Positions 1-64,000 of a stretch of DNA of 64,000 bases are shown one piece after another (within the stretch, counting starts at the first letter, position 1; every line of letters starts with the position of its first letter). The stretch comes from Saccharothrix sp. NRRL B-16348 (lineage in GTDB: Bacteria > Actinomycetota > Actinomycetes > Mycobacteriales > Pseudonocardiaceae): assembly GCF_001280085.1 (NCBI RefSeq), contig NZ_LGED01000270.1, forward strand, positions 1-64,000, given 5' to 3'. The position numbers and the translations under genes are program-made. The notes beneath the pieces were generated by a model, which had not been told where the DNA came from, did not search any database, and was given only the letters and a program-made list of their open reading frames with translations.

Positions 1-12
1 ACCAGCACTTCC

Positions 13-492
13 TCAGGTGAGGACGCAGTTCCGTTTTTTTAACACCCGCCCGATGGTGGAGTGGTCCAGATCCGGGATGTCCTCGATGAGCGCGACGTGT
101 TTTTCCAGCAGCCGCAACGACCACCGCCCGTATCCCGGCGGAGGGGCCGAGCAGGCCAGCGCGATCAACCGGGCCTCGACCTCACCGGTCACCGGGGACG
201 GCACCGGCGGCAGTGCGCGCTTTTTACGCGAGATCGTGGCGTGCACATCGCCGCCGGTGTCGGCGAACCGCTTGGCGACCAGCCGCAGCGTCTCGCCCGA
301 GACCCCCAGTCGGGCCGCGATCACCTCCTTCGCATCGACCTCACCCGCCGAGGTGTCCAACGCCAGCAATACCCGCGCACGCATGATCATCGAAGCCGGG
401 TGCACACCCGTCTTGGTCAACCGGACCAACCCGGCACGATCCGCCTCGGTCAGCACGACCGGACGCTTCTTCTGCGAAGGCACCACAACCAT
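13..492 (-). mobile_element. IS630-family transposase, first frame (orfA part)
   Basis: This is the N-terminal half of an IS630/Tc1-type DDE transposase, the enzyme that cuts and pastes the element at TA targets. The chain holds a helix-turn-helix segment (residues about 20-70, including AARLGVSGETLRLVAKRF) and a second DNA-binding segment ending IGRVLKK. Frame 0 stops at 13-15. Just before the stop lies a run of seven A (minus strand, positions 34-40). A -1 slip there gives KKTELRPHLRKCW, the usual IS630 continuation into the catalytic half, which lies beyond the left edge. I chose the ATG at 490-492; an upstream ATG at 537 is in frame but precedes a 10-bp inverted repeat. The catalytic DDE triad is not in the window. 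Family call is confident; activity is unknown. Confidence 0.85.
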
Positions 493-497
493 CCTCG

Positions 498-523
498 TCC
501 GGCAGGTGCACGGACCTGCCGGA
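498..523. promoter_or_regulatory. Inverted repeat before the transposase start
   Basis: TCCGGCAGGT (498-507) and ACCTGCCGGA (514-523) form a perfect 10-bp inverted repeat with a 6-base spacer. It lies immediately upstream of the transposase ATG at 492 on the minus strand. It could be a transposase operator, or an RNA hairpin that hides the ribosome binding site from read-through transcripts, as in other insertion sequences. Function is inferred from position only. Confidence 0.45.
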
Positions 524-674
524 TGCCACTCTCCCACCCGAATATGCCAGAACTAAGCAGCGACACACTACTAGGTGAGTCACGGTGTGGTTGTCCTCGG
601 TGACCGCGTCTGCGGCTACTACTCGCGCGGCGCGTCGGCCGAACCGCGGCCCCGGCGCGGCCGATCATCGACAC

Positions 675-1502
675 ATGACCCTGGAGCAGGCCGAACCGCG
701 TTGTGCCACTTCGCCCCGCCGTGCTGAGGCCGAGCCGTCGACCGGCGTCGTGGAGGTGTTGGCGGCGGTGACCGGCGTCCGCGACGACATGGGCGACGTG
801 ATCACGCCGGGCGCGTTCGCGCGCACGTTGCGGGAGCGGCGGCCGAAGGTGGTGTTGGGGCACGACTGGAACCGGCCGATCGGGCGGGTGCTCGACGTGA
901 AGGAGCTGCTGCCCGGCGACCCCCGGCTGCCCGCCACGACCTACGACGGCAGGCCGTGGCCGAAGCAGGCCGGGGCGTTGTGGGCGCGGGCGCTGATCAA
1001 CACCGAGACTCCGGACGGCCGGGCGGCGCTGCTCAACGCGAAGTTCTACGGGCCGTCGGAGTCGACGTGGTCGATCGGCTACAACGCCCGCCGGGCGCGG
1101 CAGGCCGGGGGCACCCGGCACATCGACGAGGTGGACCTGTTCGAGTTCGGCCCGGTGCTGCACCCGGCGAACCGCCACGCGCGCTTGATCGCGGTGAAGG
1201 GCGGCCCGCGGAGCCTGCTGGAGGTCAAGGTCGTGGGCCTGCGGGCCATGGTGCCGTCAACACGGCCGGGGCGGGCCCGGCTCACACGCGCCGAGCTGGC
1301 GGAGGCGCGGGAGCTGCGCGAGTCGGTGGAGGACGTGTTCGCCGAGGCGCTGGAGCGGGACGTGGTGCACGTGATGGAAGCGAACGGCCGCGTGCGCCCG
1401 GCGGCGTGCGCGGTGTGCGGCGGGCGGGTGCTGGCGCGCGACGGCGGCCGGGCCGGGGGCTCGATGTACTGCGGCGCGCACGGGTGGGGGCGGGCGACGT
1501 GA
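675..1502 (+). CDS. HK97-type prohead protease (peptidase S78 family)
   Basis: Predicted phage-type maturation protease of 275 residues. The N-terminal 170 residues show the family pattern: a GVVEVLAAVTGVRDDMGDVI strand pair, the GAFARTLRERRPKVVLGHDW block with the conserved His, the STWSIGYNARRAR block with the family Ser, and the FEFGPVLHPAN strand. The C-terminus (residues about 240-270) carries a zinc-ribbon-like CAVCGGR and YCGAH. No portal, capsid or terminase gene is nearby, so it is not part of a phage module here. Orphan proteases of this kind recur in actinomycete integrative elements, where their substrate is unknown. I chose the ATG at 675; a GTG-type extension upstream would add 30 low-complexity residues. 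Confidence 0.8.
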   Translation: MTLEQAEPRCATSPRRAEAEPSTGVVEVLAAVTGVRDDMGDVITPGAFARTLRERRPKVVLGHDWNRPIGRVLDVKELLPGDPRLPATTYDGRPWPKQAGALWARALINTETPDGRAALLNAKFYGPSESTWSIGYNARRARQAGGTRHIDEVDLFEFGPVLHPANRHARLIAVKGGPRSLLEVKVVGLRAMVPSTRPGRARLTRAELAEARELRESVEDVFAEALERDVVHVMEANGRVRPAACAVCGGRVLARDGGRAGGSMYCGAHGWGRAT

Positions 1503-1582
1503 GCGGGGACGTGCGGGGAGCTGGCGGCAGGGACGCTGCGGTGGACGCGTAACGGCGGCGGTGTGGCCTGCGACGAGCGGTT

Positions 1583-2029
1583 ATGGACGATGCGCAAGCG
1601 GCGGACGGGGTAGCGCCGGCGGACGAGGGGAACGTGCAGGACGGCCCTGAGCGGTCGGCTTGGCGTAACCGCGTCCCGGTGGTGGTAGCGGTCGTGGCCG
1701 CGTTGGTCGCGGGCGGCGCGTTGGGCTGGTTGATCAGCTCTGTCCCTGGGGAGTCGGCCTCCGTCGGAGGGGCGTCGGCTCCGGTTCCGACGAGCACGAC
1801 CAGCTCCCGCGTGTTCAGTGAGAGCGAACTCCGGGCGGCCTACGACATCGGGTACGACCGAGGGTTTGAGGACGGTCGCGCCGAGGGGGAAGCGGAGGCC
1901 GAGGCGAACGCGCCCCACGAGCCCGACCCCTGCCTGACGAATCCGCGTGCACGCGACAACGGGCCGGGTGCGCCGTGCTTCTGGTGGTTGAGCGTGAAGC
2001 GGAACCCGACGCCGACTCCAACGCGATGA
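1583..2029 (+). CDS. Single-pass membrane protein, unknown function
   Basis: A 148-residue protein I do not recognise. Residues 1-28 are polar, 29-53 form one hydrophobic segment (VPVVVAVVAALVAGGALGWL), and the rest is Ser/Thr/Pro-rich and then acidic, with a G-rich stretch FEDGRAEGEAEAEANA. The C-terminal part has two cysteines (PDPCLTN, APCFWW) and resembles the Cys-containing tails of small secreted or membrane-anchored actinobacterial proteins. Its placement among mobile-element genes suggests an accessory membrane role, but no function can be assigned. Confidence 0.6.
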   Translation: MDDAQAADGVAPADEGNVQDGPERSAWRNRVPVVVAVVAALVAGGALGWLISSVPGESASVGGASAPVPTSTTSSRVFSESELRAAYDIGYDRGFEDGRAEGEAEAEANAPHEPDPCLTNPRARDNGPGAPCFWWLSVKRNPTPTPTR

Positions 2030-2090
2030 CGACGGGCGGCGGACTGCGGCGCGGCCTGGACCATGCGCGCGGACGTGGCAGGGTCTCCCC

Positions 2091-2342
2091 ATGACGACGG
2101 ACGACGCGCAGGGGTGGGGCTACCAACTCGACCAGCCGTGGCCGCCACCGGACACGCCCGGAATCGTCACCGTCGGCGGCCGGACCTTTCACCGTGACGA
2201 GGGGTGCTCCGGCTACCAACGGGGTGTGCGCAACTCGATCAAGTACGGCCGCAAGCTCAACCCGGTGGAGCAGGTGACCGCCCGGCAGGCCAAGGAGCGC
2301 GGCAAGGGGCGGTGCAGCGTGTGCTGGCGCGAGTACCTGTAG
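2091..2342 (+). CDS. Small hypothetical protein
   Basis: An 83-residue protein of unknown function. It has Trp/Pro-rich N-terminal residues, a FHRDEGCSGY motif and a C-terminal CSVCW that could bind a metal together with the earlier Cys and His. The start is the ATG in the context TCTCCCCATG, without a clear ribosome binding site. Codon use and composition match the flanking mobile-element genes. The length and lack of overlap with any better frame make it a probable real gene. Confidence 0.5.
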   Translation: MTTDDAQGWGYQLDQPWPPPDTPGIVTVGGRTFHRDEGCSGYQRGVRNSIKYGRKLNPVEQVTARQAKERGKGRCSVCWREYL

Positions 2343-2370
2343 CGGGTCGGCGTGCGCCGACGTCGGAGGA

Positions 2371-3165
2371 TCAGCGCCGCCAGAGGTGCCGCAGGATCTC
2401 CTCCTTGAGCCGCACCTTCAGCTTGTTCGCGTCGCGCACGTCCTCGACCGCGATGCGGACCACCTGCACGCGGCACCGCGACCACTGGAGGTCCCGGTTG
2501 CGGTCGTCCACGTAACGCCGACCGGCGCGGTGGTGCGGCCCGTCGATCTCGAAGATCAGGGCACGGCCGTTGCCGATCACCACGCAGTCGGGTGACCAGG
2601 TGTGCCCGGCCCGAAGTCGGGCTGCGGGGAGCGGCATGATCGCGATCGTGTTGTCCTCCTGTGCCTCCTGCTGGAGCGTCTTCAACACGTGGTAGACCGC
2701 AAGTTCCTCGCGGCTGCTGAAGGTCAGGCCGTCCTCGGTCGGGTGCTGTGGTGCATTGCGTTCGCGGCGGGCATGGTTGGAGGACCGGTCGGACTCGCTT
2801 CTACCCTTGACAAGAGCGCGCCAATCGGGACCGACTTGAGGCAGAGCAGGTTCGGCCCGTACCTCATCGACACCATGTTCACCGTGACGTCCGGCGACGT
2901 ACTCCAACGTCGTGGCGATCCGCTGCCGGATCTCGTCGGTGAAGCGAGCGACCATGTGGTCTTCCACTTCGAGAACGGCGGCGCGAGTCTCCACACGCCA
3001 GGACTCGTAGTAGTAGCTCTCGCCCGTGTACTCGAACGAGATGTCCTGCACGTCGGCAAGGAGTTGCACCGCTTCGGTGTCGCCGCGGGACTCCAACAGC
3101 AAGGCCGTCTGCGCAAGGATTCGCTCTTTGGTGCTCATGTCGTTCACGGCTTCGGCGTCCGTCAC
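2371..3165 (-). CDS. PD-(D/E)XK-like nuclease-fold protein
   Basis: A 264-residue protein with two parts. Residues about 1-100 are helical with a YTGESYYYESWRVETRA segment. The C-terminal 110 residues resemble the VSR/DUF559 branch of the PD-(D/E)XK nuclease fold: SPDCVVIGNGRALIFEIDG supplies the D...ExD catalytic spacing, followed by PHHRAGRRYVDDRNRD and a final strand RVQVVRIAVEDV. It would be expected to cut DNA or bind it as a dead nuclease. The start may be the GTG at 3165 or the ATG at 3138 (MSTKERILAQ), which looks like a more natural N-terminus. It is divergent from the integrase across a palindrome-rich 80-base gap, so the two may share control. Function is inferred from the fold motif. 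Confidence 0.55.
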   Translation of the reverse strand: MTDAEAVNDMSTKERILAQTALLLESRGDTEAVQLLADVQDISFEYTGESYYYESWRVETRAAVLEVEDHMVARFTDEIRQRIATTLEYVAGRHGEHGVDEVRAEPALPQVGPDWRALVKGRSESDRSSNHARRERNAPQHPTEDGLTFSSREELAVYHVLKTLQQEAQEDNTIAIMPLPAARLRAGHTWSPDCVVIGNGRALIFEIDGPHHRAGRRYVDDRNRDLQWSRCRVQVVRIAVEDVRDANKLKVRLKEEILRHLWRR

Positions 3166-3211
3166 ATTGGCAGCATCGCAAGATGGTCCGACAGTGTTCC
3201 AGCGGGTGCCC

Positions 3212-3253
3212 CATATCGTCCTGACTCACGATAAGGTCTCATATCGTGACTCA
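3212..3253. promoter_or_regulatory. Palindromic operator-like cluster before the integrase
   Basis: Three related words sit in 42 bases between the divergent nuclease-like gene and the integrase. They are CATATCGTC (3212-3220), TGACTCACGATA (3222-3233) and TATCGTGACTCA (3242-3253). The last two form an inverted repeat matching at 11 of 12 positions around an 8-base spacer, and the first can pair with the second through TATCGT/ACGATA. The right arm covers the integrase GTG start. This could be a repressor operator or arm-type integrase binding sites; nothing in the sequence decides between them. Confidence 0.5.
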
Positions 3254-4235
3254 GAATCCGGCCCCGGCGACTCCCTCCGCCACCCTCCCCGCCGTGCCCG
3301 CCGTGCGGTTGAAGGTGCTCGACGCGATGGCTGAGGAGTACGTCCGCGACCAGCGCCCGGCGAACACGACGCGCGCCTACGCGGCGGACTGGAAGGTGTG
3401 GGTCCGGTACGTCACCGACTTGGGTATCCCGGAGGACTCTGCGACCGCCGGCGCGCTTGTCGGGTTCGTGGTGTGGCTGGAGAAGCAGGACGCCGCCCCG
3501 TCGACCATCGACCGCAGGCTCACCGGGGCCGTGGTCGGGCTGCGGCAGCGCGGCGCGGAGCCGGCCAAGGCCGTGACCTCCGCCGCCCGCGCCGCGCTCA
3601 ACGGGTACCGGCGTCGGCTCGCGGAGGCAGGGGAGAAGCGTGGCCGGGGCGAGGCCGCCGCGATGACGATCAAGGACCTGCGCGCGATGTCCGCCGCCTG
3701 CCCGGACACCCTGTCCGGCGTCCGCGACCGGGCCGTGATGCTGCTGGCGTTCTCGATCGCGGGCCGCCGCTCGGAGGTCGCCGCGCTGTTGGTGTCCGAC
3801 ATCGTGGAGGCACCGGAGGGCTTGGTGGTCACCGTGCGGACAGGCAAGACCGGCGGCCGGACCGTCGCCGTCCCCTACGGCTCCCACGAGGGCACGTGCC
3901 CGGTGCGGGCGTGGCGCGCGTGGCTGGCCGCGTCCGGGATCACCGGCGGCCCGGCGCTGCGGCGGATCGACCGGCACGGCCGCGTGCTCGGCGGACTCAC
4001 GGGGCAGTCGGTCGGCACGATCATCACGAAGGCTGGCGAGCGGGCCGGGGTCGCGGCGCACCTCACCGGGCACTCGGCGCGTGCCGGGTTGGCGACCGAG
4101 GCACGGCGGGCCGGGCACGACGTGAAGACGATCAGCGCCCATACGGGGCACGCGCCGAACTCGGCGGTGCTGTTCAGGTACATGCGCACCGTGGACCAGT
4201 GGAGCGACAACGCGGCGGCTGGGATCGGCCTGTAG
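3246..4235 (+). CDS. Tyrosine recombinase / phage-type integrase
   Basis: A 329-residue site-specific recombinase that would integrate and excise the element. Residues about 25-110 form the SAM-like core-binding domain (EEYVRDQRPANTTRAYAADW). The catalytic domain follows with the first Arg in SIAGRRSEVAALL, the Lys in RTGKTGGRT, the HxxR box HLTGHSARAG, the second His in ISAHTGHAP, and the tyrosine in FRYMRTVDQW. All six catalytic positions appear intact. The GTG start at 3246 lies within the right arm of an inverted repeat, suggesting a nearly leaderless transcript. No excisionase was found next to it and no attachment site or tRNA could be identified. Confidence 0.92.
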   Translation: MTQNPAPATPSATLPAVPAVRLKVLDAMAEEYVRDQRPANTTRAYAADWKVWVRYVTDLGIPEDSATAGALVGFVVWLEKQDAAPSTIDRRLTGAVVGLRQRGAEPAKAVTSAARAALNGYRRRLAEAGEKRGRGEAAAMTIKDLRAMSAACPDTLSGVRDRAVMLLAFSIAGRRSEVAALLVSDIVEAPEGLVVTVRTGKTGGRTVAVPYGSHEGTCPVRAWRAWLAASGITGGPALRRIDRHGRVLGGLTGQSVGTIITKAGERAGVAAHLTGHSARAGLATEARRAGHDVKTISAHTGHAPNSAVLFRYMRTVDQWSDNAAAGIGL

Positions 4236-4327
4236 CTGCGGGCGGTGGCTGGAAGCCACTCGATCGCGCGGCGGACGCACCGGATCAGGGGATGTCCGCG
4301 AACGGTGGGCCGGGCCACGGTCGATAC

Positions 4328-4747
4328 ATGCTCGATGTGGCGCGGTACGACGACCAAGACGACCAGCACGATGCGCAGTACGTGAACGACGCCTTGGACG
4401 AGGCGATGGAAGCGCGGTTGCACGTCCAGACGCTGATCCGTGAGGAGCGGGAGGTTGGGCAGGCGGCGGAGCGGATTGTGGAGCAGGGGGCGGCGACGAT
4501 GCACGCGGCCCTCGCCACAGCGGTGCAGGTGAGCCTCAACGGTAGGCGGCAGGAGCGCCTGTCCGAGGAGCAGCGCGCCGCGATGGACCTCCTGACGGAG
4601 AAGCTGAACCGGCACGCCGGCTCCCTCGACAGGTACGCGGGCGCGTTGGACCGGCACGCCGCCGTGATGGGCCGCCTTGTCGAGGCGCTTGACCACCATG
4701 CCTCCGAGTTGAAGGCGGCACGGCTGGCCACTCTCGGCGAGCTGTAA
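4328..4747 (+). CDS. Small coiled-coil protein, unknown function
   Basis: A 139-residue acidic and helical protein. Residues about 10-70 have heptad-like charged repeats (EAMEARLHVQTLIREER) and residues 90-125 repeat a RHAGSLDRYAGALDRHAAVM pattern about every seven residues, as expected for a coiled coil. It follows the integrase on the same strand after 92 bases. The context before the ATG at 4328 (GTCGATACATG) resembles that of the prohead protease (ATCGACACATG), hinting at a shared start context. An in-frame ATG at 4292 is an alternative. No function can be assigned. Confidence 0.6.
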   Translation: MLDVARYDDQDDQHDAQYVNDALDEAMEARLHVQTLIREEREVGQAAERIVEQGAATMHAALATAVQVSLNGRRQERLSEEQRAAMDLLTEKLNRHAGSLDRYAGALDRHAAVMGRLVEALDHHASELKAARLATLGEL

Positions 4748-4816
4748 GCCGCCCCGTCGCCCGACTGATGCGCCGACTTGACCCGGCTACCCTTGTGGGT
4801 GACCGGGGAGGTGCGC

Positions 4817-6031
4817 GTGGACGTCGACGACAACCACATCGGCCGCCGCCTGCGGGAGGTCCGCTCGTGGCGGCGTCTCCCGCTGACCGCCGTCGCCGGG
4901 CTCGCCGGGATCACCCCGGCCTACCTCAGCATGATCGAACGGGGTCTGCGGCCGGTCACCAAGCGTGCCGTGCTCGAAGCCCTCGCGAACGCCCTCCAGG
5001 TCGCACCCACCGAGCTGACCGGCTCCCCGTTCCCGCCGACCGACGCGAACGGGGCGGAAGCGCACGCCGCGATCCGCGAGGTGGAGACCGTGCTGTCCGC
5101 CGTCGACCTGGGCGTGGACCCGGGCGTCAAGCCCGCACCGTGGCCGGAGCTGCGCGACCGGGTCATCCACCTGAACACCGTGCTGCGACCGGAGGCCGAC
5201 TACGCCGCGCAGGGACGTGTGGTGCCGGGCCTGCTGCTCGGACTCCACGCCGCCTACGTGCATCACCCCTCGCACCGCCGTGACGTGCTGGTCGGCCTGC
5301 TGCACGCCTACCACGCCGCCGCTGTGCTCACGAAGAACCTGGGGGTGCGTGGGCTGCCCGTGGTCGCGGCCCGCCTGGCGCAGCAGTGCGCGGAGGAGTT
5401 GGGCGAGGCGGAGTGGCTGGCGTTCGCCGTGTGGCTGCGCGGGCACGCCGCCGGGTCGCAGGGCCGCGCCCACCAGCTCGCCGCGTCCGTTCGTGGCATC
5501 GACCGCCTGACCGGCGCCGACGGGCCGAACGTCCTCCAGGCGCGCGGGATGCTGCACCTCAACGCCGCCCTGGCCGCCGCGTCGATGCGCGACGGCGACA
5601 CCGCCCGCACGCACCTGGACGAGGCCGCCGCCCTCGCGGAGCGTCTGCCGGACGAGCGGGAGAACTTCGCCTTCCTGCACTTCGGCCGGCCCAACGTCGG
5701 TGTGTGGCGGGTGTCCCTGGCGACCGAGCTGGGCGAGGGAGGGAAGGTCGTCGAGCTGGCCCGCCACGTCGACCCCGCCGAGCTTCCGGCGAAGGCCCGG
5801 CGCGCGATGTACTGGACCGACCTGGGGCGGTCGCTGCTCACCGAACGCGCCACCGTCGACAAGGGCGTCCAGGCGTTGGTCACCGCGGAATCCATCGCGC
5901 CGCAACGCGTCCGCAACAACGTGTTCGTCCGTGAGGCCGTCGCCGACCTGCTGCGCCGCGCGCAGCGCGACGCGGCCGACCGGGAGCTGCGCGGCCTCGC
6001 GTGGCGCATGGGCGTCGCGCCGACCGGGTGA
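4817..6031 (+). CDS. XRE-family transcriptional regulator with TPR-like C-terminus
   Basis: A 404-residue regulator. Residues 5-65 form a lambda-repressor-type helix-turn-helix (IGRRLREVRSWRRLPLTAVA then GITPAYLSMIERGLRPVTK). The remaining 330 residues are helical and alanine-rich like the TPR-type sensory halves of actinomycete Cro/CI-like regulators. The GTG at 4817 is favoured because GGGAG ends six bases before it; earlier in-frame GTGs at 4799 and 4811 lack this spacing. It lies downstream of the integrase and coiled-coil genes and is the natural candidate to control the mobile region. Ligand and operator are unknown; the palindromes at 3212-3253 are worth testing. Confidence 0.85.
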   Translation: MDVDDNHIGRRLREVRSWRRLPLTAVAGLAGITPAYLSMIERGLRPVTKRAVLEALANALQVAPTELTGSPFPPTDANGAEAHAAIREVETVLSAVDLGVDPGVKPAPWPELRDRVIHLNTVLRPEADYAAQGRVVPGLLLGLHAAYVHHPSHRRDVLVGLLHAYHAAAVLTKNLGVRGLPVVAARLAQQCAEELGEAEWLAFAVWLRGHAAGSQGRAHQLAASVRGIDRLTGADGPNVLQARGMLHLNAALAAASMRDGDTARTHLDEAAALAERLPDERENFAFLHFGRPNVGVWRVSLATELGEGGKVVELARHVDPAELPAKARRAMYWTDLGRSLLTERATVDKGVQALVTAESIAPQRVRNNVFVREAVADLLRRAQRDAADRELRGLAWRMGVAPTG

Positions 6032-6043
6032 ACCTCGCGGCCC

Positions 6044-6060
6044 GTTAACAGGCAGTTAAC
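6044..6060. promoter_or_regulatory. Paired GTTAAC palindromes before a small-gene operon
   Basis: Two copies of the palindrome GTTAAC occur at 6044-6049 and 6055-6060, one helical turn apart, in AT-richer DNA between the XRE gene and the next small membrane gene. They could be a binding site for a regulator such as the XRE protein just upstream, or part of a promoter. Evidence is spacing and composition only. Confidence 0.35.
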
Positions 6061-6130
6061 CGCTAGCTGTTGATCACTCCTACCGTTCCGGACCACCAGT
6101 GCTGGTCGGGTGAACGGCAGGGAGTCGGTC

Positions 6131-6391
6131 ATGGTGTGGGTGCTCGCCGTGGTGGGAGCCGTAGCGGTCGGGGTCGTGTGGTGGCTCGCCCTCCACGTCC
6201 GCCGTGAAGTCCTGCGCCGCCGCCAGGTCGCCCGCATGCGCGCCACCCTCGAAGCCCGCACGACCGTGGCCGAGCTGCGCGAGCGCTGCGGCGCGGACAA
6301 GCTGCCGCGCTACCCGACTCCGACCGTGGCGGCCGGTGGCCCCGGCCCGGCCGTCACGGTCGGCCCGACCGCGCACGGTACGGGGGCGTGA
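6131..6391 (+). CDS. Small single-pass membrane protein
   Basis: An 86-residue protein starting at the ATG 6131, preceded by GGGAG at suitable spacing. Residues 2-25 are a hydrophobic segment (VWVLAVVGAVAVGVVWWLAL) followed by a basic cytoplasmic stretch (RREVLRRRQVARMRATLEAR) and a Pro/Gly tail. The topology predicts an N-out, C-in anchor. Its stop overlaps the start of the next gene, so both are translated together. Small proteins of this build are common next to regulator genes in actinomycete conjugative elements. The function is unknown. Confidence 0.6.
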   Translation: MVWVLAVVGAVAVGVVWWLALHVRREVLRRRQVARMRATLEARTTVAELRERCGADKLPRYPTPTVAAGGPGPAVTVGPTAHGTGA

Positions 6392-6738
6392 TGACGGGCC
6401 TGATCATCCCCGGTGCGGCCGAGGCGGCGATCGTCGCGCTGTACCCGCCGCTGCGCCACCTGCTCGACCTGGTGGACGGCGGGTGGCGCTTCCTGCCCCT
6501 CCAGCCGGGCCGGGACGAGATCGACGGGTTCCGCATGTGGCAGGGCGGGTGGCGCGACGGCATCCGGTTCCGCGACGCGGGCGACGCGTTGGGCCTGCGC
6601 CTTGACCGTGACCACGCGATCACGTGGGAGTACACGGGCTCGCTCGCCGAGGTCGTGCAGGAGCTGCTGTTGCTGCCGCACCCCAGTTCCCGGCTCGCGC
6701 CGCGCTTGGCGAAGGGCCACGGCCCGGCACAGCGGTGA
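6391..6738 (+). CDS. Hypothetical protein, translationally coupled
   Basis: A 115-residue soluble protein with the start ATG at 6391 overlapping the previous stop (a GTG at 6388 is also in frame). It has a helical N-terminus (AEAAIVALYPPLRHLLDLVD) and a Trp-rich middle (GFRMWQGGWRDGIRFRD) ending in a short helix EVVQELLLLPHP. I do not recognise the family. Coupling to the membrane protein upstream suggests they work together. It is followed by an inverted repeat at 6931-6959. Confidence 0.6.
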   Translation: MTGLIIPGAAEAAIVALYPPLRHLLDLVDGGWRFLPLQPGRDEIDGFRMWQGGWRDGIRFRDAGDALGLRLDRDHAITWEYTGSLAEVVQELLLLPHPSSRLAPRLAKGHGPAQR

Positions 6739-7096
6739 TGGTCACAGCGGTGGCGGGTCCGTCCGCCCGCGCGGTGGGGCGTTCCGTCGACTCGCGCATC
6801 CGTCGATGCCGACGCCCGCACGCTCGACTTCCGGAGCGCGCGGCTGCACGCGGCGCGATGTGCGCGGTGGTCCGCGTCCCGGTCCCGGCGCGACCGGTTC
6901 GCCCGACCGGGTGGTGTTCCGACTGCACTTCTGCCCCGCCGGGACGGGGCGCGGGGCAGCCGTAGACGTCGGCGCGTCGCGACCACCCCAGGCCGGAGCC
7001 GCTCCACCCTGTCCCGCGCCCCGCGTGATCAACGGGCTACCGGGATAATCGCCGTCCGACAAGGGCTCGCGCGGTCGTCGGTTCGCGGGGCACGCT
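6739..7096. other. Gene-free stretch with a terminator-like hairpin
   Basis: No convincing gene is seen here on either strand; the open frames are compositional. A perfect 9-bp inverted repeat, CTGCCCCGC (6931-6939) and GCGGGGCAG (6951-6959), could end transcription from the operon at 6131-6738, although no T-run follows it. Confidence 0.4.
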
Positions 7097-7306
7097 GTGT
7101 GCGTGCCTGCTCGACGACTGGAAGTACTGCTACCCGACGACGTCACCACCCGTGAGTACGCGGCCGTTGCGTGCGGAATCTGGGCGCTGCTGAACGCAGC
7201 CGGAATGGGGGCGGACAGCTCGCTGCGCACCGACGACGGAATCGACGACGCGGAGCTGAACGCTGCGTTCGACGAGGATGTGCAGGGCTACCCGTGGGGA
7301 CCATGA
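7097..7306 (+). CDS. Small hypothetical protein
   Basis: A 69-residue acidic protein (TTREYAAVACGIWALLNAAG then a DDGIDDAELNAAFDED stretch). The start may be GTG 7097 or GTG 7103. It converges on the low-GC gene that ends at 7311. It has no recognised motif and might be a small regulator or a chance frame. Its acidic, non-repetitive composition is more protein-like than that of the shadow frames around it. Confidence 0.4.
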   Translation: MCVPARRLEVLLPDDVTTREYAAVACGIWALLNAAGMGADSSLRTDDGIDDAELNAAFDEDVQGYPWGP

Positions 7307-7310
7307 GCCG

Positions 7311-7895
7311 CTACTTGATCAAGTCATAGACGAAATTGACTAGTAGTCCAAGTGGGATACTGGCGAGGAGTCCGGCTAGGAAGAATAGCCACTGCTGCCA
7401 CCGGTTTCTTTTTGCGTTCAAGCGACTGGCTAATTCCTGTCTTTCGGTAATCTCCCCTTGAACTCTGCGAACCGTCGTCTCCACGAGCTTGTCCATTGCT
7501 TCGGCAGCTTCTTCATGGGCTGCTGCGAGACTTTTGTGGTGCTCGGCTTCGGCCCTTGCTTCCGCTATCTTTGCTGCCTGTGCAGTAAGTTCGATCGAGA
7601 TTTCATCCATCAGAGAACGAGATTCTTGCAGGTTCTCGCTCAAAATCTTGATACGTTCCTCAAGCGGTAGATGGTTGGCGGGGCGGCTTGTCGTGCTGGG
7701 TTTTTCTTCGGTTGAGTCCGCCGCTCCTCCCTTTCGGGAGTTTATGGGACGGACTCTGCCTTGCGCATCGGTGAAGAAGGGTGTACCCTTTTTGGGTCCG
7801 CGTCGAGTGATTCTGGCTCCGATTTGCGCCAAAATCAATGAGCCGGCGCTGGCAAGTACGCCTATTAGTGTCGGGAGGAATTCGAGCAGGGGCAA
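7311..7895 (-). CDS. Membrane-anchored coiled-coil protein with low GC
   Basis: A 194-residue protein with hydrophobic segments at both ends: about 6-26 (LPTLIGVLASAGSLILAQIG) and about 168-190 (WLFFLAGLLASIPLGLLVNF). Between them lies a long charged helix (about 75-160) typical of a coiled coil. It would form a membrane hairpin with a cytoplasmic coiled-coil loop. The start is a TTG at 7893-7895 preceded by AAAGGAG at nine bases. Its base composition is clearly less GC-rich than every neighbour, with many A/T-ending codons, which points to recent acquisition from another source. No family is recognised; such two-helix coiled-coil proteins occur in phage-exclusion and membrane-stress systems. 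Confidence 0.65.
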   Translation of the reverse strand: MPLLEFLPTLIGVLASAGSLILAQIGARITRRGPKKGTPFFTDAQGRVRPINSRKGGAADSTEEKPSTTSRPANHLPLEERIKILSENLQESRSLMDEISIELTAQAAKIAEARAEAEHHKSLAAAHEEAAEAMDKLVETTVRRVQGEITERQELASRLNAKRNRWQQWLFFLAGLLASIPLGLLVNFVYDLIK

Positions 7896-8055
7896 CTCTA
7901 TTCGCTCCTTTGGGGGTATTCGGAATTTGCGCAGTTTTACCGGTGTTGCTCGGGGAATCTCTAGTCGGTGCGCAGACTGTGCCAGACAGGCAGTCGCGAG
8001 GCACCGTTGACATCACGCCACGCGGGTACGAGGCAGCGCAGGCACGACAGTTCCG

Positions 8056-8508
8056 TCATGCGGCCGGACGAGCCCCCCAGCGGGGCCGCCACAGTTCGCC
8101 GGAGTCCATGCGCTGCGCCGACTGATGGGTGATGCCCTTCACGCCGAACCACGAAGGTTGGCAGTCGGCTTGCTCAACCTTCTCCAGGATGTGCGGCATC
8201 GCGGCGGTGATGCTCGCGACCCAAGCCGTCACGAGTTGGAGGCCGCGCGCGGAGGGCTCTTTCACGCCGATCCAGTGGATACCGCGTTCGTGCAAGGCGC
8301 GGCGCTCGTCGTCGTTGCGCCCCACCTGTCCGGTGTCTTTCGTGATGATCGCCCCGAACTCTCGGGTGCGCAGGATTTCGAACAAGGGGATGTCGAGCGT
8401 GCCACTCAGGCCCTCATGGAGGCACGACCGGAACTCGTGGCCCCGGAAGATCACGTCCAAGGGGTCCGTCAGGCGCGGGGGGAGGTTCTCGTCGATGAAG
8501 AACTTCAC
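8056..8508 (-). CDS. PIN-like toxin, VapC45/DUF5615-type
   Basis: A 150-residue PIN-like ribonuclease toxin candidate. The chain opens with KFFIDENLPPRLTDPL, the D-E-N signature of the family, and has the second acidic strand EFGAIITKDTGQVGRNDDER (residues about 50-70). Such enzymes cleave RNA when the antitoxin is lost. The GTG start at 8506-8508 overlaps the stop of the upstream antitoxin gene (GTGA), so the pair is translationally coupled. It resembles VapC45 of Mycobacterium tuberculosis in N-terminal signature and in partner type. The C-terminal 40 residues (WFGVKGITHQSAQ onward) extend beyond the minimal fold. Confidence 0.8.
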   Translation of the reverse strand: MKFFIDENLPPRLTDPLDVIFRGHEFRSCLHEGLSGTLDIPLFEILRTREFGAIITKDTGQVGRNDDERRALHERGIHWIGVKEPSARGLQLVTAWVASITAAMPHILEKVEQADCQPSWFGVKGITHQSAQRMDSGELWRPRWGARPAA

Positions 8509-9125
8509 GCGGCGGCGCTCCTGGCGAGTACCACGTCCTCGGCGAAGCTGACGGCGTCGGCCACCGCCTCCACTGCCACGGACGGGTAGTAGTAGTGCAC
8601 GTCGTCGGCGGTCAGCGAGCCATCCTCCATCAAGTTGGCGACCGTGTCGAAGCCGACCCGTGTGCCCTCGATCGTCGGCCAACCGCCCATGCGCTCACTG
8701 TCGACCTGTAGGCGCTTGCGAGGGCGCATGAAGTCGACGACCTTCCGGCCACTCTGTGTGGTGAACGGAGCGAAGACTTCCGCGAGGGTGAACAGGTGCG
8801 GTTGCCCAGGTTGCCGCACCAGGTCGGTCCACTGCCGGTCGTCCAGGTCCATCACAGCGATGGTGTCGCCGTCGGTGCCGAACCGGTACTCGCCTGGGTG
8901 GTGGGTGAAGTTATATGCGGGGAGGTTGCCGAACGCCTTGCGAACCTTCTGGAGACTGAGATCCGTGCGAAGTTTCATCACGATCCGCAACGCCACGAGG
9001 TCGCGGAAGGAGTAGCGCACCGGATGCGTCGAATACTCGGGGACCAACAGTTCGGTCCTGCGCCAGTGATCCAACTGCCGCACGGAAGCGCCACTGAGCA
9101 CCGACGCAACGTCAACGGGGAACAA
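8505..9125 (-). CDS. Antitoxin with MerR-like HTH and DUF433 domain (VapB45-type)
   Basis: A 206-residue antitoxin that would bind the PIN toxin and repress the operon. Residues 5-75 form a MerR-like winged helix (DVASVLSGASVRQLDHWRRT then SFRDLVALRIVMKLR). Residues about 140-200 match the DUF433 pattern (MGGWPTIEGTRVGFDTVANL then GSLTADDVHYYYPSVAVEAV). This two-domain build with a PIN-like partner is the VapB45 type. It lies first in the operon and overlaps the toxin start by four bases. Its location in the mobile region suggests a role in keeping the element in the population. Confidence 0.8.
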   Translation of the reverse strand: MFPVDVASVLSGASVRQLDHWRRTELLVPEYSTHPVRYSFRDLVALRIVMKLRTDLSLQKVRKAFGNLPAYNFTHHPGEYRFGTDGDTIAVMDLDDRQWTDLVRQPGQPHLFTLAEVFAPFTTQSGRKVVDFMRPRKRLQVDSERMGGWPTIEGTRVGFDTVANLMEDGSLTADDVHYYYPSVAVEAVADAVSFAEDVVLARSAAA

Positions 9126-9287
9126 CGTCCACCTCCCTTCCCGTGTTCGCCACGCTCACGCCGTCAGCATGGCAGAACAATGCCCTGGTCACAGCCTCAT
9201 CGGTTCGTTGATCAGTGGCGTTACCCCGTTCGGTGACGTGTCACGCGAACGGGCTAGGCGACGGTGCGGGTGTAGCGACCTTCGGTA

Positions 9288-9487
9288 TGCCGACCCGGCG
9301 GCCGTGCCGACCCGGTCGGAACAAGGCCCGGAATCGGGCCTGTGAGCGTCTGTGAGGGCGATCCGCGGTGAGCCTGCGGTGACCTCGGAACAGGACCGTC
9401 CGTGCAGCTCACGGGCCTGTGGGGTGGTTGTGCGGGGTCGGAACAGTGGCGTCGGTGGTCGGAACGGGTGTGCCGACCCGTTCCGAC
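9288..9487. repeat. Repeat cluster downstream of traB, candidate clt locus
   Basis: TGCCGACCCG occurs at 9288-9297, 9305-9314 and 9471-9480, and GTCGGAAC at 9315-9322, 9437-9444 and 9458-9465, with its inverse at 9480-9487. The last copies form a perfect 12-bp inverted repeat, GTCGGAACGGGT (9458-9469) and ACCCGTTCCGAC (9476-9487), immediately after the traB stop at 9504. In Streptomyces plasmids TraB recognises short repeats in a clt site near the end of traB, and the pSVH1 repeat GACCCGGA resembles GACCCGG here. The hairpin may also end traB transcription. The stretch 9126-9503 holds no gene. Confidence 0.5.
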
Positions 9488-9503
9488 TCTCGTTCCGGCC
9501 CTC

Positions 9504-11687
9504 TCAGCCGCCAAGCGCGGCCCGGATCGCGTCCACGTCGACCACCGCGACCGGGTTGGGGTGGCCTTCCACGCGGCGCTTGCCCGCCGACGGCACCCCG
9601 GCCGCGCGCAGCTCCTCGCCGAGCCGCTTCGGCGTCCACTCGATGCGCGCCGCCAGCTCGGCGACGGGCACCAGGCCGTGCTCGTCGTCGCCGAGGACGT
9701 CGGCCAGCAGCTCCAGGACCTCCGGCAGCAGCTCGGCGTCCACCGGCTCCGGCCCGGTCGCGGTAGCGGTGACCTCGCCGGCCAGGCGCGCGGCCACGGT
9801 CGGGTCCAGGTCGGCCAGGTCGTTCTGTCCGGCCGCGTCCCCGGTGAGCGTCCCGGCCTGCTCACGCAGCACCCGGCCGCGCTCGCACGCCGCGCGGATC
9901 GCGGCGATGTGCAGCAGGTGCGTGCGCACCGTGACCGCGTCCCCGGCGGACAGCTCGGTCTCGCCGTCCGCGCCGAGCAGCAAGCCCACGCCCTTGTGGG
10001 AGGTGAGCAGCTTGCTCGCGTCCATCCCGGCCCGGTACGTGCCCGCGCCGAGGATGGTCTCCGACGCCTGGTAGGTCATGACCTTGAGCGCGAACCGGGT
10101 GCCGAGCTGCCCGCGCAACCCGTCGGGGATGACCTGGGCGTCCGGCTTCTGCGTGGCCAGGACCAGCGAGTACCCGGCCGCCGGGCCGGTCTTGGCGATG
10201 AACGTCAGCAGCTCACAGATCCGCTGCCCGACCTTCTTGCCCTTCGGGTTGTCCTCGTCCAACGGCACGTCCATCCCGAGGAAGTTCTGCACCTCGTCGA
10301 TGCCGATCACGGTCAGCGGCATCCCGTGGGCCGGGTCGCGGGTGATCTCCGGCGTCACCTTCGACTCGGGGCACAGCTCGTCGTCCATCTCCGACAGCCG
10401 GTCGAACCGGTCGGCGACGTCCGCCGCGCACTCCTCCAGCACGCGGATCAGGCGGCGCGCGTCGGCCTCGCGCGATCCCCGGATGGACCGGTGCGCCACC
10501 TGTTCGAACGGGCGGAAGTCCTTGCCGCCCTTGCCGTCGGCGATGATCAGCCGCACGTGCGGGTCCAGGGCGGCGGCCGTCAGCGGGAGCCTGGCGACGA
10601 ACGTCTTTCCCTGGCGCGGGATCGCGCCGATCAGCAGCGACGTCCACACCACGGGCAGGCTCACGTCCGCGCCCCGTGCGGTGGCGCCGAACGGCACCGG
10701 CCGCCACAGGTCCCACGACGCGGCCGACGCCAGCGGGCTGGGCACCGGGTCTGCGGCGTACGGGTCGGAGTGGCCGATCCACAGCGCCACCCTGCCCGCG
10801 TGGCCCCTGTCGCCCCGGACGCGTTCCAAGATCAGCCGGACCTCGTCCACCGCCAGCGCGGAGGCCAGCGCCTCGCGCTTGGCGATCACGTCGGAGGCGC
10901 GGCGGCTGGGCGGCAGGTCCAGCACCATCGACCAGCCGGTGCTGTCCTGTCGGGGCCGCTCCACGAAGTACAGCGGGTCACCCTTGCCGATCGCGCCGGC
11001 CGCCCGGAACGCCTCGATCAAGTTGTCGCCGTCCAGCAGCATCGCCAGCGACCGGGAGCCGCCCAGCACCGCCTGACGGCCCGGGGAGCCGTCCTTGCGG
11101 CGACCGGCGGCGGCCAGCACCAGGGACACCGCGCCCCCGGCGACCAGCAGCGGCACGGACCCGACGGTCAGCTCGGTGACCAGCCCGGCCAACCCGGTGG
11201 TGCCTGCGCCCGCCACCGTGACCACGCCCCGGCGGCGGCGCACCACGGCGATCTCCTGCCACCGCGAGGCCAGGCTGTCGCTCGACTTCGCCGCGTCGTA
11301 GAAGTCCGCGACCCGCACCCACGACCACCAGGCGCGGGCCGACACGACCGCGCCGCGCCCGACGGCGGCCGGGTAGCGGAACGGCAATGCGGCGGCGCGG
11401 CCCGCCAGCGCCGCTCCGGCCTGCTTCGCGCTCTCGGCGCTCTGCCACTTCGCCGGGAGCTTGGAGACGGCCTGCTCCGCGAGCTTCCGCGCCTTGCTCC
11501 GCTGGTACTCGGCGTCGGTGATCAGCTCCCCGGTCAACACCTCCGGCGCGGGCTGCACCGGCCCGGCGGCCGGGGGCGGCGTGACCGGCCCCGGCTCGTC
11601 GGCGGGCGCGGCAGCCGCGCCGGGGAACACGACCAGCTCGCCCATCTCGTCCAGCTCCTCCCGCTGCTTGTGTGCACGTTCAGCCAC
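9504..11687 (-). CDS. traB: FtsK/SpoIIIE-type DNA translocase, TraB-like conjugation protein
   Basis: A 727-residue motor for conjugative transfer of double-stranded DNA. Residues 1-150 are Pro/Ala-rich then helical. Residues about 153-195 hold two membrane segments (VVTVAGAGTTGLAGLVTELT and VPLLVAGGAVSLVLAA). The motor domain has Walker A GAIPRQGKT (about 354-362), Walker B LTVIGIDE (about 458-465) and a sensor block YSLVLATQKPDAQVIPD. The C-terminus (about 665-727) looks like a winged helix (LVPVAELAARIEWTPKRL), as in the DNA-recognising end of TraB. It overlaps the DUF2637 gene upstream by eight bases. The mechanism in mycelial actinomycetes needs only this protein and its clt site for transfer. 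Confidence 0.9.
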   Translation of the reverse strand: MAERAHKQREELDEMGELVVFPGAAAAPADEPGPVTPPPAAGPVQPAPEVLTGELITDAEYQRSKARKLAEQAVSKLPAKWQSAESAKQAGAALAGRAAALPFRYPAAVGRGAVVSARAWWSWVRVADFYDAAKSSDSLASRWQEIAVVRRRRGVVTVAGAGTTGLAGLVTELTVGSVPLLVAGGAVSLVLAAAGRRKDGSPGRQAVLGGSRSLAMLLDGDNLIEAFRAAGAIGKGDPLYFVERPRQDSTGWSMVLDLPPSRRASDVIAKREALASALAVDEVRLILERVRGDRGHAGRVALWIGHSDPYAADPVPSPLASAASWDLWRPVPFGATARGADVSLPVVWTSLLIGAIPRQGKTFVARLPLTAAALDPHVRLIIADGKGGKDFRPFEQVAHRSIRGSREADARRLIRVLEECAADVADRFDRLSEMDDELCPESKVTPEITRDPAHGMPLTVIGIDEVQNFLGMDVPLDEDNPKGKKVGQRICELLTFIAKTGPAAGYSLVLATQKPDAQVIPDGLRGQLGTRFALKVMTYQASETILGAGTYRAGMDASKLLTSHKGVGLLLGADGETELSAGDAVTVRTHLLHIAAIRAACERGRVLREQAGTLTGDAAGQNDLADLDPTVAARLAGEVTATATGPEPVDAELLPEVLELLADVLGDDEHGLVPVAELAARIEWTPKRLGEELRAAGVPSAGKRRVEGHPNPVAVVDVDAIRAALGG

Positions 11688-12630
11688 GGCTCGCCACCTC
11701 CCCGGCGACGGCCGCCAGGCGCGGCCTGGTGGCGTCGGCGAGCACCCGGCGGGCCTGGTGCTCGGTGATCCCCAACTCCTTCGCCAACCGGGTGCGGCCG
11801 ACCTGGCGGCCCTCCTGGCGGGCGGTCGCCAGCACGGCGCGGGCGCGCTCCACCAGGTCCGCCGGGTCGACCTCCGCCGGCCGGCGCGTGGCCTGGCGCG
11901 GCACGCTCACCGGGTGCTCGCCAACCTGGCGAACCGGCTCGGCGCTCACCTGGTGGGCCTGATGAACGGGCTCCTGGTGGACCTGGTGGGCGTCGTCGCC
12001 GGGCTCCACCAGGTGGGCCGGTTCGGGCTGGTCACCAGCCTGGTGGGCGGTCTCACCGGGTGACTGGTGCGGCGTGCCCACCAGGTTCTCGGCGGCCTGG
12101 TGCGCCGGGTGCTCCAGCTGGTGAACCGGGTCGCCCGCCGGGTGGATCGGGGCCGGCGTCGCCAGGTCGGCGGGTGCCTCACCAGGTGCGCCAGCCTCCT
12201 CTCCGGCATGGCGCGCCAGGTCCGCCGCCAGCCCGGCGAACGCCCGCTGGTACGCGCCGGCCGCCTCGGTGGCGACCCACAGCAGCACCGGGCCGACCGC
12301 GTGCAGCGCGATGCCCACGCCGTCGCCCTTCAAGGCGCTGGGCGCGACGTTCAGGCCCAGGGTCACCAGGCCGGTGACGGCACGCAGCGTGACGCCCCAC
12401 CCGGTGGCGCGGCCGTGCTGGGCGAGCACCCGGTCACCGACCAGTGCCAGCACCAGGGCGGCGTCCACGGCCGGAGGCAGCATCCAGGCGGAAAACGCCG
12501 GGATGCCCTGCGCGATCAGCCACGGCGTCACCGTCAACACGCCGTAGACCATCACCACACCCGCGATCACCCACGTGGCCCCGGCGATGACGCGACCTGT
12601 GCGCTCCAGGCGCTGTGCGTCCGCGTTCAC
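11680..12630 (-). CDS. DUF2637 membrane protein with HQ-rich linker
   Basis: A 316-residue protein. Residues 10-135 carry four hydrophobic segments typical of DUF2637 (GATWVIAGVVMVYGVLTVTP, AWMLPPAVDAALVLALVGDR, VTGLVTLGLNVAPSALKG, GIALHAVGPVLLWVATEAAG). A linker of about 120 residues rich in His-Gln pairs follows, then a basic helix-turn-helix-like end (RTRLAKELGITEHQARRVLA). DUF2637 proteins accompany FtsK/TraB genes in actinomycete elements and may act with the transfer pore like Spd proteins. The GTG start at 12628-12630 overlaps the stop of the upstream gene. The linker coding DNA contains eleven copies of CCTGGTG on the two strands. Confidence 0.85.
   Translation of the reverse strand: MNADAQRLERTGRVIAGATWVIAGVVMVYGVLTVTPWLIAQGIPAFSAWMLPPAVDAALVLALVGDRVLAQHGRATGWGVTLRAVTGLVTLGLNVAPSALKGDGVGIALHAVGPVLLWVATEAAGAYQRAFAGLAADLARHAGEEAGAPGEAPADLATPAPIHPAGDPVHQLEHPAHQAAENLVGTPHQSPGETAHQAGDQPEPAHLVEPGDDAHQVHQEPVHQAHQVSAEPVRQVGEHPVSVPRQATRRPAEVDPADLVERARAVLATARQEGRQVGRTRLAKELGITEHQARRVLADATRPRLAAVAGEVASRG
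11725..12186. repeat. CCTGGTG repeat cluster inside the DUF2637 gene
   Basis: The 7-mer CCTGGTG is present on the plus strand at 11725, 11754, 11949, 11973, 11982, 12039 and 12096. Its complement CACCAGG is present at 11851, 12007, 12079 and 12180. That makes eleven copies in 462 bases. The copies fall in several reading frames, giving HQA, LVG, LVE and DLV in the protein, so the constraint looks DNA-level and not only protein-level. Clustered 7- or 8-mers in both directions near traB suit a translocase recognition region. This is inferred and not proven. Confidence 0.5.
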
Positions 12631-13259
12631 CGAGCAACCCCGCTCCGGGCCGGGGCACAACGCGGACACGGCGTCGACCGGGTGCGGTCCTCGTCCAGCC
12701 ACACCAGCCGAGCGGAGACCGGGTCGGAGTCGCGGGCGTCGCAGTGCCCGCAGACCGGCGTCCCCGCCGAGCGCCCGTCGGGCGCGCTCGGCGCGGGACG
12801 GTTCTTTGGATGGTTAAAGGACGGTTCGGGTGCAAGCTCTGCACCCCGTCGCGTCGCTGCTTGCACCCCGTGGGGCCTTGTTTGCACCCCGTGCCGGTCA
12901 GCGGGGCGCAAACTCTGCACCCCATCCGCCGAGTTGTCCACAGCCTCCTCGGAGCGGTGCACCGCGAGATCCCAGCCGCGCGGCCGGCGGTCGGAGCGCT
13001 TCACGTAGGCGGCGACGATCGTCGGGTCGGACGGGCCGATCAGCGCCAACTCCTCCAGCGCCCGCAGCGCGTACTGGACGGAGCGCTCGGACAGGCGGGT
13101 GTACCTGACCAGCGTGGAGACGGCGGGGAAGGCGTTGCGCCCGAACGGATCGGCGTGGTTCGCGAGACCGAGCAGCACGACGGTCAGGGAGGACGCGTCG
13201 CGGCGGTCGCGAGGGATCGGCGCGTGGTTGAGCACCCACGAGACGGACTCGATGCTCAC
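12627..13259 (-). CDS. Helix-turn-helix protein with C-terminal zinc ribbon
   Basis: A 210-residue DNA-binding protein. Residues 1-90 look like a winged helix of the replication-initiator or GntR-like type (SLTVVLLGLANHADPFGRNA then YTRLSERSVQYALRALEELA). A basic linker follows, and the end has a CxxC pair (VCGHCDARD) and CPRC about 20 residues later, a possible zinc ribbon. It is first in the operon with the DUF2637 protein and TraB (four-base overlap). Proteins like this are regularly found at this place in actinomycete integrative elements and may serve replication or control. The GTG at 13259 is chosen because upstream residues look non-native. Confidence 0.7.
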   Translation of the reverse strand: MSIESVSWVLNHAPIPRDRRDASSLTVVLLGLANHADPFGRNAFPAVSTLVRYTRLSERSVQYALRALEELALIGPSDPTIVAAYVKRSDRRPRGWDLAVHRSEEAVDNSADGVQSLRPADRHGVQTRPHGVQAATRRGAELAPEPSFNHPKNRPAPSAPDGRSAGTPVCGHCDARDSDPVSARLVWLDEDRTRSTPCPRCAPARSGVAR

Positions 13260-13870
13260 GGCGTCACCGCCGCGTGATGTGCACGCCACCCGACAGCGGG
13301 TGCGCTGATGGTGCGAGAATCCGTGATCACGGCCTCATGCCTCCTGGCAGGTGAGAGGTCACAGGCCCCGTTCACTGCGTCCACAGTGGACGGGGCTGCC
13401 TTCATCTGCCACGAGAACTACGGGCACAACGTTCGGCAGCGACGTGCGCGAACGACCCGCCTTACAGCGCCTACCTGGCGGAGAACCAGTAGTTCTCCTC
13501 GGCGATCCCGGGCACGGTGCGCTCACCGGTGAGGGGCAGCGGCTCGACGGTCACCCGGCCAGCGTAGTTGCTCGTTACTCGCGGGTAGGCATCGCCCGTC
13601 CGTTAGAGCGTCACTTTTTCGTGTGAACTTCCCGGCACTCGTTCGCGGGCAATTTGTTGCTGTGCGCATTGTCAATGCACCGTTTGATTCCAGTGGAATG
13701 ACTCTATCGGGTGACCTATGCCTGATTTGCGGCGATCTTCCCTGATGGTGTTTCGCCTGCAAGCGGGGTGCTTCGATCGCGTCGTACCAGGGTAGTCGTG
13801 GGTGGTCATGTGCCGGTTGGGTGCCTTACGCTCGGTACCCTCGGCCAATCTTCGAACGAGCGGGGCCGCC
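13260..13870. other. Gene-free boundary region with hairpin
   Basis: No convincing gene lies here; the open frames are short and compositional. A hairpin of GCCCCGTTCACT (13365-13376) with AGTGGACGGGGC (13385-13396) is nearly perfect (11 of 12). Composition falls to a lower GC level from about 13.6 to 13.8 kb, then returns to core-gene composition. This is the likely right boundary of the mobile region. I could not find a tRNA or a clear direct repeat marking an attachment site. Confidence 0.45.
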
Positions 13871-15016
13871 ATGGGTGCGAAAGAGCCGGACATTGTTCCG
13901 CTGCACGCGGGTTTCGACGTGGTCTACCGGGGTTTCCACCGCCGTCAGGTGATCGAGCACCTCGAGAACCTGGACGAACAGCTCAAGTACACGACCCTGG
14001 ACCGGGCCGAGGCCTTGGCGCAGGCGGCCGATCTGCGCAAGCTGCTCGAAATGACCCGGAGCGACCTGGACGCGGCCCGCGCCCGCATCGAACGGCTGGA
14101 GATGTCGCCGAACACGACCTCCGGCGCGTCCGAGCGCCTGCACCGGATGTTGACGCTCGCCGAGGACGAGGCGAACGACCTGCGGGTGCGCGCCGAGCAC
14201 GACGTCGCGGCGCTGCGCGAGCGCACCGAGGCCGAGGTGGCCGAGCGGCGGCGCCAGGTCGAGGAGGAGTTGGCCGCGCAACGGGCCGAGGCCGACGCGC
14301 ACGCGCGCGACCAGCGTGAGGCGGCCAACCAGCGCGCCGCCGAGTTGGACCAGCGCGAGGTCGACCTGGAACGCCGTCAGGCCGAGGTCGAGGCGCACCT
14401 CAGGGCCCGTGCCGAGCAGGTGGAAGCCGAGTGCGCCGCCGCGATGGCCAAGGCCGAGCAGGACGGCGACCAGTTGCTGCGCGAGGCCGCCGAGCGGTGC
14501 GCGCAGCTGGAGGCCGAGTCGGACGCCAAGCGCGCCAAGGCGCAGAACTTCTTCGAGCTGACCGTGAACCGGCGGCGCAAGGAGGCCGAGCAGCACTTCG
14601 CCGAGCAGGAGGAGCTGGCGAAGGCGCGGGCCGCGTTCCTGATCAAGCTCGCGGCGCGGGAGGCGCACCGGCGGATCGACGAGATCCAGCGGCAGGCGGA
14701 CGACCTCCGCGAACTGCGCCACACGGTGGCCGCGCAGCTGGCGGCGGCGCGCGTCGCGCTGGACGAGGCGTCCGACCGCGTGCCCAACCTGATCCCGGAG
14801 CAGACGACCGTCGAGCAGGCGAGTGCCGAGGAGGCGAACGCCGAGCCCATCAGCGCCGGACCTGTCGACGCGGGAGCTGTCGACGCGGAGCCGGTCGGTG
14901 TCGGACCGGTCAAGGCGGGACCGACGATGGCGGGGGCGACGAAGGCGGGGCCGATCAGCGCCGGCCAGGCGGGCGACGGACAGGCGGACACCGACGACCA
15001 GCGGGTCGGTGCTTGA
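13871..15016 (+). CDS. DivIVA-like coiled-coil cytoskeletal protein
   Basis: A 381-residue protein. The N-terminal block PLHAGFDVVYRGFHRRQVIE resembles the membrane-binding start of DivIVA/Wag31 proteins, which mark curved membranes and cell poles. Residues about 35-310 are an almost unbroken coiled coil rich in Glu, Arg and Ala, as in Scy/FilP-type scaffold proteins. The last 60 residues are a low-complexity Ala/Gly/Pro tail with a recurring GP-x-x-AG pattern. It precedes a Pro/Glu-rich membrane protein by about 40 bases on the same strand, so the two may be co-transcribed. I chose the ATG at 13871; upstream in-frame sequence is not protein-like. Confidence 0.7.
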   Translation: MGAKEPDIVPLHAGFDVVYRGFHRRQVIEHLENLDEQLKYTTLDRAEALAQAADLRKLLEMTRSDLDAARARIERLEMSPNTTSGASERLHRMLTLAEDEANDLRVRAEHDVAALRERTEAEVAERRRQVEEELAAQRAEADAHARDQREAANQRAAELDQREVDLERRQAEVEAHLRARAEQVEAECAAAMAKAEQDGDQLLREAAERCAQLEAESDAKRAKAQNFFELTVNRRRKEAEQHFAEQEELAKARAAFLIKLAAREAHRRIDEIQRQADDLRELRHTVAAQLAAARVALDEASDRVPNLIPEQTTVEQASAEEANAEPISAGPVDAGAVDAEPVGVGPVKAGPTMAGATKAGPISAGQAGDGQADTDDQRVGA

Positions 15017-15059
15017 TGGCGGTGCGACCGGCGGCCCGTCGGTCGAGTGAGGATGCGTG

Positions 15060-15761
15060 ATGTCCGGGGTGGCGTTCGTGTTCGGGTTGTGCGCCTTGTC
15101 GTTCGCGGCGGGCTGCGTGCTGACGGCGGTCATGCTGCGCCGGGAACAACCACCCGAACCGGTCCCGGAACCCGTGCCCGCCGCGCCGGTGCCCGTGTTC
15201 GAACCGCGGTTCCCGCCGGGTGACTACGCGACCAGGCCGATCCACCGCAACCCGGTGATGGGCATCCCGACCGCGCTGCCCGCGCCGGACCGCCCGAACC
15301 CGCGGCCGAACCTGGTCGTCGTGCCGGATCCCGTGCCCGGCACGGAGAAACCCGCGCGGCAGGACGAGGTGCGCCGGATGCACGTGGTCCGGACCGAGCC
15401 GGACACCGAGCCCGAGTCCAAGCCTGAAGCTGAACCCGAGCGAGAGTCGGAAGCCGCGCCCGTGTCGGGAGCCGCGCCGAAGCCCGAGCCCAAGTTGGAA
15501 GTTGAGCTCAAGCCGGAGTCGGAAGCTGAGCCCATGTCCGAGCCCGAGTCGGAAGCCGAGCCCAAGCCCAAGTCCGGGGCGGAAACCGAGCCGGTCGCGC
15601 CGGTCGCCGAGAGCGCGGAAGCGTCCGGACCGGCCGCCGGGTCCGGCGACACGGGCGAGGCCGCCGAGGCTGGTGTCGAGGCCGCGGTCATCCAGGTGGT
15701 GGCGCAGCCCGAGCCCGTCCGGCGCGCGTTCGAAGCGGCCCGCCGCGAGTCCAACCGGTAG
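15060..15761 (+). CDS. Membrane-anchored Pro/Glu-rich protein
   Basis: A 233-residue protein with one N-terminal membrane segment (VAFVFGLCALSFAAGCVLTA, residues 4-24) and a long Pro/Glu-rich region. From about residue 110 to 185 an EPESEAEP-like motif is repeated in degenerate form, and the DNA shows matching imperfect repeats. The N-out anchor and acidic proline-rich chain suggest a spacer or scaffold protein in the cell envelope or under the membrane. It follows the DivIVA-like gene and may be a membrane partner. A GTG at 15057 directly precedes the ATG and is an alternative start. Confidence 0.6.
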   Translation: MSGVAFVFGLCALSFAAGCVLTAVMLRREQPPEPVPEPVPAAPVPVFEPRFPPGDYATRPIHRNPVMGIPTALPAPDRPNPRPNLVVVPDPVPGTEKPARQDEVRRMHVVRTEPDTEPESKPEAEPERESEAAPVSGAAPKPEPKLEVELKPESEAEPMSEPESEAEPKPKSGAETEPVAPVAESAEASGPAAGSGDTGEAAEAGVEAAVIQVVAQPEPVRRAFEAARRESNR

Positions 15762-15787
15762 CGGGCCGCTCGAACGTCAGCGCGCGG

Positions 15788-15931
15788 TCAGCGCTTGCGG
15801 AGCTTGCGCAGCAGTTGCTGTGCCTTGGCCTTGTTGCGGGGGTCGCGCGCCACGTGCTTGACCTGCTCGGTGACCCGGCGGCCCTGCGGACTGCGGGCGA
15901 ACGCGGCGAGTTTGCTGAACAGAGATGCCAT
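15788..15931 (-). CDS. Small basic protein, 47 residues
   Basis: A short gene that is easily missed. The ATG at 15929-15931 is preceded by AAGGAGGTGGAC, an almost perfect ribosome binding site at ideal spacing. It encodes MASLFSKLAAFARSPQGRRV followed by TEQVKHVARDPRNKAKAQQL and LRKLRKR, a basic helical protein with no membrane segment. The length, composition and strong ribosome binding site argue that it is real. The function is unknown. It could bind nucleic acid or membrane lipid through its Lys/Arg-rich helix. Confidence 0.75.
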   Translation of the reverse strand: MASLFSKLAAFARSPQGRRVTEQVKHVARDPRNKAKAQQLLRKLRKR

Positions 15932-15980
15932 GTCCACCTCCTTCCCTGCCCGTACAACGCTCAAACCCCGCAGGGAGTTC

Positions 15981-16823
15981 CTAAACCGGCGAAACGGTCA
16001 CGCCCACCGCGCCCGGCCCGACGTGCGCGCCGATCGCCGAGCTGACCTGGGTCACCAGGAACCGCCGCACGTTCGGCAGCTTCGCGCGCAGCTGGTCGAG
16101 CACGGTCTTGGCGCGGTCGGCCGCGTCGAAGTGCTCGACCGCGATGTCGACGGCTTCCTTGCCCGCCCGCTTGACCGCGATGTCGATCAGCTTGCGCAGC
16201 GCCCGCTCAGCGCCGAGCACCTTGTCCAGCGGTGCGATCTGCCCGTCGATCACGGTCAGCAGGGGCTTCATCGACAGCGCCGAGCCGAGCAGGGCGGCGG
16301 CCTTGCCGATCCGCCCACCCCGTTGCAGGTACTCCAGCGTGTCGACGTAGATCAGCTCGGTGCTCCGCCGGACGCTGTGCTGGGCGGCGGACAGCACGCG
16401 GTTCGCGTCACCGCCCGCGGCGGCCACGGTGGCGGCGGCCACCACCGCGTACCCGAGGCTCATGCCGCACGTCTGCGTGTCCACGACGTGCACCGGCACC
16501 TGCACCTGCGCGGCGGCCTGCCGGGCCGCCTCGACGGTCCGCGAGAGGCCGGTCGACACGTGCAGCGACACGATCGCCTCGGCGCCGGAGGCCGCCGCGT
16601 CGGCGTAGGACCAGAAGAACGCGCCGGGGTCGGGTGGCGAGGTGGCCACGTCGAGCTGACCGCGCAGGGCGTCCACGAGCTTCGGCACGGGGACGCGGGC
16701 CTCGTCGTCCACCCAGTCCCCGATGCGCACCTGGATCTGCGCGACGGTCACGCCGAGCTTCTCGGTCAACTGAGGCGGCAGGCAGGCGGTGGAGTCGGTG
16801 ACTATCGCTACTCGCCGGGACAT
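15981..16823 (-). CDS. DegV-family fatty-acid-binding protein
   Basis: A 280-residue DegV protein. Members bind a fatty acid and deliver it to fatty acid kinase in Firmicutes; in actinobacteria the role is less clear. The N-terminus VAIVTDSTACLPPQL has the conserved TDS(x)ACLP motif. Residues about 85-95 carry VSLHVSTGLSRTVEAARQAA, the S-x-x-L-S ligand loop, and VHVVDTQTCGMSLGYAV is the following family block. The gene stands alone on the minus strand, divergent from etfB across about 280 bases. Length is normal for the family (about 280). Confidence 0.9.
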   Translation of the reverse strand: MSRRVAIVTDSTACLPPQLTEKLGVTVAQIQVRIGDWVDDEARVPVPKLVDALRGQLDVATSPPDPGAFFWSYADAAASGAEAIVSLHVSTGLSRTVEAARQAAAQVQVPVHVVDTQTCGMSLGYAVVAAATVAAAGGDANRVLSAAQHSVRRSTELIYVDTLEYLQRGGRIGKAAALLGSALSMKPLLTVIDGQIAPLDKVLGAERALRKLIDIAVKRAGKEAVDIAVEHFDAADRAKTVLDQLRAKLPNVRRFLVTQVSSAIGAHVGPGAVGVTVSPV

Positions 16824-17103
16824 GCGTTCGAACCTAGCCGAGTAGGGGGAGGGTCTGTAACGCCGTCGTGCGGAGTGACGACATTGTCCGAATGGCCCGG
16901 AACGGGCCAGTGAGCATCATCACCCGCCGTGGGTGCTTGCTGCCGTTTGCACCTCTGCTACCGGTGGGTAACATCCAGGTGGCCGACACCACCATGCCAA
17001 TGCGGCGTTGACATGGCAGGGTCACGAACATTCCCGGCGGCCGCAGGCAACTACCGTCGCCGACCCACGTCGCCGCCCGTCCGCAGGAGGTCGAAGAGGA
17101 CCC

Positions 17104-17886
17104 ATGAACATTGTCGTCCTGGTCAAGCAGGTGCCCGACACCTGGTCCGAGCGCAAGCTCGCCGACGCCGACCACACCCTCGACCGCGAGTCCGCGGACG
17201 CTGTGCTCGACGAGATCAACGAGCGCGCCGTGGAAGAGGCGCTGCTGCTCCAGGAGGCGCACGGCGGCGAGGTGACCGTCGTCGCGATGGGTCCCGACCG
17301 CGCGACCGACGCGATCCGCAAGGCGCTCTCCATGGGCGCGGACAAGGCCGTGCACGTCTCCGACGAGGCCCTGCACGGTTCCGACGCGCTCACCACCGCC
17401 AAGGTGCTGGCCAAGGCCATCGGCACGATCGAGGGCTTCGACCTGGTCATCGCGGGCAACGAGGCCACCGACGGCCGCGCGGGCGCGGTGCCCGCGATGC
17501 TGGCGGAGCTGCTGGGCGTGCCGCAGGTCACGCAGGTGCGCAAGCTCACCGTCGAAGGCGGCACGGTCAAGGCCGAGCGGGAGACCGACGAGGGCGTCGC
17601 GCACCTCGAAGCGAGCCTGCCCGCCGTGGTCAGCGTGAACGAGAAGATCAACGAGCCGCGGTACCCGTCGTTCAAGGGCATCATGGCGGCGAAGAAGAAG
17701 CCGGTCAGCACGCTCACGGTCGCCGACCTGGGGCTGGACGCGGGCGAGGTGGGCCTCGGCGCCGCCTGGTCGCAGGTGCTGGAGTCGGCCCCGAAGCCGC
17801 CGCGCGGCGCCGGTCAGCGTGTCGAGGACTCGGGTGACGGCGGCGCGAAGATCGCCGCGTACCTGGTCGACCAGAAGCTCATCTGA
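17104..17886 (+). CDS. etfB: Electron transfer flavoprotein, beta subunit
   Basis: A 260-residue EtfB that binds AMP and, with EtfA, carries electrons from acyl-CoA dehydrogenases to the quinone pool. Diagnostic segments are NIVVLVKQVPDTW at the start, the adenine-binding stretch FDLVIAGNEATDGRAGAVPA (about residues 115-135), and AKKKPVSTLTVADLGLD near the end. The ATG at 17104 sits after AGAGGACCC. An in-frame upstream extension to 17008 is not family-like. A TTGACA at 17008-17013 may belong to its promoter, although no good -10 box follows it. It is followed after 14 bases by etfA. Confidence 0.95.
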   Translation: MNIVVLVKQVPDTWSERKLADADHTLDRESADAVLDEINERAVEEALLLQEAHGGEVTVVAMGPDRATDAIRKALSMGADKAVHVSDEALHGSDALTTAKVLAKAIGTIEGFDLVIAGNEATDGRAGAVPAMLAELLGVPQVTQVRKLTVEGGTVKAERETDEGVAHLEASLPAVVSVNEKINEPRYPSFKGIMAAKKKPVSTLTVADLGLDAGEVGLGAAWSQVLESAPKPPRGAGQRVEDSGDGGAKIAAYLVDQKLI

Positions 17887-17900
17887 AGGCGAGGAATCCA

Positions 17901-18860
17901 ATGTCTGAGGTACTCGTCCTCGTCGACCACGTCGACGGCGAGGTCAAGAAGGTCACCTATGAGCTTCTATCCGCCGCGCGCCGTCTCGGCGAGCCGGCCG
18001 CGGTGGTGGTCGGATCGCCCGGGACCGCGGGCAAGGTGAGGGAGTCGCTGGGCCGCTACGGCGCGGTGAAGGTGTACGCGGTGGAGTCCGACGACGCCGC
18101 GAACCACCTGGTCACGCCGAAGGTGGACGCGCTCGCCGCGATCGCGGCCACCGCGTCGCCCGCCGCCGTGCTGGTGTCGGCGACGCTGGAGGGCAAGGAG
18201 GTCGCGGGCCGGCTGGCCGTGCGCCTCGACTCCGGCCTGCTCTACGACGCCGTCGACCTCGACGGCGAGGGCGTCGCCACGCAGTCGATCTTCGGTGGCG
18301 CGTACGTGGTGAAGTCCAAGGTCACCAAGGGCGTGCCGGTCATCGCGGTGCGCCCCGGCGGCGTCGAGGCGTCCGAGTCGCCCGCCGACGCGGTCGAGCA
18401 GGCCGTCGAGGCGCCCGCCGCGAACCCGGCGCTGGTCACCAGGGTGACCGGGCGCGAGCCCGTCGCCGGCGGTGACCGGCCCGAGCTGACCGAGGCGTCG
18501 GTCGTCGTGTCCGGTGGACGTGGCGTGGGCAGCGCGGAGAGCTTCGCGGTCGTGGAGAAGCTGGCCGACAGCCTCGGCGCGGCGGTCGGCGCGTCCCGGG
18601 CCGCGGTGGACTCCGGCTACTACCCGCACCAGTTCCAGGTGGGCCAGACCGGCAAGACGGTCTCGCCGCAGCTGTACATCGCGCTGGGCATCTCCGGCGC
18701 GATCCAGCACCGGGCGGGCATGCAGACGTCCAAGACGATCGTCGCGGTCAACAAGGACCCGGAGGCGCCGATCTTCGAGATCGCCGACTTCGGCGTGGTC
18801 GGCGACCTGTTCGCGGTCGCACCGCAGCTGACCGACGAGGTCGGCAAGCGCAAGGGCTGA
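17901..18860 (+). CDS. etfA: Electron transfer flavoprotein, alpha subunit
   Basis: A 319-residue EtfA that carries the FAD of the heterodimer. The C-terminal FAD domain is intact: [20 protein letters not shown] (about 198-218), [40 protein letters not shown] and [20 protein letters not shown]. It is co-transcribed with etfB (14-base spacing, GAGGAA before the ATG). A strong hairpin at 18875-18913 follows the stop and probably ends the operon. Confidence 0.96.
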
Positions 18861-18874
18861 CCTGCCCGTTCGTC

Positions 18875-18913
18875 CACCAGGGCCGTCCCGCCGCACGCGG
18901 GGCGGCCCTGGTG
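18875..18913 (+). terminator. Hairpin terminator after etfBA
   Basis: CACCAGGGCCG (18875-18885) pairs with CGGCCCTGGTG (18903-18913), and inside it CCCGC (18887-18891) pairs with GCGGG (18897-18901). This makes one long, nearly continuous stem. There is no T-run, as is usual for high-GC actinobacteria. Its position 15 bases after the etfA stop supports a terminator role. Confidence 0.7.
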
Positions 18914-19008
18914 CCGTTCCGAGCCTCACCGTGCCTTAACCGACCTGCCACTGAGGCGTCATCGGAACGACCTGCTCCCGGTCGCCAACCGGTCGGTAGA
19001 CCAGACCC

Positions 19009-19779
19009 ATGACGCAGCCGCAACTGCTTGTCAGCACCGGTGACGCCGCTTCCGACGCGCCGCGCTACTCCCTGTTGGTCGCGCGCGACAGCGACGAGGT
19101 CGTCGCCGCGCAGCGGCTGCGGCACCAGGTGTTCGCCACCGAGATGGGCGCCGTGCTGCACAGCTCTGTGCCGGGGCACGACGTCGACTACTTCGACCAG
19201 TACTGCGACCACCTCGTGGTGCGCGACGACCGGACCGGCGACATCGTCGGCACCTACCGGATGCTGCCGCCCGAGCGCGCCGCCGAGGCGGGCCGGCTGT
19301 ACTCCGACGGCGAGTTCGACCTGTCCGCCCTCGACGCCCTGCGGCCGTCGCTGGTGGAGACCGGCCGCTCGTGCGTGCACCCCGACCACCGCAACGGCGC
19401 CGTGGTGTCGCTGGTGTGGGCCGGCATCGCCCGCTACATGCTGCTGTCCGGGCACTCGTGGCTGATCGGCTGCGCGTCCGTGCCGCTGCACGACGGCGGC
19501 TCGTTCGCGGCGGGCGTGTGGGACATCGTGCGGGCGAAGCACCACGCGCCCGAGGAGTACCGGGTCGAGCCGCTGACGCCGTGGGACGTCGACTCGGTGG
19601 CGCGGCCGGACAAGACCGTGCTGCCGCCGTTGCTGAAGGGGTACCTGCGGCTGGGCGCGTGGGTGTGCGGGCGGCCCGCGCTGGACGCCGACTTCGGCGT
19701 GGTCGACCTGCCCGTGCTGCTCGGCATGGACCGGGTGGACCAGCGCTACCTGAAGTTCTTCCTCGGGGAGACGGCGTGA
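19009..19779 (+). CDS. GNAT-type N-acyltransferase, OlsB-like
   Basis: A 256-residue acyltransferase of the Acetyltransf_5 (hemolysin/OlsB) type. Family blocks include VAAQRLRHQVFATEMGAVLH (about 27-46), DYFDQYCDHLVVRDDRTGDI, VGTYRMLPPERAAEAG, and EFDLSALDALRPSLVETGRS followed by CVHPDHRNGAVVSLVWAG. OlsB transfers a 3-hydroxyacyl chain from ACP to ornithine in the first step of ornithine lipid synthesis. The gene overlaps the start of a PlsC-type acyltransferase (GTGA), which matches the OlsB-OlsA order. Substrate is inferred from pairing only. Confidence 0.75.
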   Translation: MTQPQLLVSTGDAASDAPRYSLLVARDSDEVVAAQRLRHQVFATEMGAVLHSSVPGHDVDYFDQYCDHLVVRDDRTGDIVGTYRMLPPERAAEAGRLYSDGEFDLSALDALRPSLVETGRSCVHPDHRNGAVVSLVWAGIARYMLLSGHSWLIGCASVPLHDGGSFAAGVWDIVRAKHHAPEEYRVEPLTPWDVDSVARPDKTVLPPLLKGYLRLGAWVCGRPALDADFGVVDLPVLLGMDRVDQRYLKFFLGETA

Positions 19780-20642
19780 ACAAGCACGCGTGGATGCCCG
19801 TGTCGCCGTGCGGCGACGGGTGCGTCGACCACTCGACGGCCTCCGTCGGCCGGGTGCGGGTGGCGTGGCGGGTGGCGGCGGCGTCGGCCGTGATGCTGTC
19901 CGGGGTGCTCGTGGTCCTCGCCGTCCTGTGCGTGCGCGGGCAGGCGCGTTCGGCGTTGCTGCGGCGCTGGTTCCGGGCCCTGCTCGGCGCGTTCGGCGTG
20001 CGGCTGCGGGTGATCGGGCCGGTGTTCCAGGACAACCCGGGCCGTGGCGTGCTGGTCGTGTCGAACCACGTGTCGTGGCTGGACGAGCTGGCGATCGACG
20101 CCGTGCAGCCCATCCGGATGGTGGCCAAGCGGGACATCCGGGACTGGCCGGTGCTCGGCAGGCTGATCACCGCCGCGCGCACCGTGTACCTGGACCGGGA
20201 GCGGCTGTCGCTGCTGCCGGGGACGGTGGCCGAGCTGGCGGCGGCGCTGAGGGACGGCGCGGCGGTCGGCATCCACGCGGAGGGCACGACGTGGTGCGGC
20301 GTGGCGTCCGGTCGTTACCGGCCGGCGCTGTTCCAGGCCGCGCTGGACGCCGGTGTGCCCGTGCGGCCGGTGGTGCTGCGGTACTCGCAGGACTCGGCGA
20401 CGTCCACCCAGGCCGCGTTCGTCGGCTCCGACACGTTGGTCGACTCGATGCGGCGGGTGCTGCGGTCGCGCGGGCTGGTCGTGGAGGTGCACGTGCTGGA
20501 CGAGGTCGCGCCCGGCCGTGCGGCGACGCGGCGTGAGCTGGCGGCGCTCGTGCAGCAGGAAGCCGAACGGGTCGCGCACGGGTCGGTGGAGGTGCCCGCG
20601 CAGCGGGTGCACGCCCCCGCGACGATCGCTCGGGCGGCCTGA
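19776..20642 (+). CDS. 1-acyl-glycerol-3-phosphate-type acyltransferase (PlsC/OlsA-like)
   Basis: A 288-residue membrane-associated acyltransferase. The catalytic HX4D box is NHVSWLDELAID (about residue 92-103), the second block is GRLITAARTVYLDR, and the EGTTWCG motif (about 168-174) forms the substrate site. A hydrophobic helix (AAASAVMLSGVLVVLAVLCV) near the N-terminus anchors it. It starts at GTG 19776 inside the stop of the OlsB-like gene and so is translated with it. It would add the second acyl chain to lyso-ornithine lipid or to lysophosphatidic acid. Confidence 0.8.
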   Translation: MNKHAWMPVSPCGDGCVDHSTASVGRVRVAWRVAAASAVMLSGVLVVLAVLCVRGQARSALLRRWFRALLGAFGVRLRVIGPVFQDNPGRGVLVVSNHVSWLDELAIDAVQPIRMVAKRDIRDWPVLGRLITAARTVYLDRERLSLLPGTVAELAAALRDGAAVGIHAEGTTWCGVASGRYRPALFQAALDAGVPVRPVVLRYSQDSATSTQAAFVGSDTLVDSMRRVLRSRGLVVEVHVLDEVAPGRAATRRELAALVQQEAERVAHGSVEVPAQRVHAPATIARAA

Positions 20643-20649
20643 GGGGCGG

Positions 20650-21006
20650 TCAGCCCCGGCGGATCAGCACGATCACCGCGACGGCCACCGCGATCGCGAC
20701 CGCGGCCTGGGGGAAGCCGGTGAGCACGCTGATCAGCGACCCCACGCAGCCCGCCACCTCCACGGCCACGCCCAGCGTCCGCGCCCACGGGCGGGTGAGC
20801 AGGAACGCCGCGGCGACGGCGGCGAGCACGGCGATCACCGGGTTGACGACCGCCACCAGCCACACCGACCCCGGCACGACCTGGTTGTGGTCGAGCCGGC
20901 CGGCGATCGTGAGCACCTGCACGACCCAGATCCCGAGCGAGGCCACCGCCTGCGCGAACATGACCGCCCGGGCGATCCGGAGCCCGCTCTTCAGCCGCAC
21001 GTCCAC
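20650..21006 (-). CDS. Four-helix integral membrane protein
   Basis: A 118-residue membrane protein with four hydrophobic segments: VMFAQAVASLGIWVVQVL, SVWLVAVVNPVIAVLAAVAA, GVAVEVAGCVGSLISVL and AVAIAVAVAVIVLI. It begins at GTG 21004-21006, preceded by AGGGGG at about eight bases. It converges on the acyltransferase gene with seven bases between stops and is divergent from a small lipoprotein gene. No family is recognised; small four-helix proteins of this kind are widespread and uncharacterised in actinobacteria. Confidence 0.65.
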   Translation of the reverse strand: MDVRLKSGLRIARAVMFAQAVASLGIWVVQVLTIAGRLDHNQVVPGSVWLVAVVNPVIAVLAAVAAAFLLTRPWARTLGVAVEVAGCVGSLISVLTGFPQAAVAIAVAVAVIVLIRRG

Positions 21007-21151
21007 CGCACATCCCCCTGCCACCGCCCATCCCGACGACGGCAACGTAAGGCGGCAGCGGCCTCGCCGACCCGCGCCGGCCGCAACCGGCCAAGCCGCT
21101 CCGTTCGGCGTGCGCCGTCGCGAGGATGAGGGCGACAGCGGAGGGGGAGAC

Positions 21152-21424
21152 GTGGACGTGGATGCGGTTCGGCACGGTGCGGGTGGGGTGACCGGGAAGG
21201 TCTCCCGGTGGCGACTGGCCGTCGTTATCGCCTTGGTGGCCACCGGGTGCTCCAGCCCTCCGCCGACGGTGTGCCAGGACGGTCTCTGCACCGGTCCCGC
21301 CTACGCGCCGTCCACGGGACAGCGGATCGAGAACGGCGTGGTGGCCGTGTTCACCACGATCGGCCTGGTTCCCGTCGTGCCCCGCAGCGCGGGCGGACCG
21401 GCACGCCGGACCGTGGGCCGGTAG
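21152..21424 (+). CDS. Small putative lipoprotein
   Basis: A 90-residue protein with a basic start, a hydrophobic helix (LAVVIALVATGC) and a lipobox-like VATGCSS. The Cys would be lipidated after export. The mature part has two more cysteines (TVCQDGLCTG). The start is GTG 21152 or 21158; GGAGGGGGAG at 21140-21149 supports either. It is divergent from the four-helix membrane gene. The function is unknown. Confidence 0.5.
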   Translation: MDVDAVRHGAGGVTGKVSRWRLAVVIALVATGCSSPPPTVCQDGLCTGPAYAPSTGQRIENGVVAVFTTIGLVPVVPRSAGGPARRTVGR

Positions 21425-21484
21425 CCGCCGAGACCGCGCCGCGGGGTCGGGCCGCCGTCGAGGGGTGCGGCCCGCCGACCGGTG

Positions 21485-21817
21485 TCAGCAGGCCTTGACC
21501 GCGACGCTGTGCACCCGGCCGGAGATGTTGTAGATGGTCACGGTGTCCCAGCCGCCGTTCGCGGTCACGTTGTACTTGTAGCCCGACTGGACCCGCTGGC
21601 TGCGCTTCGCCCCGGCCGCGACGTTGCTCTGCTGCACGACCAGGGTGCCCGACTTCGTCCCGCTGGCGTAGATGATCGAGTAGAGCTTGGGGCCGGAGCA
21701 GTTGTTGGTCCAGTTGATGTAGCCGTAGCTGGCGGCCGACGCCGGACCGGCCGTGACGGCGAGTCCGCCGAGGGCCAGGCCGAGGGAAGCGAGCAGGACG
21801 GTCAAGCGCTGACGCAC
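21485..21817 (-). CDS. Small secreted protein with two cysteines
   Basis: A 110-residue exported protein. The GTG at 21815-21817 follows GAAGGAGAACCC, a strong ribosome binding site. A classical signal peptide (LTVLLASLGLALGGLAVTAG then PASAAS) ends near residue 30. The mature 80 residues are rich in Tyr, Asn, Ser and Gly with predicted beta strands (SYGYINWTNNCSGPK, GWDTVTIYNISGRVHSVAVK) and two cysteines that may form one disulfide. It resembles small secreted beta-rich proteins of actinomycetes; no enzyme motif is seen. It has no co-directional partner nearby. Confidence 0.7.
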   Translation of the reverse strand: MRQRLTVLLASLGLALGGLAVTAGPASAASYGYINWTNNCSGPKLYSIIYASGTKSGTLVVQQSNVAAGAKRSQRVQSGYKYNVTANGGWDTVTIYNISGRVHSVAVKAC

Positions 21818-21994
21818 GGGTTCTCCTTCGGGCACGAATGGATCACGTGCAGCCAACACCACACCGCCGACCACGCTGCCGGTCGTTCGCACCACAAACC
21901 GGCCCTGATCCGCCGCGGACCGGTTCGGGCAGGGCCCGTTCGACCCGGGCGCCCGCGCTGCGCCCGCAACGCGCCTGAACTGCGTCATATTGCC

Positions 21995-22031
21995 TTGACC
22001 TCCACCCCGGTAGAGGTTGAACCATTGACCC
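21995..22031 (+). promoter_or_regulatory. MerR-type promoter and operator before the MFS gene
   Basis: TTGACC (21995-22000) is followed by a dyad of GACCTC and GAGGTT, with ACCTC at 21998-22002 and GAGGT at 22013-22017. A dyad placed between -35 and -10 elements with longer spacing is the hallmark of MerR-family activator promoters. The GTG of the MFS gene at 22032 lies just where transcription would start, so a leaderless transcript is likely. The cognate regulator is not adjacent. Confidence 0.5.
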
Positions 22032-23402
22032 GTGACGACGACGACCGACACCCCCGCCAAGAGCAACCTGTGGACACCTGAACGGCGGGGCCCGACGCTC
22101 GGGATCATCCTGCTCGTCACCCTGCTCGCGTTCGAGAACATGGGCGTCAGCACGGCGATGCCGCGCATGGTCGCCGACCTCGACGGCAACGACCTGTACG
22201 CGTGGCCGTTCCTGGCGTTCCTCGCCGCGAGCGTCGTCGCCACCGTCCTGTCCGGGCGGCTCAGCGACCTGCGCGGACCGCGGCCGTCGCTGCTGATCGG
22301 CCCCGCGCTGTTCCTCGTCGGCCTGATCGTCGCCGGACTCGCCCAGGACATGCCGGTGCTGCTCCTCGGCCGCGTGCTGCAGGGCATCGGCGGCGGCGCG
22401 CAGGTGGTCGCGGTCTACGTGCTGATCGGCCTGGTCTACCCGGAACGGGACCGGCCCGCCGTGTTCGGGATGCTCGCGTCGGCGTGGGTCGTGCCGTCGC
22501 TGGTCGGACCGGCCCTGTCCGGGTGGCTGACCGAGACGCTGAGCTGGCGGTGGGTGTTCCTCGGGCTGGCGCCGTTCGTGCTGCTCGGCGTGCTGCTGCT
22601 GGTGCCCGTGCTGCGGAACCTGCCCCCGCACACCCCCGACCAGAACACCCGCCGCGGGCTTCCCCTGGCCGCGCTCGGCGCCGGTTTCGGCGTCGCGGCG
22701 CTGAGCTGGGCCGCCCAGCACCCGACCGGTCTCAACCTGGTGATCGGCCTGGCCGGGCTGGCCGTGCTGGCGCCCGCGCTGCGCGTGCTGCTGCCCAAGG
22801 GCACGCTCACCGCGCGTCGCGGCCTGCCGGTGACGATCCTGGCCCGCGCGCTCCTGGCGGGCTCGTTCTTCGCCGCCGAGGCGTTCATCCCGCTGACGCT
22901 CACCGCCGTGCACGGCTACTCGGCCATCGCCGCCGGCATCCCGCTCACGCTGAGTGCCCTGGGCTGGTCCAGCGCCGCCTGGTGGCAGTCCCGCAAGCCC
23001 GACATCCCGCGCGAGAAGCTCGTGCGTTGGGGATTCGTGCTCAATGCGACGGGTATCTCGGGAGTGACGCTCATCGCACCGACGTGGGGCCCGGCGTGGG
23101 CCACCCCGGTGCTGTGGGCGATCGCCGGAGCGGGGATGGGGTTGGCCATGTCGAGCCTGAGCGTGCTCACGCTGGGCGCGTCGTCCGAGGTCGACCGGGG
23201 GTTCAACTCCTCGGCCCTGCAGATCAGCGACATGCTCGGCTCGGCGCTGCTGGTCGGCCTCGGCGGTGTGCTCGTCACCACCTTCGCCTCGGCCGCCGCG
23301 CCGACGGCCGCCGTGGTGCCGTTCGACCTGCTGATGGTGGGCGTGGCCGTGCTCGGTGCGGTGCTCGCGGGCCGTCTGGGCCGGGCTACCCTGGAAAGCT
23401 GA
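22032..23402 (+). CDS. Major facilitator superfamily drug exporter
   Basis: A 456-residue transporter of the DHA2-like type. Hydrophobic segments alternate through the whole length, about 12 to 14 helices. The first loop has [20 protein letters not shown] followed by PRPSLLIG, the family motif A with its G-x-L-D/S-x-x-G-x-R pattern, and motif C is [20 protein letters not shown]. The stop overlaps the iscS ATG by one base, an unusual link between an exporter and sulfur metabolism. It likely exports a toxic small molecule under MerR-type control. Confidence 0.88.
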
Positions 23403-24589
23403 TGGCCTACTTCGACCACGCCGCCACGACCCCCATGCTCCCCGAGGCGATCGAGGCGATGACTCGGGCGTTGTCCACGACGGGCAACGCCTCGTCGTTG
23501 CACACCTCGGGACGGCGGGCGCGACGGCTGGTCGAGGAAGCGCGGGAGGACATCGCGGACGCCCTGGGCGCGCGGCCCTCCGAGGTGATCTTCACCAGCG
23601 GCGGCACGGAGAGCGACAACCTCGCGGTCAAGGGCGTCTACTGGTCCCGCCGCACGTCCCGCCGCCGTCGCGTGGTCGCGACGTCGGTCGAGCACCACGC
23701 CGTGCTGGACGCCGTGCAGTGGCTGGTCGAGCACGAAGGCGCCGAGGTCACCTGGCTGGAGCCCGACGGCCTCGGCCGGATCAGGCCCGAGGCGCTGCGC
23801 GACGCGTTGGACGACGACGTCGCCCTCGTCACCGCGATGTGGGCGAACAACGAGGTCGGCACGATCAACCCGGTGCGCGAACTGGCCGCCCTGGCCGCCG
23901 AACGCGCGGTGCCGTTCCACACCGACGCCGTGCAGGCCGTCGGCGCGGTGCCCGTCGACTTCACCGACTCGGGCGCCTCCGCGCTGACCCTCACCGGGCA
24001 CAAGCTCGGCGGCCCGTACGGCGTCGGCGTGCTGCTGCTGGGACGTGACGTGGCGACGACGCCCGTGCTGCACGGCGGCGGGCAGGAGCGGGAAGTCCGG
24101 TCCGGCACACTGGACGTGCCGTCGATCGTGGCCCTCGCCGCGGCGGTGCGGCACGCGGTGTCCCACCAGGCCGAGACCGCCGCCGAGCTCGCCGCCCTGC
24201 GCGACGAGCTGGTGGCGTCGGTGCGGCGCGTGGTCCCCGATGTCGGCGTGAACGGCGACCCGGTGCACCGGCTGCCCGGCAACGCCCACCTGACGTTCCC
24301 CGGCTGCGAGGGCGACAGCCTGCTCATGCTGCTGGACGCCAAGGGCATCGAGTGCTCCACCGGCTCCGCCTGCACGGCCGGAGTGGCGCAACCCAGCCAC
24401 GTGCTGCTGGCCATGGGCGTCGACCCGGTGCTGGCCCGCGGCTCGCTGCGGTTCTCGCTCGGCCACACGTCCACGGCGGCCGACGTGCGCGAACTGGCCG
24501 AGGTGATCGGCCCGGTGGTCGAACGCGCCCGCACGGCGGGCATCGCGGGGTTGAAGAGGCTTGCGGGCAAGGCGACGGCGGAGGTGTGA
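23402..24589 (+). CDS. iscS: Cysteine desulfurase
   Basis: A 395-residue PLP enzyme that takes sulfur from cysteine and passes a persulfide to acceptors, here probably MnmA encoded next. The Schiff-base lysine is in [12 protein letters not shown] (about K201). The loop with the catalytic cysteine is [11 protein letters not shown] (about C324). [15 protein letters not shown] and [11 protein letters not shown] are the PLP-contact blocks. The ATG at 23402 overlaps the end of the MFS gene. The downstream mnmA begins six bases after the stop, which supports a role in tRNA thiolation. Confidence 0.95.
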
Positions 24590-24594
24590 CGGGC

Positions 24595-25680
24595 ATGCGG
24601 GTGCTGGCGGCGATGAGCGGCGGGGTGGATTCCGCCGTGGCTGCGGCGCGGGCGGTGGCGGCGGGACACGAGGTGACCGGCGTGCACCTGGCGTTGTCGG
24701 CGAAGCCCGGCACGCTGCGCACCGGCGCGCGCGGCTGCTGCACCATCGAGGACGCCCGGGACGCGCGGCGCGCGGCGGACGTGCTCGGCATCCCGTTCTA
24801 CGTCTGGGACTTCGCGGAGCGGTTCACCGAGGAAGTCGTCGACGAGTTCGTGGCCGAGTACGCGGCCGGCCGCACGCCCAACCCGTGCCTGCGGTGCAAC
24901 GAGAAGATCAAGTTCGAGGCGTTGCTGGACAAGGCCATCGCGCTCGGCTTCGACGCCGTCGCCACCGGGCACTACGCCCGACTGGCCACTGTGGATGGTG
25001 TGCTGGAACTGCGCCGTTCGGCCGACGACGGCAAGGACCAGTCGTACGTGCTGGCGTCGTTGACGCACGAGCAGTTGGCCCACGCGATGTTCCCGCTCGG
25101 CGACTCGACCAAGGCGCAGGTGCGCGTCGAAGCCGCCGAACGCGGGCTCCAGGTCGCCGACAAGCCCGACAGCCACGACATCTGCTTCATCCCCGACGGC
25201 GACACGCAGGCGTTCCTGACCCGGCGATTGGGCGAGCAGCCCGGCGTCCTGGTGGACGACGAGACCGGCGCGGTGCTCGGGCGGCACGTGGGCGTGCACG
25301 AGTTCACCGTCGGCCAGCGGAAGGGCCTCGGGATCGACGCGCCCGCGCCCGACGGGCGGCCCCGGTACGTGCTGTCCCTGGAGCCCGTGACCGGCACCGT
25401 GCGGGTCGGCGCGGCCGAGAAGCTCCAGGTCACCGAGATCACCGCGCGGCGGCCCGTGACGCGGATCACGTTCGACGGTCCGGTGGAGTGCGTGGCGCAG
25501 GTGCGGGCGCACGGCGGTCTCGCCCCTGCGGTGGCCGAAGTTGTCGACGGAGAGTTGCTGGTGCGGCTGCGCGAGCCGTTGAGCGGCGTCGCCCCAGGTC
25601 AGGCGGTCGCGGTGTACCGGGAAGACGCGGCGGCGGGCGACTTGGTGCTCGCCAGCGCCACCATCAGTTCGACGCGTTGA
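24595..25680 (+). CDS. mnmA: tRNA-specific 2-thiouridylase
   Basis: A 361-residue MnmA that thiolates U34 of Lys, Glu and Gln tRNAs using ATP and sulfur from IscS. The PP-loop is [14 protein letters not shown] at the start. The two catalytic cysteines are in [12 protein letters not shown] (about C100) and [11 protein letters not shown] (about C197). VGQRKGLGI marks the beta-barrel domain. Length and motif order are typical. It sits directly after iscS as in other actinobacteria. Confidence 0.96.
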
Positions 25681-25725
25681 GGTGCGGCTTGTTGTTTTGT
25701 CGGTGTCGCCTGCGACACTGCGTGC

Positions 25726-26085
25726 GTGCCGTATGACAACGCACGACGCCGGAGGTCGCTGGTGGACATCGGGATCCGGGTGAGGGTGCTCTCGAGCAAG
25801 CTCGATCACCCGTCCGCGCAACGTCTCGACGCGGAGCAGTACGAACGGCTGCGCGCGGAAGTGCGTACGCTGCGCTGGGTGGTCCGGGAGCGCCTGCACC
25901 GGCCTGAGTGGGCCGACCTGATCGCCGAGGTGGAGGGCATGGTGGAGCGGGTGGAACGGCTCGACCCGGCGCTCTCGGTGGAGGTCGAGGTGCCGCCGCA
26001 GGCCGGTGTTTCGCAGGGGGGCGTGGGGCAGGGGCGTGTTGCGGCGGACGTCGGGTCGGTGGAGCGGGTGACCGAGTGCCGTTGA
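25726..26085 (+). CDS. Hypothetical helical protein
   Basis: A 119-residue protein starting at GTG 25726. Residues 10-85 are helical with amphipathic repeats (SLVDIGIRVRVLSSKLDHPS then YERLRAEVRTLRWVVRERLH and IAEVEGMVERVERLDPAL), and the last 35 residues are Gly/Val-rich and probably disordered. No family is recognised. It follows mnmA after 45 bases on the same strand. A gene-free G/T-rich stretch begins after its stop. Confidence 0.55.
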   Translation: MPYDNARRRRSLVDIGIRVRVLSSKLDHPSAQRLDAEQYERLRAEVRTLRWVVRERLHRPEWADLIAEVEGMVERVERLDPALSVEVEVPPQAGVSQGGVGQGRVAADVGSVERVTECR

Positions 26086-26165
26086 GTGGTTGGGCTGGGG
26101 GTTGTAGGCGCTGACTCGGTGGTTGCCGGTTGGGGTCCGGTGCGGGTCGGTGGTTGAGTCCGGCT

Positions 26166-26303
26166 CGATTTGACATGGGGCCCTTACGGGTACCCCAGGC
26201 AGGCCAAAGCCGGGCAGGCCTGGCGGGAAGAGCGTCCGCCAAGGCGTCCGCCAAGCCTGCCCGGCTTCGACCAGCCTAAGGCACCCGAACCCATGTCAAA
26301 TCG
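26166..26303. repeat. Long nested inverted repeat, MITE- or REP-like
   Basis: The outer arms CGATTTGACATGGG (26166-26179) and CCCATGTCAAATCG (26290-26303) match perfectly over 14 bp. Inside, 26207-26226 pairs with 26248-26267 at 19 of 20 positions around a 21-base loop. The loop area contains GCGTCCGCCAAG twice in tandem (26232-26243 and 26244-26255). The 138-base unit with terminal inverted repeats and no gene resembles a miniature inverted-repeat element or a structured intergenic repeat. No target duplication is obvious. Confidence 0.7.
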
Positions 26304-26675
26304 GGCCTCTGCGGGGGTGTGGCGGGTCCGATGTGCGGCGGCTGGGGCGGGTGACCTCGGTGCGCCGGTTTCGGGTCCGTTGTGCGGCCGTTGGGTGCCT
26401 CAGCGGGCGGGTTCGTTGGGCCGTTGTGAGGCCGTTTGGCGAGGGCCCGGTGGAGTGGTTGCGGATCCGGCGTTGTGCGGCGGTGGGGCCGGTGGCCGTG
26501 CTTGGTCGGTGGCCGGTCCGTTGAGGGGCGGTATCCGGTTGGGCGTCACACGGCTGGGCGAAGAGTGCAACCTGGGACAACCCGAATCGCATTACTCACG
26601 TTAGCCGGATAAAACGGCCGGCCCCGGCGGCGGGTGCGGTGTGCGGCGGGTTCGGTGGCTGTGTGGGCGGTGGTG
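26304..26675. other. Gene-free G/T-rich intergenic stretch
   Basis: The plus strand is strikingly rich in G and T with repeated GGTGG, TTGGG and CGGTGCG words. Frames here are long only because of composition and have no protein-like features. Together with 26086-26165 and the hairpin unit, this makes about 590 bases without a gene. Confidence 0.5.
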
Positions 26676-27551
26676 TCAGGGCGTCCAGTCGGTGTTCGCG
26701 CCGCACAGCACGACGCAGGCCAGTTCACCTGGCACCTGCCCGGCCAGCCACGCGGCGAACGGCACGGCGGCGGCAGGTTCCACGGCCAGCCGGAACTCCT
26801 CCCACAGCCGGTCGCGTGCGGACAGGGTCTCGGGGTCCGGCACCAGCACCGAGGCGACCGGGTGGGTGCTCAGGATCTCGAACGGGACCTCGCCGACCCT
26901 CGTGGCGCCCAGTGCCGAGGAGGCGACCGAGACCACCTCGGAGTCCACCGGTTTGCCCGCGGCCAGCGCGTGGTGGAGGGCGCAGCACCGGTCCGGTTCC
27001 ACGGCGACCGTGAGGCGGCCCGAGGAGGCCAGTGCGGTGCCGGCGGCCAGCCCGCCGCCGCCGACGGCGACCGCGATCGCGTCCACGTCCGGCGCGTCCT
27101 CGACCACCTCGGCGGCCACGGTGCCCTGGCCCGCGACGACGGTCGGGTCGTTGTAGGCCTCGACGTAGAAGCCCGGGGTCTCGCGGGCCGCCAAGACGGC
27201 CTCGGCGTACGTGTCGCCGTGCCGGATCAGCTTGGCGCCGGCGGCCTCGATTCGGCGCACCTTGCCCTCCGGCGCGCTCACCGGCACGAAGACGGTGGCG
27301 TGCAGGCCGAGCAGTTGCGCGGCCTTCGTCACGCCGAGGCCGTGGTTGCCGCCCGAGGCCGTGACCACACGATCCGGTGAACCGGAGGCGATGAGGGTGT
27401 TGAGCGCGCCGCGCAGCTTGAACGAGCCGGTGAGCTGGAGGTGTTCGAGCTTGAACACGATCGGCCTGCCGTCGACCTCGGTGCGCCACAACGGGGTGCG
27501 GCGGGCGTGTGGGCGGATGCGGTCAGCGGCGGCGGCGACGTCGGGGGTCAT
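26676..27551 (-). CDS. Serine/threonine dehydratase-like PLP enzyme
   Basis: A 291-residue fold-type II PLP enzyme. The lysine that binds PLP is in LTGSFKLRGALN (about K45), the phosphate loop is VGGGGLAAGTALA (about 163-175), and ASGGNHGLGVTKAAQLLG is the substrate Asn block. It would deaminate serine or threonine. It is shorter than catabolic threonine dehydratase and lacks a regulatory ACT domain, as in the many stand-alone dehydratases of actinobacteria. It stands 15 bases upstream of the end of the DUF6584 gene on the same strand. Confidence 0.88.
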   Translation of the reverse strand: MTPDVAAAADRIRPHARRTPLWRTEVDGRPIVFKLEHLQLTGSFKLRGALNTLIASGSPDRVVTASGGNHGLGVTKAAQLLGLHATVFVPVSAPEGKVRRIEAAGAKLIRHGDTYAEAVLAARETPGFYVEAYNDPTVVAGQGTVAAEVVEDAPDVDAIAVAVGGGGLAAGTALASSGRLTVAVEPDRCCALHHALAAGKPVDSEVVSVASSALGATRVGEVPFEILSTHPVASVLVPDPETLSARDRLWEEFRLAVEPAAAVPFAAWLAGQVPGELACVVLCGANTDWTP

Positions 27552-27566
27552 GACTCCAATATGCGC

Positions 27567-28073
27567 TCATCCGGCGAACCACCTGTAGGCCCACATGACC
27601 AGCGTCACCGCGCCGACCACGAAGCACAGCAGCACGATCACGAGCCCTACCAGCACCAACACGTTCGTGCGCCACGACGAATCCCGGTCGTCGGCCACCG
27701 ACAACTCGGCGCGCAGCTGGTCGTTGGCCGCGTTCTGGAGGGCCACCAGGCGGTCCCGGGCGGTCGCGGTCGGGGTGCCCGTCTCGCCGCTGGTCCAGTT
27801 CATCGCCTCCAGCCTGGCCAGCGGCGTGCGGTAGGCGCGTTCGAACGCGGCCACCTCCGCCTCGTCGCGCACCTCGGACAGGTAGCTCCACCGCCCGGCC
27901 TGCGCCGCGTCGCCGAGCAGCCGGTACACGTCGGCGAGGCGCTCGCGCAGGTCCAGCCGGTCGGGGTAGCTGGTGACCAGGCCGACCAGCCGTTGTCGCG
28001 CCCGCAGGACACTGGCCAAGTCGCCGCGTTCGACCTCTTCGGCGGCCTTGCGGAGCGTCAGCTCGAGCGGCAT
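27567..28073 (-). CDS. DUF6584 family protein
   Basis: A 168-residue protein. The N-terminal half matches DUF6584: LRKAAEEVERGDLASVLRAR, RLVGLVTSYPDRLDLRERLA and DVYRLLGDAAQAGRWSYL, a TPR-like helical layout. One membrane segment lies near the C-terminus (NVLVLVGLVIVLLCFVVGAV). The role is unknown; members are common in actinobacteria. The ATG at 28073 is preferred over the one at 28082. It is divergent from the membrane protein at 28115. Confidence 0.75.
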   Translation of the reverse strand: MPLELTLRKAAEEVERGDLASVLRARQRLVGLVTSYPDRLDLRERLADVYRLLGDAAQAGRWSYLSEVRDEAEVAAFERAYRTPLARLEAMNWTSGETGTPTATARDRLVALQNAANDQLRAELSVADDRDSSWRTNVLVLVGLVIVLLCFVVGAVTLVMWAYRWFAG

Positions 28074-28114
28074 GGGCCACATCGTCCCAGCCCACGCAAC
28101 CGTAGGATCTCCGG

Positions 28115-29290
28115 GTGATCGCGGTGTCGGTGGTGACGTTCGGCCTCGCCTGGTGGCTCGGGCTCTACCTGCTCGTGCGCGATCCCCGCAAACACCTGCT
28201 CCAGCGTGCCTCGATCGGGTTGCTCGCCTACGCGCTGGTGATCGTCCTCCCGTTGCCGACGATGGCGATGGCGGTGCCCGCGGTGGCGTGGACCGGGGTT
28301 GTCGTGTGCTGGCTGCCGGTGCGCTACGACCGCTGGTGGCGGTACAGCGCGCTGCCGTTGCTGGTGGCGGCCTACTTCGCGCCCGTCGTGGTGCTGATCC
28401 CGTTGGCGGCGGCCCTGGTGCTGTGCCTGCGGGTGCGGCGGGCCTTGTTGGGCGCGGCGACGATCCTGTTCGGGCTGAGCTGCGCGTTGCTGCTGGTGGA
28501 CGTGCTGCCCGCGCCGCTGGTGATCGCGTCGGCCGGGTTCGACCTGCTGGTGTTCGGCGTGATCGTGGCGGTGGCGGACGCGTTCGACGAGGGCGAGGCG
28601 ATCCGGGCGGACATGGTGCGCTCGCTGCTCACGTCGGCCGGGTTGGCGGCGGTGTTCGGCGGGCAGGTGGCGTTGTTCCTGGACGACCGGCTGGTGCCGC
28701 TGCTGTACGGCACGGTCGCCGCCGCGATCGCCGTGCAGGTGCTGGCGAACCCGCTGGCGCTGCTCGTCGACCGGGTCGCGGTGCCGGGCGTGGCCTCCGA
28801 ACGGGCCGAGCTGCGTGACGCGGCCGAGGCGTTGCCGCGCCGGGCGCCGCTGGACCCGACCGAATTCGTGAAGCTGACCCGGCGCGCGTTGAGCAATTAC
28901 GGCGACCTCGGGAAGTTGGTCGCCAGCCCGTTGACGGAATTGCCGGTGATCGACGCCCGACTGGCCGGCCGGGGCGCTTCGGACCAACCGCTGGAACGTG
29001 CCGCCGAGTTGAAGTCGTTGTTGTTGGAGAGCATCTGCCGGCTCAAACCGCGGGACGGCGATTTCGGCACCAGCGACGAATGGCGGCACTACAACGCGCT
29101 GTACTTCTACTACGTGGTCGGCATCCGGCCGTACAGCAGGCGGACGAAGCGCGAGGACCTCGACCCGGAGGCACGGCGGGCGCTGGCGTGGTTCGTCAAC
29201 CAGGTGCCGGAGCGGACGCTGCACAACTGGCAGAACGCGGGGGCACGACTGGTGGCCGAGGACTTGTTCTCGCAGGTCGCGTCGGAGTGA
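28115..29290 (+). CDS. Polytopic membrane protein with soluble C-terminal domain
   Basis: A 391-residue protein I do not recognise. Residues 1-225 hold about seven hydrophobic helices with short loops ([39 protein letters not shown] and so on), like histidine-kinase-type sensory membrane domains. The C-terminal 150 residues are soluble and conserved-looking: DPTEFVKLTRRALSNYGDLG, DGDFGTSDEWRHYNALYFYY and VVGIRPYSRRTKRED. No kinase or output motif is present. It may be a sensor that acts through a partner. The GTG start at 28115 follows CTCCGG. Confidence 0.65.
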   Translation: MIAVSVVTFGLAWWLGLYLLVRDPRKHLLQRASIGLLAYALVIVLPLPTMAMAVPAVAWTGVVVCWLPVRYDRWWRYSALPLLVAAYFAPVVVLIPLAAALVLCLRVRRALLGAATILFGLSCALLLVDVLPAPLVIASAGFDLLVFGVIVAVADAFDEGEAIRADMVRSLLTSAGLAAVFGGQVALFLDDRLVPLLYGTVAAAIAVQVLANPLALLVDRVAVPGVASERAELRDAAEALPRRAPLDPTEFVKLTRRALSNYGDLGKLVASPLTELPVIDARLAGRGASDQPLERAAELKSLLLESICRLKPRDGDFGTSDEWRHYNALYFYYVVGIRPYSRRTKREDLDPEARRALAWFVNQVPERTLHNWQNAGARLVAEDLFSQVASE

Positions 29291-29353
29291 CTGGCAGGCG
29301 TTGGCAGTGTTCGGTGTACCGCCGGCAGTACGGCCGGCCCTAACTTTCGAGCC

Positions 29354-29731
29354 ATGACGACAACTCAGGTTCGCAACGACGGCTTGCTCCGCTTCGCCCT
29401 CAAGCTCGACGGCGTCGGCTCGGGCGGACTGGGCCTGCTGGCCCTCCTCTTCGACCTGCCGACGGGATTGCCGCGTGGTCTGGTGATCGGGCTCGGCGTG
29501 TTCCTCCTCGCTTATGGCGTCGGTGTTTTCGCGCTCGGTCTCCGACCGGTTCGCGCACTGGTCGCGGTGGTGATCATCGGCAATTCGGTGTGGGTGCTGG
29601 ACAGCTTCCTCACCGCGTTCGCCGGGTGGTTCCCGGTGACCGGGCTCGGTGTTTTCCTGATCGTCGCCCAAGCCGTCGGCGTGATGGGTTTCATCACCCT
29701 TCAGGTGCTGGGTCTGCGCCGTTCGGCCTGA
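29354..29731 (+). CDS. Four-helix integral membrane protein
   Basis: A 125-residue membrane protein with four hydrophobic segments (SGGLGLLALLFDLPTGLP, GLVIGLGVFLLAYGVGVFAL, ALVAVVIIGNSVWVLDSF, GLGVFLIVAQAVGVMGFITL). The layout resembles small uncharacterised actinobacterial membrane proteins. Its 3' end overlaps the end of the thioesterase gene on the other strand by 38 bases, so the two transcripts are complementary there. Confidence 0.65.
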   Translation: MTTTQVRNDGLLRFALKLDGVGSGGLGLLALLFDLPTGLPRGLVIGLGVFLLAYGVGVFALGLRPVRALVAVVIIGNSVWVLDSFLTAFAGWFPVTGLGVFLIVAQAVGVMGFITLQVLGLRRSA

Positions 29732-30107
29732 GGGTCCGGCTCCGGCCGCGGAACTCGGCCACCACCTGGTCGCCACGGCGCACGGTGATGTCGTAGATCC
29801 CGCTGCGCCCGAACCGCGCCCGTTCCACCGCCTCGGCCACCAGCTCGTCCCCCGCGTGCACGGGGGCGATGAAGTCGATCTCCGCCTGCGCCGCCACGGT
29901 CACCGAGCCGTGGCGGTTGCACGCGCAGGCGAAGGCGGTGTCGGCGAGCAGGAACACGTAGCCGCCGTGCGCGATGCCGTGCCCGTTGACCATCCGGTCG
30001 GTGACCGTCATGGCCAGCCGGGCCGTGCCCTCGCCGAGGTCGAGCGCCCGGATCCCGAGCGCGGTCGACGCGGCGTCGTTGGCGAGCATCTCCGCGGGTC
30101 CGTTCAT
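29694..30107 (-). CDS. PaaI-type hotdog thioesterase
   Basis: A 137-residue acyl-CoA thioesterase of the PaaI group, which hydrolyses hydroxyphenylacetyl-CoA or related aryl-CoA esters. The family signature is VNGHGIAHGGYVFLLADTAF (about residues 40-59), with the catalytic His-Gly and Asp, then ACNRHGSVTVAAQAEIDFIA. No other phenylacetate pathway genes are nearby, so the true substrate is open. It converges on and overlaps the membrane gene 29354-29731. Confidence 0.88.
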   Translation of the reverse strand: MNGPAEMLANDAASTALGIRALDLGEGTARLAMTVTDRMVNGHGIAHGGYVFLLADTAFACACNRHGSVTVAAQAEIDFIAPVHAGDELVAEAVERARFGRSGIYDITVRRGDQVVAEFRGRSRTLRPNGADPAPEG

Positions 30108-30129
30108 CCCTGCACCTTAAGGTTCACGG

Positions 30130-30639
30130 GTGCGGGACATCATCCGCGCGGCGGTGGCAGGGGGCTGGATGTTCGGGTCGAAGCGGGAAGCCGAGGAACT
30201 GCGGGCGAGGGTGGCCGACCTGGAACGCCAGGTGGCCGTCCTGACCGGTCGACTGGCCGCCACCGGGCCGTTGCTGGACGACGCGACAAGGGTCGAATCG
30301 CTGGCCCGCCAAGCGGAGGCGGCCGTGCGCTCGCTGGAGGCGCGCGCCACCCCGTTGGGTGTGGGAGGGCCGCGGACCAGGCCGAAGCTCGACACCCTCT
30401 ACCGAGCCGACGTGCTCGGTTACGTGGCGGTCTACTTCGTCACGGGCTACATCGCGACCGTCAAGCTGACCGTCGGCGCGGAGAACCCGCCCACGACCGT
30501 GGTCGGCATCGCGCACGGCGGCGGTGAGTCCAACTCGTTCGCGGGCGCCATCGTGCGGCCGGGGGAGTACTGGATCGCGGCCACCAGCGGGGAACGGGCG
30601 GACTACGGGTTCGAACTCCACTTCACGCCGCTGTACTGA
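30130..30639 (+). CDS. Hypothetical protein with N-terminal coiled coil
   Basis: A 169-residue protein. Residues 15-45 and 60-75 form short coiled-coil segments (EAEELRARVADLERQVAVLT). Residues about 85-165 look like a compact beta domain (LYRADVLGYVAVYFVTGYIA, TVVGIAHGGGESNSFAGAIV, YWIAATSGERADYGFELHF). The shape suggests a carbohydrate-binding-like or pre-peptidase-like beta sandwich, but no family is certain. The GTG start lies 22 bases from the divergent thioesterase start. Confidence 0.55.
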   Translation: MRDIIRAAVAGGWMFGSKREAEELRARVADLERQVAVLTGRLAATGPLLDDATRVESLARQAEAAVRSLEARATPLGVGGPRTRPKLDTLYRADVLGYVAVYFVTGYIATVKLTVGAENPPTTVVGIAHGGGESNSFAGAIVRPGEYWIAATSGERADYGFELHFTPLY

Positions 30640-30655
30640 GCCGGTGGTGGCGGCG

Positions 30656-31630
30656 TCAGGCTTCGAGCGCCCAGCGCGCGAACCGGATCTGCCGAGTGAA
30701 TCCGGCGTTCTCGAAGATCCCGAAGGCCCCGGACGGGTTCGCGGAGTCCACGGTGACGCTGGCGCGGTCGTAGCCCTGGTCGGCGGCGGCCCGCAGCGCG
30801 TGCCCGATCAAAGCGCCGGCGGCACCCCGCCTCCGGTGGTTCCGCAGCGTCCCGACGAGCGTGAAGACGGCGTCGCGGACGCCGGTGGCCTCGGTGTCGG
30901 CGTCCCAGCACGAGGTCGTCAGCATGCCCGCGGGAGCCCCGTTCGCGGCGTCCCGGAGCAGGAAGCTGACCTCGGGCCGGAACGTGTGGTTCGTGATCTT
31001 GTTCCGCCACGAGTCCGCGGGCATCGGCGCCGAGCCCCAGTGGTCCTCGAACGCCTCGTTCCGGACCAGCCGGAAGTCCTCGTCGTTGCGCTCCGACCAC
31101 GGCTCGACCCGCAGCCCGGCGGGGACGGCGGCGTCGGGGATCGCGTCGCCGAGCGGGTGCTTCAGGTGCTGGAAGTAGCGGACCGGCGCGAAACCACGGC
31201 CGCCCAGGAGCTCGGCCAGCCCGGCGATGTGCTCACCCTTCTGCACGTCGACCACGAGCTTCCTCGTCGGGTGACGCAGCCCGTGCACCACCTTTGCCGC
31301 CGCCACACCGGCCTCGACGAGCACGGCGCCGAGACCCCGACGGCGGTAGCCGGGGTGGACCCCACCGTCCAGGAAGACCCGGTGCACCCCCTCCACGCCC
31401 GGCTTGAAGCGGATCTTCATGAAGCCGACCATCAAGTCACCGTCGAACACCGCCGAACTCGCCCGCTCCAGGTCCGCGTAGGGGTCGATCAACTCCTCAA
31501 GCGTGTCCTGCTCGGTGTAGTACTCCCCGATCCCGTCCACGGCCTCGATGGCGTTGAGGAGCTCGGCCGACGCCTTGGCGTCCTCGACCACCAGTGGCCG
31601 CCACGTGAGCGAGGCCGTGTCTGCGCGCAT
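30656..31630 (-). CDS. Tandem GNAT acetyltransferase, MshD-like
   Basis: A 324-residue protein with two GNAT domains. The acetyl-CoA loop of the first is VHPGYRRRGLGAVLVEAGVA (about 90-110); that of the second is LVGTLRNHRRRGAAGALIGH (about 250-270). Mycothiol synthase MshD has this two-domain form, but mshD-specific residues cannot be verified here, and many paralogues exist. The ATG at 31630 is preferred over the one at 31672. Confidence 0.75.
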   Translation of the reverse strand: MRADTASLTWRPLVVEDAKASAELLNAIEAVDGIGEYYTEQDTLEELIDPYADLERASSAVFDGDLMVGFMKIRFKPGVEGVHRVFLDGGVHPGYRRRGLGAVLVEAGVAAAKVVHGLRHPTRKLVVDVQKGEHIAGLAELLGGRGFAPVRYFQHLKHPLGDAIPDAAVPAGLRVEPWSERNDEDFRLVRNEAFEDHWGSAPMPADSWRNKITNHTFRPEVSFLLRDAANGAPAGMLTTSCWDADTEATGVRDAVFTLVGTLRNHRRRGAAGALIGHALRAAADQGYDRASVTVDSANPSGAFGIFENAGFTRQIRFARWALEA

Positions 31631-31693
31631 GCGACCGCACGCTAATCCCGCCTGTGCGGCCTGTCGCTCCATTTCCCGCCGCGGGTGACGGCG

Positions 31694-33016
31694 TCAGGCG
31701 GTGAAGGCTTTGAAGATGTTCGTGAACTCGTACTGGGTCTGGCTGATGCTGCTGCACGTCGGCGAGATGCCGCCGCCCGGGCAGTTGCCGTTGTCCCGGC
31801 CCACCGACCAGAAGCCCAGCAGGCCGATGCGGTTCGTGTTGGCCCACGCCACGAGTTTGCGCGCGTGCGCCTGGGTGAAGACCTTGCCGTTGAAGTTGCG
31901 GCCGATCATCGGTGTCACGCCGAGCAGCCGCTTCAGCTCCGCGTCCGACTTGGCGGGCCAGATCGTCCTCAGCTGCCGCAGGCTGCTCTCGGCCGCCGCG
32001 ATGACGGCGTCGCCCCAGTCGGGGCGGGAGGAGCCGAACTCCATGGTCATGGGGTTCACCAGGACGGTCAGGTCCTTGGCGGCGGCGTTCTGCAGGACCT
32101 GCACCGAGTACGGGTCCATGCCGTAGTCGTCGCCCTGGACGCGCATCGTGTAGCTGATCGACGTGCCGCGTTCGGTCTGCAGGCGCTTCAACGCCGTGTT
32201 CACCATGTCGTGCGGGATGGCCGCCTCGACGTCCACGTCCAAGTGGTTGCTGCCGACGGCGTCGAGCACCTTTTTGTACGCCGCCAGCAACGCGTCCGCG
32301 GTGGAGCACGTGTGCTCCAGGTACGGCCCGGCGGCGCCGCCGGTCGCCACGATCACGTCGCCGCCCAACGCCTTCAGCGCGCGCACGTCGTTGATGATCC
32401 GGCTGTCGTGCAACGGGATCGTGCCGCCCCACGACGGGTTGCAGCCGGTGCTGTCGGCGAGCGCGAAGGCGAGCGTGAACACCTGCTGGCCGGTGGCGCG
32501 GGCGACCGACTCCAGTGACGGCGTCGGCATGGTGATGTCCACGTACGGCGCGGACTTCAGGCTGCCCGGCAGAGGCGGCTGGTCCGAAGTCGTAGTGGTA
32601 GTGGTGGTCGTCGTGCCGCCGGTGCAGGGTTGGCCGTTGAGCTTGCAGTTGGCGGGCAGGCCCGTGCCGTTCACCAGGAACCCGAACGACGTGGACGCGC
32701 CCGCCGCGAGGCTGCCGTTGTACTCACGGTTGGTGAACGCGTGGTGCGAGCCGCTGCTGGTCAGCGTGGCGTCCCAGTACGAGCCGGGCGTGCTGCCCGC
32801 CGGCAGGTCGAACTCGACCTTCCACCCGGACACCGCGCCGGACCCGGCGGTGACGGTGAACCTGCCCTGGTAGCCCGAACTCCACGTCGAGTCCTGGCTG
32901 AAGACCGCCGTCGGGGTCGGCGCGGCGCCCGCGGGGGCGGCCAGCAGCAGACCGGCGGTCAGGACAGCCGTGACGCCTGCCGCCAGTGCGGCCAGGCTCG
33001 TGCGCTTGAACGACAT
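31694..33016 (-). CDS. Secreted chitinase, CBM2-GH18
   Basis: A 440-residue secreted enzyme. Residues 1-32 are a signal peptide (SLAALAAGVTAVLTAGLLLA). Residues about 33-130 are a type 2 carbohydrate-binding module (FSQDSTWSSGYQGRFTVTAG, GSYWDATLTSSGSHHAFTN). A poly-Thr linker follows (nine Thr). The GH18 domain (about 150-440) has LDVDVE, the D-x-D-x-E catalytic signature, in HLDVDVEAAIP. The ATG at 33016 follows GGGAGGTACC. Two DasR-type palindromes lie 110 to 150 bases upstream. It should break chitin down for N-acetylglucosamine uptake under DasR control. Confidence 0.93.
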   Translation of the reverse strand: MSFKRTSLAALAAGVTAVLTAGLLLAAPAGAAPTPTAVFSQDSTWSSGYQGRFTVTAGSGAVSGWKVEFDLPAGSTPGSYWDATLTSSGSHHAFTNREYNGSLAAGASTSFGFLVNGTGLPANCKLNGQPCTGGTTTTTTTTTSDQPPLPGSLKSAPYVDITMPTPSLESVARATGQQVFTLAFALADSTGCNPSWGGTIPLHDSRIINDVRALKALGGDVIVATGGAAGPYLEHTCSTADALLAAYKKVLDAVGSNHLDVDVEAAIPHDMVNTALKRLQTERGTSISYTMRVQGDDYGMDPYSVQVLQNAAAKDLTVLVNPMTMEFGSSRPDWGDAVIAAAESSLRQLRTIWPAKSDAELKRLLGVTPMIGRNFNGKVFTQAHARKLVAWANTNRIGLLGFWSVGRDNGNCPGGGISPTCSSISQTQYEFTNIFKAFTA

Positions 33017-33127
33017 CGGTACCTCCCGTGCGGAGGGAAGTGGTGCGGGAGCGCGGGGCGCGGCACGCCCCCACACCACGTCGTGGCGGTGCCCTCGACC
33101 ACTGTCGGCACCGACAAGGTGACGGTA

Positions 33128-33163
33128 GGTGGTCTGGACCATGGCGTCAATGGGTCTAGACCT
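33128..33163 (-). promoter_or_regulatory. Two DasR-type boxes before the chitinase gene
   Basis: TGGTCTGGACCA (33130-33141) and GGGTCTAGACCT (33152-33163) match the DasR-responsive element, whose core is TGGTCTAGACCA. They also match the direct repeats of Streptomyces chi promoters. Their centres are 22 bases apart, two turns of the helix. They would keep the chitinase gene repressed until glucosamine-6-phosphate accumulates. Confidence 0.8.
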
Positions 33164-33208
33164 TTTCGCGCCTGAACGGCCGGGCGCCCGTGGTGGGAGA
33201 CTGTCCGC

Positions 33209-34219
33209 GTGGATGCCCTCCCTTGGTCCGCCGGCGCCGCAACCGGCATCGGCTCGCTACCCGGAACCGACCCGCTGGAGGCCGCCAGGATCGTCCTCGG
33301 CGAACTCCCCGACCTCCCTCACCTGCCCGAACTCCCCGCTCGGGGAGTCGGCGGGGACATGATCGGCCGCACCGCCGCGCTCCTGGTCGACCTGCCGGTC
33401 GAGGTGGTCCCGTCCGGCTGGCGGACCACCGCGCACCCCGGCAAGGACCACCGGCGCGCGGTCGACCTGCTGCGCCGCGACCTGGACGCGTTCGAAGAGG
33501 CCGCCGAGCCCGCTCCGCCGCGGGTCGTCAAGGTGCAGTCCGCCGGGCCGTGGACGCTCACCGCGAGCGTCGAGCTGCTCCGCGGCCACCGCGTGCTGAC
33601 CGACAAGGGCGCGCTGCGCGAGTACACCCAGTCCCTGGTCGAAGGGCTCAACCGGCACGTCGCCGAGGTCGCCAAGCGCACCGGCGCGAAGGTCGTCGTG
33701 CAGCTGGACGAACCGGCGCTGCCCGCCGTGCTCAAGGGCCTGCTGCCCACGCCGTCCAAGCTCGGCACGGTCGCCGCCGTCCCCGAGCCGGACGCGCGGG
33801 CGCTGCTTGAGACCGTGATCGACGGCGTCGACGCGGACGTGATCGTGCACTGCTGCGCCTCGAAGCCGCCGATCACGCTGATCCGCCAGGCGGGCGCGCG
33901 GGCCGTCTCGTTCGACGTCACGGTCCTGGACGACACGATGTGGGACGAGATCGGCGAGGCGTGGGAGGAGAAGACCCAGCTGTTCCTGGGCCTCGCCCCG
34001 AGCACGGACCCGACCACGCCGCAGACGCTGAAGTCGCTGGCCCAGCCCGCGTTGGACCTGGTGGACCGGCTCGGCTTCCCGCGGTCGATCCTCGGCACGC
34101 ACGCGGTGCCGACGCCGACGTGCGGCATGGCGGGCGCGAGCGAGAAGTGGGTGCGGCGGGCGTTGGCGTTGACGCGCGACGTGGGCAAGGCGTTCGTGGA
34201 ACCGCCCGAGAACTGGTGA
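33209..34219 (+). CDS. MetE-like, cobalamin-independent methionine synthase family protein
   Basis: A 336-residue protein of the UROD/MetE fold, corresponding to the C-terminal catalytic barrel only. Family blocks are AGAATGIGSLPGTDPLEAAR, KVQSAGPWTLTASVELLRG, VVQLDEPALPAVLKGLL, and VIVHCCASKPPITLIRQAG with the zinc-ligand-like HCC. It lacks the N-terminal folate domain of true MetE. Actinobacteria carry this short form near ligA (Rv3015c in mycobacteria). Its substrate is not established. It starts at GTG 33209. Confidence 0.85.
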   Translation: MDALPWSAGAATGIGSLPGTDPLEAARIVLGELPDLPHLPELPARGVGGDMIGRTAALLVDLPVEVVPSGWRTTAHPGKDHRRAVDLLRRDLDAFEEAAEPAPPRVVKVQSAGPWTLTASVELLRGHRVLTDKGALREYTQSLVEGLNRHVAEVAKRTGAKVVVQLDEPALPAVLKGLLPTPSKLGTVAAVPEPDARALLETVIDGVDADVIVHCCASKPPITLIRQAGARAVSFDVTVLDDTMWDEIGEAWEEKTQLFLGLAPSTDPTTPQTLKSLAQPALDLVDRLGFPRSILGTHAVPTPTCGMAGASEKWVRRALALTRDVGKAFVEPPENW

Positions 34220-34225
34220 CCCCGG

Positions 34226-34729
34226 CTACAGGTCGCCGAACGGCGCGGCGTAGGCGAAGGGGCCGGTGAGGTCGGGCGTGTAGGCGGTGAGGGTGCGGAC
34301 CTGGAAGTACGGCGTCCAGTCCGGGTCGGGTGGCGTGATGCCGCGGGTCGACGCGGGCCGGAAGCCGAAGCGCGAGTAGTAGGCCGGGTCGCCGAGGAGG
34401 ATCACCAGGGGCTCACCGAGGGCGTCGGCAGCGCCCAGCACGGTGTGCATCAGGGCCTTGCCGACGCCGGAGCGTTGGTGGGCGGGCAGCACGCTGAGCG
34501 GGCCCAGGCCGAGAGCGGGGGCGTCGCCGACGGAGCCACGCGTGCACACGACGTGCCCGACGACGACGCCGTCCACCTCGGCGACCAGCGACAGGGCCGG
34601 GATCCACCCCGGATCCGCCCGGAGCGCGTCGACCAGCCCCGCCTCACCGCCCGGTCGGGCCGCGAACGCGGCCTCCGTCACGTCGTGGATGGCCCGGATG
34701 TCGGCGGCGGTCTCGCGTCGGATCAGCAC
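34226..34729 (-). CDS. YhbS-type GNAT acetyltransferase
   Basis: A 167-residue acetyltransferase starting at GTG 34727-34729. The acetyl-CoA loop LGPLSVLPAHQRSGVGKALM (about 75-95) and the C-terminal VILLGDPAYYSRFGFRPAST are characteristic of the YhbS group. The acceptor is unknown. It ends seven bases past the stop of the MetE-like gene on the opposite strand. Confidence 0.85.
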   Translation of the reverse strand: MLIRRETAADIRAIHDVTEAAFAARPGGEAGLVDALRADPGWIPALSLVAEVDGVVVGHVVCTRGSVGDAPALGLGPLSVLPAHQRSGVGKALMHTVLGAADALGEPLVILLGDPAYYSRFGFRPASTRGITPPDPDWTPYFQVRTLTAYTPDLTGPFAYAAPFGDL

Positions 34730-34740
34730 GACACAGCACC

Positions 34741-35646
34741 CTACGACCCCACCAGGTGAACCCCCGAGGACATTTCCGCCCCGCGCAGGAACGCCAGCAG
34801 CACGCTCTGGAACGCCCGCCCGGCCGACGTCGGCGCCACGTCCGTCCGGTGCGCCAACGCCACCGTCCGAGTGGTGCTGGGCGCCAACGGCGTCCCGTGC
34901 AACGACCGCGTGGCCAGCACCGTGCTCGGCACGATCGCCACCCCCAACCCCACCTCCACGAACCGCAGCACGGCGTCCATCTCGCCGCCCTCCACCGCGA
35001 ACCGCGGCTCGAACCCCGCCTGACGGCACGCCGCCAACGTCGTCTCCCGCAGGTCGTACCCCGGCCGGAACATCACCAGCGGGTGCTCGCGCAGGTCCGT
35101 CAAGCGCAGCCGGGTCACCCCCAACGGCGCCGCGGACGCCACCACCAGCTCCTCCCGCAGCACCGGCACCACCGTCAACGCCCGGTCCGCGTCCGCCGGC
35201 GACACGATCACCAGCGCCAGGTCGAGCTGCCCCGCCTCCAACGCCGCCACGAGGTCGCGCGACCCGCCCTCCGTCACCGACACCTGGATGCCGGGGTACT
35301 CGTCGTGGTACCGCTTGATCACGTCCGCGAACAGGCTGCCGCACAGGCTCGGCGTCGCGCCCACCCGCACCCGGCCCCGCCGCAGCCCCACCAGCTCGGC
35401 CACCTCCAGCCGCGCCGTGTCCACATCGGACAGGATCCGGGCAGCCACCGGCAGCAGCGCCTCACCCGCCGGCGTCAGCGTGACGTTCCCGCGCGCCCGG
35501 CTGAACAGCTCCGCGCCCAGCTCCTTCTCCAACGCGTGGATCTGCTTGGACAGTGAGGGCTGCGCCACACGCGCCTCCGCCGCCGCCCGCGTGAAGTGCC
35601 GTGTCCGGGCCACTGCCAGGAAGTACACGAGCTGCTGGAGCGTCAT
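34741..35646 (-). CDS. LysR-family regulator, divergent from sdhCAB
   Basis: A 301-residue LysR regulator. Residues 1-60 are the winged helix (LQQLVYFLAVARTRHFTRAA then RVAQPSLSKQIHALEKELGA). The rest is the effector-binding domain (GRVRVGATPSLCGSLFADVI). It is divergent from sdhC over 72 bases, so it most likely regulates the succinate dehydrogenase operon and itself. A LysR-sdhCAB order occurs in other actinobacteria. The inducer is unknown. Confidence 0.9.
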   Translation of the reverse strand: MTLQQLVYFLAVARTRHFTRAAAEARVAQPSLSKQIHALEKELGAELFSRARGNVTLTPAGEALLPVAARILSDVDTARLEVAELVGLRRGRVRVGATPSLCGSLFADVIKRYHDEYPGIQVSVTEGGSRDLVAALEAGQLDLALVIVSPADADRALTVVPVLREELVVASAAPLGVTRLRLTDLREHPLVMFRPGYDLRETTLAACRQAGFEPRFAVEGGEMDAVLRFVEVGLGVAIVPSTVLATRSLHGTPLAPSTTRTVALAHRTDVAPTSAGRAFQSVLLAFLRGAEMSSGVHLVGS

Positions 35647-35718
35647 AGTCCCAGGCTATCTTCAGGCAGCTCACGATGTATTGGACGACTCGTCACACCG
35701 GTTCCTAGCGTCAGCGAC

Positions 35719-36348
35719 GTGGACACGATCGGGCTCTACCGCACCACCGTCGGCAAGAAAGTCGTCATGGCGGTCACCGGCGCCGGAATGCTGCTGTACG
35801 TCGTCGTGCACATGCTCGGCAACCTGACCGTCTTCTCCGGCCCCGACGCGATCAACGGCTACGGCCACTGGCTGCGCGACATCGGCGTGGTCTGGCCGAC
35901 GCGGGTGGCGCTGCTCGCCTGCGTGGCGCTGCACTTCGTCGCCGCCTACCAACTGACCGCGAAGGCGCGCAGGGCGAGAGGCCGGTACGAGCACCGCCGA
36001 CGCGTCCAGGGCAGCTACGCGGCCCGCACCATGCGCTGGGGCGGCGTGATCATCGCCCTGTTCGTCGTCTACCACCTGCTCGACCTCACCGTCGGGTGGC
36101 TCAACCCCAACGGCGTGCCCGGCGAGATCCACGCGAACGTGGTCGCCGACTTCCGGCACTGGTACGTGGTGCTGGCGTACACCGTCGCCGTGCTGGCCCT
36201 GGGCTTCCACATCCGCCACGGCGTGTGGAGCGCCACCCAGACCCTCGGCGTCACCACCTCGCGCGTGATCGGCCTCGGCGTCGCCGTGACCATCTGCGCC
36301 GGGTTCCTCTCCGTTCCCTTCGCCGTCTTCACCGGATTGGTGAGCTGA
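35719..36348 (+). CDS. sdhC: Succinate dehydrogenase cytochrome b subunit
   Basis: A 209-residue membrane anchor with five hydrophobic helices and conserved histidines for heme ([58 protein letters not shown]). This is the single-subunit, two-heme type found with three-gene sdhCAB operons. The GTG at 35719 lies 72 bases from the divergent LysR start. It is followed after one base by sdhA. Confidence 0.92.
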
Positions 36349-36349
36349 C

Positions 36350-38259
<1,910 letters not shown>

Positions 38260-38263
<4 letters not shown>

Positions 38264-39006
38264 AGCTGACCCTGCGGATCTGGCGGCAGAGCGGCGCCAC
38301 CGGGCGGCTGGTGGAGTACCCGATGGACGACCTGTCGCCGGACATGTCGTTCCTGGAAGCGCTGGACGTGCTCAACGAGCGGTTGATCACGTCCGGGCAG
38401 GAGCCCGTGGCGTTCGATCACGACTGCCGCGAGGGCATCTGCGGCATGTGCGGGATGATGATCAACGGGATGGCGCACGGGCCGGAGAAGGCCACCACGG
38501 CGTGTCAGTTGCACCTGCGGCACTTCCGCGACGGCGACGTGGTGACCGTGGAGCCGTGGCGCGCCGAGCCGTTCCCGGTGGTGCGCGACCTGGTGGTGGA
38601 CCGGTCGGCGTTCGACCGGATCGTGGCGGCCGGTGGGTACATCAGCGTGCCGACCGGGTCCGCGCCGGACGCGCACGCCACCCCCGTGCCCAAGCCCGAC
38701 GCCGACACGGCGTTCGAAGCGGCGGCGTGCATCGGCTGCGGCGCGTGCGTGGCGGCGTGCCCCAACGGTTCCGCGATGCTGTTCACCGCCGCCAAGGCCA
38801 CGCACCTCGGCGTGCTGCCGCAAGGGCAGCCGGAGCGGTACTCGCGGGCGCGGGACATGGTCGCCGAGCACGACGCGTCCGGTTTCGGCGGCTGCACGAA
38901 CACCGGCGAGTGCACGTCGGCGTGCCCCAAGGGCATCCCGCTGACCACCATCGCCCGGCTGAACGCCGACCTGCTGCGCGCTCACACCACCCGCAGCGAC
39001 AGGTAA
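38260..39006 (+). CDS. sdhB: Succinate dehydrogenase iron-sulfur subunit
   Basis: A 248-residue subunit that carries the iron-sulfur clusters. [19 protein letters not shown] (about 54-72) and the Cys in KATTACQLH bind the 2Fe-2S cluster. [15 protein letters not shown] (about 155-169) and [17 protein letters not shown] (about 209-225) bind the 4Fe-4S and 3Fe-4S clusters. The start overlaps the sdhA stop (ATGA). Its 3' end overlaps the yeiH-like gene on the other strand by 25 bases. Confidence 0.95.
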
Positions 39007-39830
39007 CCCGTCCCGCACACCAGGAGCGTCGAGAGCAGCCCCAGGAGGAGCGCCCTGGGGCTGGTCCGCACGAGGCTCTTGAGGCGCACCGACGTGCCCA
39101 AGCCGAACAGCGCGGCGGCCAGCACGACCGTCGTCACGGTGCCGGCCACGTCCAGCACGGCCCGCGGCACCAGCGGGCTGACCAGCATCAACGCCAGGAA
39201 ACCGAGCAGGAAACCCGGCACCAGCGGCGCGCCCCGCCCGCCGACACCGGCCACGATCGGCGCCAGCAGCGCCACCCGACCCAACTTCACCGCCATGGCC
39301 GTCGCCAGACCCCCGGCGGGCGCGGCGGCGGCCACCTGCGCCACCTCGTGCACGCTCAGCCCGATCCACTGCGGTGAGGCGTTCAGCAGCGGCAGCGCGA
39401 CCATCGCCAGCGTGCCGTAGAGCGTGACGAGCGCGACGCTGGTCGCCACGTGCTCGTCCTCCCGCTCCACCCGGCCCTCGACGGCGGCGATGGCCGACGC
39501 GCCGCAGATCGAGAAACCGCTGGCCACGAGGAGGTACAGGCCGCGCGGCAGACGCAGCCAGCGGCCGAGCGCCACGGTGCCGAAGAACGTCACCGAGACC
39601 GTGGCGACGATCGCCACCAGAACGCCCGGTCCCAGATCGAGAAGTTGCACAACGGACAGTTGCAGACCGAGCAGCACCACCCCGGTGCGCAGCAGCTTGC
39701 GCGTCACGCCCGTCAGCTCAGGCAGGCGTCCACCCACCAGCACACCCAGGACCAACGCGGCGATCAGCACACCACCCAGCCTCCGTCCACGCGCGCGTTC
39801 CCGGTAGGCGGCCGTCGACTCTGGGGTCAT
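38982..39830 (-). CDS. YeiH-family putative sulfate exporter
   Basis: A 282-residue membrane protein of the UPF0324/YeiH family, with about eight or nine hydrophobic segments. Family marks are [20 protein letters not shown] followed by VEGRVERED, and [20 protein letters not shown] text in [20 protein letters not shown]. It is shorter than the usual length of about 330. The role as a sulfate or sulfite exporter is by family annotation only. Its ATG is 11 bases from that of the divergent LysR gene and lies in the arm of a shared palindrome. Confidence 0.85.
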
Positions 39831-39849
39831 ACCCTGTGGCTATGACCCC
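39823..39849. promoter_or_regulatory. Operator palindrome covering two divergent start codons
   Basis: GGGGTCATA (39823-39831) and TATGACCCC (39841-39849) form a perfect 9-bp inverted repeat. Each arm contains the ATG of one divergent gene, and both proteins begin MTP. A T-N11-A LysR motif (T39830, A39842) is at its centre. The LysR protein encoded to the right could bind here and block or direct both transcripts, which must be leaderless or start inside the opposite gene. Confidence 0.6.
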
Positions 39850-40759
39850 GGACCTCGAATCGCTGCGCCTGCTGGTGCTCGTCGGGGAGCTGGGCAGCCT
39901 CGGGCGGGCCGCCGAGCAACTGGGCATCGCGCAGCCGTCGGCGAGCAAGCGGCTGTCCACACTGGAACGACGACTCGGCCTCGTGCTGGTCGACCGGGGA
40001 CGGCGCGGCTCCGTGCTCACGCCCGCCGGCGTCGTGGTGACCGAACGGGCACGGCGCGTGCTGGACGAGGTCGCCGGCCTGGTGGAAGGCGCGCGGGCAC
40101 TGCGGTCGGCACAGGAGGCCGAGTTGCGCGTCGCCGCGAGCATGACCGTGGCCGAACACCTCGCGCCGAGCTGGATCGGCGAACTCCGCCGCGCCCGACC
40201 CGACCTGCGCGTCGGCCTGCGGGTGACGAACTCGGAGACGGTCGGCGCTCTCGTCCGCGACGGCGTGGTCGACCTGGGCTTCGTCGAAGCGCCAGGCCCG
40301 CTACCAGGGCTTTCGTCGCGGAAGGTGGCCGTGGACCGGCTCGCCGTGGTCGTCGCGCCCGGCCACCCGTGGTCCCGCCGGCGCCGGCCCCTCACCCCGC
40401 CGGAACTGGCCGCGACGCCCCTCGTGATGCGCGAACGCGGCTCCGGCACCCGCGACACCCTCGACCGGGCGTTGCCCGACGCGTGCCCGCCCGCGTTGGA
40501 ACTCGGCTCCACCACGGCCGTGCGCGGCGCGGTGGTCGCCGGCGTCGCGCCCGCCGCCCTGAGCGTGCTCGCGGTGGCCGTCGACCTCGCCGAAGGCAGG
40601 CTGGTCGAAGTGCCCGTCGACCTCGACCTGCGCCGCGTGCTGCGCGCCGTGTGGCCCGGCGGGCGACGGCTGGTGGGACCCGCCGCGGAACTCCTCGCGG
40701 TGGCCGCACGTCGTGGTCCGGCACAGCCACAATCCGCAACGGCCGCGGTCCGGTCGTAG
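39842..40759 (+). CDS. LysR-family regulator, CysB/Cbl-like partner of YeiH
   Basis: A 305-residue LysR regulator. The helix-turn-helix is in residues 5-60 (LRLLVLVGELGSLGRAAEQL then GIAQPSASKRLSTLERRLG), followed by the ligand-binding fold (ELRVAASMTVAEHLAPSWIG). It is divergent from the YeiH-like exporter with 11 bases between start codons, which strongly implies control of that gene, as known for YeiE-YeiH in enterobacteria. I chose the ATG at 39842; a GTG at 39836 is in frame. Confidence 0.9.
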   Translation: MTPDLESLRLLVLVGELGSLGRAAEQLGIAQPSASKRLSTLERRLGLVLVDRGRRGSVLTPAGVVVTERARRVLDEVAGLVEGARALRSAQEAELRVAASMTVAEHLAPSWIGELRRARPDLRVGLRVTNSETVGALVRDGVVDLGFVEAPGPLPGLSSRKVAVDRLAVVVAPGHPWSRRRRPLTPPELAATPLVMRERGSGTRDTLDRALPDACPPALELGSTTAVRGAVVAGVAPAALSVLAVAVDLAEGRLVEVPVDLDLRRVLRAVWPGGRRLVGPAAELLAVAARRGPAQPQSATAAVRS

Positions 40760-40771
40760 TTCAATGAACGC

Positions 40772-43619
<2,848 letters not shown>

Positions 43620-44488
43620 CCACCCCCACAACCCACTGACCAGCCCTTTCCCCAGTCACCCCACCCACGACCGAGTGATCACGATAGGAGTACCAACCGA
43701 AAACACCGTTATCCCCAACCTGAAACGTCGGTTGAAACAACGAGGCCGCCAACCAACCCCACCCCCAACCCACCCCGGCCCCAGACCGCTCCTCTGCCCA
43801 CCGACCCACACACCGCCCAGCGCCCCGGCCCGCCATCAAGCCGCCACCCACGTCGCTGAGCGGCACCCCGCTCCGCCAGCCGTGGGCCCCGCGACGCCAC
43901 GCGTGGCACGCGCACCGGGCCGTGCCTCGCCCTCCGCAGCCGCCCTCCGCAGCCGCCCGCCGCCCGCAGCCCTGCCCCGCCGCCCCGCCCCGCAGCCCTG
44001 CCCCGCAGCCCTGCGCCGTGACCCGCAAACCCCGAGCGCCACGCCGGGCCTGCGTCGCTCTGGCGTGGCGTCAGCTCACGCCGCCCAGCGCCCTCCGTTG
44101 GCCATCGTCGTGCCAGGCACCCCGCGCACGTGACGCCGGTCCGCCGCGTCTGACATCGGTCCGCCCGACACCGCCGCCGCATGCCACCTCGGCCTGTTCA
44201 CCCGCCACGACCCGCGCATGCAGGTCCCGAAACAACCTCGCGGCGTGCTCCGCCGACCGGGGTAGCCGGAAGTCCGGCTACCTCACCCGTTCGTGTGGTC
44301 AGTCGAGTCCGTGCTTGCGTCGCATCCGCTCGGAACCCAGGTCCAGCCAGGTGCAGGCAGGTACAGGCTGTAGCCAGGTGCCCTCTCGGGCGTGGGGTTC
44401 CGCAACCCGGACGGCTGGCGAAGGCGATGTCGGGCAGTTCGACGCATCCGGGAAGTGTCATCACGCCGCCCCAGTTCGCCAAGGTGGG
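43620..44488. other. Gene-free C-rich region with short repeats
   Basis: About 870 bases without a convincing gene. From 43.74 to 44.03 kb the plus strand is extremely C-rich with low complexity; CGCAGCC and GCAGCCCTGCCCCGC words recur between 43930 and 44020. The open frames on both strands here encode Pro/Arg/Ala runs with no protein features. The first part (43666-43740) is more AT-rich. Confidence 0.5.
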
Positions 44489-45598
44489 TTACCCCAGACG
44501 GGTCACCACGGTGAGGCCGCCGCCGGGACGGGCGTGAGTCTCCAACGCCCCACCGTGTGCCGCGACGACAGACGCCACGATGGACAGGCCGAGGCCGACG
44601 CCCTGGTCCGACGCCGTGCGGTCGACCGCGACCCGGCGGAACGGCTCGGTCAGCGAAGCCAGTGCCTCCTCCGGCACGACGGCGCCGGTGTTCTCGACCG
44701 TGAGGGACGACGTCGCGTCGACCCGCAACCAGACCTCACCGCCGCGGTGGTTGTGCCTGATGGCGTTCTGCACGAGGTTGGCGACCATCTGCTCCAGCAG
44801 CAGGACGTCTCCCGACACGACGGCGGGTTCGAGGTCGGCGTGGAGCGCCACGCCGGCGTGGTCGGCGTCCGCCCGGTGTGCCTGGACCACCTGTCGGACG
44901 ACGTCGTCCAGCCGCACCGGTCGCTCCGCCGACAGGCCGCGGTCGCTCATCGCGAGTACCAGCAGCCCTTCGATGAGCCGTTCGCTGCGGGCGTTCATGG
45001 CCAGCAGCCGCTGCCCGAGGTCGGTGAACTCGGCGCTCATCCCCGGCCGCGTGAGGGCGACCTCGATCATCGTGTGCTGGATGGCGAGAGGGGTGCGCAG
45101 CTCGTGCGAGGCGTTCGCGACGAAGCGCCGCTGGCTGTCGAACGCGTCGGACAGGCGGTCGAGCATGTCGTCGAAGGTGTCCGCCAGTTCGGTCAGCTCG
45201 TCGCGCTTGCCGGACATCGCCAACCGGTGCCGTTCGAGGTTGTCGATGCTCAGCCGGCGCGCCGCCGCCGTGATCTGCTTGACCGGGCGCAACACCCGAC
45301 CGGCCACCACCCGGCCGAGCAGCACCGCCAGCGCGGCCGCCAGGGCCAGTGCGGCGGACGACTGCACGAGCAGCGTGGTCAGCGTCGCGTCCCGGTAGTC
45401 CTGCAACGGCTGGAGGACCGTCACGCGGACCGACCCGTCCGCGCTCGTCCGCTCGCCCGCGAAGGAGATCGGCGTGGGCAGGTTGGCCTGCACGAGCAGG
45501 TAGTTGGCGGCCAACAGGATGGCGCCGCTCAGCAGGAACAGCGCGCCGACGAGCACGCTCAGCCTCGTCTTGACCGACCAGTCACTCGCTCCGCGCAC
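44489..45598 (-). CDS. Two-component sensor histidine kinase
   Basis: A 369-residue OmpR/EnvZ-type kinase. Two membrane helices (about 14-33 and 80-100) flank a short extracellular domain of about 45 residues. HAMP is about 100-150. The H-box is ASHELRTPLAIQHTM (about H165), the N-box NLVQNAIRHNHRGGE, and the G-box SDQGVGLGLSIVASVV. The short sensor loop is typical of kinases that sense peptides or envelope stress through the membrane. It lies four bases after the response regulator gene. Confidence 0.93.
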   Translation of the reverse strand: MRGASDWSVKTRLSVLVGALFLLSGAILLAANYLLVQANLPTPISFAGERTSADGSVRVTVLQPLQDYRDATLTTLLVQSSAALALAAALAVLLGRVVAGRVLRPVKQITAAARRLSIDNLERHRLAMSGKRDELTELADTFDDMLDRLSDAFDSQRRFVANASHELRTPLAIQHTMIEVALTRPGMSAEFTDLGQRLLAMNARSERLIEGLLVLAMSDRGLSAERPVRLDDVVRQVVQAHRADADHAGVALHADLEPAVVSGDVLLLEQMVANLVQNAIRHNHRGGEVWLRVDATSSLTVENTGAVVPEEALASLTEPFRRVAVDRTASDQGVGLGLSIVASVVAAHGGALETHARPGGGLTVVTRLG

Positions 45599-45602
45599 CC
45601 CG

Positions 45603-46259
45603 TCACGGCCCGATCCGGTAGCCGACGCCCTGGATCGTCTCGATCAACGGCGGCGTGCCGAGCTTGCGGCGCAGCGTCCCCATCGTCACCCGCACCGCGT
45701 TGGTGAACGGATCGATGTGCGAGTCCCACGCCTTCTCCAGCAACTCCTCCGCGCTGACGACCGAGCCCTGTGCCCGCAGCAGCACCTCCAGCACCGCGAA
45801 CTCCTTGCGCGACAACGCGATGAAGCTGCCGTCCCTGGTGACCTGGTGCCGGCCGACGTCGAGTTCGACGTCCGCCGCGCGCAGGACCGGCGGCAGCGCC
45901 GGACCCGCTCGGCGGGCCAGGGCCTGCACCCTGGCGACCAGCTCGGCGAAGGCGAAGGGCTTGGTCAGGTAGTCGTCGGCGCCGAGGCCGAGGCCCCGCA
46001 CGCGCTCGGTGATCTCGCGCGCCGCCGTCAGCATGAGGATCCGCGCACTGTGCGTGGACGCCACTGCCCGGCACACGTCGTCACCGTGGACCTTCGGCAG
46101 GTCCCGGTCCAGCACCACGACGTCGTAGGGGTGTTCGGCGAGCATGTGCAACGCGTGCGCTCCGTCCAGGCTGATGTCCACCGCCATCGACTGCCGTCTC
46201 AGACCTTCGGCGATCGCGTCGGCCATCATCACTTCGTCTTCGACCACCAGCACCCGCAC
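45603..46259 (-). CDS. OmpR-family response regulator
   Basis: A 218-residue regulator. The receiver domain (1-115) has EDE at the start, the phosphorylated Asp in DVVVLDRDLPKVHG (about D52), and the Lys in DYLTKPFAF (about K101). The winged helix (about 125-218) ends in DPFTNAVRVTMGTLRRKLG and IETIQGVGYRIGP. The GTG at 46259 follows GGAGGG. It is expressed with the kinase gene that follows. The secreted protein gene upstream and the efflux operon beyond it are likely targets. Confidence 0.94.
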   Translation of the reverse strand: MRVLVVEDEVMMADAIAEGLRRQSMAVDISLDGAHALHMLAEHPYDVVVLDRDLPKVHGDDVCRAVASTHSARILMLTAAREITERVRGLGLGADDYLTKPFAFAELVARVQALARRAGPALPPVLRAADVELDVGRHQVTRDGSFIALSRKEFAVLEVLLRAQGSVVSAEELLEKAWDSHIDPFTNAVRVTMGTLRRKLGTPPLIETIQGVGYRIGP

Positions 46260-46405
46260 CGGTCGTCCCTCCGTCACGGACCAGTTCAGCACCACCGATT
46301 TCATCATACGGATGAAAATGCGCACGGGAAATGCATGAGCCGCAGGGTCGACGCGTGTTCGCGTCGACCCTGCGGTAGGTCGGTCGATCAATGGTGGGAC
46401 GAACG

Positions 46406-46774
46406 TCAGCCGCGCGTCTGGAAATCGATGCCGGTCCAGCTGGAGCCGGAGCAGTTGCCGTACACGAACCACGGCGCCGGGCGCGCCTGGATCCAGGCGC
46501 CGACCGTGGAAGTGCCGTTCGCGCAGTAGGTGATGGTGCGCAGTTCCCCGGAGTAGCCCTGGCAGCTGCCTTCCCAGCGCCAGCCGTAGTCCGCGGTGAT
46601 GACGCAGTCCCAGCTGGCCTCGGTCGAGGACACCGGCGCGGACTGCACGCCGGAGAACGCCTGGTCGGCGCCCGCCGCCGAGGCGGGCGCCAGGGTGAGC
46701 AACAGCAGGCCCGCCAGGGCGGCGACCGTCACTCCGATCTTGGTGAGGATGCCGGTGATCCCGTTCTTGGGCAT
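46406..46774 (-). CDS. Small secreted four-cysteine protein
   Basis: A 122-residue exported protein. Residues 1-33 are a signal peptide (VTVAALAGLLLLTLAPASAA). The mature part is aromatic, with four cysteines (WDCVITADYGWRWEGSCQGY, TYCANGTS, YGNCSGSS) that could form two disulfides. The ATG follows AAAGGAGTTCCTCC, a strong ribosome binding site. It lies between a two-component system and an efflux operon on the same strand. It may be a sensed or exported peptide, or an inhibitor; no family is recognised. Confidence 0.75.
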   Translation of the reverse strand: MPKNGITGILTKIGVTVAALAGLLLLTLAPASAAGADQAFSGVQSAPVSSTEASWDCVITADYGWRWEGSCQGYSGELRTITYCANGTSTVGAWIQARPAPWFVYGNCSGSSWTGIDFQTRG

Positions 46775-46982
46775 GGAGGAACTCCTTTACGACCGCTGGG
46801 TTGTGGTGCGCCGATGTCGAATGGGAAAGGCGCAGCAGTAAGCACGTGTTCGCTTGCGGGATTGGACTCGGCCCTTTGTCGAGCCTTTGTCTCGCACTGG
46901 GAACACTGCCAGCGATCCGGTCTCCTCGAAAGCAATGGAAGCGATCGCTTCCCGATGAACCGACCACTCCGGACGAGCGCTC

Positions 46983-48218
46983 TCAGCCGGCGGTCAGCGC
47001 CTCGGTCGGGGTGAGGCGCGACGCCCGGATCGCCGGGTACGCCCCGGCGAGCGACCCGAGGACCAGAGCGCTCAACGGTCCACCGACGACGGCGTACCAC
47101 GGCAGCACCGCGGGCCAGCCCTGGCTGGTGGCGTACCACGTGGTGATGCCCGAACCGAGCAGCACACCCAGTCCGCCGCCGAGCCCGGCCAGCACCACCG
47201 ACTCGGCCAGGAACTGGCCCCTGATCTGCCGCCGCGTCGCCCCGAGCGCACGGCGGAGCCCGATCTCGCGGCGGCGTTCCATCACCGACACGATCATCGT
47301 GTTGGCGACCCCGACCCCGCCCACCAGCAGGGCGACCCCGGCGAGGCCCAGGTAGAGCGCCGAGTAGGCCTGCTCGGTGAGCTGCTGCGCGGCGAGCGCG
47401 TCGGACGGCTTGGTGACCAGCACCTCGCCGGGCGACTCCGGGTTGATGCTGCGGCCGAGCACTTGGCGGACCTGGCCGACGGCGTCGTCGTCCGACCGGA
47501 CGTACACGGTGCTCGGGTGGCCGTCGAAACCGAGGTAGGTCCGGGCCGCCGTCCAGCCCACCAACGCCGACGTGTCCAGCAAGGGGTGCAGCGGCAACGG
47601 GGCCAGCACACCGACGACGGTGAACCAGTGGTCGTCGACCCGCACCACCGGGTTCGGCGTCTCGTCGGTCAGGGCGATGCCGAGCCTGGCCGCGGCGCCC
47701 GCGCCGAGGACCGTGGTGGGGAACCGCTCGGTGGCTTCGTTCAGGAAGACCCCTTCGCGCACCGAGCCGCGCAGCACGGCCAACAGGTCGAGCCTCGTCG
47801 CCCGCACCGCGAGACCGCCGGTCCGCTCCGGTGGCAGCCGGTCGTTGCGCCGGATCGCGGCATCGGTGTTTCCCGTGGCGCTCGCCGCCTGCACCGGTGC
47901 GATGCGCGCGGCCCGGTCCGCGGCGTCGTCCGGGAGCTTCGCCGGTCGATCACCACCGAAACCCGCGCTGCCGGCTTCCGCCTGCAACAGGTTGGGGCCG
48001 AGCGCCTCGAACCTGGCGCGCAGCGCGCTCTGGTTGGACGCGGGCACCCCGATGACGGCGACGAGCGCGGCGATGCCGATCGCGACGCCGACGCTCGCGA
48101 GGACCGTGCGCAACGGCCGCGTGTGCACGCCCACGAGGCCGAGCCTCAGCACGTCAGCCGGGCGCAGTCGTTGAGGTCGTGGCAGCGGAGGTCTTGCCCG
48201 GGGCGGAGACCCGGTCAT
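46983..48218 (-). CDS. MacB/FtsX-type ABC permease
   Basis: A 411-residue permease with four membrane helices. The first is near residue 40 ([20 protein letters not shown]), a MacB-type periplasmic domain of about 220 residues follows, then three helices ([60 protein letters not shown]). The cytoplasmic [19 protein letters not shown] loop and the C-terminal [18 protein letters not shown] are signatures. The ATG overlaps the ATPase stop (ATGA). It forms a tripartite-like exporter with the ATPase and the adaptor. Confidence 0.92.
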
Positions 48219-48901
48219 GCGCCCACCTCCGCGGTGTCGGCGCGCACCGAACCGTCCACCATGTCGATGCGGCGACGTGCCCGGTCGGCGACCGACATGT
48301 CGTGCGTGATGATCACCAGCGTCGTCCCCTCGGCCGCGTTCAGGTCCACCAGCAGGTCGAGCACACCGGCGCCGGAGCGGGTGTCGAGGTTCCCGGTGGG
48401 TTCGTCGGCCAGCAGGATCGGCGGCCGGTTCGCCAGCGCACGGGCGATCGCGACGCGCTGGCGTTCGCCGCCGGACAGCTCGCCGGGCAGGTGGTCCACG
48501 CGGTGACCGAGCCCGACGCGGCGCAACGACTCCAGCGCCGCGGCACGCCGCTGCCGGCTGGGCACTCCGGCGTACGTCGAGGCCGTGGACACGTTCTCCG
48601 CCGCCGTCATGCCCTCGGTGAGGTGGAACTGCTGGAACACGAAGCCGATCCACCGCGACCGCAACGCCGCCAGCCGCCGATCCGACAGCGCGGCCACGTC
48701 GTGCCCGTTGACCTCGACGCGGCCGCTCGTCGGGTGGTCCAGCGCGCCCAGCAGTTGCAGCAGGCTGGACTTGCCGGAGCCGGACGGCCCGACGATCGCT
48801 ACGGTCTCGCCGCTCCCCACCCGGAGCGACACCCCGCGCACGGCGCGTACTCCGCCCGGGTAGGTCTTGCTCACGTCGATCAACTCCAGCGCGGGTGTCA
48901 C
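48215..48901 (-). CDS. ABC transporter ATPase, LolD/MacB type
   Basis: A 228-residue ATPase. Walker A is [10 protein letters not shown] (about 39-48), the signature is [15 protein letters not shown] (about 143-157), Walker B is ILLADEP, and the switch His is in IITHD. The GTG at 48901 overlaps the stop of the adaptor gene. It energises the neighbouring FtsX-type permease to move substrates out of the membrane or the periplasmic side. Confidence 0.95.
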
Positions 48902-50007
48902 GACGCCGTCACCACCGCCATGCCTTCGGCGATCTCCGGCCCGGTCACCTCGACCAGGCCGTCCGCGAAGACACCGACCTCGACCGCGACGAGGTCGCGG
49001 ACGCCGTCCCGGATCACCTCGAGGCCGTAGCTGCCCTCGCGGAGGGCGAGCAGCGCCTGCACCGGGACCGCCAGCACCCCGTCGCGCCGCGCCGTCTCGA
49101 ACGCGATGGTGACGGCGGTCGGGTCGGCCGGGCCGACCGCCGCCGGATCGTCGATGCCGAAGGTGACGGGCACGGCCTGCTCGCCGGCGGCGTCGGGATC
49201 CTGTTGGGCGCCACCGCGCCCGGTCGCCGTCGGGGGGTGGATCGCGCTCACCGTGCCGGGCGTGGTCCGCCCGCCGAGAAGCTCGATCTGCACCTTCATG
49301 CCGACGGAGACGAGCCCGCGCAGCTCCAGCGGAAGCCTCATGGCGACCTGCCTCCCGACGCCGCTCAGCGTCATCAGCTCGCCGGTCGCCGGGTCGCCCA
49401 GCGCCGCGGTGACCGACTGGACCTGCTGTGCCTGCGGCGCGACCACGACCTCGCCGACGGCGACGCGCCCCGTCTGCTCCACCTCCCGCTCCCGCTGCCA
49501 GCGGCGCACCGCGGCCTCGGTCGGCTTGCCGAAGATCCCGTCCACCGGCCCCGGCCGGTGGCCCAGCGCGGCGAGGTTCTCCTGCAGCACGCGGACATCG
49601 GGCCCTTCGGGCACGCCCTCGTGCAGCTCGCGGTACATGGGCACGGTCCCGAAGAACAACGGCACCCCGACGGCGTCGACGGAGTACACCGGTTGCCCGC
49701 GGTCGATCACGGCTCCCGGCGCGGGCAGGGCCGTGACGGTGCCCGCGCGCCGGCCGGTCAGCACCGCCTCGCCGACCGGCGTGATCGTCGCGTCCACCCG
49801 TTCCCTGGTCACCAGGTCGGTCCTGCGGATCTCGGCGGTCTTCGGCGCGGGGGCCGGCGCCGAGGCTTCCGCCACGCCCGACCCCGCGTCCCGCTGGGCG
49901 AGCCACACCACCGCACCCGTCAGGACCACGGTGGCCGCGGCCGCGAGGACGAGGAACACCCGTCGTCCGCGGCGGCGAGCGGTCGCCGGGCTGTCGTGCC
50001 CGGTCAT
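48898..50007 (-). CDS. Efflux adaptor with peptidoglycan-binding domain
   Basis: A 369-residue HlyD/MacA-like adaptor. One membrane helix ([20 protein letters not shown]) is at about 17-37. Next come the lipoyl-like hinge ([20 protein letters not shown]) and an inserted peptidoglycan-binding domain (about 130-170: [20 protein letters not shown] then [17 protein letters not shown]). The remaining strands are of the adaptor beta-barrel type. Such PG-binding adaptors are typical of Gram-positive MacAB-like exporters. Both ends overlap neighbours by four bases. Confidence 0.88.
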
Positions 50008-50531
50008 GAGGTGGTCGTCACCTCGGCGCCGCGGCGCACCTGCTCGTCGCACTTGTCGAGCGCCTGCTTGATCCGCGGGTCGTCCTGGGCGTTGCCGGGC
50101 AGGGAGAGCACGCCGCCGTCCTCGGGCTTGGGATCCGGCACCTCCACCCCTTCGCCCCGCAGGCACTCGGCCAGCGCCAACTGCTGCGCGATCCGCTCCG
50201 GGTCCACCGGCTCGGGTTGCCCGCCTCCGGGGGCGTACTGCTTGCACTTCCCGTACGCCTCCTCGTTCTTGCGCCGCTGCGGCTCGGCCTGCGGGGTGAT
50301 GCGCACCGAGCCGTTCTCGCCGTCCCCGGAGTTGAAGGACGGCAGGGTGCCGCCGTTGTCCTTCATGCACTGGGCGAACTTCTCCTGGTCCGCCGCTGTG
50401 CCGTTGTCGTTCCCCGACGTCTGCCCCGGCTGGTCGAGGGACGCGACCTCACGGCCCGGTGCGTCCGTGCCGCAAGCCGTGATCAGCGCGAACCCCAGAA
50501 CGGTCAGCACCATCGCGACTCGATGTGCCAT
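50004..50531 (-). CDS. Lipoprotein of the efflux operon
   Basis: A 175-residue lipoprotein. The lipobox LITACG lies at the end of a hydrophobic signal ([15 protein letters not shown]). The mature protein contains two repeated motifs with Cys ([40 protein letters not shown]) and a final DKCDEQV, a pattern seen in lipoproteins encoded with MacAB-like transporters of actinobacteria. It is the gene after MerR (10-base spacing) and is coupled to the adaptor gene. It may bind the exported compound. Confidence 0.85.
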
Positions 50532-50541
50532 GACGGCCCCC

Positions 50542-51219
50542 TCACTGTTCGGTGCGATTGGTCATTTGTAGCGTTGTGGCGATCTCGTCGGCGTCAGCGA
50601 ATTCGCTTATGCCTCCTTTATGCGGTTTACCGAGGGGCGCCCGCGGAGCGGGCACAGCGGTCGCGATGGACAGCAGCGAAGCCCGGTACGCCTCGACCGC
50701 GATCGTGACCAACTCCTCGTGCGGCAGGTCCGGCCAGGCCGCCAGGGCCGCGCGGAGTTCGTCCAACGTCCGCGAGGCACGGCGCGACTCGCGTTTCGTC
50801 AACTCGGCGAGAACTTCGAGCGCGGTGGCGTCCGGCACACCCGACCGGCGCAACCCCATGGCCGCGAACACGGCACGCGGGGCTCTGACGACCAGCTCGC
50901 CGACCCGGTGGCCCAACACGCCGCCCTGCTCGAGCGATCGCGACAACGACGGCCGCGCGCGCAGCAGGCCGCGGAGCCGATCGGCCGGGAGCAGCACCTC
51001 CCCGACCACGCTGTCCGGGTCGAGCAGCGCGCGGACCGCGTCCAGCGACTGCCCGGCCCGCTGGAGACGGGTGATCAGGCCGAGCCGCGCGACGTGCCGG
51101 GCGTCGTAGTAGGGGGTTCGCCCGTGACGCCGTGGTTCCGGCAGCAGGCCGCGGTTCTGGTAGGTGCGGATGGTGCGGGTGGTGACGCGCACCATCCGCG
51201 CCAGCTCGTCGATCTTCAT
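50542..51219 (-). CDS. MerR-family regulator of the efflux operon
   Basis: A 225-residue regulator. The MerR winged helix is at the N-terminus (KIDELARMVRVTTRTIRTYQ then NRGLLPEPRRHGRTPYYDARH). The C-terminal 150 residues are helical and may bind drugs or proteins. It lies ten bases upstream of the lipoprotein gene in the same direction, so it likely heads and controls the efflux operon. The ATG at 51219 is chosen; an in-frame extension to 51303 is low-complexity. Confidence 0.87.
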   Translation of the reverse strand: MKIDELARMVRVTTRTIRTYQNRGLLPEPRRHGRTPYYDARHVARLGLITRLQRAGQSLDAVRALLDPDSVVGEVLLPADRLRGLLRARPSLSRSLEQGGVLGHRVGELVVRAPRAVFAAMGLRRSGVPDATALEVLAELTKRESRRASRTLDELRAALAAWPDLPHEELVTIAVEAYRASLLSIATAVPAPRAPLGKPHKGGISEFADADEIATTLQMTNRTEQ

Positions 51220-51634
51220 CAGGTGGCGCGTCTCGGCGGCGTTCTCCCGAGCCGCGCCGCCGTCGTCGGTCCGGGATCTTCGGCGCTCCCCGGCGTCATC
51301 CACGACGTCGTCCGACTGGTCGATTCACCTGGACATGGCGGTGGCGCGTCGTCAACACATCTGCTCCCCGGGCTGTGCGTCCGCCATTCCCGGCCCACGG
51401 AAGTGAGCCGGTGTCGGATTCGGCGGAATGTCGGCGGAGTCGCTCGACATCGGATTCGGTGCTTCCGGTGAATGCCGCGCGATCGACTTCTCGTGGTGAT
51501 CGCACGACGATCAACCGTAAGGGCCCGCCTGGGTCATGACGAGTGTTGATGTGTTGATTCTTCGAGTGCACACCGGTGCGCCACGAATGCCGCCGAGGCG
51601 CGACTGGTCCATTCGGCAGACCCGCAGTGGTGTT
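51220..51634. other. Intergenic region without a recognised gene
   Basis: About 415 bases between the NB-ARC regulator and the MerR gene. Open frames are short and compositional. The promoter of the MerR-efflux operon must lie here, but I do not see a clear MerR dyad. Confidence 0.4.
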
Positions 51635-52924
51635 TCAGGTCCGGTGTCGAGCGTGCTCCAGCGCGAAAAGCCGCATGAGGTCGTCCACGGCGTACCGGTC
51701 GCGCGCCGTCCGCTGGAGGATGTTCTCCCCGGTCAGCCCGTCGAGCAGCCCGCGCGCCTCCGCGGCGGAGACGTGCCCGAGCGTCGCGGCGGTCGCCACG
51801 TCGACCTCGGGTTCGGGGTGTCGTGCGAGCAGTTCCAGCATTCGGGTGGCGTCGGCGCCGAGATCGCGACAGGACCACCGGAGAACCGACCGCAGCGCGA
51901 GCGAGGGATCCTGCGACAGCATGTCTAGCCGGCGGGACTCTTCCGACAGCAGGGCGACGGCCTCCTCGACCGACAGGTAGGCGTGGGTGGCGACGAGTTC
52001 GGCCGCGATGCGCAGGGCCAGCGGCACGTTGGCGCACAGGCGTGCCAGCGCGTCGATCGACCGCTCCGAACCGGCGGCGGCGCCGACGGTCGTGCGGAGC
52101 AACGCCGCCGACTCGGCCGGGTCGAGGGCTCCCAGGCTGATCCGCACGGCGTGCGTCCGCACCGCCAAGCCGAACATGCGGTTGCGGCTGGTGATCACGA
52201 CCGCGCATCCCGCCGCACCGGGGAGCAGCGGTTCGACCTGTTCCGCGCGAGCCGCGTTGTCCAGCACGATCAGCACTCCACGCGACGCCACCACGGACCG
52301 GTAGAGCGTCGCCTTGCGGTCTGGTTCCGCCGGGATGCGGTGTGCCGGAACGCCGAGCGCGACGAGGAAGTCGTCCAGCACGTCCGCCGGTTCGACCGCC
52401 GGCCCGTCGGCGTAGCCCCGCAAGTCGGCGTGCAACCGCCCGCCGGTGAAGCGATCCGCGACGTCGTGCGACCACCTCAGGGCCAACGCCGTCTTCCCGA
52501 CACCGGGCGGTCCCTCCACGAGCACGACCCCCGGCGTGCCGGGCACGCCCAACCCGGCCAGGACCTCGTCCATGCGGGCGAGTTCGGCCTGCCTGCCCAC
52601 GAAACCGGAGGTCGCCGCCGGCAGCTGCGCCGGCGGCAACCGGTCAGGTCCGTTGTCCGCCAACGCCAGCAAGCCTCCGCCGGCACCCAGCACCTCGTCA
52701 CAACGCCGGGCCAGGCTCGGCGACGGCGACACCCCGTTCTTGACCTTGCTCAACCAACTCGGGCTGTACCCGACCAACTTCGACAACTGCCGCCACGACA
52801 CGCCACGCGCGACGCGCAGCCGTTCGAGCTCGACGCTGAACGGCGTCCCGCCCGGCGCCCCGACGCCGTCCGGTCTGCCGGGTCTGCCATCCGTGTCGGC
52901 ACACGCGCCGTTCGTCGCTTCCAC
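51635..52924 (-). CDS. XRE/NB-ARC regulator without TPR domain
   Basis: A 429-residue STAND-type regulator. Residues about 30-85 are an XRE helix-turn-helix (LERLRVARGVSWRQLSKLVG then YSPSWLSKVKNGVSPSPSLA). The NB-ARC ATPase follows: Walker A EGPPGVGKTALALRW (about 138-152), Walker B GVLIVLDNA, and the GAAGCAVVITSRNR sensor. It ends with a helical segment (VDDLMRLFALEHARH), where AfsR-like relatives continue into TPR repeats. The stop at 51635 is not followed by a TPR-coding frame, so the short form seems natural or is truncated. Confidence 0.85.
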   Translation of the reverse strand: MEATNGACADTDGRPGRPDGVGAPGGTPFSVELERLRVARGVSWRQLSKLVGYSPSWLSKVKNGVSPSPSLARRCDEVLGAGGGLLALADNGPDRLPPAQLPAATSGFVGRQAELARMDEVLAGLGVPGTPGVVLVEGPPGVGKTALALRWSHDVADRFTGGRLHADLRGYADGPAVEPADVLDDFLVALGVPAHRIPAEPDRKATLYRSVVASRGVLIVLDNAARAEQVEPLLPGAAGCAVVITSRNRMFGLAVRTHAVRISLGALDPAESAALLRTTVGAAAGSERSIDALARLCANVPLALRIAAELVATHAYLSVEEAVALLSEESRRLDMLSQDPSLALRSVLRWSCRDLGADATRMLELLARHPEPEVDVATAATLGHVSAAEARGLLDGLTGENILQRTARDRYAVDDLMRLFALEHARHRT

Positions 52925-53116
52925 TACAACGAGCCCCCTCGTCGACAGCCATCTGCGAAGTAGCGTTCCGCAGTCAATCGGTCACGCTGCGGCTCTGGCA
53001 AGCTCTCGTCGGCGGACTTCACCGCCGCACCCCCGCGTTCCGCGCCTTGATCGAGCCCTGCGAGCGCAGTTGGCTGGACGACAATCGGTGGTCCAGTGAG
53101 GTGGAGGGGAACGCAG

Positions 53117-53623
53117 ATGGCCGACATCGTGGTGAGGCCCGCCAGGGAAGACGAGTGGGCGGCGGCGGGGGCGATCACCGTGGCCGCGTACCAGGCCGAC
53201 CGCCACATCGACAGCCACACCGGCGGGTACGCCGACACGCTGGTCGACACGCGCACCCGGGCCCGCGAGGCGGAGCTGCTGGTCGCGGTGGACGTCGGGA
53301 ACACCGTGCTCGGCACCGTCACGGTGGTCCGCCCCGGCACCCCGTACGCCGAGGTCAGCCGGGACGGCGAAGTGGAGTTCCGGATGCTGGCGGTGAGCCC
53401 GGCGGCACGCGGGCGCGGGGTCGGCGAGGCGTTGGTGCGCGCGGTGATCGTGCGGGCACGTGAGCTCGGCGCGCGGCGGTTGGTGATGAGCAGTTCCCAG
53501 CACATGACCACGGCCCACCGGCTCTACCAGCGGCTCGGGTTCCAGCGGCGGCCCGATCGCGACTGGCGGCCGGTGCCCGGCGTCGACGTGACCGCGCTCG
53601 GCTTCAGCCTCGAACTCGCATGA
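53117..53623 (+). CDS. GNAT acetyltransferase
   Basis: A 168-residue acetyltransferase. The acetyl-CoA loop is MLAVSPAARGRGVGEALVRA (about 93-112), and the C-terminus has AHRLYQRLGFQRRPDRDW. The ATG follows AGGGGAACGCAG. The substrate is unknown. It converges on the SWIM gene, and the ends overlap by 20 bases. Confidence 0.88.
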   Translation: MADIVVRPAREDEWAAAGAITVAAYQADRHIDSHTGGYADTLVDTRTRAREAELLVAVDVGNTVLGTVTVVRPGTPYAEVSRDGEVEFRMLAVSPAARGRGVGEALVRAVIVRARELGARRLVMSSSQHMTTAHRLYQRLGFQRRPDRDWRPVPGVDVTALGFSLELA

Positions 53624-54014
53624 TCTCGTCGCGCAGCGCACGGTCCCGCGCGGCCCGGTCGTAGAGCAGTTCCACCAGCGTCGCGTGGTCGAGTTCGGCG
53701 AGGCGGACGCGCAGCTCCTCGTCCGCCGCGTCCTGCGGCGGCACGGTCAGGCCACGCTCCAGCAGCACCAGCCCGACCGCGACGCAGTGCTTGCAGAAGA
53801 AGCCCTGCGACCCGTACGGGCACGTGCACGCCCCGTCGAGGCGGGTGTCGTCCCACTGGAGCGTCACCCGGTACTCGGCCGCGCCGACCACGACACCTTC
53901 CACGTGCCGCGAGCGGACGGCCAGCTCGACCACGGCGTCCCGGTAGGTCAGCCCGCGCCAGTACGACTTGGCGCCCGCGTGGTGGCGCAGCAGGGCTGAG
54001 GTCAGCGTCGGCAT
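53604..54014 (-). CDS. SWIM zinc-finger protein
   Basis: A 136-residue protein with a SWIM finger: CTCPYGSQGFFCKHCVAVGL (about 64-83) supplies the C-x-C-x8-C-x-H ligands. The preceding strands (AEYRVTLQWDDTRLDGACTC) match the family. SWIM domains bind DNA or protein. The rest is helical. Alternative in-frame ATG at 54029. It is divergent from the BKACE gene. Confidence 0.82.
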   Translation of the reverse strand: MPTLTSALLRHHAGAKSYWRGLTYRDAVVELAVRSRHVEGVVVGAAEYRVTLQWDDTRLDGACTCPYGSQGFFCKHCVAVGLVLLERGLTVPPQDAADEELRVRLAELDHATLVELLYDRAARDRALRDEIMRVRG

Positions 54015-54040
54015 GGCGGTATCCAACACCTTGTGGTTCG

Positions 54041-54748
54041 GTGGGTTTCGTGCTCCAGGCTTGTCTGAACGGCGCCCGGGAGCCGGGCAGCCACCCTAGT
54101 GTGCCGATCACGCCGCAGCAGCTGGCGGCCGACGCCGCGGAGTGCGCCGAGCTGGGGGTGACGTCGTTCCACCTGCACCCGCGTGACGTGGTGGGCCTGG
54201 AGGTGCTCGCGGGTCCGGAGGTCGCGACTTCGGTGTCCGTGGTGCGATCCGTGGTGCCGCACGCGGAGATCGGCGTGACGACCGGCGCGTGGATCGTGCC
54301 GGACACCGTGCGGCGGGCTGAGCTGGTGCGCGGGTGGGCGGGGCTGGCCGCGGGCCGTCCCGACTTCGCGTCGGTCAACGTGCACGAGGACGGTTGGCTC
54401 GCCGTCGCCGACGCGGTGCACGACGCCGGGATCGGCATCGAGCTGGGCGTGTTCCACGTCGAGGCGGCGCGGGCGTTGCTGGACGTCGGTGTGCCTCCGG
54501 GGACGGTCCGCGTGTTGGCGGAGGTGCGGCCGGGGGAGACGGCGGACCACGCGGCACGGCTGCTCGACCTGCTCAGGCCGCTCGGGGTGCCGGTCCTGCT
54601 GCACGGTGAGGACGACAGCGCGTGGCCGGTGCTGGACTACGCGTTGTCGCTCGGTCTGGACACCCGCATCGGGCTCGAGGACACGCTCACCTCCCGTGAC
54701 GGCACGCCGGCGGCGGACAACGCGCACCTGGTGCGGCTGGCGCTCTAG
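54041..54748 (+). CDS. BKACE-family enzyme (3-keto-5-aminohexanoate cleavage-like)
   Basis: A 235-residue beta-keto acid cleavage enzyme of the DUF849 family. FHLHPRD (about 46-52) carries the zinc-binding HxH and the conserved Asp. VNVHEDGW, RIGLEDTL and SRDGTPAADNAHLV are family blocks. It would condense a beta-keto acid with acetyl-CoA to give acetoacetate and an acyl-CoA. It is somewhat shorter than the usual 270-310 residues. No lysine-degradation genes are adjacent, so the substrate is unknown. The start is GTG 54041. Confidence 0.85.
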   Translation: MGFVLQACLNGAREPGSHPSVPITPQQLAADAAECAELGVTSFHLHPRDVVGLEVLAGPEVATSVSVVRSVVPHAEIGVTTGAWIVPDTVRRAELVRGWAGLAAGRPDFASVNVHEDGWLAVADAVHDAGIGIELGVFHVEAARALLDVGVPPGTVRVLAEVRPGETADHAARLLDLLRPLGVPVLLHGEDDSAWPVLDYALSLGLDTRIGLEDTLTSRDGTPAADNAHLVRLAL

Positions 54749-54802
54749 CCGCGCGCTAAAAGCACTGGTAGCACGGTCGCGTGCCGTGGTTTCGTTGCGT
54801 TT

Positions 54803-55441
54803 ATGGTGTCCACTGACCGGCTCCTCGCCTTCGCGGCCATGTCGTTCCTGCTGATCGTGATCCCGGGGCCGAGCGTCCTGTTCGTGGTCGGGCGGGCGTT
54901 GGCGCAGGGTCGTCGGGCCGCGTTGATCACGGTCCTGGGGAACACGCTCGGCGCTTACGCCCTGGTCGTGGCCGTCGCGTTCGGCGTCGGGGCGGTCGTG
55001 GAGCGGTCGGCGGTCGTGTTCACGACGTTGAAGCTGGTCGGCGCCGCGTACCTGGTGTACCTCGGGGTGAAGGCGGTGCGGCAGCGCGGGTCGCTGCACG
55101 CGACGTTCACGGCGGGCGGTCCGGCGCACGGCGGGCTGCGGACGTTGTGGGAGGGCTTCGCGGTCGGCGTGGCGAACCCCAAGACGATCGTGTTCTTCGC
55201 CGCCGTGCTGCCGCAGTTCGTGGACCGCGCGCAAGGCGGCGTGGCGGCCCAGATGCTCCTGCTCGGCCTGGTGTTCAACATCATCGCCGTGGCGTCCGAC
55301 AGCGTCTGGGGCCTGGCCGCCGCCACCGCGCGCACCTGGTTCGCCCGCTCACCCCGCCGCCTGGCCGCGGTGGGCGGCGCCGGCGGCCTGACCATGATCG
55401 GCCTGGGCGTCACCATCGCCACCACGGGCCGCCAGCCCTAA
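54803..55441 (+). CDS. LysE-family amino acid exporter
   Basis: A 212-residue membrane exporter with six hydrophobic segments. The N-terminal AAMSFLLIVIPGPSVLFVVG contains the family PGP motif, and GFAVGVANPKTIVFFAAVLP carries the second conserved NPK motif. It probably exports an amino acid or derivative such as homoserine or threonine. It lies 54 bases after the BKACE gene on the same strand. Confidence 0.9.
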   Translation: MVSTDRLLAFAAMSFLLIVIPGPSVLFVVGRALAQGRRAALITVLGNTLGAYALVVAVAFGVGAVVERSAVVFTTLKLVGAAYLVYLGVKAVRQRGSLHATFTAGGPAHGGLRTLWEGFAVGVANPKTIVFFAAVLPQFVDRAQGGVAAQMLLLGLVFNIIAVASDSVWGLAAATARTWFARSPRRLAAVGGAGGLTMIGLGVTIATTGRQP

Positions 55442-55451
55442 CCCCCAGCTC

Positions 55452-55489
55452 CGCGTGTCCTACGTTCGCGTCGCGCGTGTCCTACGTTC
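55452..55489. repeat. Direct repeat CGCGTGTCCTACGTTC
   Basis: The 16-mer CGCGTGTCCTACGTTC occurs at 55452-55467 and 55474-55489, with a period of 22 bases. It lies between the convergent LysE and ACT genes and directly precedes a strong hairpin. It may be part of an intergenic repeat family of this genome. The second copy includes the first bases of the ACT gene stop. Confidence 0.6.
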
Positions 55490-56198
55490 AGAACACCCGT
55501 GTTGAACGCTCAGAACAAGATCGACTGTTCTGAGCGTTGAACTCGGGGTAGGGGAGGACGACGGAGACGATGCCGGCCAGGTGGGCCAGGCGGGCGACCT
55601 CGGCGGCGCGGAACATCGGGCCGCCAGGGCGGCCCACCAGCAGGACGCGGTCCGGCTTGCCGAGAGGGGTGGCGGCCAGTTCGGTGCCCAGTTCCTGCCA
55701 CGTCTCGGGGACCCACGAGTCCTCGCCGTCCAGGACGGTGGCACGGGCCAGCGGCAGCCACGGCGGGGTGGCCAGCTTGGTCTCGGGAGCGGCCGACGAC
55801 GAGGTCAGGCGGCGCACGGTGCTGCCGTCCCACGACACCACCACCGCCCACCCCGCACGGATGATCTTCGGCACGCCCTCGGTGAACACCGCGAGCCCGT
55901 TGCGCGGGTCCTCGGCGACCTCCTCCACCAGCTCCAGCTCACGGTGGGTGTCCAGCACGCCGGCGTACGGCCGGACCGCGTCCACCTCGACGCCTTCGAT
56001 GGACTCCGCGGCCGTGATCAGCACGTCGGGCAGCCGCCCGGAGGGCAGCTCGACCACCAGGTCGTCGATGGCCAGGCCCGCCCCGCGCTCCACCACGTCC
56101 ACGCTGAGGATGTCGGCCCCGATCGCGCCGAGCGCGGAGGCGACCGCGCCCAGGGTGCCGGGACGGTCCGGGAGCTGGACCCGGATCAGGAAGGACAC
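55488..56198 (-). CDS. ACT-domain amino-acid-binding protein
   Basis: A 236-residue protein. Residues 1-75 form an ACT domain (SFLIRVQLPDRPGTLGAVAS then LGAIGADILSVDVVERGAGL), the small ligand-binding fold that senses amino acids. Residues about 95-230 are a second domain (GVPKIIRAGWAVVVSWDGST). Actinobacteria conserve this gene beside gatCAB and ligA (Rv3013 in mycobacteria). The GTG at 56198 begins the family-like sequence; the upstream frame is not protein-like. Its last 16 codons run through a 13-bp hairpin. Confidence 0.85.
   Translation of the reverse strand: MSFLIRVQLPDRPGTLGAVASALGAIGADILSVDVVERGAGLAIDDLVVELPSGRLPDVLITAAESIEGVEVDAVRPYAGVLDTHRELELVEEVAEDPRNGLAVFTEGVPKIIRAGWAVVVSWDGSTVRRLTSSSAAPETKLATPPWLPLARATVLDGEDSWVPETWQELGTELAATPLGKPDRVLLVGRPGGPMFRAAEVARLAHLAGIVSVVLPYPEFNAQNSRSCSERSTRVF
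55505..55538. terminator. Bidirectional hairpin between lysE and ACT genes
   Basis: AACGCTCAGAACA (55505-55517) pairs perfectly with TGTTCTGAGCGTT (55526-55538) around an 8-base loop. It lies within the last codons of the ACT gene and downstream of lysE. It would terminate transcripts from both sides, although neither side has a T-run. Confidence 0.6.
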
Positions 56199-56422
56199 GG
56201 TGCACGCCTCCAAGGCTGTGGTGGAGCATCGAGGTGGAAACTCGCCGGTCGATGATTCTCGCAGACGCAGCTTCGCTTTCCGACCCACCAGGGGCGTTGC
56301 GCACGGGTAAAATCGCGCACCCCCGCGCGCGAGCGCGGGCAACCCGGTCGGAGGTCGGCCTGACCAGCCAATAGACTCGGCAGGTCCCAAATCCGAAAAA
56401 CCGACCCACGGGGGTTGACGAG

Positions 56423-56718
56423 GTGCCCAGCATCTCCCGCGACGAGGTCGCGCACCTGGCCCGCTTGGCGAGGCTCGCCGTCACCGACGACGAGCTGGAC
56501 CTGTTCGCCGGCCAGTTGGACGTGATCCTGCAGTCGGTGGCCACGGTGGGCGACATCGCCACCGCGGACATCCCGCCCACTTCGCACGCCGTTCCGCTGA
56601 CCAACGTGTTCCGCGAGGACGTGGTGCGTCCCAGCCTCGGTCAGCAGCAGGCGCTCGCGGGCGCCCCCGCCGCCGAGGACGGCCGCTTCCGCGTGCCCCG
56701 CATCCTGGGGGAGGAAGC

Positions 56719-56722
<4 letters not shown>
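56423..56722 (+). CDS. gatC: Asp/Glu-tRNA amidotransferase subunit C
   Basis: A 99-residue GatC that stabilises GatA in the GatCAB complex, which converts Glu-tRNA(Gln) and Asp-tRNA(Asn) to the amidated forms. Family text: [20 protein letters not shown] (4-23), [18 protein letters not shown], and [17 protein letters not shown]. The GTG at 56423 is the start. It overlaps gatA by four bases. Confidence 0.95.
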
Positions 56723-58229
<1,507 letters not shown>

Positions 58230-58233
<4 letters not shown>

Positions 58234-58421
58234 AGCGGGCGCGGACGGTCCTCGCGCTCGTGGGCGCCGCGGGTGCGGCCACCAGCGCGTTCTCCACGTT
58301 GAAGTCGGCTCGCGGCAAGAACGACAAGCTCGCCCTGGCCAACGCGGTGGCGAGCATCCTGGTGGCGATCACGGGCGCGGCGCTGGCCGTGCGGGGTCTG
58401 CGGAAGGACGGGAAGGCATGA
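58230..58421 (+). CDS. Small membrane protein inside the gat operon
   Basis: A 63-residue protein starting at GTG 58230 within the gatA stop, with its stop overlapping the gatB ATG. Two hydrophobic segments ([35 protein letters not shown]) are joined by a basic loop [12 protein letters not shown]. Overlaps on both sides mean that it is translated with gatA and gatB. It takes the place held by pfkA in mycobacteria. The function is unknown. Confidence 0.8.
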
Positions 58422-59920
58422 CGTCGGTGCACGAGCTGATGGACTACGCCGAGGTCATCGAGCGCTTCGACCCGGTGCTGGGGTTGGAGGTGCACGTCGA
58501 GCTGCACACCAACACGAAGATGTTCTGCGGCTGCGCGAACGTGTTCGGCGGCGAGCCGAACACGCAGGTCTGCCCGGTGTGCCTGGGCATGCCGGGCGCG
58601 CTGCCCGCGGTCAACGGCACGGCGGTGGAGTCGGCGATCCGGATCGGGTTGGCGCTCAACTGCGAGATCGCCGAGTGGTGCCGGTTCGCCCGGAAGAACT
58701 ACTTCTACCCGGACATGCCGAAGAACTTCCAGACCTCGCAGTACGACGAGCCGATCGCGTTCAACGGCTTCCTGGACGTGACGCTGGACGACGGCTCGCT
58801 GTTCCGGGTCGAGATCGAGCGCGCGCACATGGAGGAGGACACCGGCAAGTCGCTGCACGTCGGCGGCTCGGACGGCCGCATCCACGGCGCGGAGCACTCG
58901 CTGCTGGACTACAACCGCGCCGGCGTGCCGCTGATCGAGATCGTCACCAAGATGATCCCGGGCACCGGTGAGCGGGCGCCCGAGGTGGCGCGCGCGTACG
59001 TGACGGCGCTGCGGGACCTGCTCAAGGCGCTCGACGTGTCCGACGTGCGGATGGACCAGGGCTCGCTGCGCTGCGACGCGAACGTGTCGCTGTCGCCGAA
59101 GACCACGGGTGAGCTGGGCACGCGCACCGAGACGAAGAACGTGAACTCGCTGCGCAGCGTCGAGCGGGCCGTGCGGTTCGAGATGACCCGCCAGGCGGCG
59201 GTGCTCGCGAACGGCGGTTCGGTCACCCAGGAGACCCGGCACTTCGACGAGTCGACGGGGTCCACCTCGCCGGGGCGCAAGAAGGAGACCGCGGAGGACT
59301 ACCGGTACTTCCCGGAGCCGGACCTGGTGCCCATCGCGCCGTCGCGCGAGTGGGTGGAGGAGCTGCGCGGCACGCTGCCGGAGCTGCCGTGGGAGCGCCG
59401 CAAGCGGGTGCAGGAGGAGTGGTCGCTGACCGACGCCGAGCTGCGGGACCTGGTCAACGCGGGTGCGGTGGACCTGGTGGCGGCCACGGTGGAGGCGGGC
59501 GCGACGCCGGCCGAGGCCAGGTCGTGGTGGGTGGCGTACCTGACGAAGGAGGCCAACGCCCGCGGTGTGGAGCTGGCCGAGCTCGGCATCACGCCGGCGC
59601 AGATCGCGCGGGTCGTCGGGCTGGTGAACGCCGGTGAGCTGACCAACAAGCTCGCCCGCGAGGTCGTCACCGGCGTGCTGGAGGGCGAGGGCGAGCCCGA
59701 GGCGGTCATCGAGGCGCGTGGCCTGAAGGTCGTCTCGGACGACTCCGCGTTGGAGAAGGCGGTGGACGAGGCGCTGGCGGCGCAGCCGGACGTGGCGGCG
59801 AAGATCCGCGACGGCAAGGTGGCGGCGGCCGGCGCGATCGTCGGCGCGGTGATGAAGGCGACGAAGGGTCAGGCGGACGCGAAGCGCGTGCGCGAGCTGA
59901 TCATCGCCCGCTGTTCGTAG
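58418..59920 (+). CDS. gatB: Asp/Glu-tRNA amidotransferase subunit B
   Basis: A 500-residue GatB that phosphorylates the tRNA-bound Glu or Asp and accepts ammonia from GatA. The N-terminal cradle has [20 protein letters not shown] with zinc-ligand cysteines (CGC and [10 protein letters not shown]). [20 protein letters not shown] and [16 protein letters not shown] are conserved. The YqeY-like tail occupies the last 150 residues. A strong terminator follows the stop. Confidence 0.97.
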
Positions 59921-59929
59921 GTGTCTGTT

Positions 59930-59977
59930 CGGCGGTGGGGCGGTGCCGCGGTCGCGGTGCCGCCCCACCGCCGTTTT
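59930..59977 (+). terminator. Intrinsic terminator after gatCAB
   Basis: CGGCGGTGGGGCGG (59930-59943) pairs perfectly over 14 bp with CCGCCCCACCGCCG (59960-59973), directly followed by TTTT (59974-59977). This is the clearest Rho-independent terminator in the window, placed ten bases after the gatB stop. Confidence 0.88.
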
Positions 59978-60389
59978 ATGTCCGTGAAACGGTGCGTCCA
60001 CTCGCGACCGGTCCATTCGCGATTCGTCCTACTCGGACACCGTTGGTCACCATTTCGGGACGGCCCGTGTCCGAACCGGAAATGACCGGAGTGTGATTCC
60101 ACGTGGGCCGGACCACGTGGACTCGCCTTATTGCGGGCCCTGAGTGCCTGCACTCTGTTAACACGTTCGTCCGTTCGAGTGGTAACACTTTCCGAACGGA
60201 CGCTCCCGTGCTGGTCAGCGAAGCTCAAGATCGACTTGTTGGTAGCTCTCGGTATATTTCCACCTCCCCAGGTGCGTCCATCTGTGTCAGGCTTGGGCCG
60301 TTCGGCAGGGCCGGGGGGCCACCGAAACGACCTGAATCAGCCGCCGAGGATGCCCCGATCAGGGGTTCCGTTGTAGGGGAGGCAACGCC
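59978..60389 (+). promoter_or_regulatory. Regulatory region before the GGPYKPT-CHAT locus
   Basis: This stretch holds no gene but several ordered sites. CCACGTGG occurs twice (60099-60106 and 60113-60120), 14 bases apart. CGTCCGTTCG (60168-60177) and CGAACGGACG (60193-60202) form a perfect inverted repeat. TAACAC recurs beside it (TTAACACG and GTAACACT). These are candidate operators of a regulated promoter. The ATG of the next gene at 60390 follows GGGGAGGCAACGCC. Confidence 0.55.
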
Positions 60390-60671
60390 ATGACCCGAAC
60401 TGACCGGAAGCTCGTCGCCGAGATCGACGTCATCGAGGACAAGATCGTCGACGAGGTCGCCGACACCGAGCAGACCACCACCGACCTGGTCGACGTCGGC
60501 GGGCTGGAGCCGACGGGCGGCCCGTACAAGCCGACCACCGACGACCCCGAGGTCGAGCGGATCCTGAAGCCGATGGGCGGCCCGTACAAGCCGACCGGCG
60601 ACCCGGAGACCAACGGTGGCCCGTACAAGCCCACGACCGACGAGCCGGCGGCTGTCACCCAGACGAAGTAA
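60390..60671 (+). CDS. Acidic protein with three GGPYKPT repeats
   Basis: A 93-residue protein with no known family. Residues 1-35 form an amphipathic acidic helix (LVAEIDVIEDKIVDEVADTE). The second half carries GGPYKPT three times, at residues 43-49, 63-69 and 76-82, each followed by T/G-D-D/E-P or a related acidic stretch, plus a degenerate VGGLEPT at 36-42. It has no cysteine and no signal peptide. The leader-plus-repeats form recalls a processed precursor or a protease substrate. It lies 87 bases upstream of a CHAT protease on the same strand, with two hairpins between them. It may be cleaved or bound by that protease; this is inferred. Confidence 0.8.
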   Translation: MTRTDRKLVAEIDVIEDKIVDEVADTEQTTTDLVDVGGLEPTGGPYKPTTDDPEVERILKPMGGPYKPTGDPETNGGPYKPTTDEPAAVTQTK

Positions 60672-60676
60672 TACCG

Positions 60677-60736
60677 GTCACCGACAATCACGGTGACGTC
60701 ACACTGAATGCCGTCGGCCACCGGCCGGCGGCATTC
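60677..60736 (+). terminator. Two hairpins between the repeat protein and the CHAT gene
   Basis: GTCACCG (60677-60683) pairs with CGGTGAC (60691-60697). A longer stem pairs GAATGCCG (60706-60713) with CGGCATTC (60729-60736) and continues through GGCC/GGCC, 14 bp in all with one wobble. They could terminate most transcripts so that the small protein is made in excess of the protease, or protect the end of the mRNA. Confidence 0.6.
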
Positions 60737-60757
60737 CTCTGCCGCTTGTGATCTCAT

Positions 60758-63379
60758 ATGACCGTGCCTGGCGAATCGCGTGGCCCCTCCGGACCGGATC
60801 ACGCCGTCACCCGGGCCCGGCAGTTGCACCGCAGCGCGTTGGACGCGGCCACCGCCGACCGCCACCCGTCCGCCATCCGGCAGATGCGCCGGGGCCTGGC
60901 GCTGCTGGAGACCCCCGGGATCGACCCCCAGGAACGGCTCGAAGTCCGCACGCGGCTGCGGAACACGCTCGCGTTCTGCCTCGCCGAGACGGGCAAGGTC
61001 GACGACGGCCTCACCCAGCTCGCGGGCGTCGACGCCGAGCTCGCCGGGCTGCGGGACGAGGAGCTGCGCGCGCACCTGTCCACGCTGGTCAACCTCAACC
61101 GCGCGGCCCTGCTGTGCCGGGTCGGCCGCATCGACGAGGGCATCGCCCAGCTCGACCGGGAGATCGAGCGCAGCGCGCGCCGCCTGCCCGCGCACGCCGA
61201 CCCCGAGGCCGTCGACCTGCTCGCGCTGGCCCTGTCCAACCGGGGCAACGCGCACGGCGAGGTGCACCGCTACGACAAGGCCGCGCGGGACCTCGACCGC
61301 GCGGTCGAGCTCGCCGACGCGCACGGCCTGCCGCTGCGCGCCGCGATCGCCAAGCACGCGTTGGGCAACGCGGTGCAGCGCGCGGGCGACATCCCGGCCG
61401 CCCTGCGCCACTACCACGAGGCCAACCGGGCGTTCCAGGAACTCGAGCCGGGCCTGCTGCTGCGCCTGCGGATCGACCAGGCCGAGGCGATGATCAGCGT
61501 CGGCCTGGCCGACGAGGCGGGCCGGCTGCTGGACGAGGTGCTGCCGGAGCTGCGCCGCCAGCGCATCGGGCAGGACGTCGCCGAGGCCGAGCTGTTCCGC
61601 GCGGCGGCGGCGTTGCAGGACGGTGACCTCGTGCTGGCCCGGCGGATGGCGACCTCGGCGCAGCGCAAGCTGGTGGGGCGCGGCAGCCCGGCGTGGGCGG
61701 CGGTGGCGGGGCTGATCGCGTTGCGGGTGGACGTGGTCCGCACGCTCGGCTCGCGGCGCCCGGTCGCCGGGGTGGTGCGGCGGGCGGTCGAGCTGTCCGC
61801 GGAGCTGGCCGGGCTGAAGCTGCACGACCAGGCGGCGTTCGCGCTGGTGCTGGCCGCCCGGTTGGAGATCGGCCGCGGCGACCCGGACCGGGGCGCCGAC
61901 CTGCTGCGCAGCGTGCCCAAGACGCGCCGGATCACGCCGATCGACCACCGGATGCTGCTGCGGCTGTGCCGGGCGGAGCTGGCGCTGGCCCGCGGCAACC
62001 AGCGGGTGGCGTTGGCGCAGGCCAAGGCGGGCCTGGCCGAGCTGGGCCGGATGCGGGACCGGCTCGGCGGGCTGGAACTGGTGTCCGGCACCGCCGTGCA
62101 CGGCCGTGAGCTGGGCGAACTCGCCGTGCGGCTGGTGCTGGGCGGCCGGGACTCGGCGGCCAACGCCAAGCGCCTGTTCACCTGGCTGGAGCGCACCAGG
62201 GCCCAGCTGTACCGGTACGACCCGGCCGCGTCCACTGTGGATTCCGAGCTGGGCGAGCGGATCGCCGAGGTGCGCACGCTGAGCCGGGCGCTGCTGCGGG
62301 CCCGCCTCGACGGCCTGCCGACGGCGGAGCTGGAGTCGCGGCTCAAGGCGAGCCAGCGCGCCGCCACCCGGATGGGCTGGAGCGCCAGCCCGTGGGGCAC
62401 GCCGCGCCCGGTCGTCACGCCGGACGAGGTGCTGTCCCGGCTCGGCGGGCGGGCGATGGTGAGCTTCGCGGTGTCCGGCGACGAGCTGATCGCCGTGGTG
62501 TTCGCCGGCGCACGCGTGCGCATGGTGCGCCTGGGGTCGGCCGCCGACGCCACCGAGGGCGCGCGCCGCCTGCACGCCGACCTCAACGCGCTCGCGCCCG
62601 ACCACCTGCCGTCGCCGCTGGTGGAGGTCATCTCGGCGTCCGCGCGCCGGGAGGCGGAGAAGCTGGACCGGCTGCTGCTGCGCCCGCTGGCGCCGATGAT
62701 CGGCGACCGGGCGCTCGTCGTGGTGCCGACCGGCGCGCTGTACGTGGTGCCGTGGGGTGTGCTGCCGACGTGCGCGAACCGGCCGACGACCGCGGTGCCG
62801 TCGGCCACCGCGTGGGTGTCGGCGATCCGCGAGGAACGCGCCGAGGTCGACGGGGTGCTGCTGGTGCGCGGACCGGGGTTGCAGGCCGCGCAGGGCGAGA
62901 TCGACCGGCTCGCGGGCTACCACGGCGACGCGAAGCTGCTCGGTGTCGAGGAGGCCAAGGTCGGCGCGGTGCTGGAGGCGTTGGACGGGGTCGAGCTGGC
63001 GCACATCGCCGCGCACGGCGAGCACGAGCCGGAGAACGCGCTGTTCTCCCGGCTGGAGCTGGTGGACGGCGCGATGTTCGCGCACGAGATCGGCCGGGTG
63101 CGCCGCCCGCCGCACCAGGTCGTGCTGGCCGCGTGCGAGCTGGCGCTGAACCGGGTGCGGCCGGGCGACGAGCCGCTCGGGTTCGCGGGCGCGTTGCTGG
63201 CCGGCGGCGCGCGGACGGTGATCGCCGCGTCCAGCCGGGTCGGCGACCAGCCGTCGGCGGCGGCGATGGCCGACTTCCACCGCAACCTCGCGGGCGGCGC
63301 GTCGCCCGCGGTGGCGCTCGCCGAGGCGGTCGCCGTCGACCCGCTGCGCCGCCCGTTCGTGTGCCTGGGTTCGGGCTAG
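60758..63379 (+). CDS. TPR-CHAT caspase-like protease
   Basis: An 873-residue protein. Residues about 10-470 are TPR-like helical repeats (LSTLVNLNRAALLCRVGRID, LALSNRGNAHGEVHRYDKAA, AIAKHALGNAVQRAGDIPAA). Residues about 540-870 form a CHAT domain of the caspase/separase clan. The catalytic His is in ELAHIAAHGEHEPENALFSR (about H753), and the Cys is in HQVVLAACELALNRVRPGDE (about C793), with the usual GFAGALLAGGARTVIAASSR ending. Both dyad residues are intact. TPR-CHAT enzymes are cytoplasmic effectors or processing proteases whose TPR part senses a partner. The small repeat protein encoded just upstream is the obvious candidate partner. No nuclease or CRISPR gene is nearby. Confidence 0.9.
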   Translation: MTVPGESRGPSGPDHAVTRARQLHRSALDAATADRHPSAIRQMRRGLALLETPGIDPQERLEVRTRLRNTLAFCLAETGKVDDGLTQLAGVDAELAGLRDEELRAHLSTLVNLNRAALLCRVGRIDEGIAQLDREIERSARRLPAHADPEAVDLLALALSNRGNAHGEVHRYDKAARDLDRAVELADAHGLPLRAAIAKHALGNAVQRAGDIPAALRHYHEANRAFQELEPGLLLRLRIDQAEAMISVGLADEAGRLLDEVLPELRRQRIGQDVAEAELFRAAAALQDGDLVLARRMATSAQRKLVGRGSPAWAAVAGLIALRVDVVRTLGSRRPVAGVVRRAVELSAELAGLKLHDQAAFALVLAARLEIGRGDPDRGADLLRSVPKTRRITPIDHRMLLRLCRAELALARGNQRVALAQAKAGLAELGRMRDRLGGLELVSGTAVHGRELGELAVRLVLGGRDSAANAKRLFTWLERTRAQLYRYDPAASTVDSELGERIAEVRTLSRALLRARLDGLPTAELESRLKASQRAATRMGWSASPWGTPRPVVTPDEVLSRLGGRAMVSFAVSGDELIAVVFAGARVRMVRLGSAADATEGARRLHADLNALAPDHLPSPLVEVISASARREAEKLDRLLLRPLAPMIGDRALVVVPTGALYVVPWGVLPTCANRPTTAVPSATAWVSAIREERAEVDGVLLVRGPGLQAAQGEIDRLAGYHGDAKLLGVEEAKVGAVLEALDGVELAHIAAHGEHEPENALFSRLELVDGAMFAHEIGRVRRPPHQVVLAACELALNRVRPGDEPLGFAGALLAGGARTVIAASSRVGDQPSAAAMADFHRNLAGGASPAVALAEAVAVDPLRRPFVCLGSG

Positions 63380-63474
63380 TGGAATTGACCAGCCGTTCGA
63401 CCGGTTGACCGGGATCACCCGCACCCACTAGTCAGGGTGGAGGAGTTCTTCGGCGATCACCCCAAGGGGGCCCG

Positions 63475-64000
63475 GTGCGCTGGTTGACGCTCACGGTGCT
63501 GTTGCTGGCCACGATGACCACCCCCGCGACCGCCGCGCCCGCGGTCGGCCGGGCGCACGAGCCGGGCAACGGTCCCGAGCGCAACCAGGTCGCCGCCGTC
63601 GACCCGCCGCTGCACGCCACCGCGCGCGGCGACAACTGGCCCGACGCCAACCCCGGCTACCCGCGCCGCACGCTGCTGCGCGGCTACCCGGAGGACCCGG
63701 CCGACCGGGCGATCAAGCTCGGCCTCGCGCCGTACCACGCGCTCGCGCCGCGGCTCAACGACCTGCAACGGCGCAGCGACCGGGTGTCCGTCGAGGTCGT
63801 CGGCCGGTCGACGGCGGGCCGCGACCTCTACCTGGTCACGCTCACCGCGCCGGAGAGCCCCGCGGAGACCCGCAGGCAGGACGCGTGGCGCGACAAGATC
63901 GAGAACGACCCGACCGCCGCCGCCCGCGACATCTTCCTCCGCACCGGCTACAAGGCGCCGGTGTGGATCAACGCCAACATCCACGGCGACGAGTGGGAGG
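63475..64000 (+). CDS. Secreted M14 zinc carboxypeptidase, N-terminal part
   Basis: The first 175 residues of an exported metallocarboxypeptidase cut off by the window edge. The GTG at 63475 follows AAGGGGG. The signal peptide is about residues 1-22 (WLTLTVLLLATMTTPATAAP). The M14 fold starts with VEVVGRSTAGRDLYLVTLTA, and the zinc motif begins with WINANIHGDEWE (H-x-x-E). It would trim C-terminal residues from peptides outside the cell. It lies 95 bases after the CHAT gene on the same strand. Catalytic residues downstream are not visible. Confidence 0.88.
   Translation, partial: MRWLTLTVLLLATMTTPATAAPAVGRAHEPGNGPERNQVAAVDPPLHATARGDNWPDANPGYPRRTLLRGYPEDPADRAIKLGLAPYHALAPRLNDLQRRSDRVSVEVVGRSTAGRDLYLVTLTAPESPAETRRQDAWRDKIENDPTAAARDIFLRTGYKAPVWINANIHGDEWE

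Follow-up and report, generated by a model that had tools for sequence, protein, structure and literature searches.

A small acidic protein carrying copies of a short motif is encoded directly upstream of a TPR-CHAT protease gene in the window (the whole stretch of 64,000 nucleotides of Saccharothrix sp. NRRL B-16348 DNA that was analysed), and the same pairing recurs throughout a well-supported clade of such proteases. The motif is specific to lineages and its copies are alike within each protein, so the pair looks dedicated; with about an even chance, the small protein is the dedicated motif ligand of the protease, probably its substrate. A dedicated pair of this kind may be previously undescribed, as the pairing is described in none of the titles and abstract beginnings listed from open-access literature.

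Products of the two genes

The upstream gene (60390..60671, + strand) encodes a protein of 93 aa with a computed pI of 4.24 and net charge of -10, in which GGPYKPT begins at residues 43, 63 and 76 (60516..60536, 60576..60596 and 60615..60635, all on the + strand, the third copy differing synonymously). Composition, rather than a predictor, suggests that this protein is probably disordered or floppy, and no hydrophobic signal peptide was seen by eye in its N-terminus, MTRTDRKLVAEIDVIEDKIV. A match to UBact (E 0.04, below the cut-off) was taken as chance.

The second gene (60758..63379, + strand) encodes a protein of 873 aa, the CHAT domain of which (residues 631-857; 62648..63328, +) scored 98.8 bits against Pfam PF12770 (cut-off 24). 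His753 and Cys793, the dyad by homology (codons 63014..63016 and 63134..63136, both +), were invariant, like His749, in all 91 aligned relatives. Membership in PF12770 is thus indicated both by a score above the gathering threshold and by the conserved dyad, and the sequence-only reading was correct in describing a 93-aa acidic protein with three GGPYKPT copies ahead of an intact 873-aa TPR-CHAT protein. Pfam TPR matches around residues 155-222 fell from just below to well below the cut-offs (TPR_1, 27.6 vs 27.8 bits), and a long helical-repeat half was predicted in a structure model built from 91 sequences, which replaced a poor earlier model from 10 sequences (pLDDT 71.4). In structure comparison the predicted fold resembled Csx29 and separase as well as TPR proteins of the peptide-receptor type; TPR fold matches to such a model are common and do not show binding. 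The CHAT protein scored 21.7 against a cut-off of 300 with the NCBIfam Csx29 model, none of the three proteins submitted to PADLOC gave a hit and a direct-repeat scan revealed no CRISPR-like array in the window.

Association of the small protein with CHAT genes

Database protein searches were performed with the two proteins of the window only, the second of these searches listing 120 of 391 matches. A search of 40 related genomes recovered the small protein in 18, all inside a genus group of 24, and each of the 20 matches lay immediately before the CHAT orthologue, so that none lacked the CHAT neighbour that had been proposed for it. The CHAT orthologue was present in all 24 genus genomes with a small protein upstream in every case, the six missed by search having drifted motifs (GGPYQTH, GGPYSTH, GGPYTSY or DGPYKPH). 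The gene gatB, which together with a terminator-like stem directly precedes the pair in the window, also preceded it in all 23 further loci of the genus that were examined and, within 1.5 kb upstream, in 9/23 loci of other genera. The constancy of both pair and locus across the genus points to vertical inheritance, and the distribution was neither patchy nor mobile in the manner of toxin-antitoxin systems. In a class-wide search, a match at threshold was obtained from 11 of 246 genomes.

Sequences upstream of CHAT were read in 80 loci, chosen as the best 80 among 167 relatives, and in further genomes; because the query came from the clade and only the best were taken, this sample leans to the clade, and among the CHAT matches it covers mainly those that were assigned loci or retrieved afterwards. 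A quick, midpoint-rooted tree with SH-aLRT support only, in which long branches outside the clade were flagged, retained 158 of 161 rows (L050, truncated by the choice of region, was dropped together with L183 and L185, matches <650 aa). In this tree, 116 rows representing 92 distinct CHATs formed a group with SH-aLRT 100, and a small acidic protein (52-145 aa, pI 4.05-6.11) was encoded directly upstream of all 92, the small proteins of L069, L070, L105 and L157 having been assigned manually and the starts of some ORFs shortened. Upstream of CHAT, L070 and L105 have a GPVSHQ repeat protein and not CpReg; an SLH match of the L105 small protein (22.6 bits, cut-off 20.8, no stretch passing alone) was attributed to chance. 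The pairing was found at more than one chromosomal locus. Thus, the proposal of a dedicated partner held throughout the genus and the sampled clade, and gained from the evidence of selection on the motif that follows.

Conservation and divergence of the motif

Motif families followed CHAT subclades. GGPY-type motifs occurred in Saccharothrix, Actinosynnema, Umezawaea and Actinokineospora, while Kibdelosporangium, Actinocrispum and relatives had GPVHH, GPVSHQ, GGYHHD and GTYPFD motifs and L069 had GPVQQD. Small proteins of the CCG type occurred in Lentzea, and those of the CxGGC type both in Amycolatopsis and in paralogue B, a second pair of Saccharothrix. The motifs of the two pairs were unrelated in all 13 Saccharothrix genomes where both were read. 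Most GGPY- and GPV-type proteins repeat their motif, a single copy being present in 3/29 of the GGPY type. The Cys types (CxGGC, CCG) are mostly non-repeat and have no obvious motif in common with GGPYKPT, so the case for all small proteins being homologous is one of position, size and charge.

In the 24 proteins of the genus, a minimum of 58 synonymous and 4 nonsynonymous codon events separated the motif copies, against a neutral expectation of about 27% synonymous (p 1.6e-28), the search pattern having fixed the first four residues, which biases nonsynonymous counts low. At the three free positions, 19 events were synonymous and 4 nonsynonymous (p 2e-8); both p-values are too strong because related genomes share ancestry. 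Between six close species, synonymous and nonsynonymous events numbered 8 and 0 in the repeats, 21 and 36 in the linkers and 6 and 7 in the N-terminus. Identical copies diverged synonymously in other lineages also, with search patterns that fixed most letters, and near-copies outside the pattern included GGVVKLA in L036 and GGLPKPT in L035. Judged from these codon comparisons, the repeat codons are under purifying selection and the motif copies are kept alike within each protein.

The coding pattern for GGPYKPT was restricted to the small gene in the 10.9-Mb genome of the strain itself (3/3 occurrences), as was that for GGPFKTT in G015 (6/6) and G010 (5/5). The exact motif is thus not a general cleavage tag in these three genomes. 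That the motif is under selection and, in the genomes scanned, unique to the small gene favours a dedicated partner. GGPYKPT itself, suggested at first as the recognition or cleavage unit, proved to be only one lineage's version among others that include GGPFKTT, GGPYQTH, GPVHHQ, GGYHHD, GTYPFD and CxGGC.

Co-change of motif class with CHAT residues was not supported. The CHAT beside the DGPYKPH protein shared 5 class-specific residues with CHATs of the K-motif class and 13 with the others, and the only alignment columns that separated motif classes, 27 and 72, are both in the TPR-N part, the faster change of which may reflect relaxed constraint.

Sequences flanking and separating the genes

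The terminator-like stem between gatB and the pair (59930..59973, +) is weak when taken alone (2 in the region vs 0.9 expected). It is followed by a sigma-70-like promoter match (9/12; 60231..60258, +; 1 found, shuffle mean 0.0) and by a conserved block, TGTGTCAGGCTTGGGCCGTTCG (60283..60304, +). Blocks resembling TGTGTCAGGCTTGGGCCGTTCG also precede the paralogue B pair and Amycolatopsis pairs, and a stricter regular expression, which misses the window's own form, had matches ahead of CHAT in 22 of 94 loci vs 1.5% of random 800-base windows. A regulon defined by the block was rejected, as the strain's genome gave a single match with as many as 3 mismatches allowed. Downstream of the pair, an M14 carboxypeptidase gene begins and is cut by the end of the window.

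Between the small gene's stop and the CHAT start, 86 nt apart, lies an unbroken RNA hairpin of 14 pairs with one G-U (60706..60736, +). The whole gap folded at -41.8 kcal/mol (z -5.77), none of 200 shuffles being equally stable, and Rfam gave no match within 59900-63600. Gaps of at least 50 nt were present in 77 of 92 distinct loci, and z was below -2 (40 shuffles each) for 74 of these 77, the others being L053, L069 and L145; gap lengths in this survey end at the start of the protein match and may include some CHAT codons. Perfect stems of at least 10 pairs occurred in 61/83 gaps tested, compared with 7% for shuffles, and had 52 different left arms, which indicates that structure is kept while sequence changes. 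Hairpin scoring took in the longer gaps only; the remaining 15 of 92 loci, with gaps <50 nt, were mostly from Lentzea, and in five longer Lentzea gaps (85-97 nt) perfect stems had only 7-9 pairs. A hairpin in this position points to attenuation, which suggests that the small protein outnumbers the protease.

Related operons with a sigma factor gene

The gene directly upstream of CHAT in the 42 tree rows outside the clade was CpReg-like in 29 and an S8 subtilase in 7, with no recognised partner in 6. These labels, like those for sigma, come from regular expressions with hand corrections, Pfam having been run only on the L134 sigma and CpReg proteins; a small-ORF rule had labelled L171, L177, L184 and L188 as small, and by hand L171 was reassigned to CpReg and the other three to the group without a partner, with L170, L174 and L178.

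Sigma-70-family and CpReg-like genes precede CHAT in Pseudonocardiaceae outside the clade (by regular expression in loci other than L134). In L134, the sigma gene matched Sigma70_r2 (E 2.4e-11), its size pointing to a putative ECF type, while the CpReg-like protein scored below its Pfam cut-off (19.9 vs 32.3 bits). Among the 14 sigma-bearing Pseudonocardiaceae loci with at least 1.9 kb of upstream sequence, 13 encode a motif protein three or four genes upstream of CHAT, before the sigma gene, the exception (L186) having an S8 subtilase instead. Two or more motif copies were present in 7 of the 13: GAWDPNTPP x8 (L134), GNWSPNTPP x8 (L130), GVYDPNTPP x8 (L166), GWDPYxPP x7 (L150) and GNWEPN x4 (L144), all in proteins with an additional C-terminal domain, and GMGHPD x2 (L149) and GSHQ x3 (L187). 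Single motifs were called by eye in L132, L140, L148, L154, L163 and L167. The repeat protein and sigma genes of L130, L144 and L166 are separated by a gene for a protease inhibitor of the I42 (chagasin) family (E 2e-14 to 6.6e-18). In five Actinokineospora rows (L136, L151, L159, L162 and L164), S8 is directly upstream and no sigma motif was found by regular expression, and CHAT operons of other families (L169, L176, L179, L181 and L182) comprise S8 subtilase, sigma, CpReg and CHAT genes.

Given a similar motif protein in nearly all of these sigma operons, the pair in the window seems to be a pared-down version of a larger sigma-CpReg-CHAT module rather than the new two-gene system first proposed; by the presumed direction of change, its branch would have lost adjacent sigma and CpReg genes. 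An unrelated gene directly upstream of CHAT, which was to count against the pairing, was indeed seen in the 42 rows outside the clade, but 13 of the 14 sigma operons considered have a motif protein farther upstream.

Discussion

The mechanism proposed is that a small, probably disordered protein would be made in excess over its protease, that the motif copies would bind the TPR superhelix, the CHAT cleft or both in the TPR-CHAT protein of the same pair and that the small protein would thereby be presented as a multivalent, dedicated substrate. A signal would then trigger the protease, and cleavage of the small protein would be the output or switch. The sigma genes of the sister operons suggest that the ancestral role may have been regulated proteolysis controlling transcription. 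More tentatively, and rather unlikely as a whole, each protease may read a private short-motif code on its own partner, receptor and code drifting together by lineage with paralogous pairs insulated in one cell, in a module that first governed a sigma factor, parallel to Craspase, but free of CRISPR, and to securin-separase.

Judged from sequence, the substrate-ligand reading is the most likely and an inhibitor reading comes next. In the latter, which is unlikely though still to be taken seriously, excess small protein would act like an antitoxin, as a pseudosubstrate blocking the TPR groove or active site until degraded. The order of the genes, a small acidic product before a larger enzyme, the excess suggested by the hairpin, the separase-securin entries among structural matches and the I42 genes of three related operons, which may make inhibition a theme, are consistent with this. 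However, the pair is a core locus of the genus, a pseudosubstrate would not usually have a number of identical sites, and in the three operons concerned the repeat protein and I42 occur together, so inhibition there may be covered already. It is improbable that the CHAT protein cuts the repeats into short signal or RiPP-like multi-core peptides as its product. A leader-like N-terminus, repeated and lineage-variable units, a hairpin separating small gene from enzyme gene and the predicted fold similarity of the TPR part to the pheromone receptors Rap and NprR would suit such a precursor, whereas an N-terminus that by eye shows no signal peptide and the single-copy GGPY-type proteins would not; moreover, in 20 representative loci with their flanks, no family except CHAT was common to more than 7 and no enzyme or transporter family was shared (ORFs of at least 150 aa), a comparison that would miss lineage-specific enzymes.

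Still less probable is a multivalent scaffold that clusters and activates the TPR-CHAT protein for cleavage of some other, real substrate. Repeated short motifs do adjoin a TPR protein, and the absence of the motif from other proteins of the three scanned genomes means that it is not a cleavage tag on those proteins, but single-copy versions occur and an excess of small protein would dilute clustering. That the genes adjoin by chance, or share an operon and do not interact, would agree with the negative co-change test; it is very improbable in view of invariant pairing within the clade at different chromosomal loci and of selection on the motif. Separase and Csx29 of Craspase are both proteases of the CHAT type, but partners are known for few bacterial members. 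The survey offers dozens of apparent cognate protease-motif pairs, some of them paralogous in single genomes, where motif specificity is testable by simple swaps, and such pairs could yield a mutually insulated set of proteases and tags. From the sister operons with sigma, three of which also have I42, it would seem that regulated proteolysis occurs outside CRISPR systems.

Among known systems, HetF of heterocyst-forming cyanobacteria, which are multicellular, is likewise a putative protease with a CHAT domain, required for development and compared here by description, with no small repeat partner mentioned in the parts of the account consulted (PMC8406250). The structural matches also included DdvA (8rw5, 8rot_A, by PDB title), an anti-sigma factor that differs in being transmembrane. 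The CHAT-type domain of separase, which like the present protein lies behind helical repeats, superposes well on the model (5fc2_B, 302 residues at 2.8 A), and separase likewise has protein partners (by PDB title), although it is eukaryotic, identity in aligned parts is 10-16% and the partners are unrelated. The separase partners securin and SCC1 carry short motifs. In Rap-Phr and NprR-NprX, a TPR gene also lies beside a small peptide gene and the TPR superhelix is similar in predicted fold; the peptides of these systems are secreted and then re-imported, whereas here inspection by eye showed no signal peptide and a protease forms the output domain. Craspase has in common with the pair a TPR-CHAT fold, a His/Cys dyad and a dedicated partner gene nearby. 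It differs in being a type III-E CRISPR system, the window having no CRISPR-like array and a Csx29 score far below the cut-off, and, in the part of the report consulted, in the partner, Csx30, a folded protein of about 565 aa as opposed to a small repeat protein (PMC10028731). In Craspase, the protein cleaved by Csx29 is Csx30, a restraint on an ECF sigma factor (CASP-sigma) of the wider system, as described in the same part of that report (PMC10028731), and, with sigma genes in the sister operons, a similar logic is plausible here.

Sigma-factor operons with CHAT genes

Operons at four surveyed Amycolatopsis CHAT loci (L134, 3924-5940; L130, 3351-4624; L144, 3722-5889; L166, 3671-4738) shared the gene order repeat protein, I42 chagasin inhibitor (L130, L144 and L166), sigma factor, CpReg-like protein and TPR-CHAT. 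These genes possibly constitute a regulated-proteolysis module, of which no description was found among the titles and abstract openings listed by the open-access literature searches. An S8 subtilase gene was noted 5' of the sigma and CpReg genes in CHAT operons L169, L176, L179, L181, L182 and L186.

Second Saccharothrix paralogue and window features

The small protein paired with the second Saccharothrix CHAT paralogue (L044-L057; genome G000, contig C112, 162000-171000, and others) was often His-rich and ended C-terminally in CxGGGC-type motifs; it is possibly metal-binding.

Many Saccharothrix and Lentzea loci carried an M14 zinc carboxypeptidase gene 3' of CHAT; the product of that in the window (63475-64000) had a signal-like N-terminus, as judged by eye. 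A direct-repeat scan indicated a short, 13-nt-spaced, CCCGCAGCCCTGC-like repeat at 43963-44014.

The conserved block 5' of the small gene (60283-60304, + strand) resembled blocks 5' of the Amycolatopsis pairs and of the second-paralogue pairs, and may be a promoter or operator common to them.
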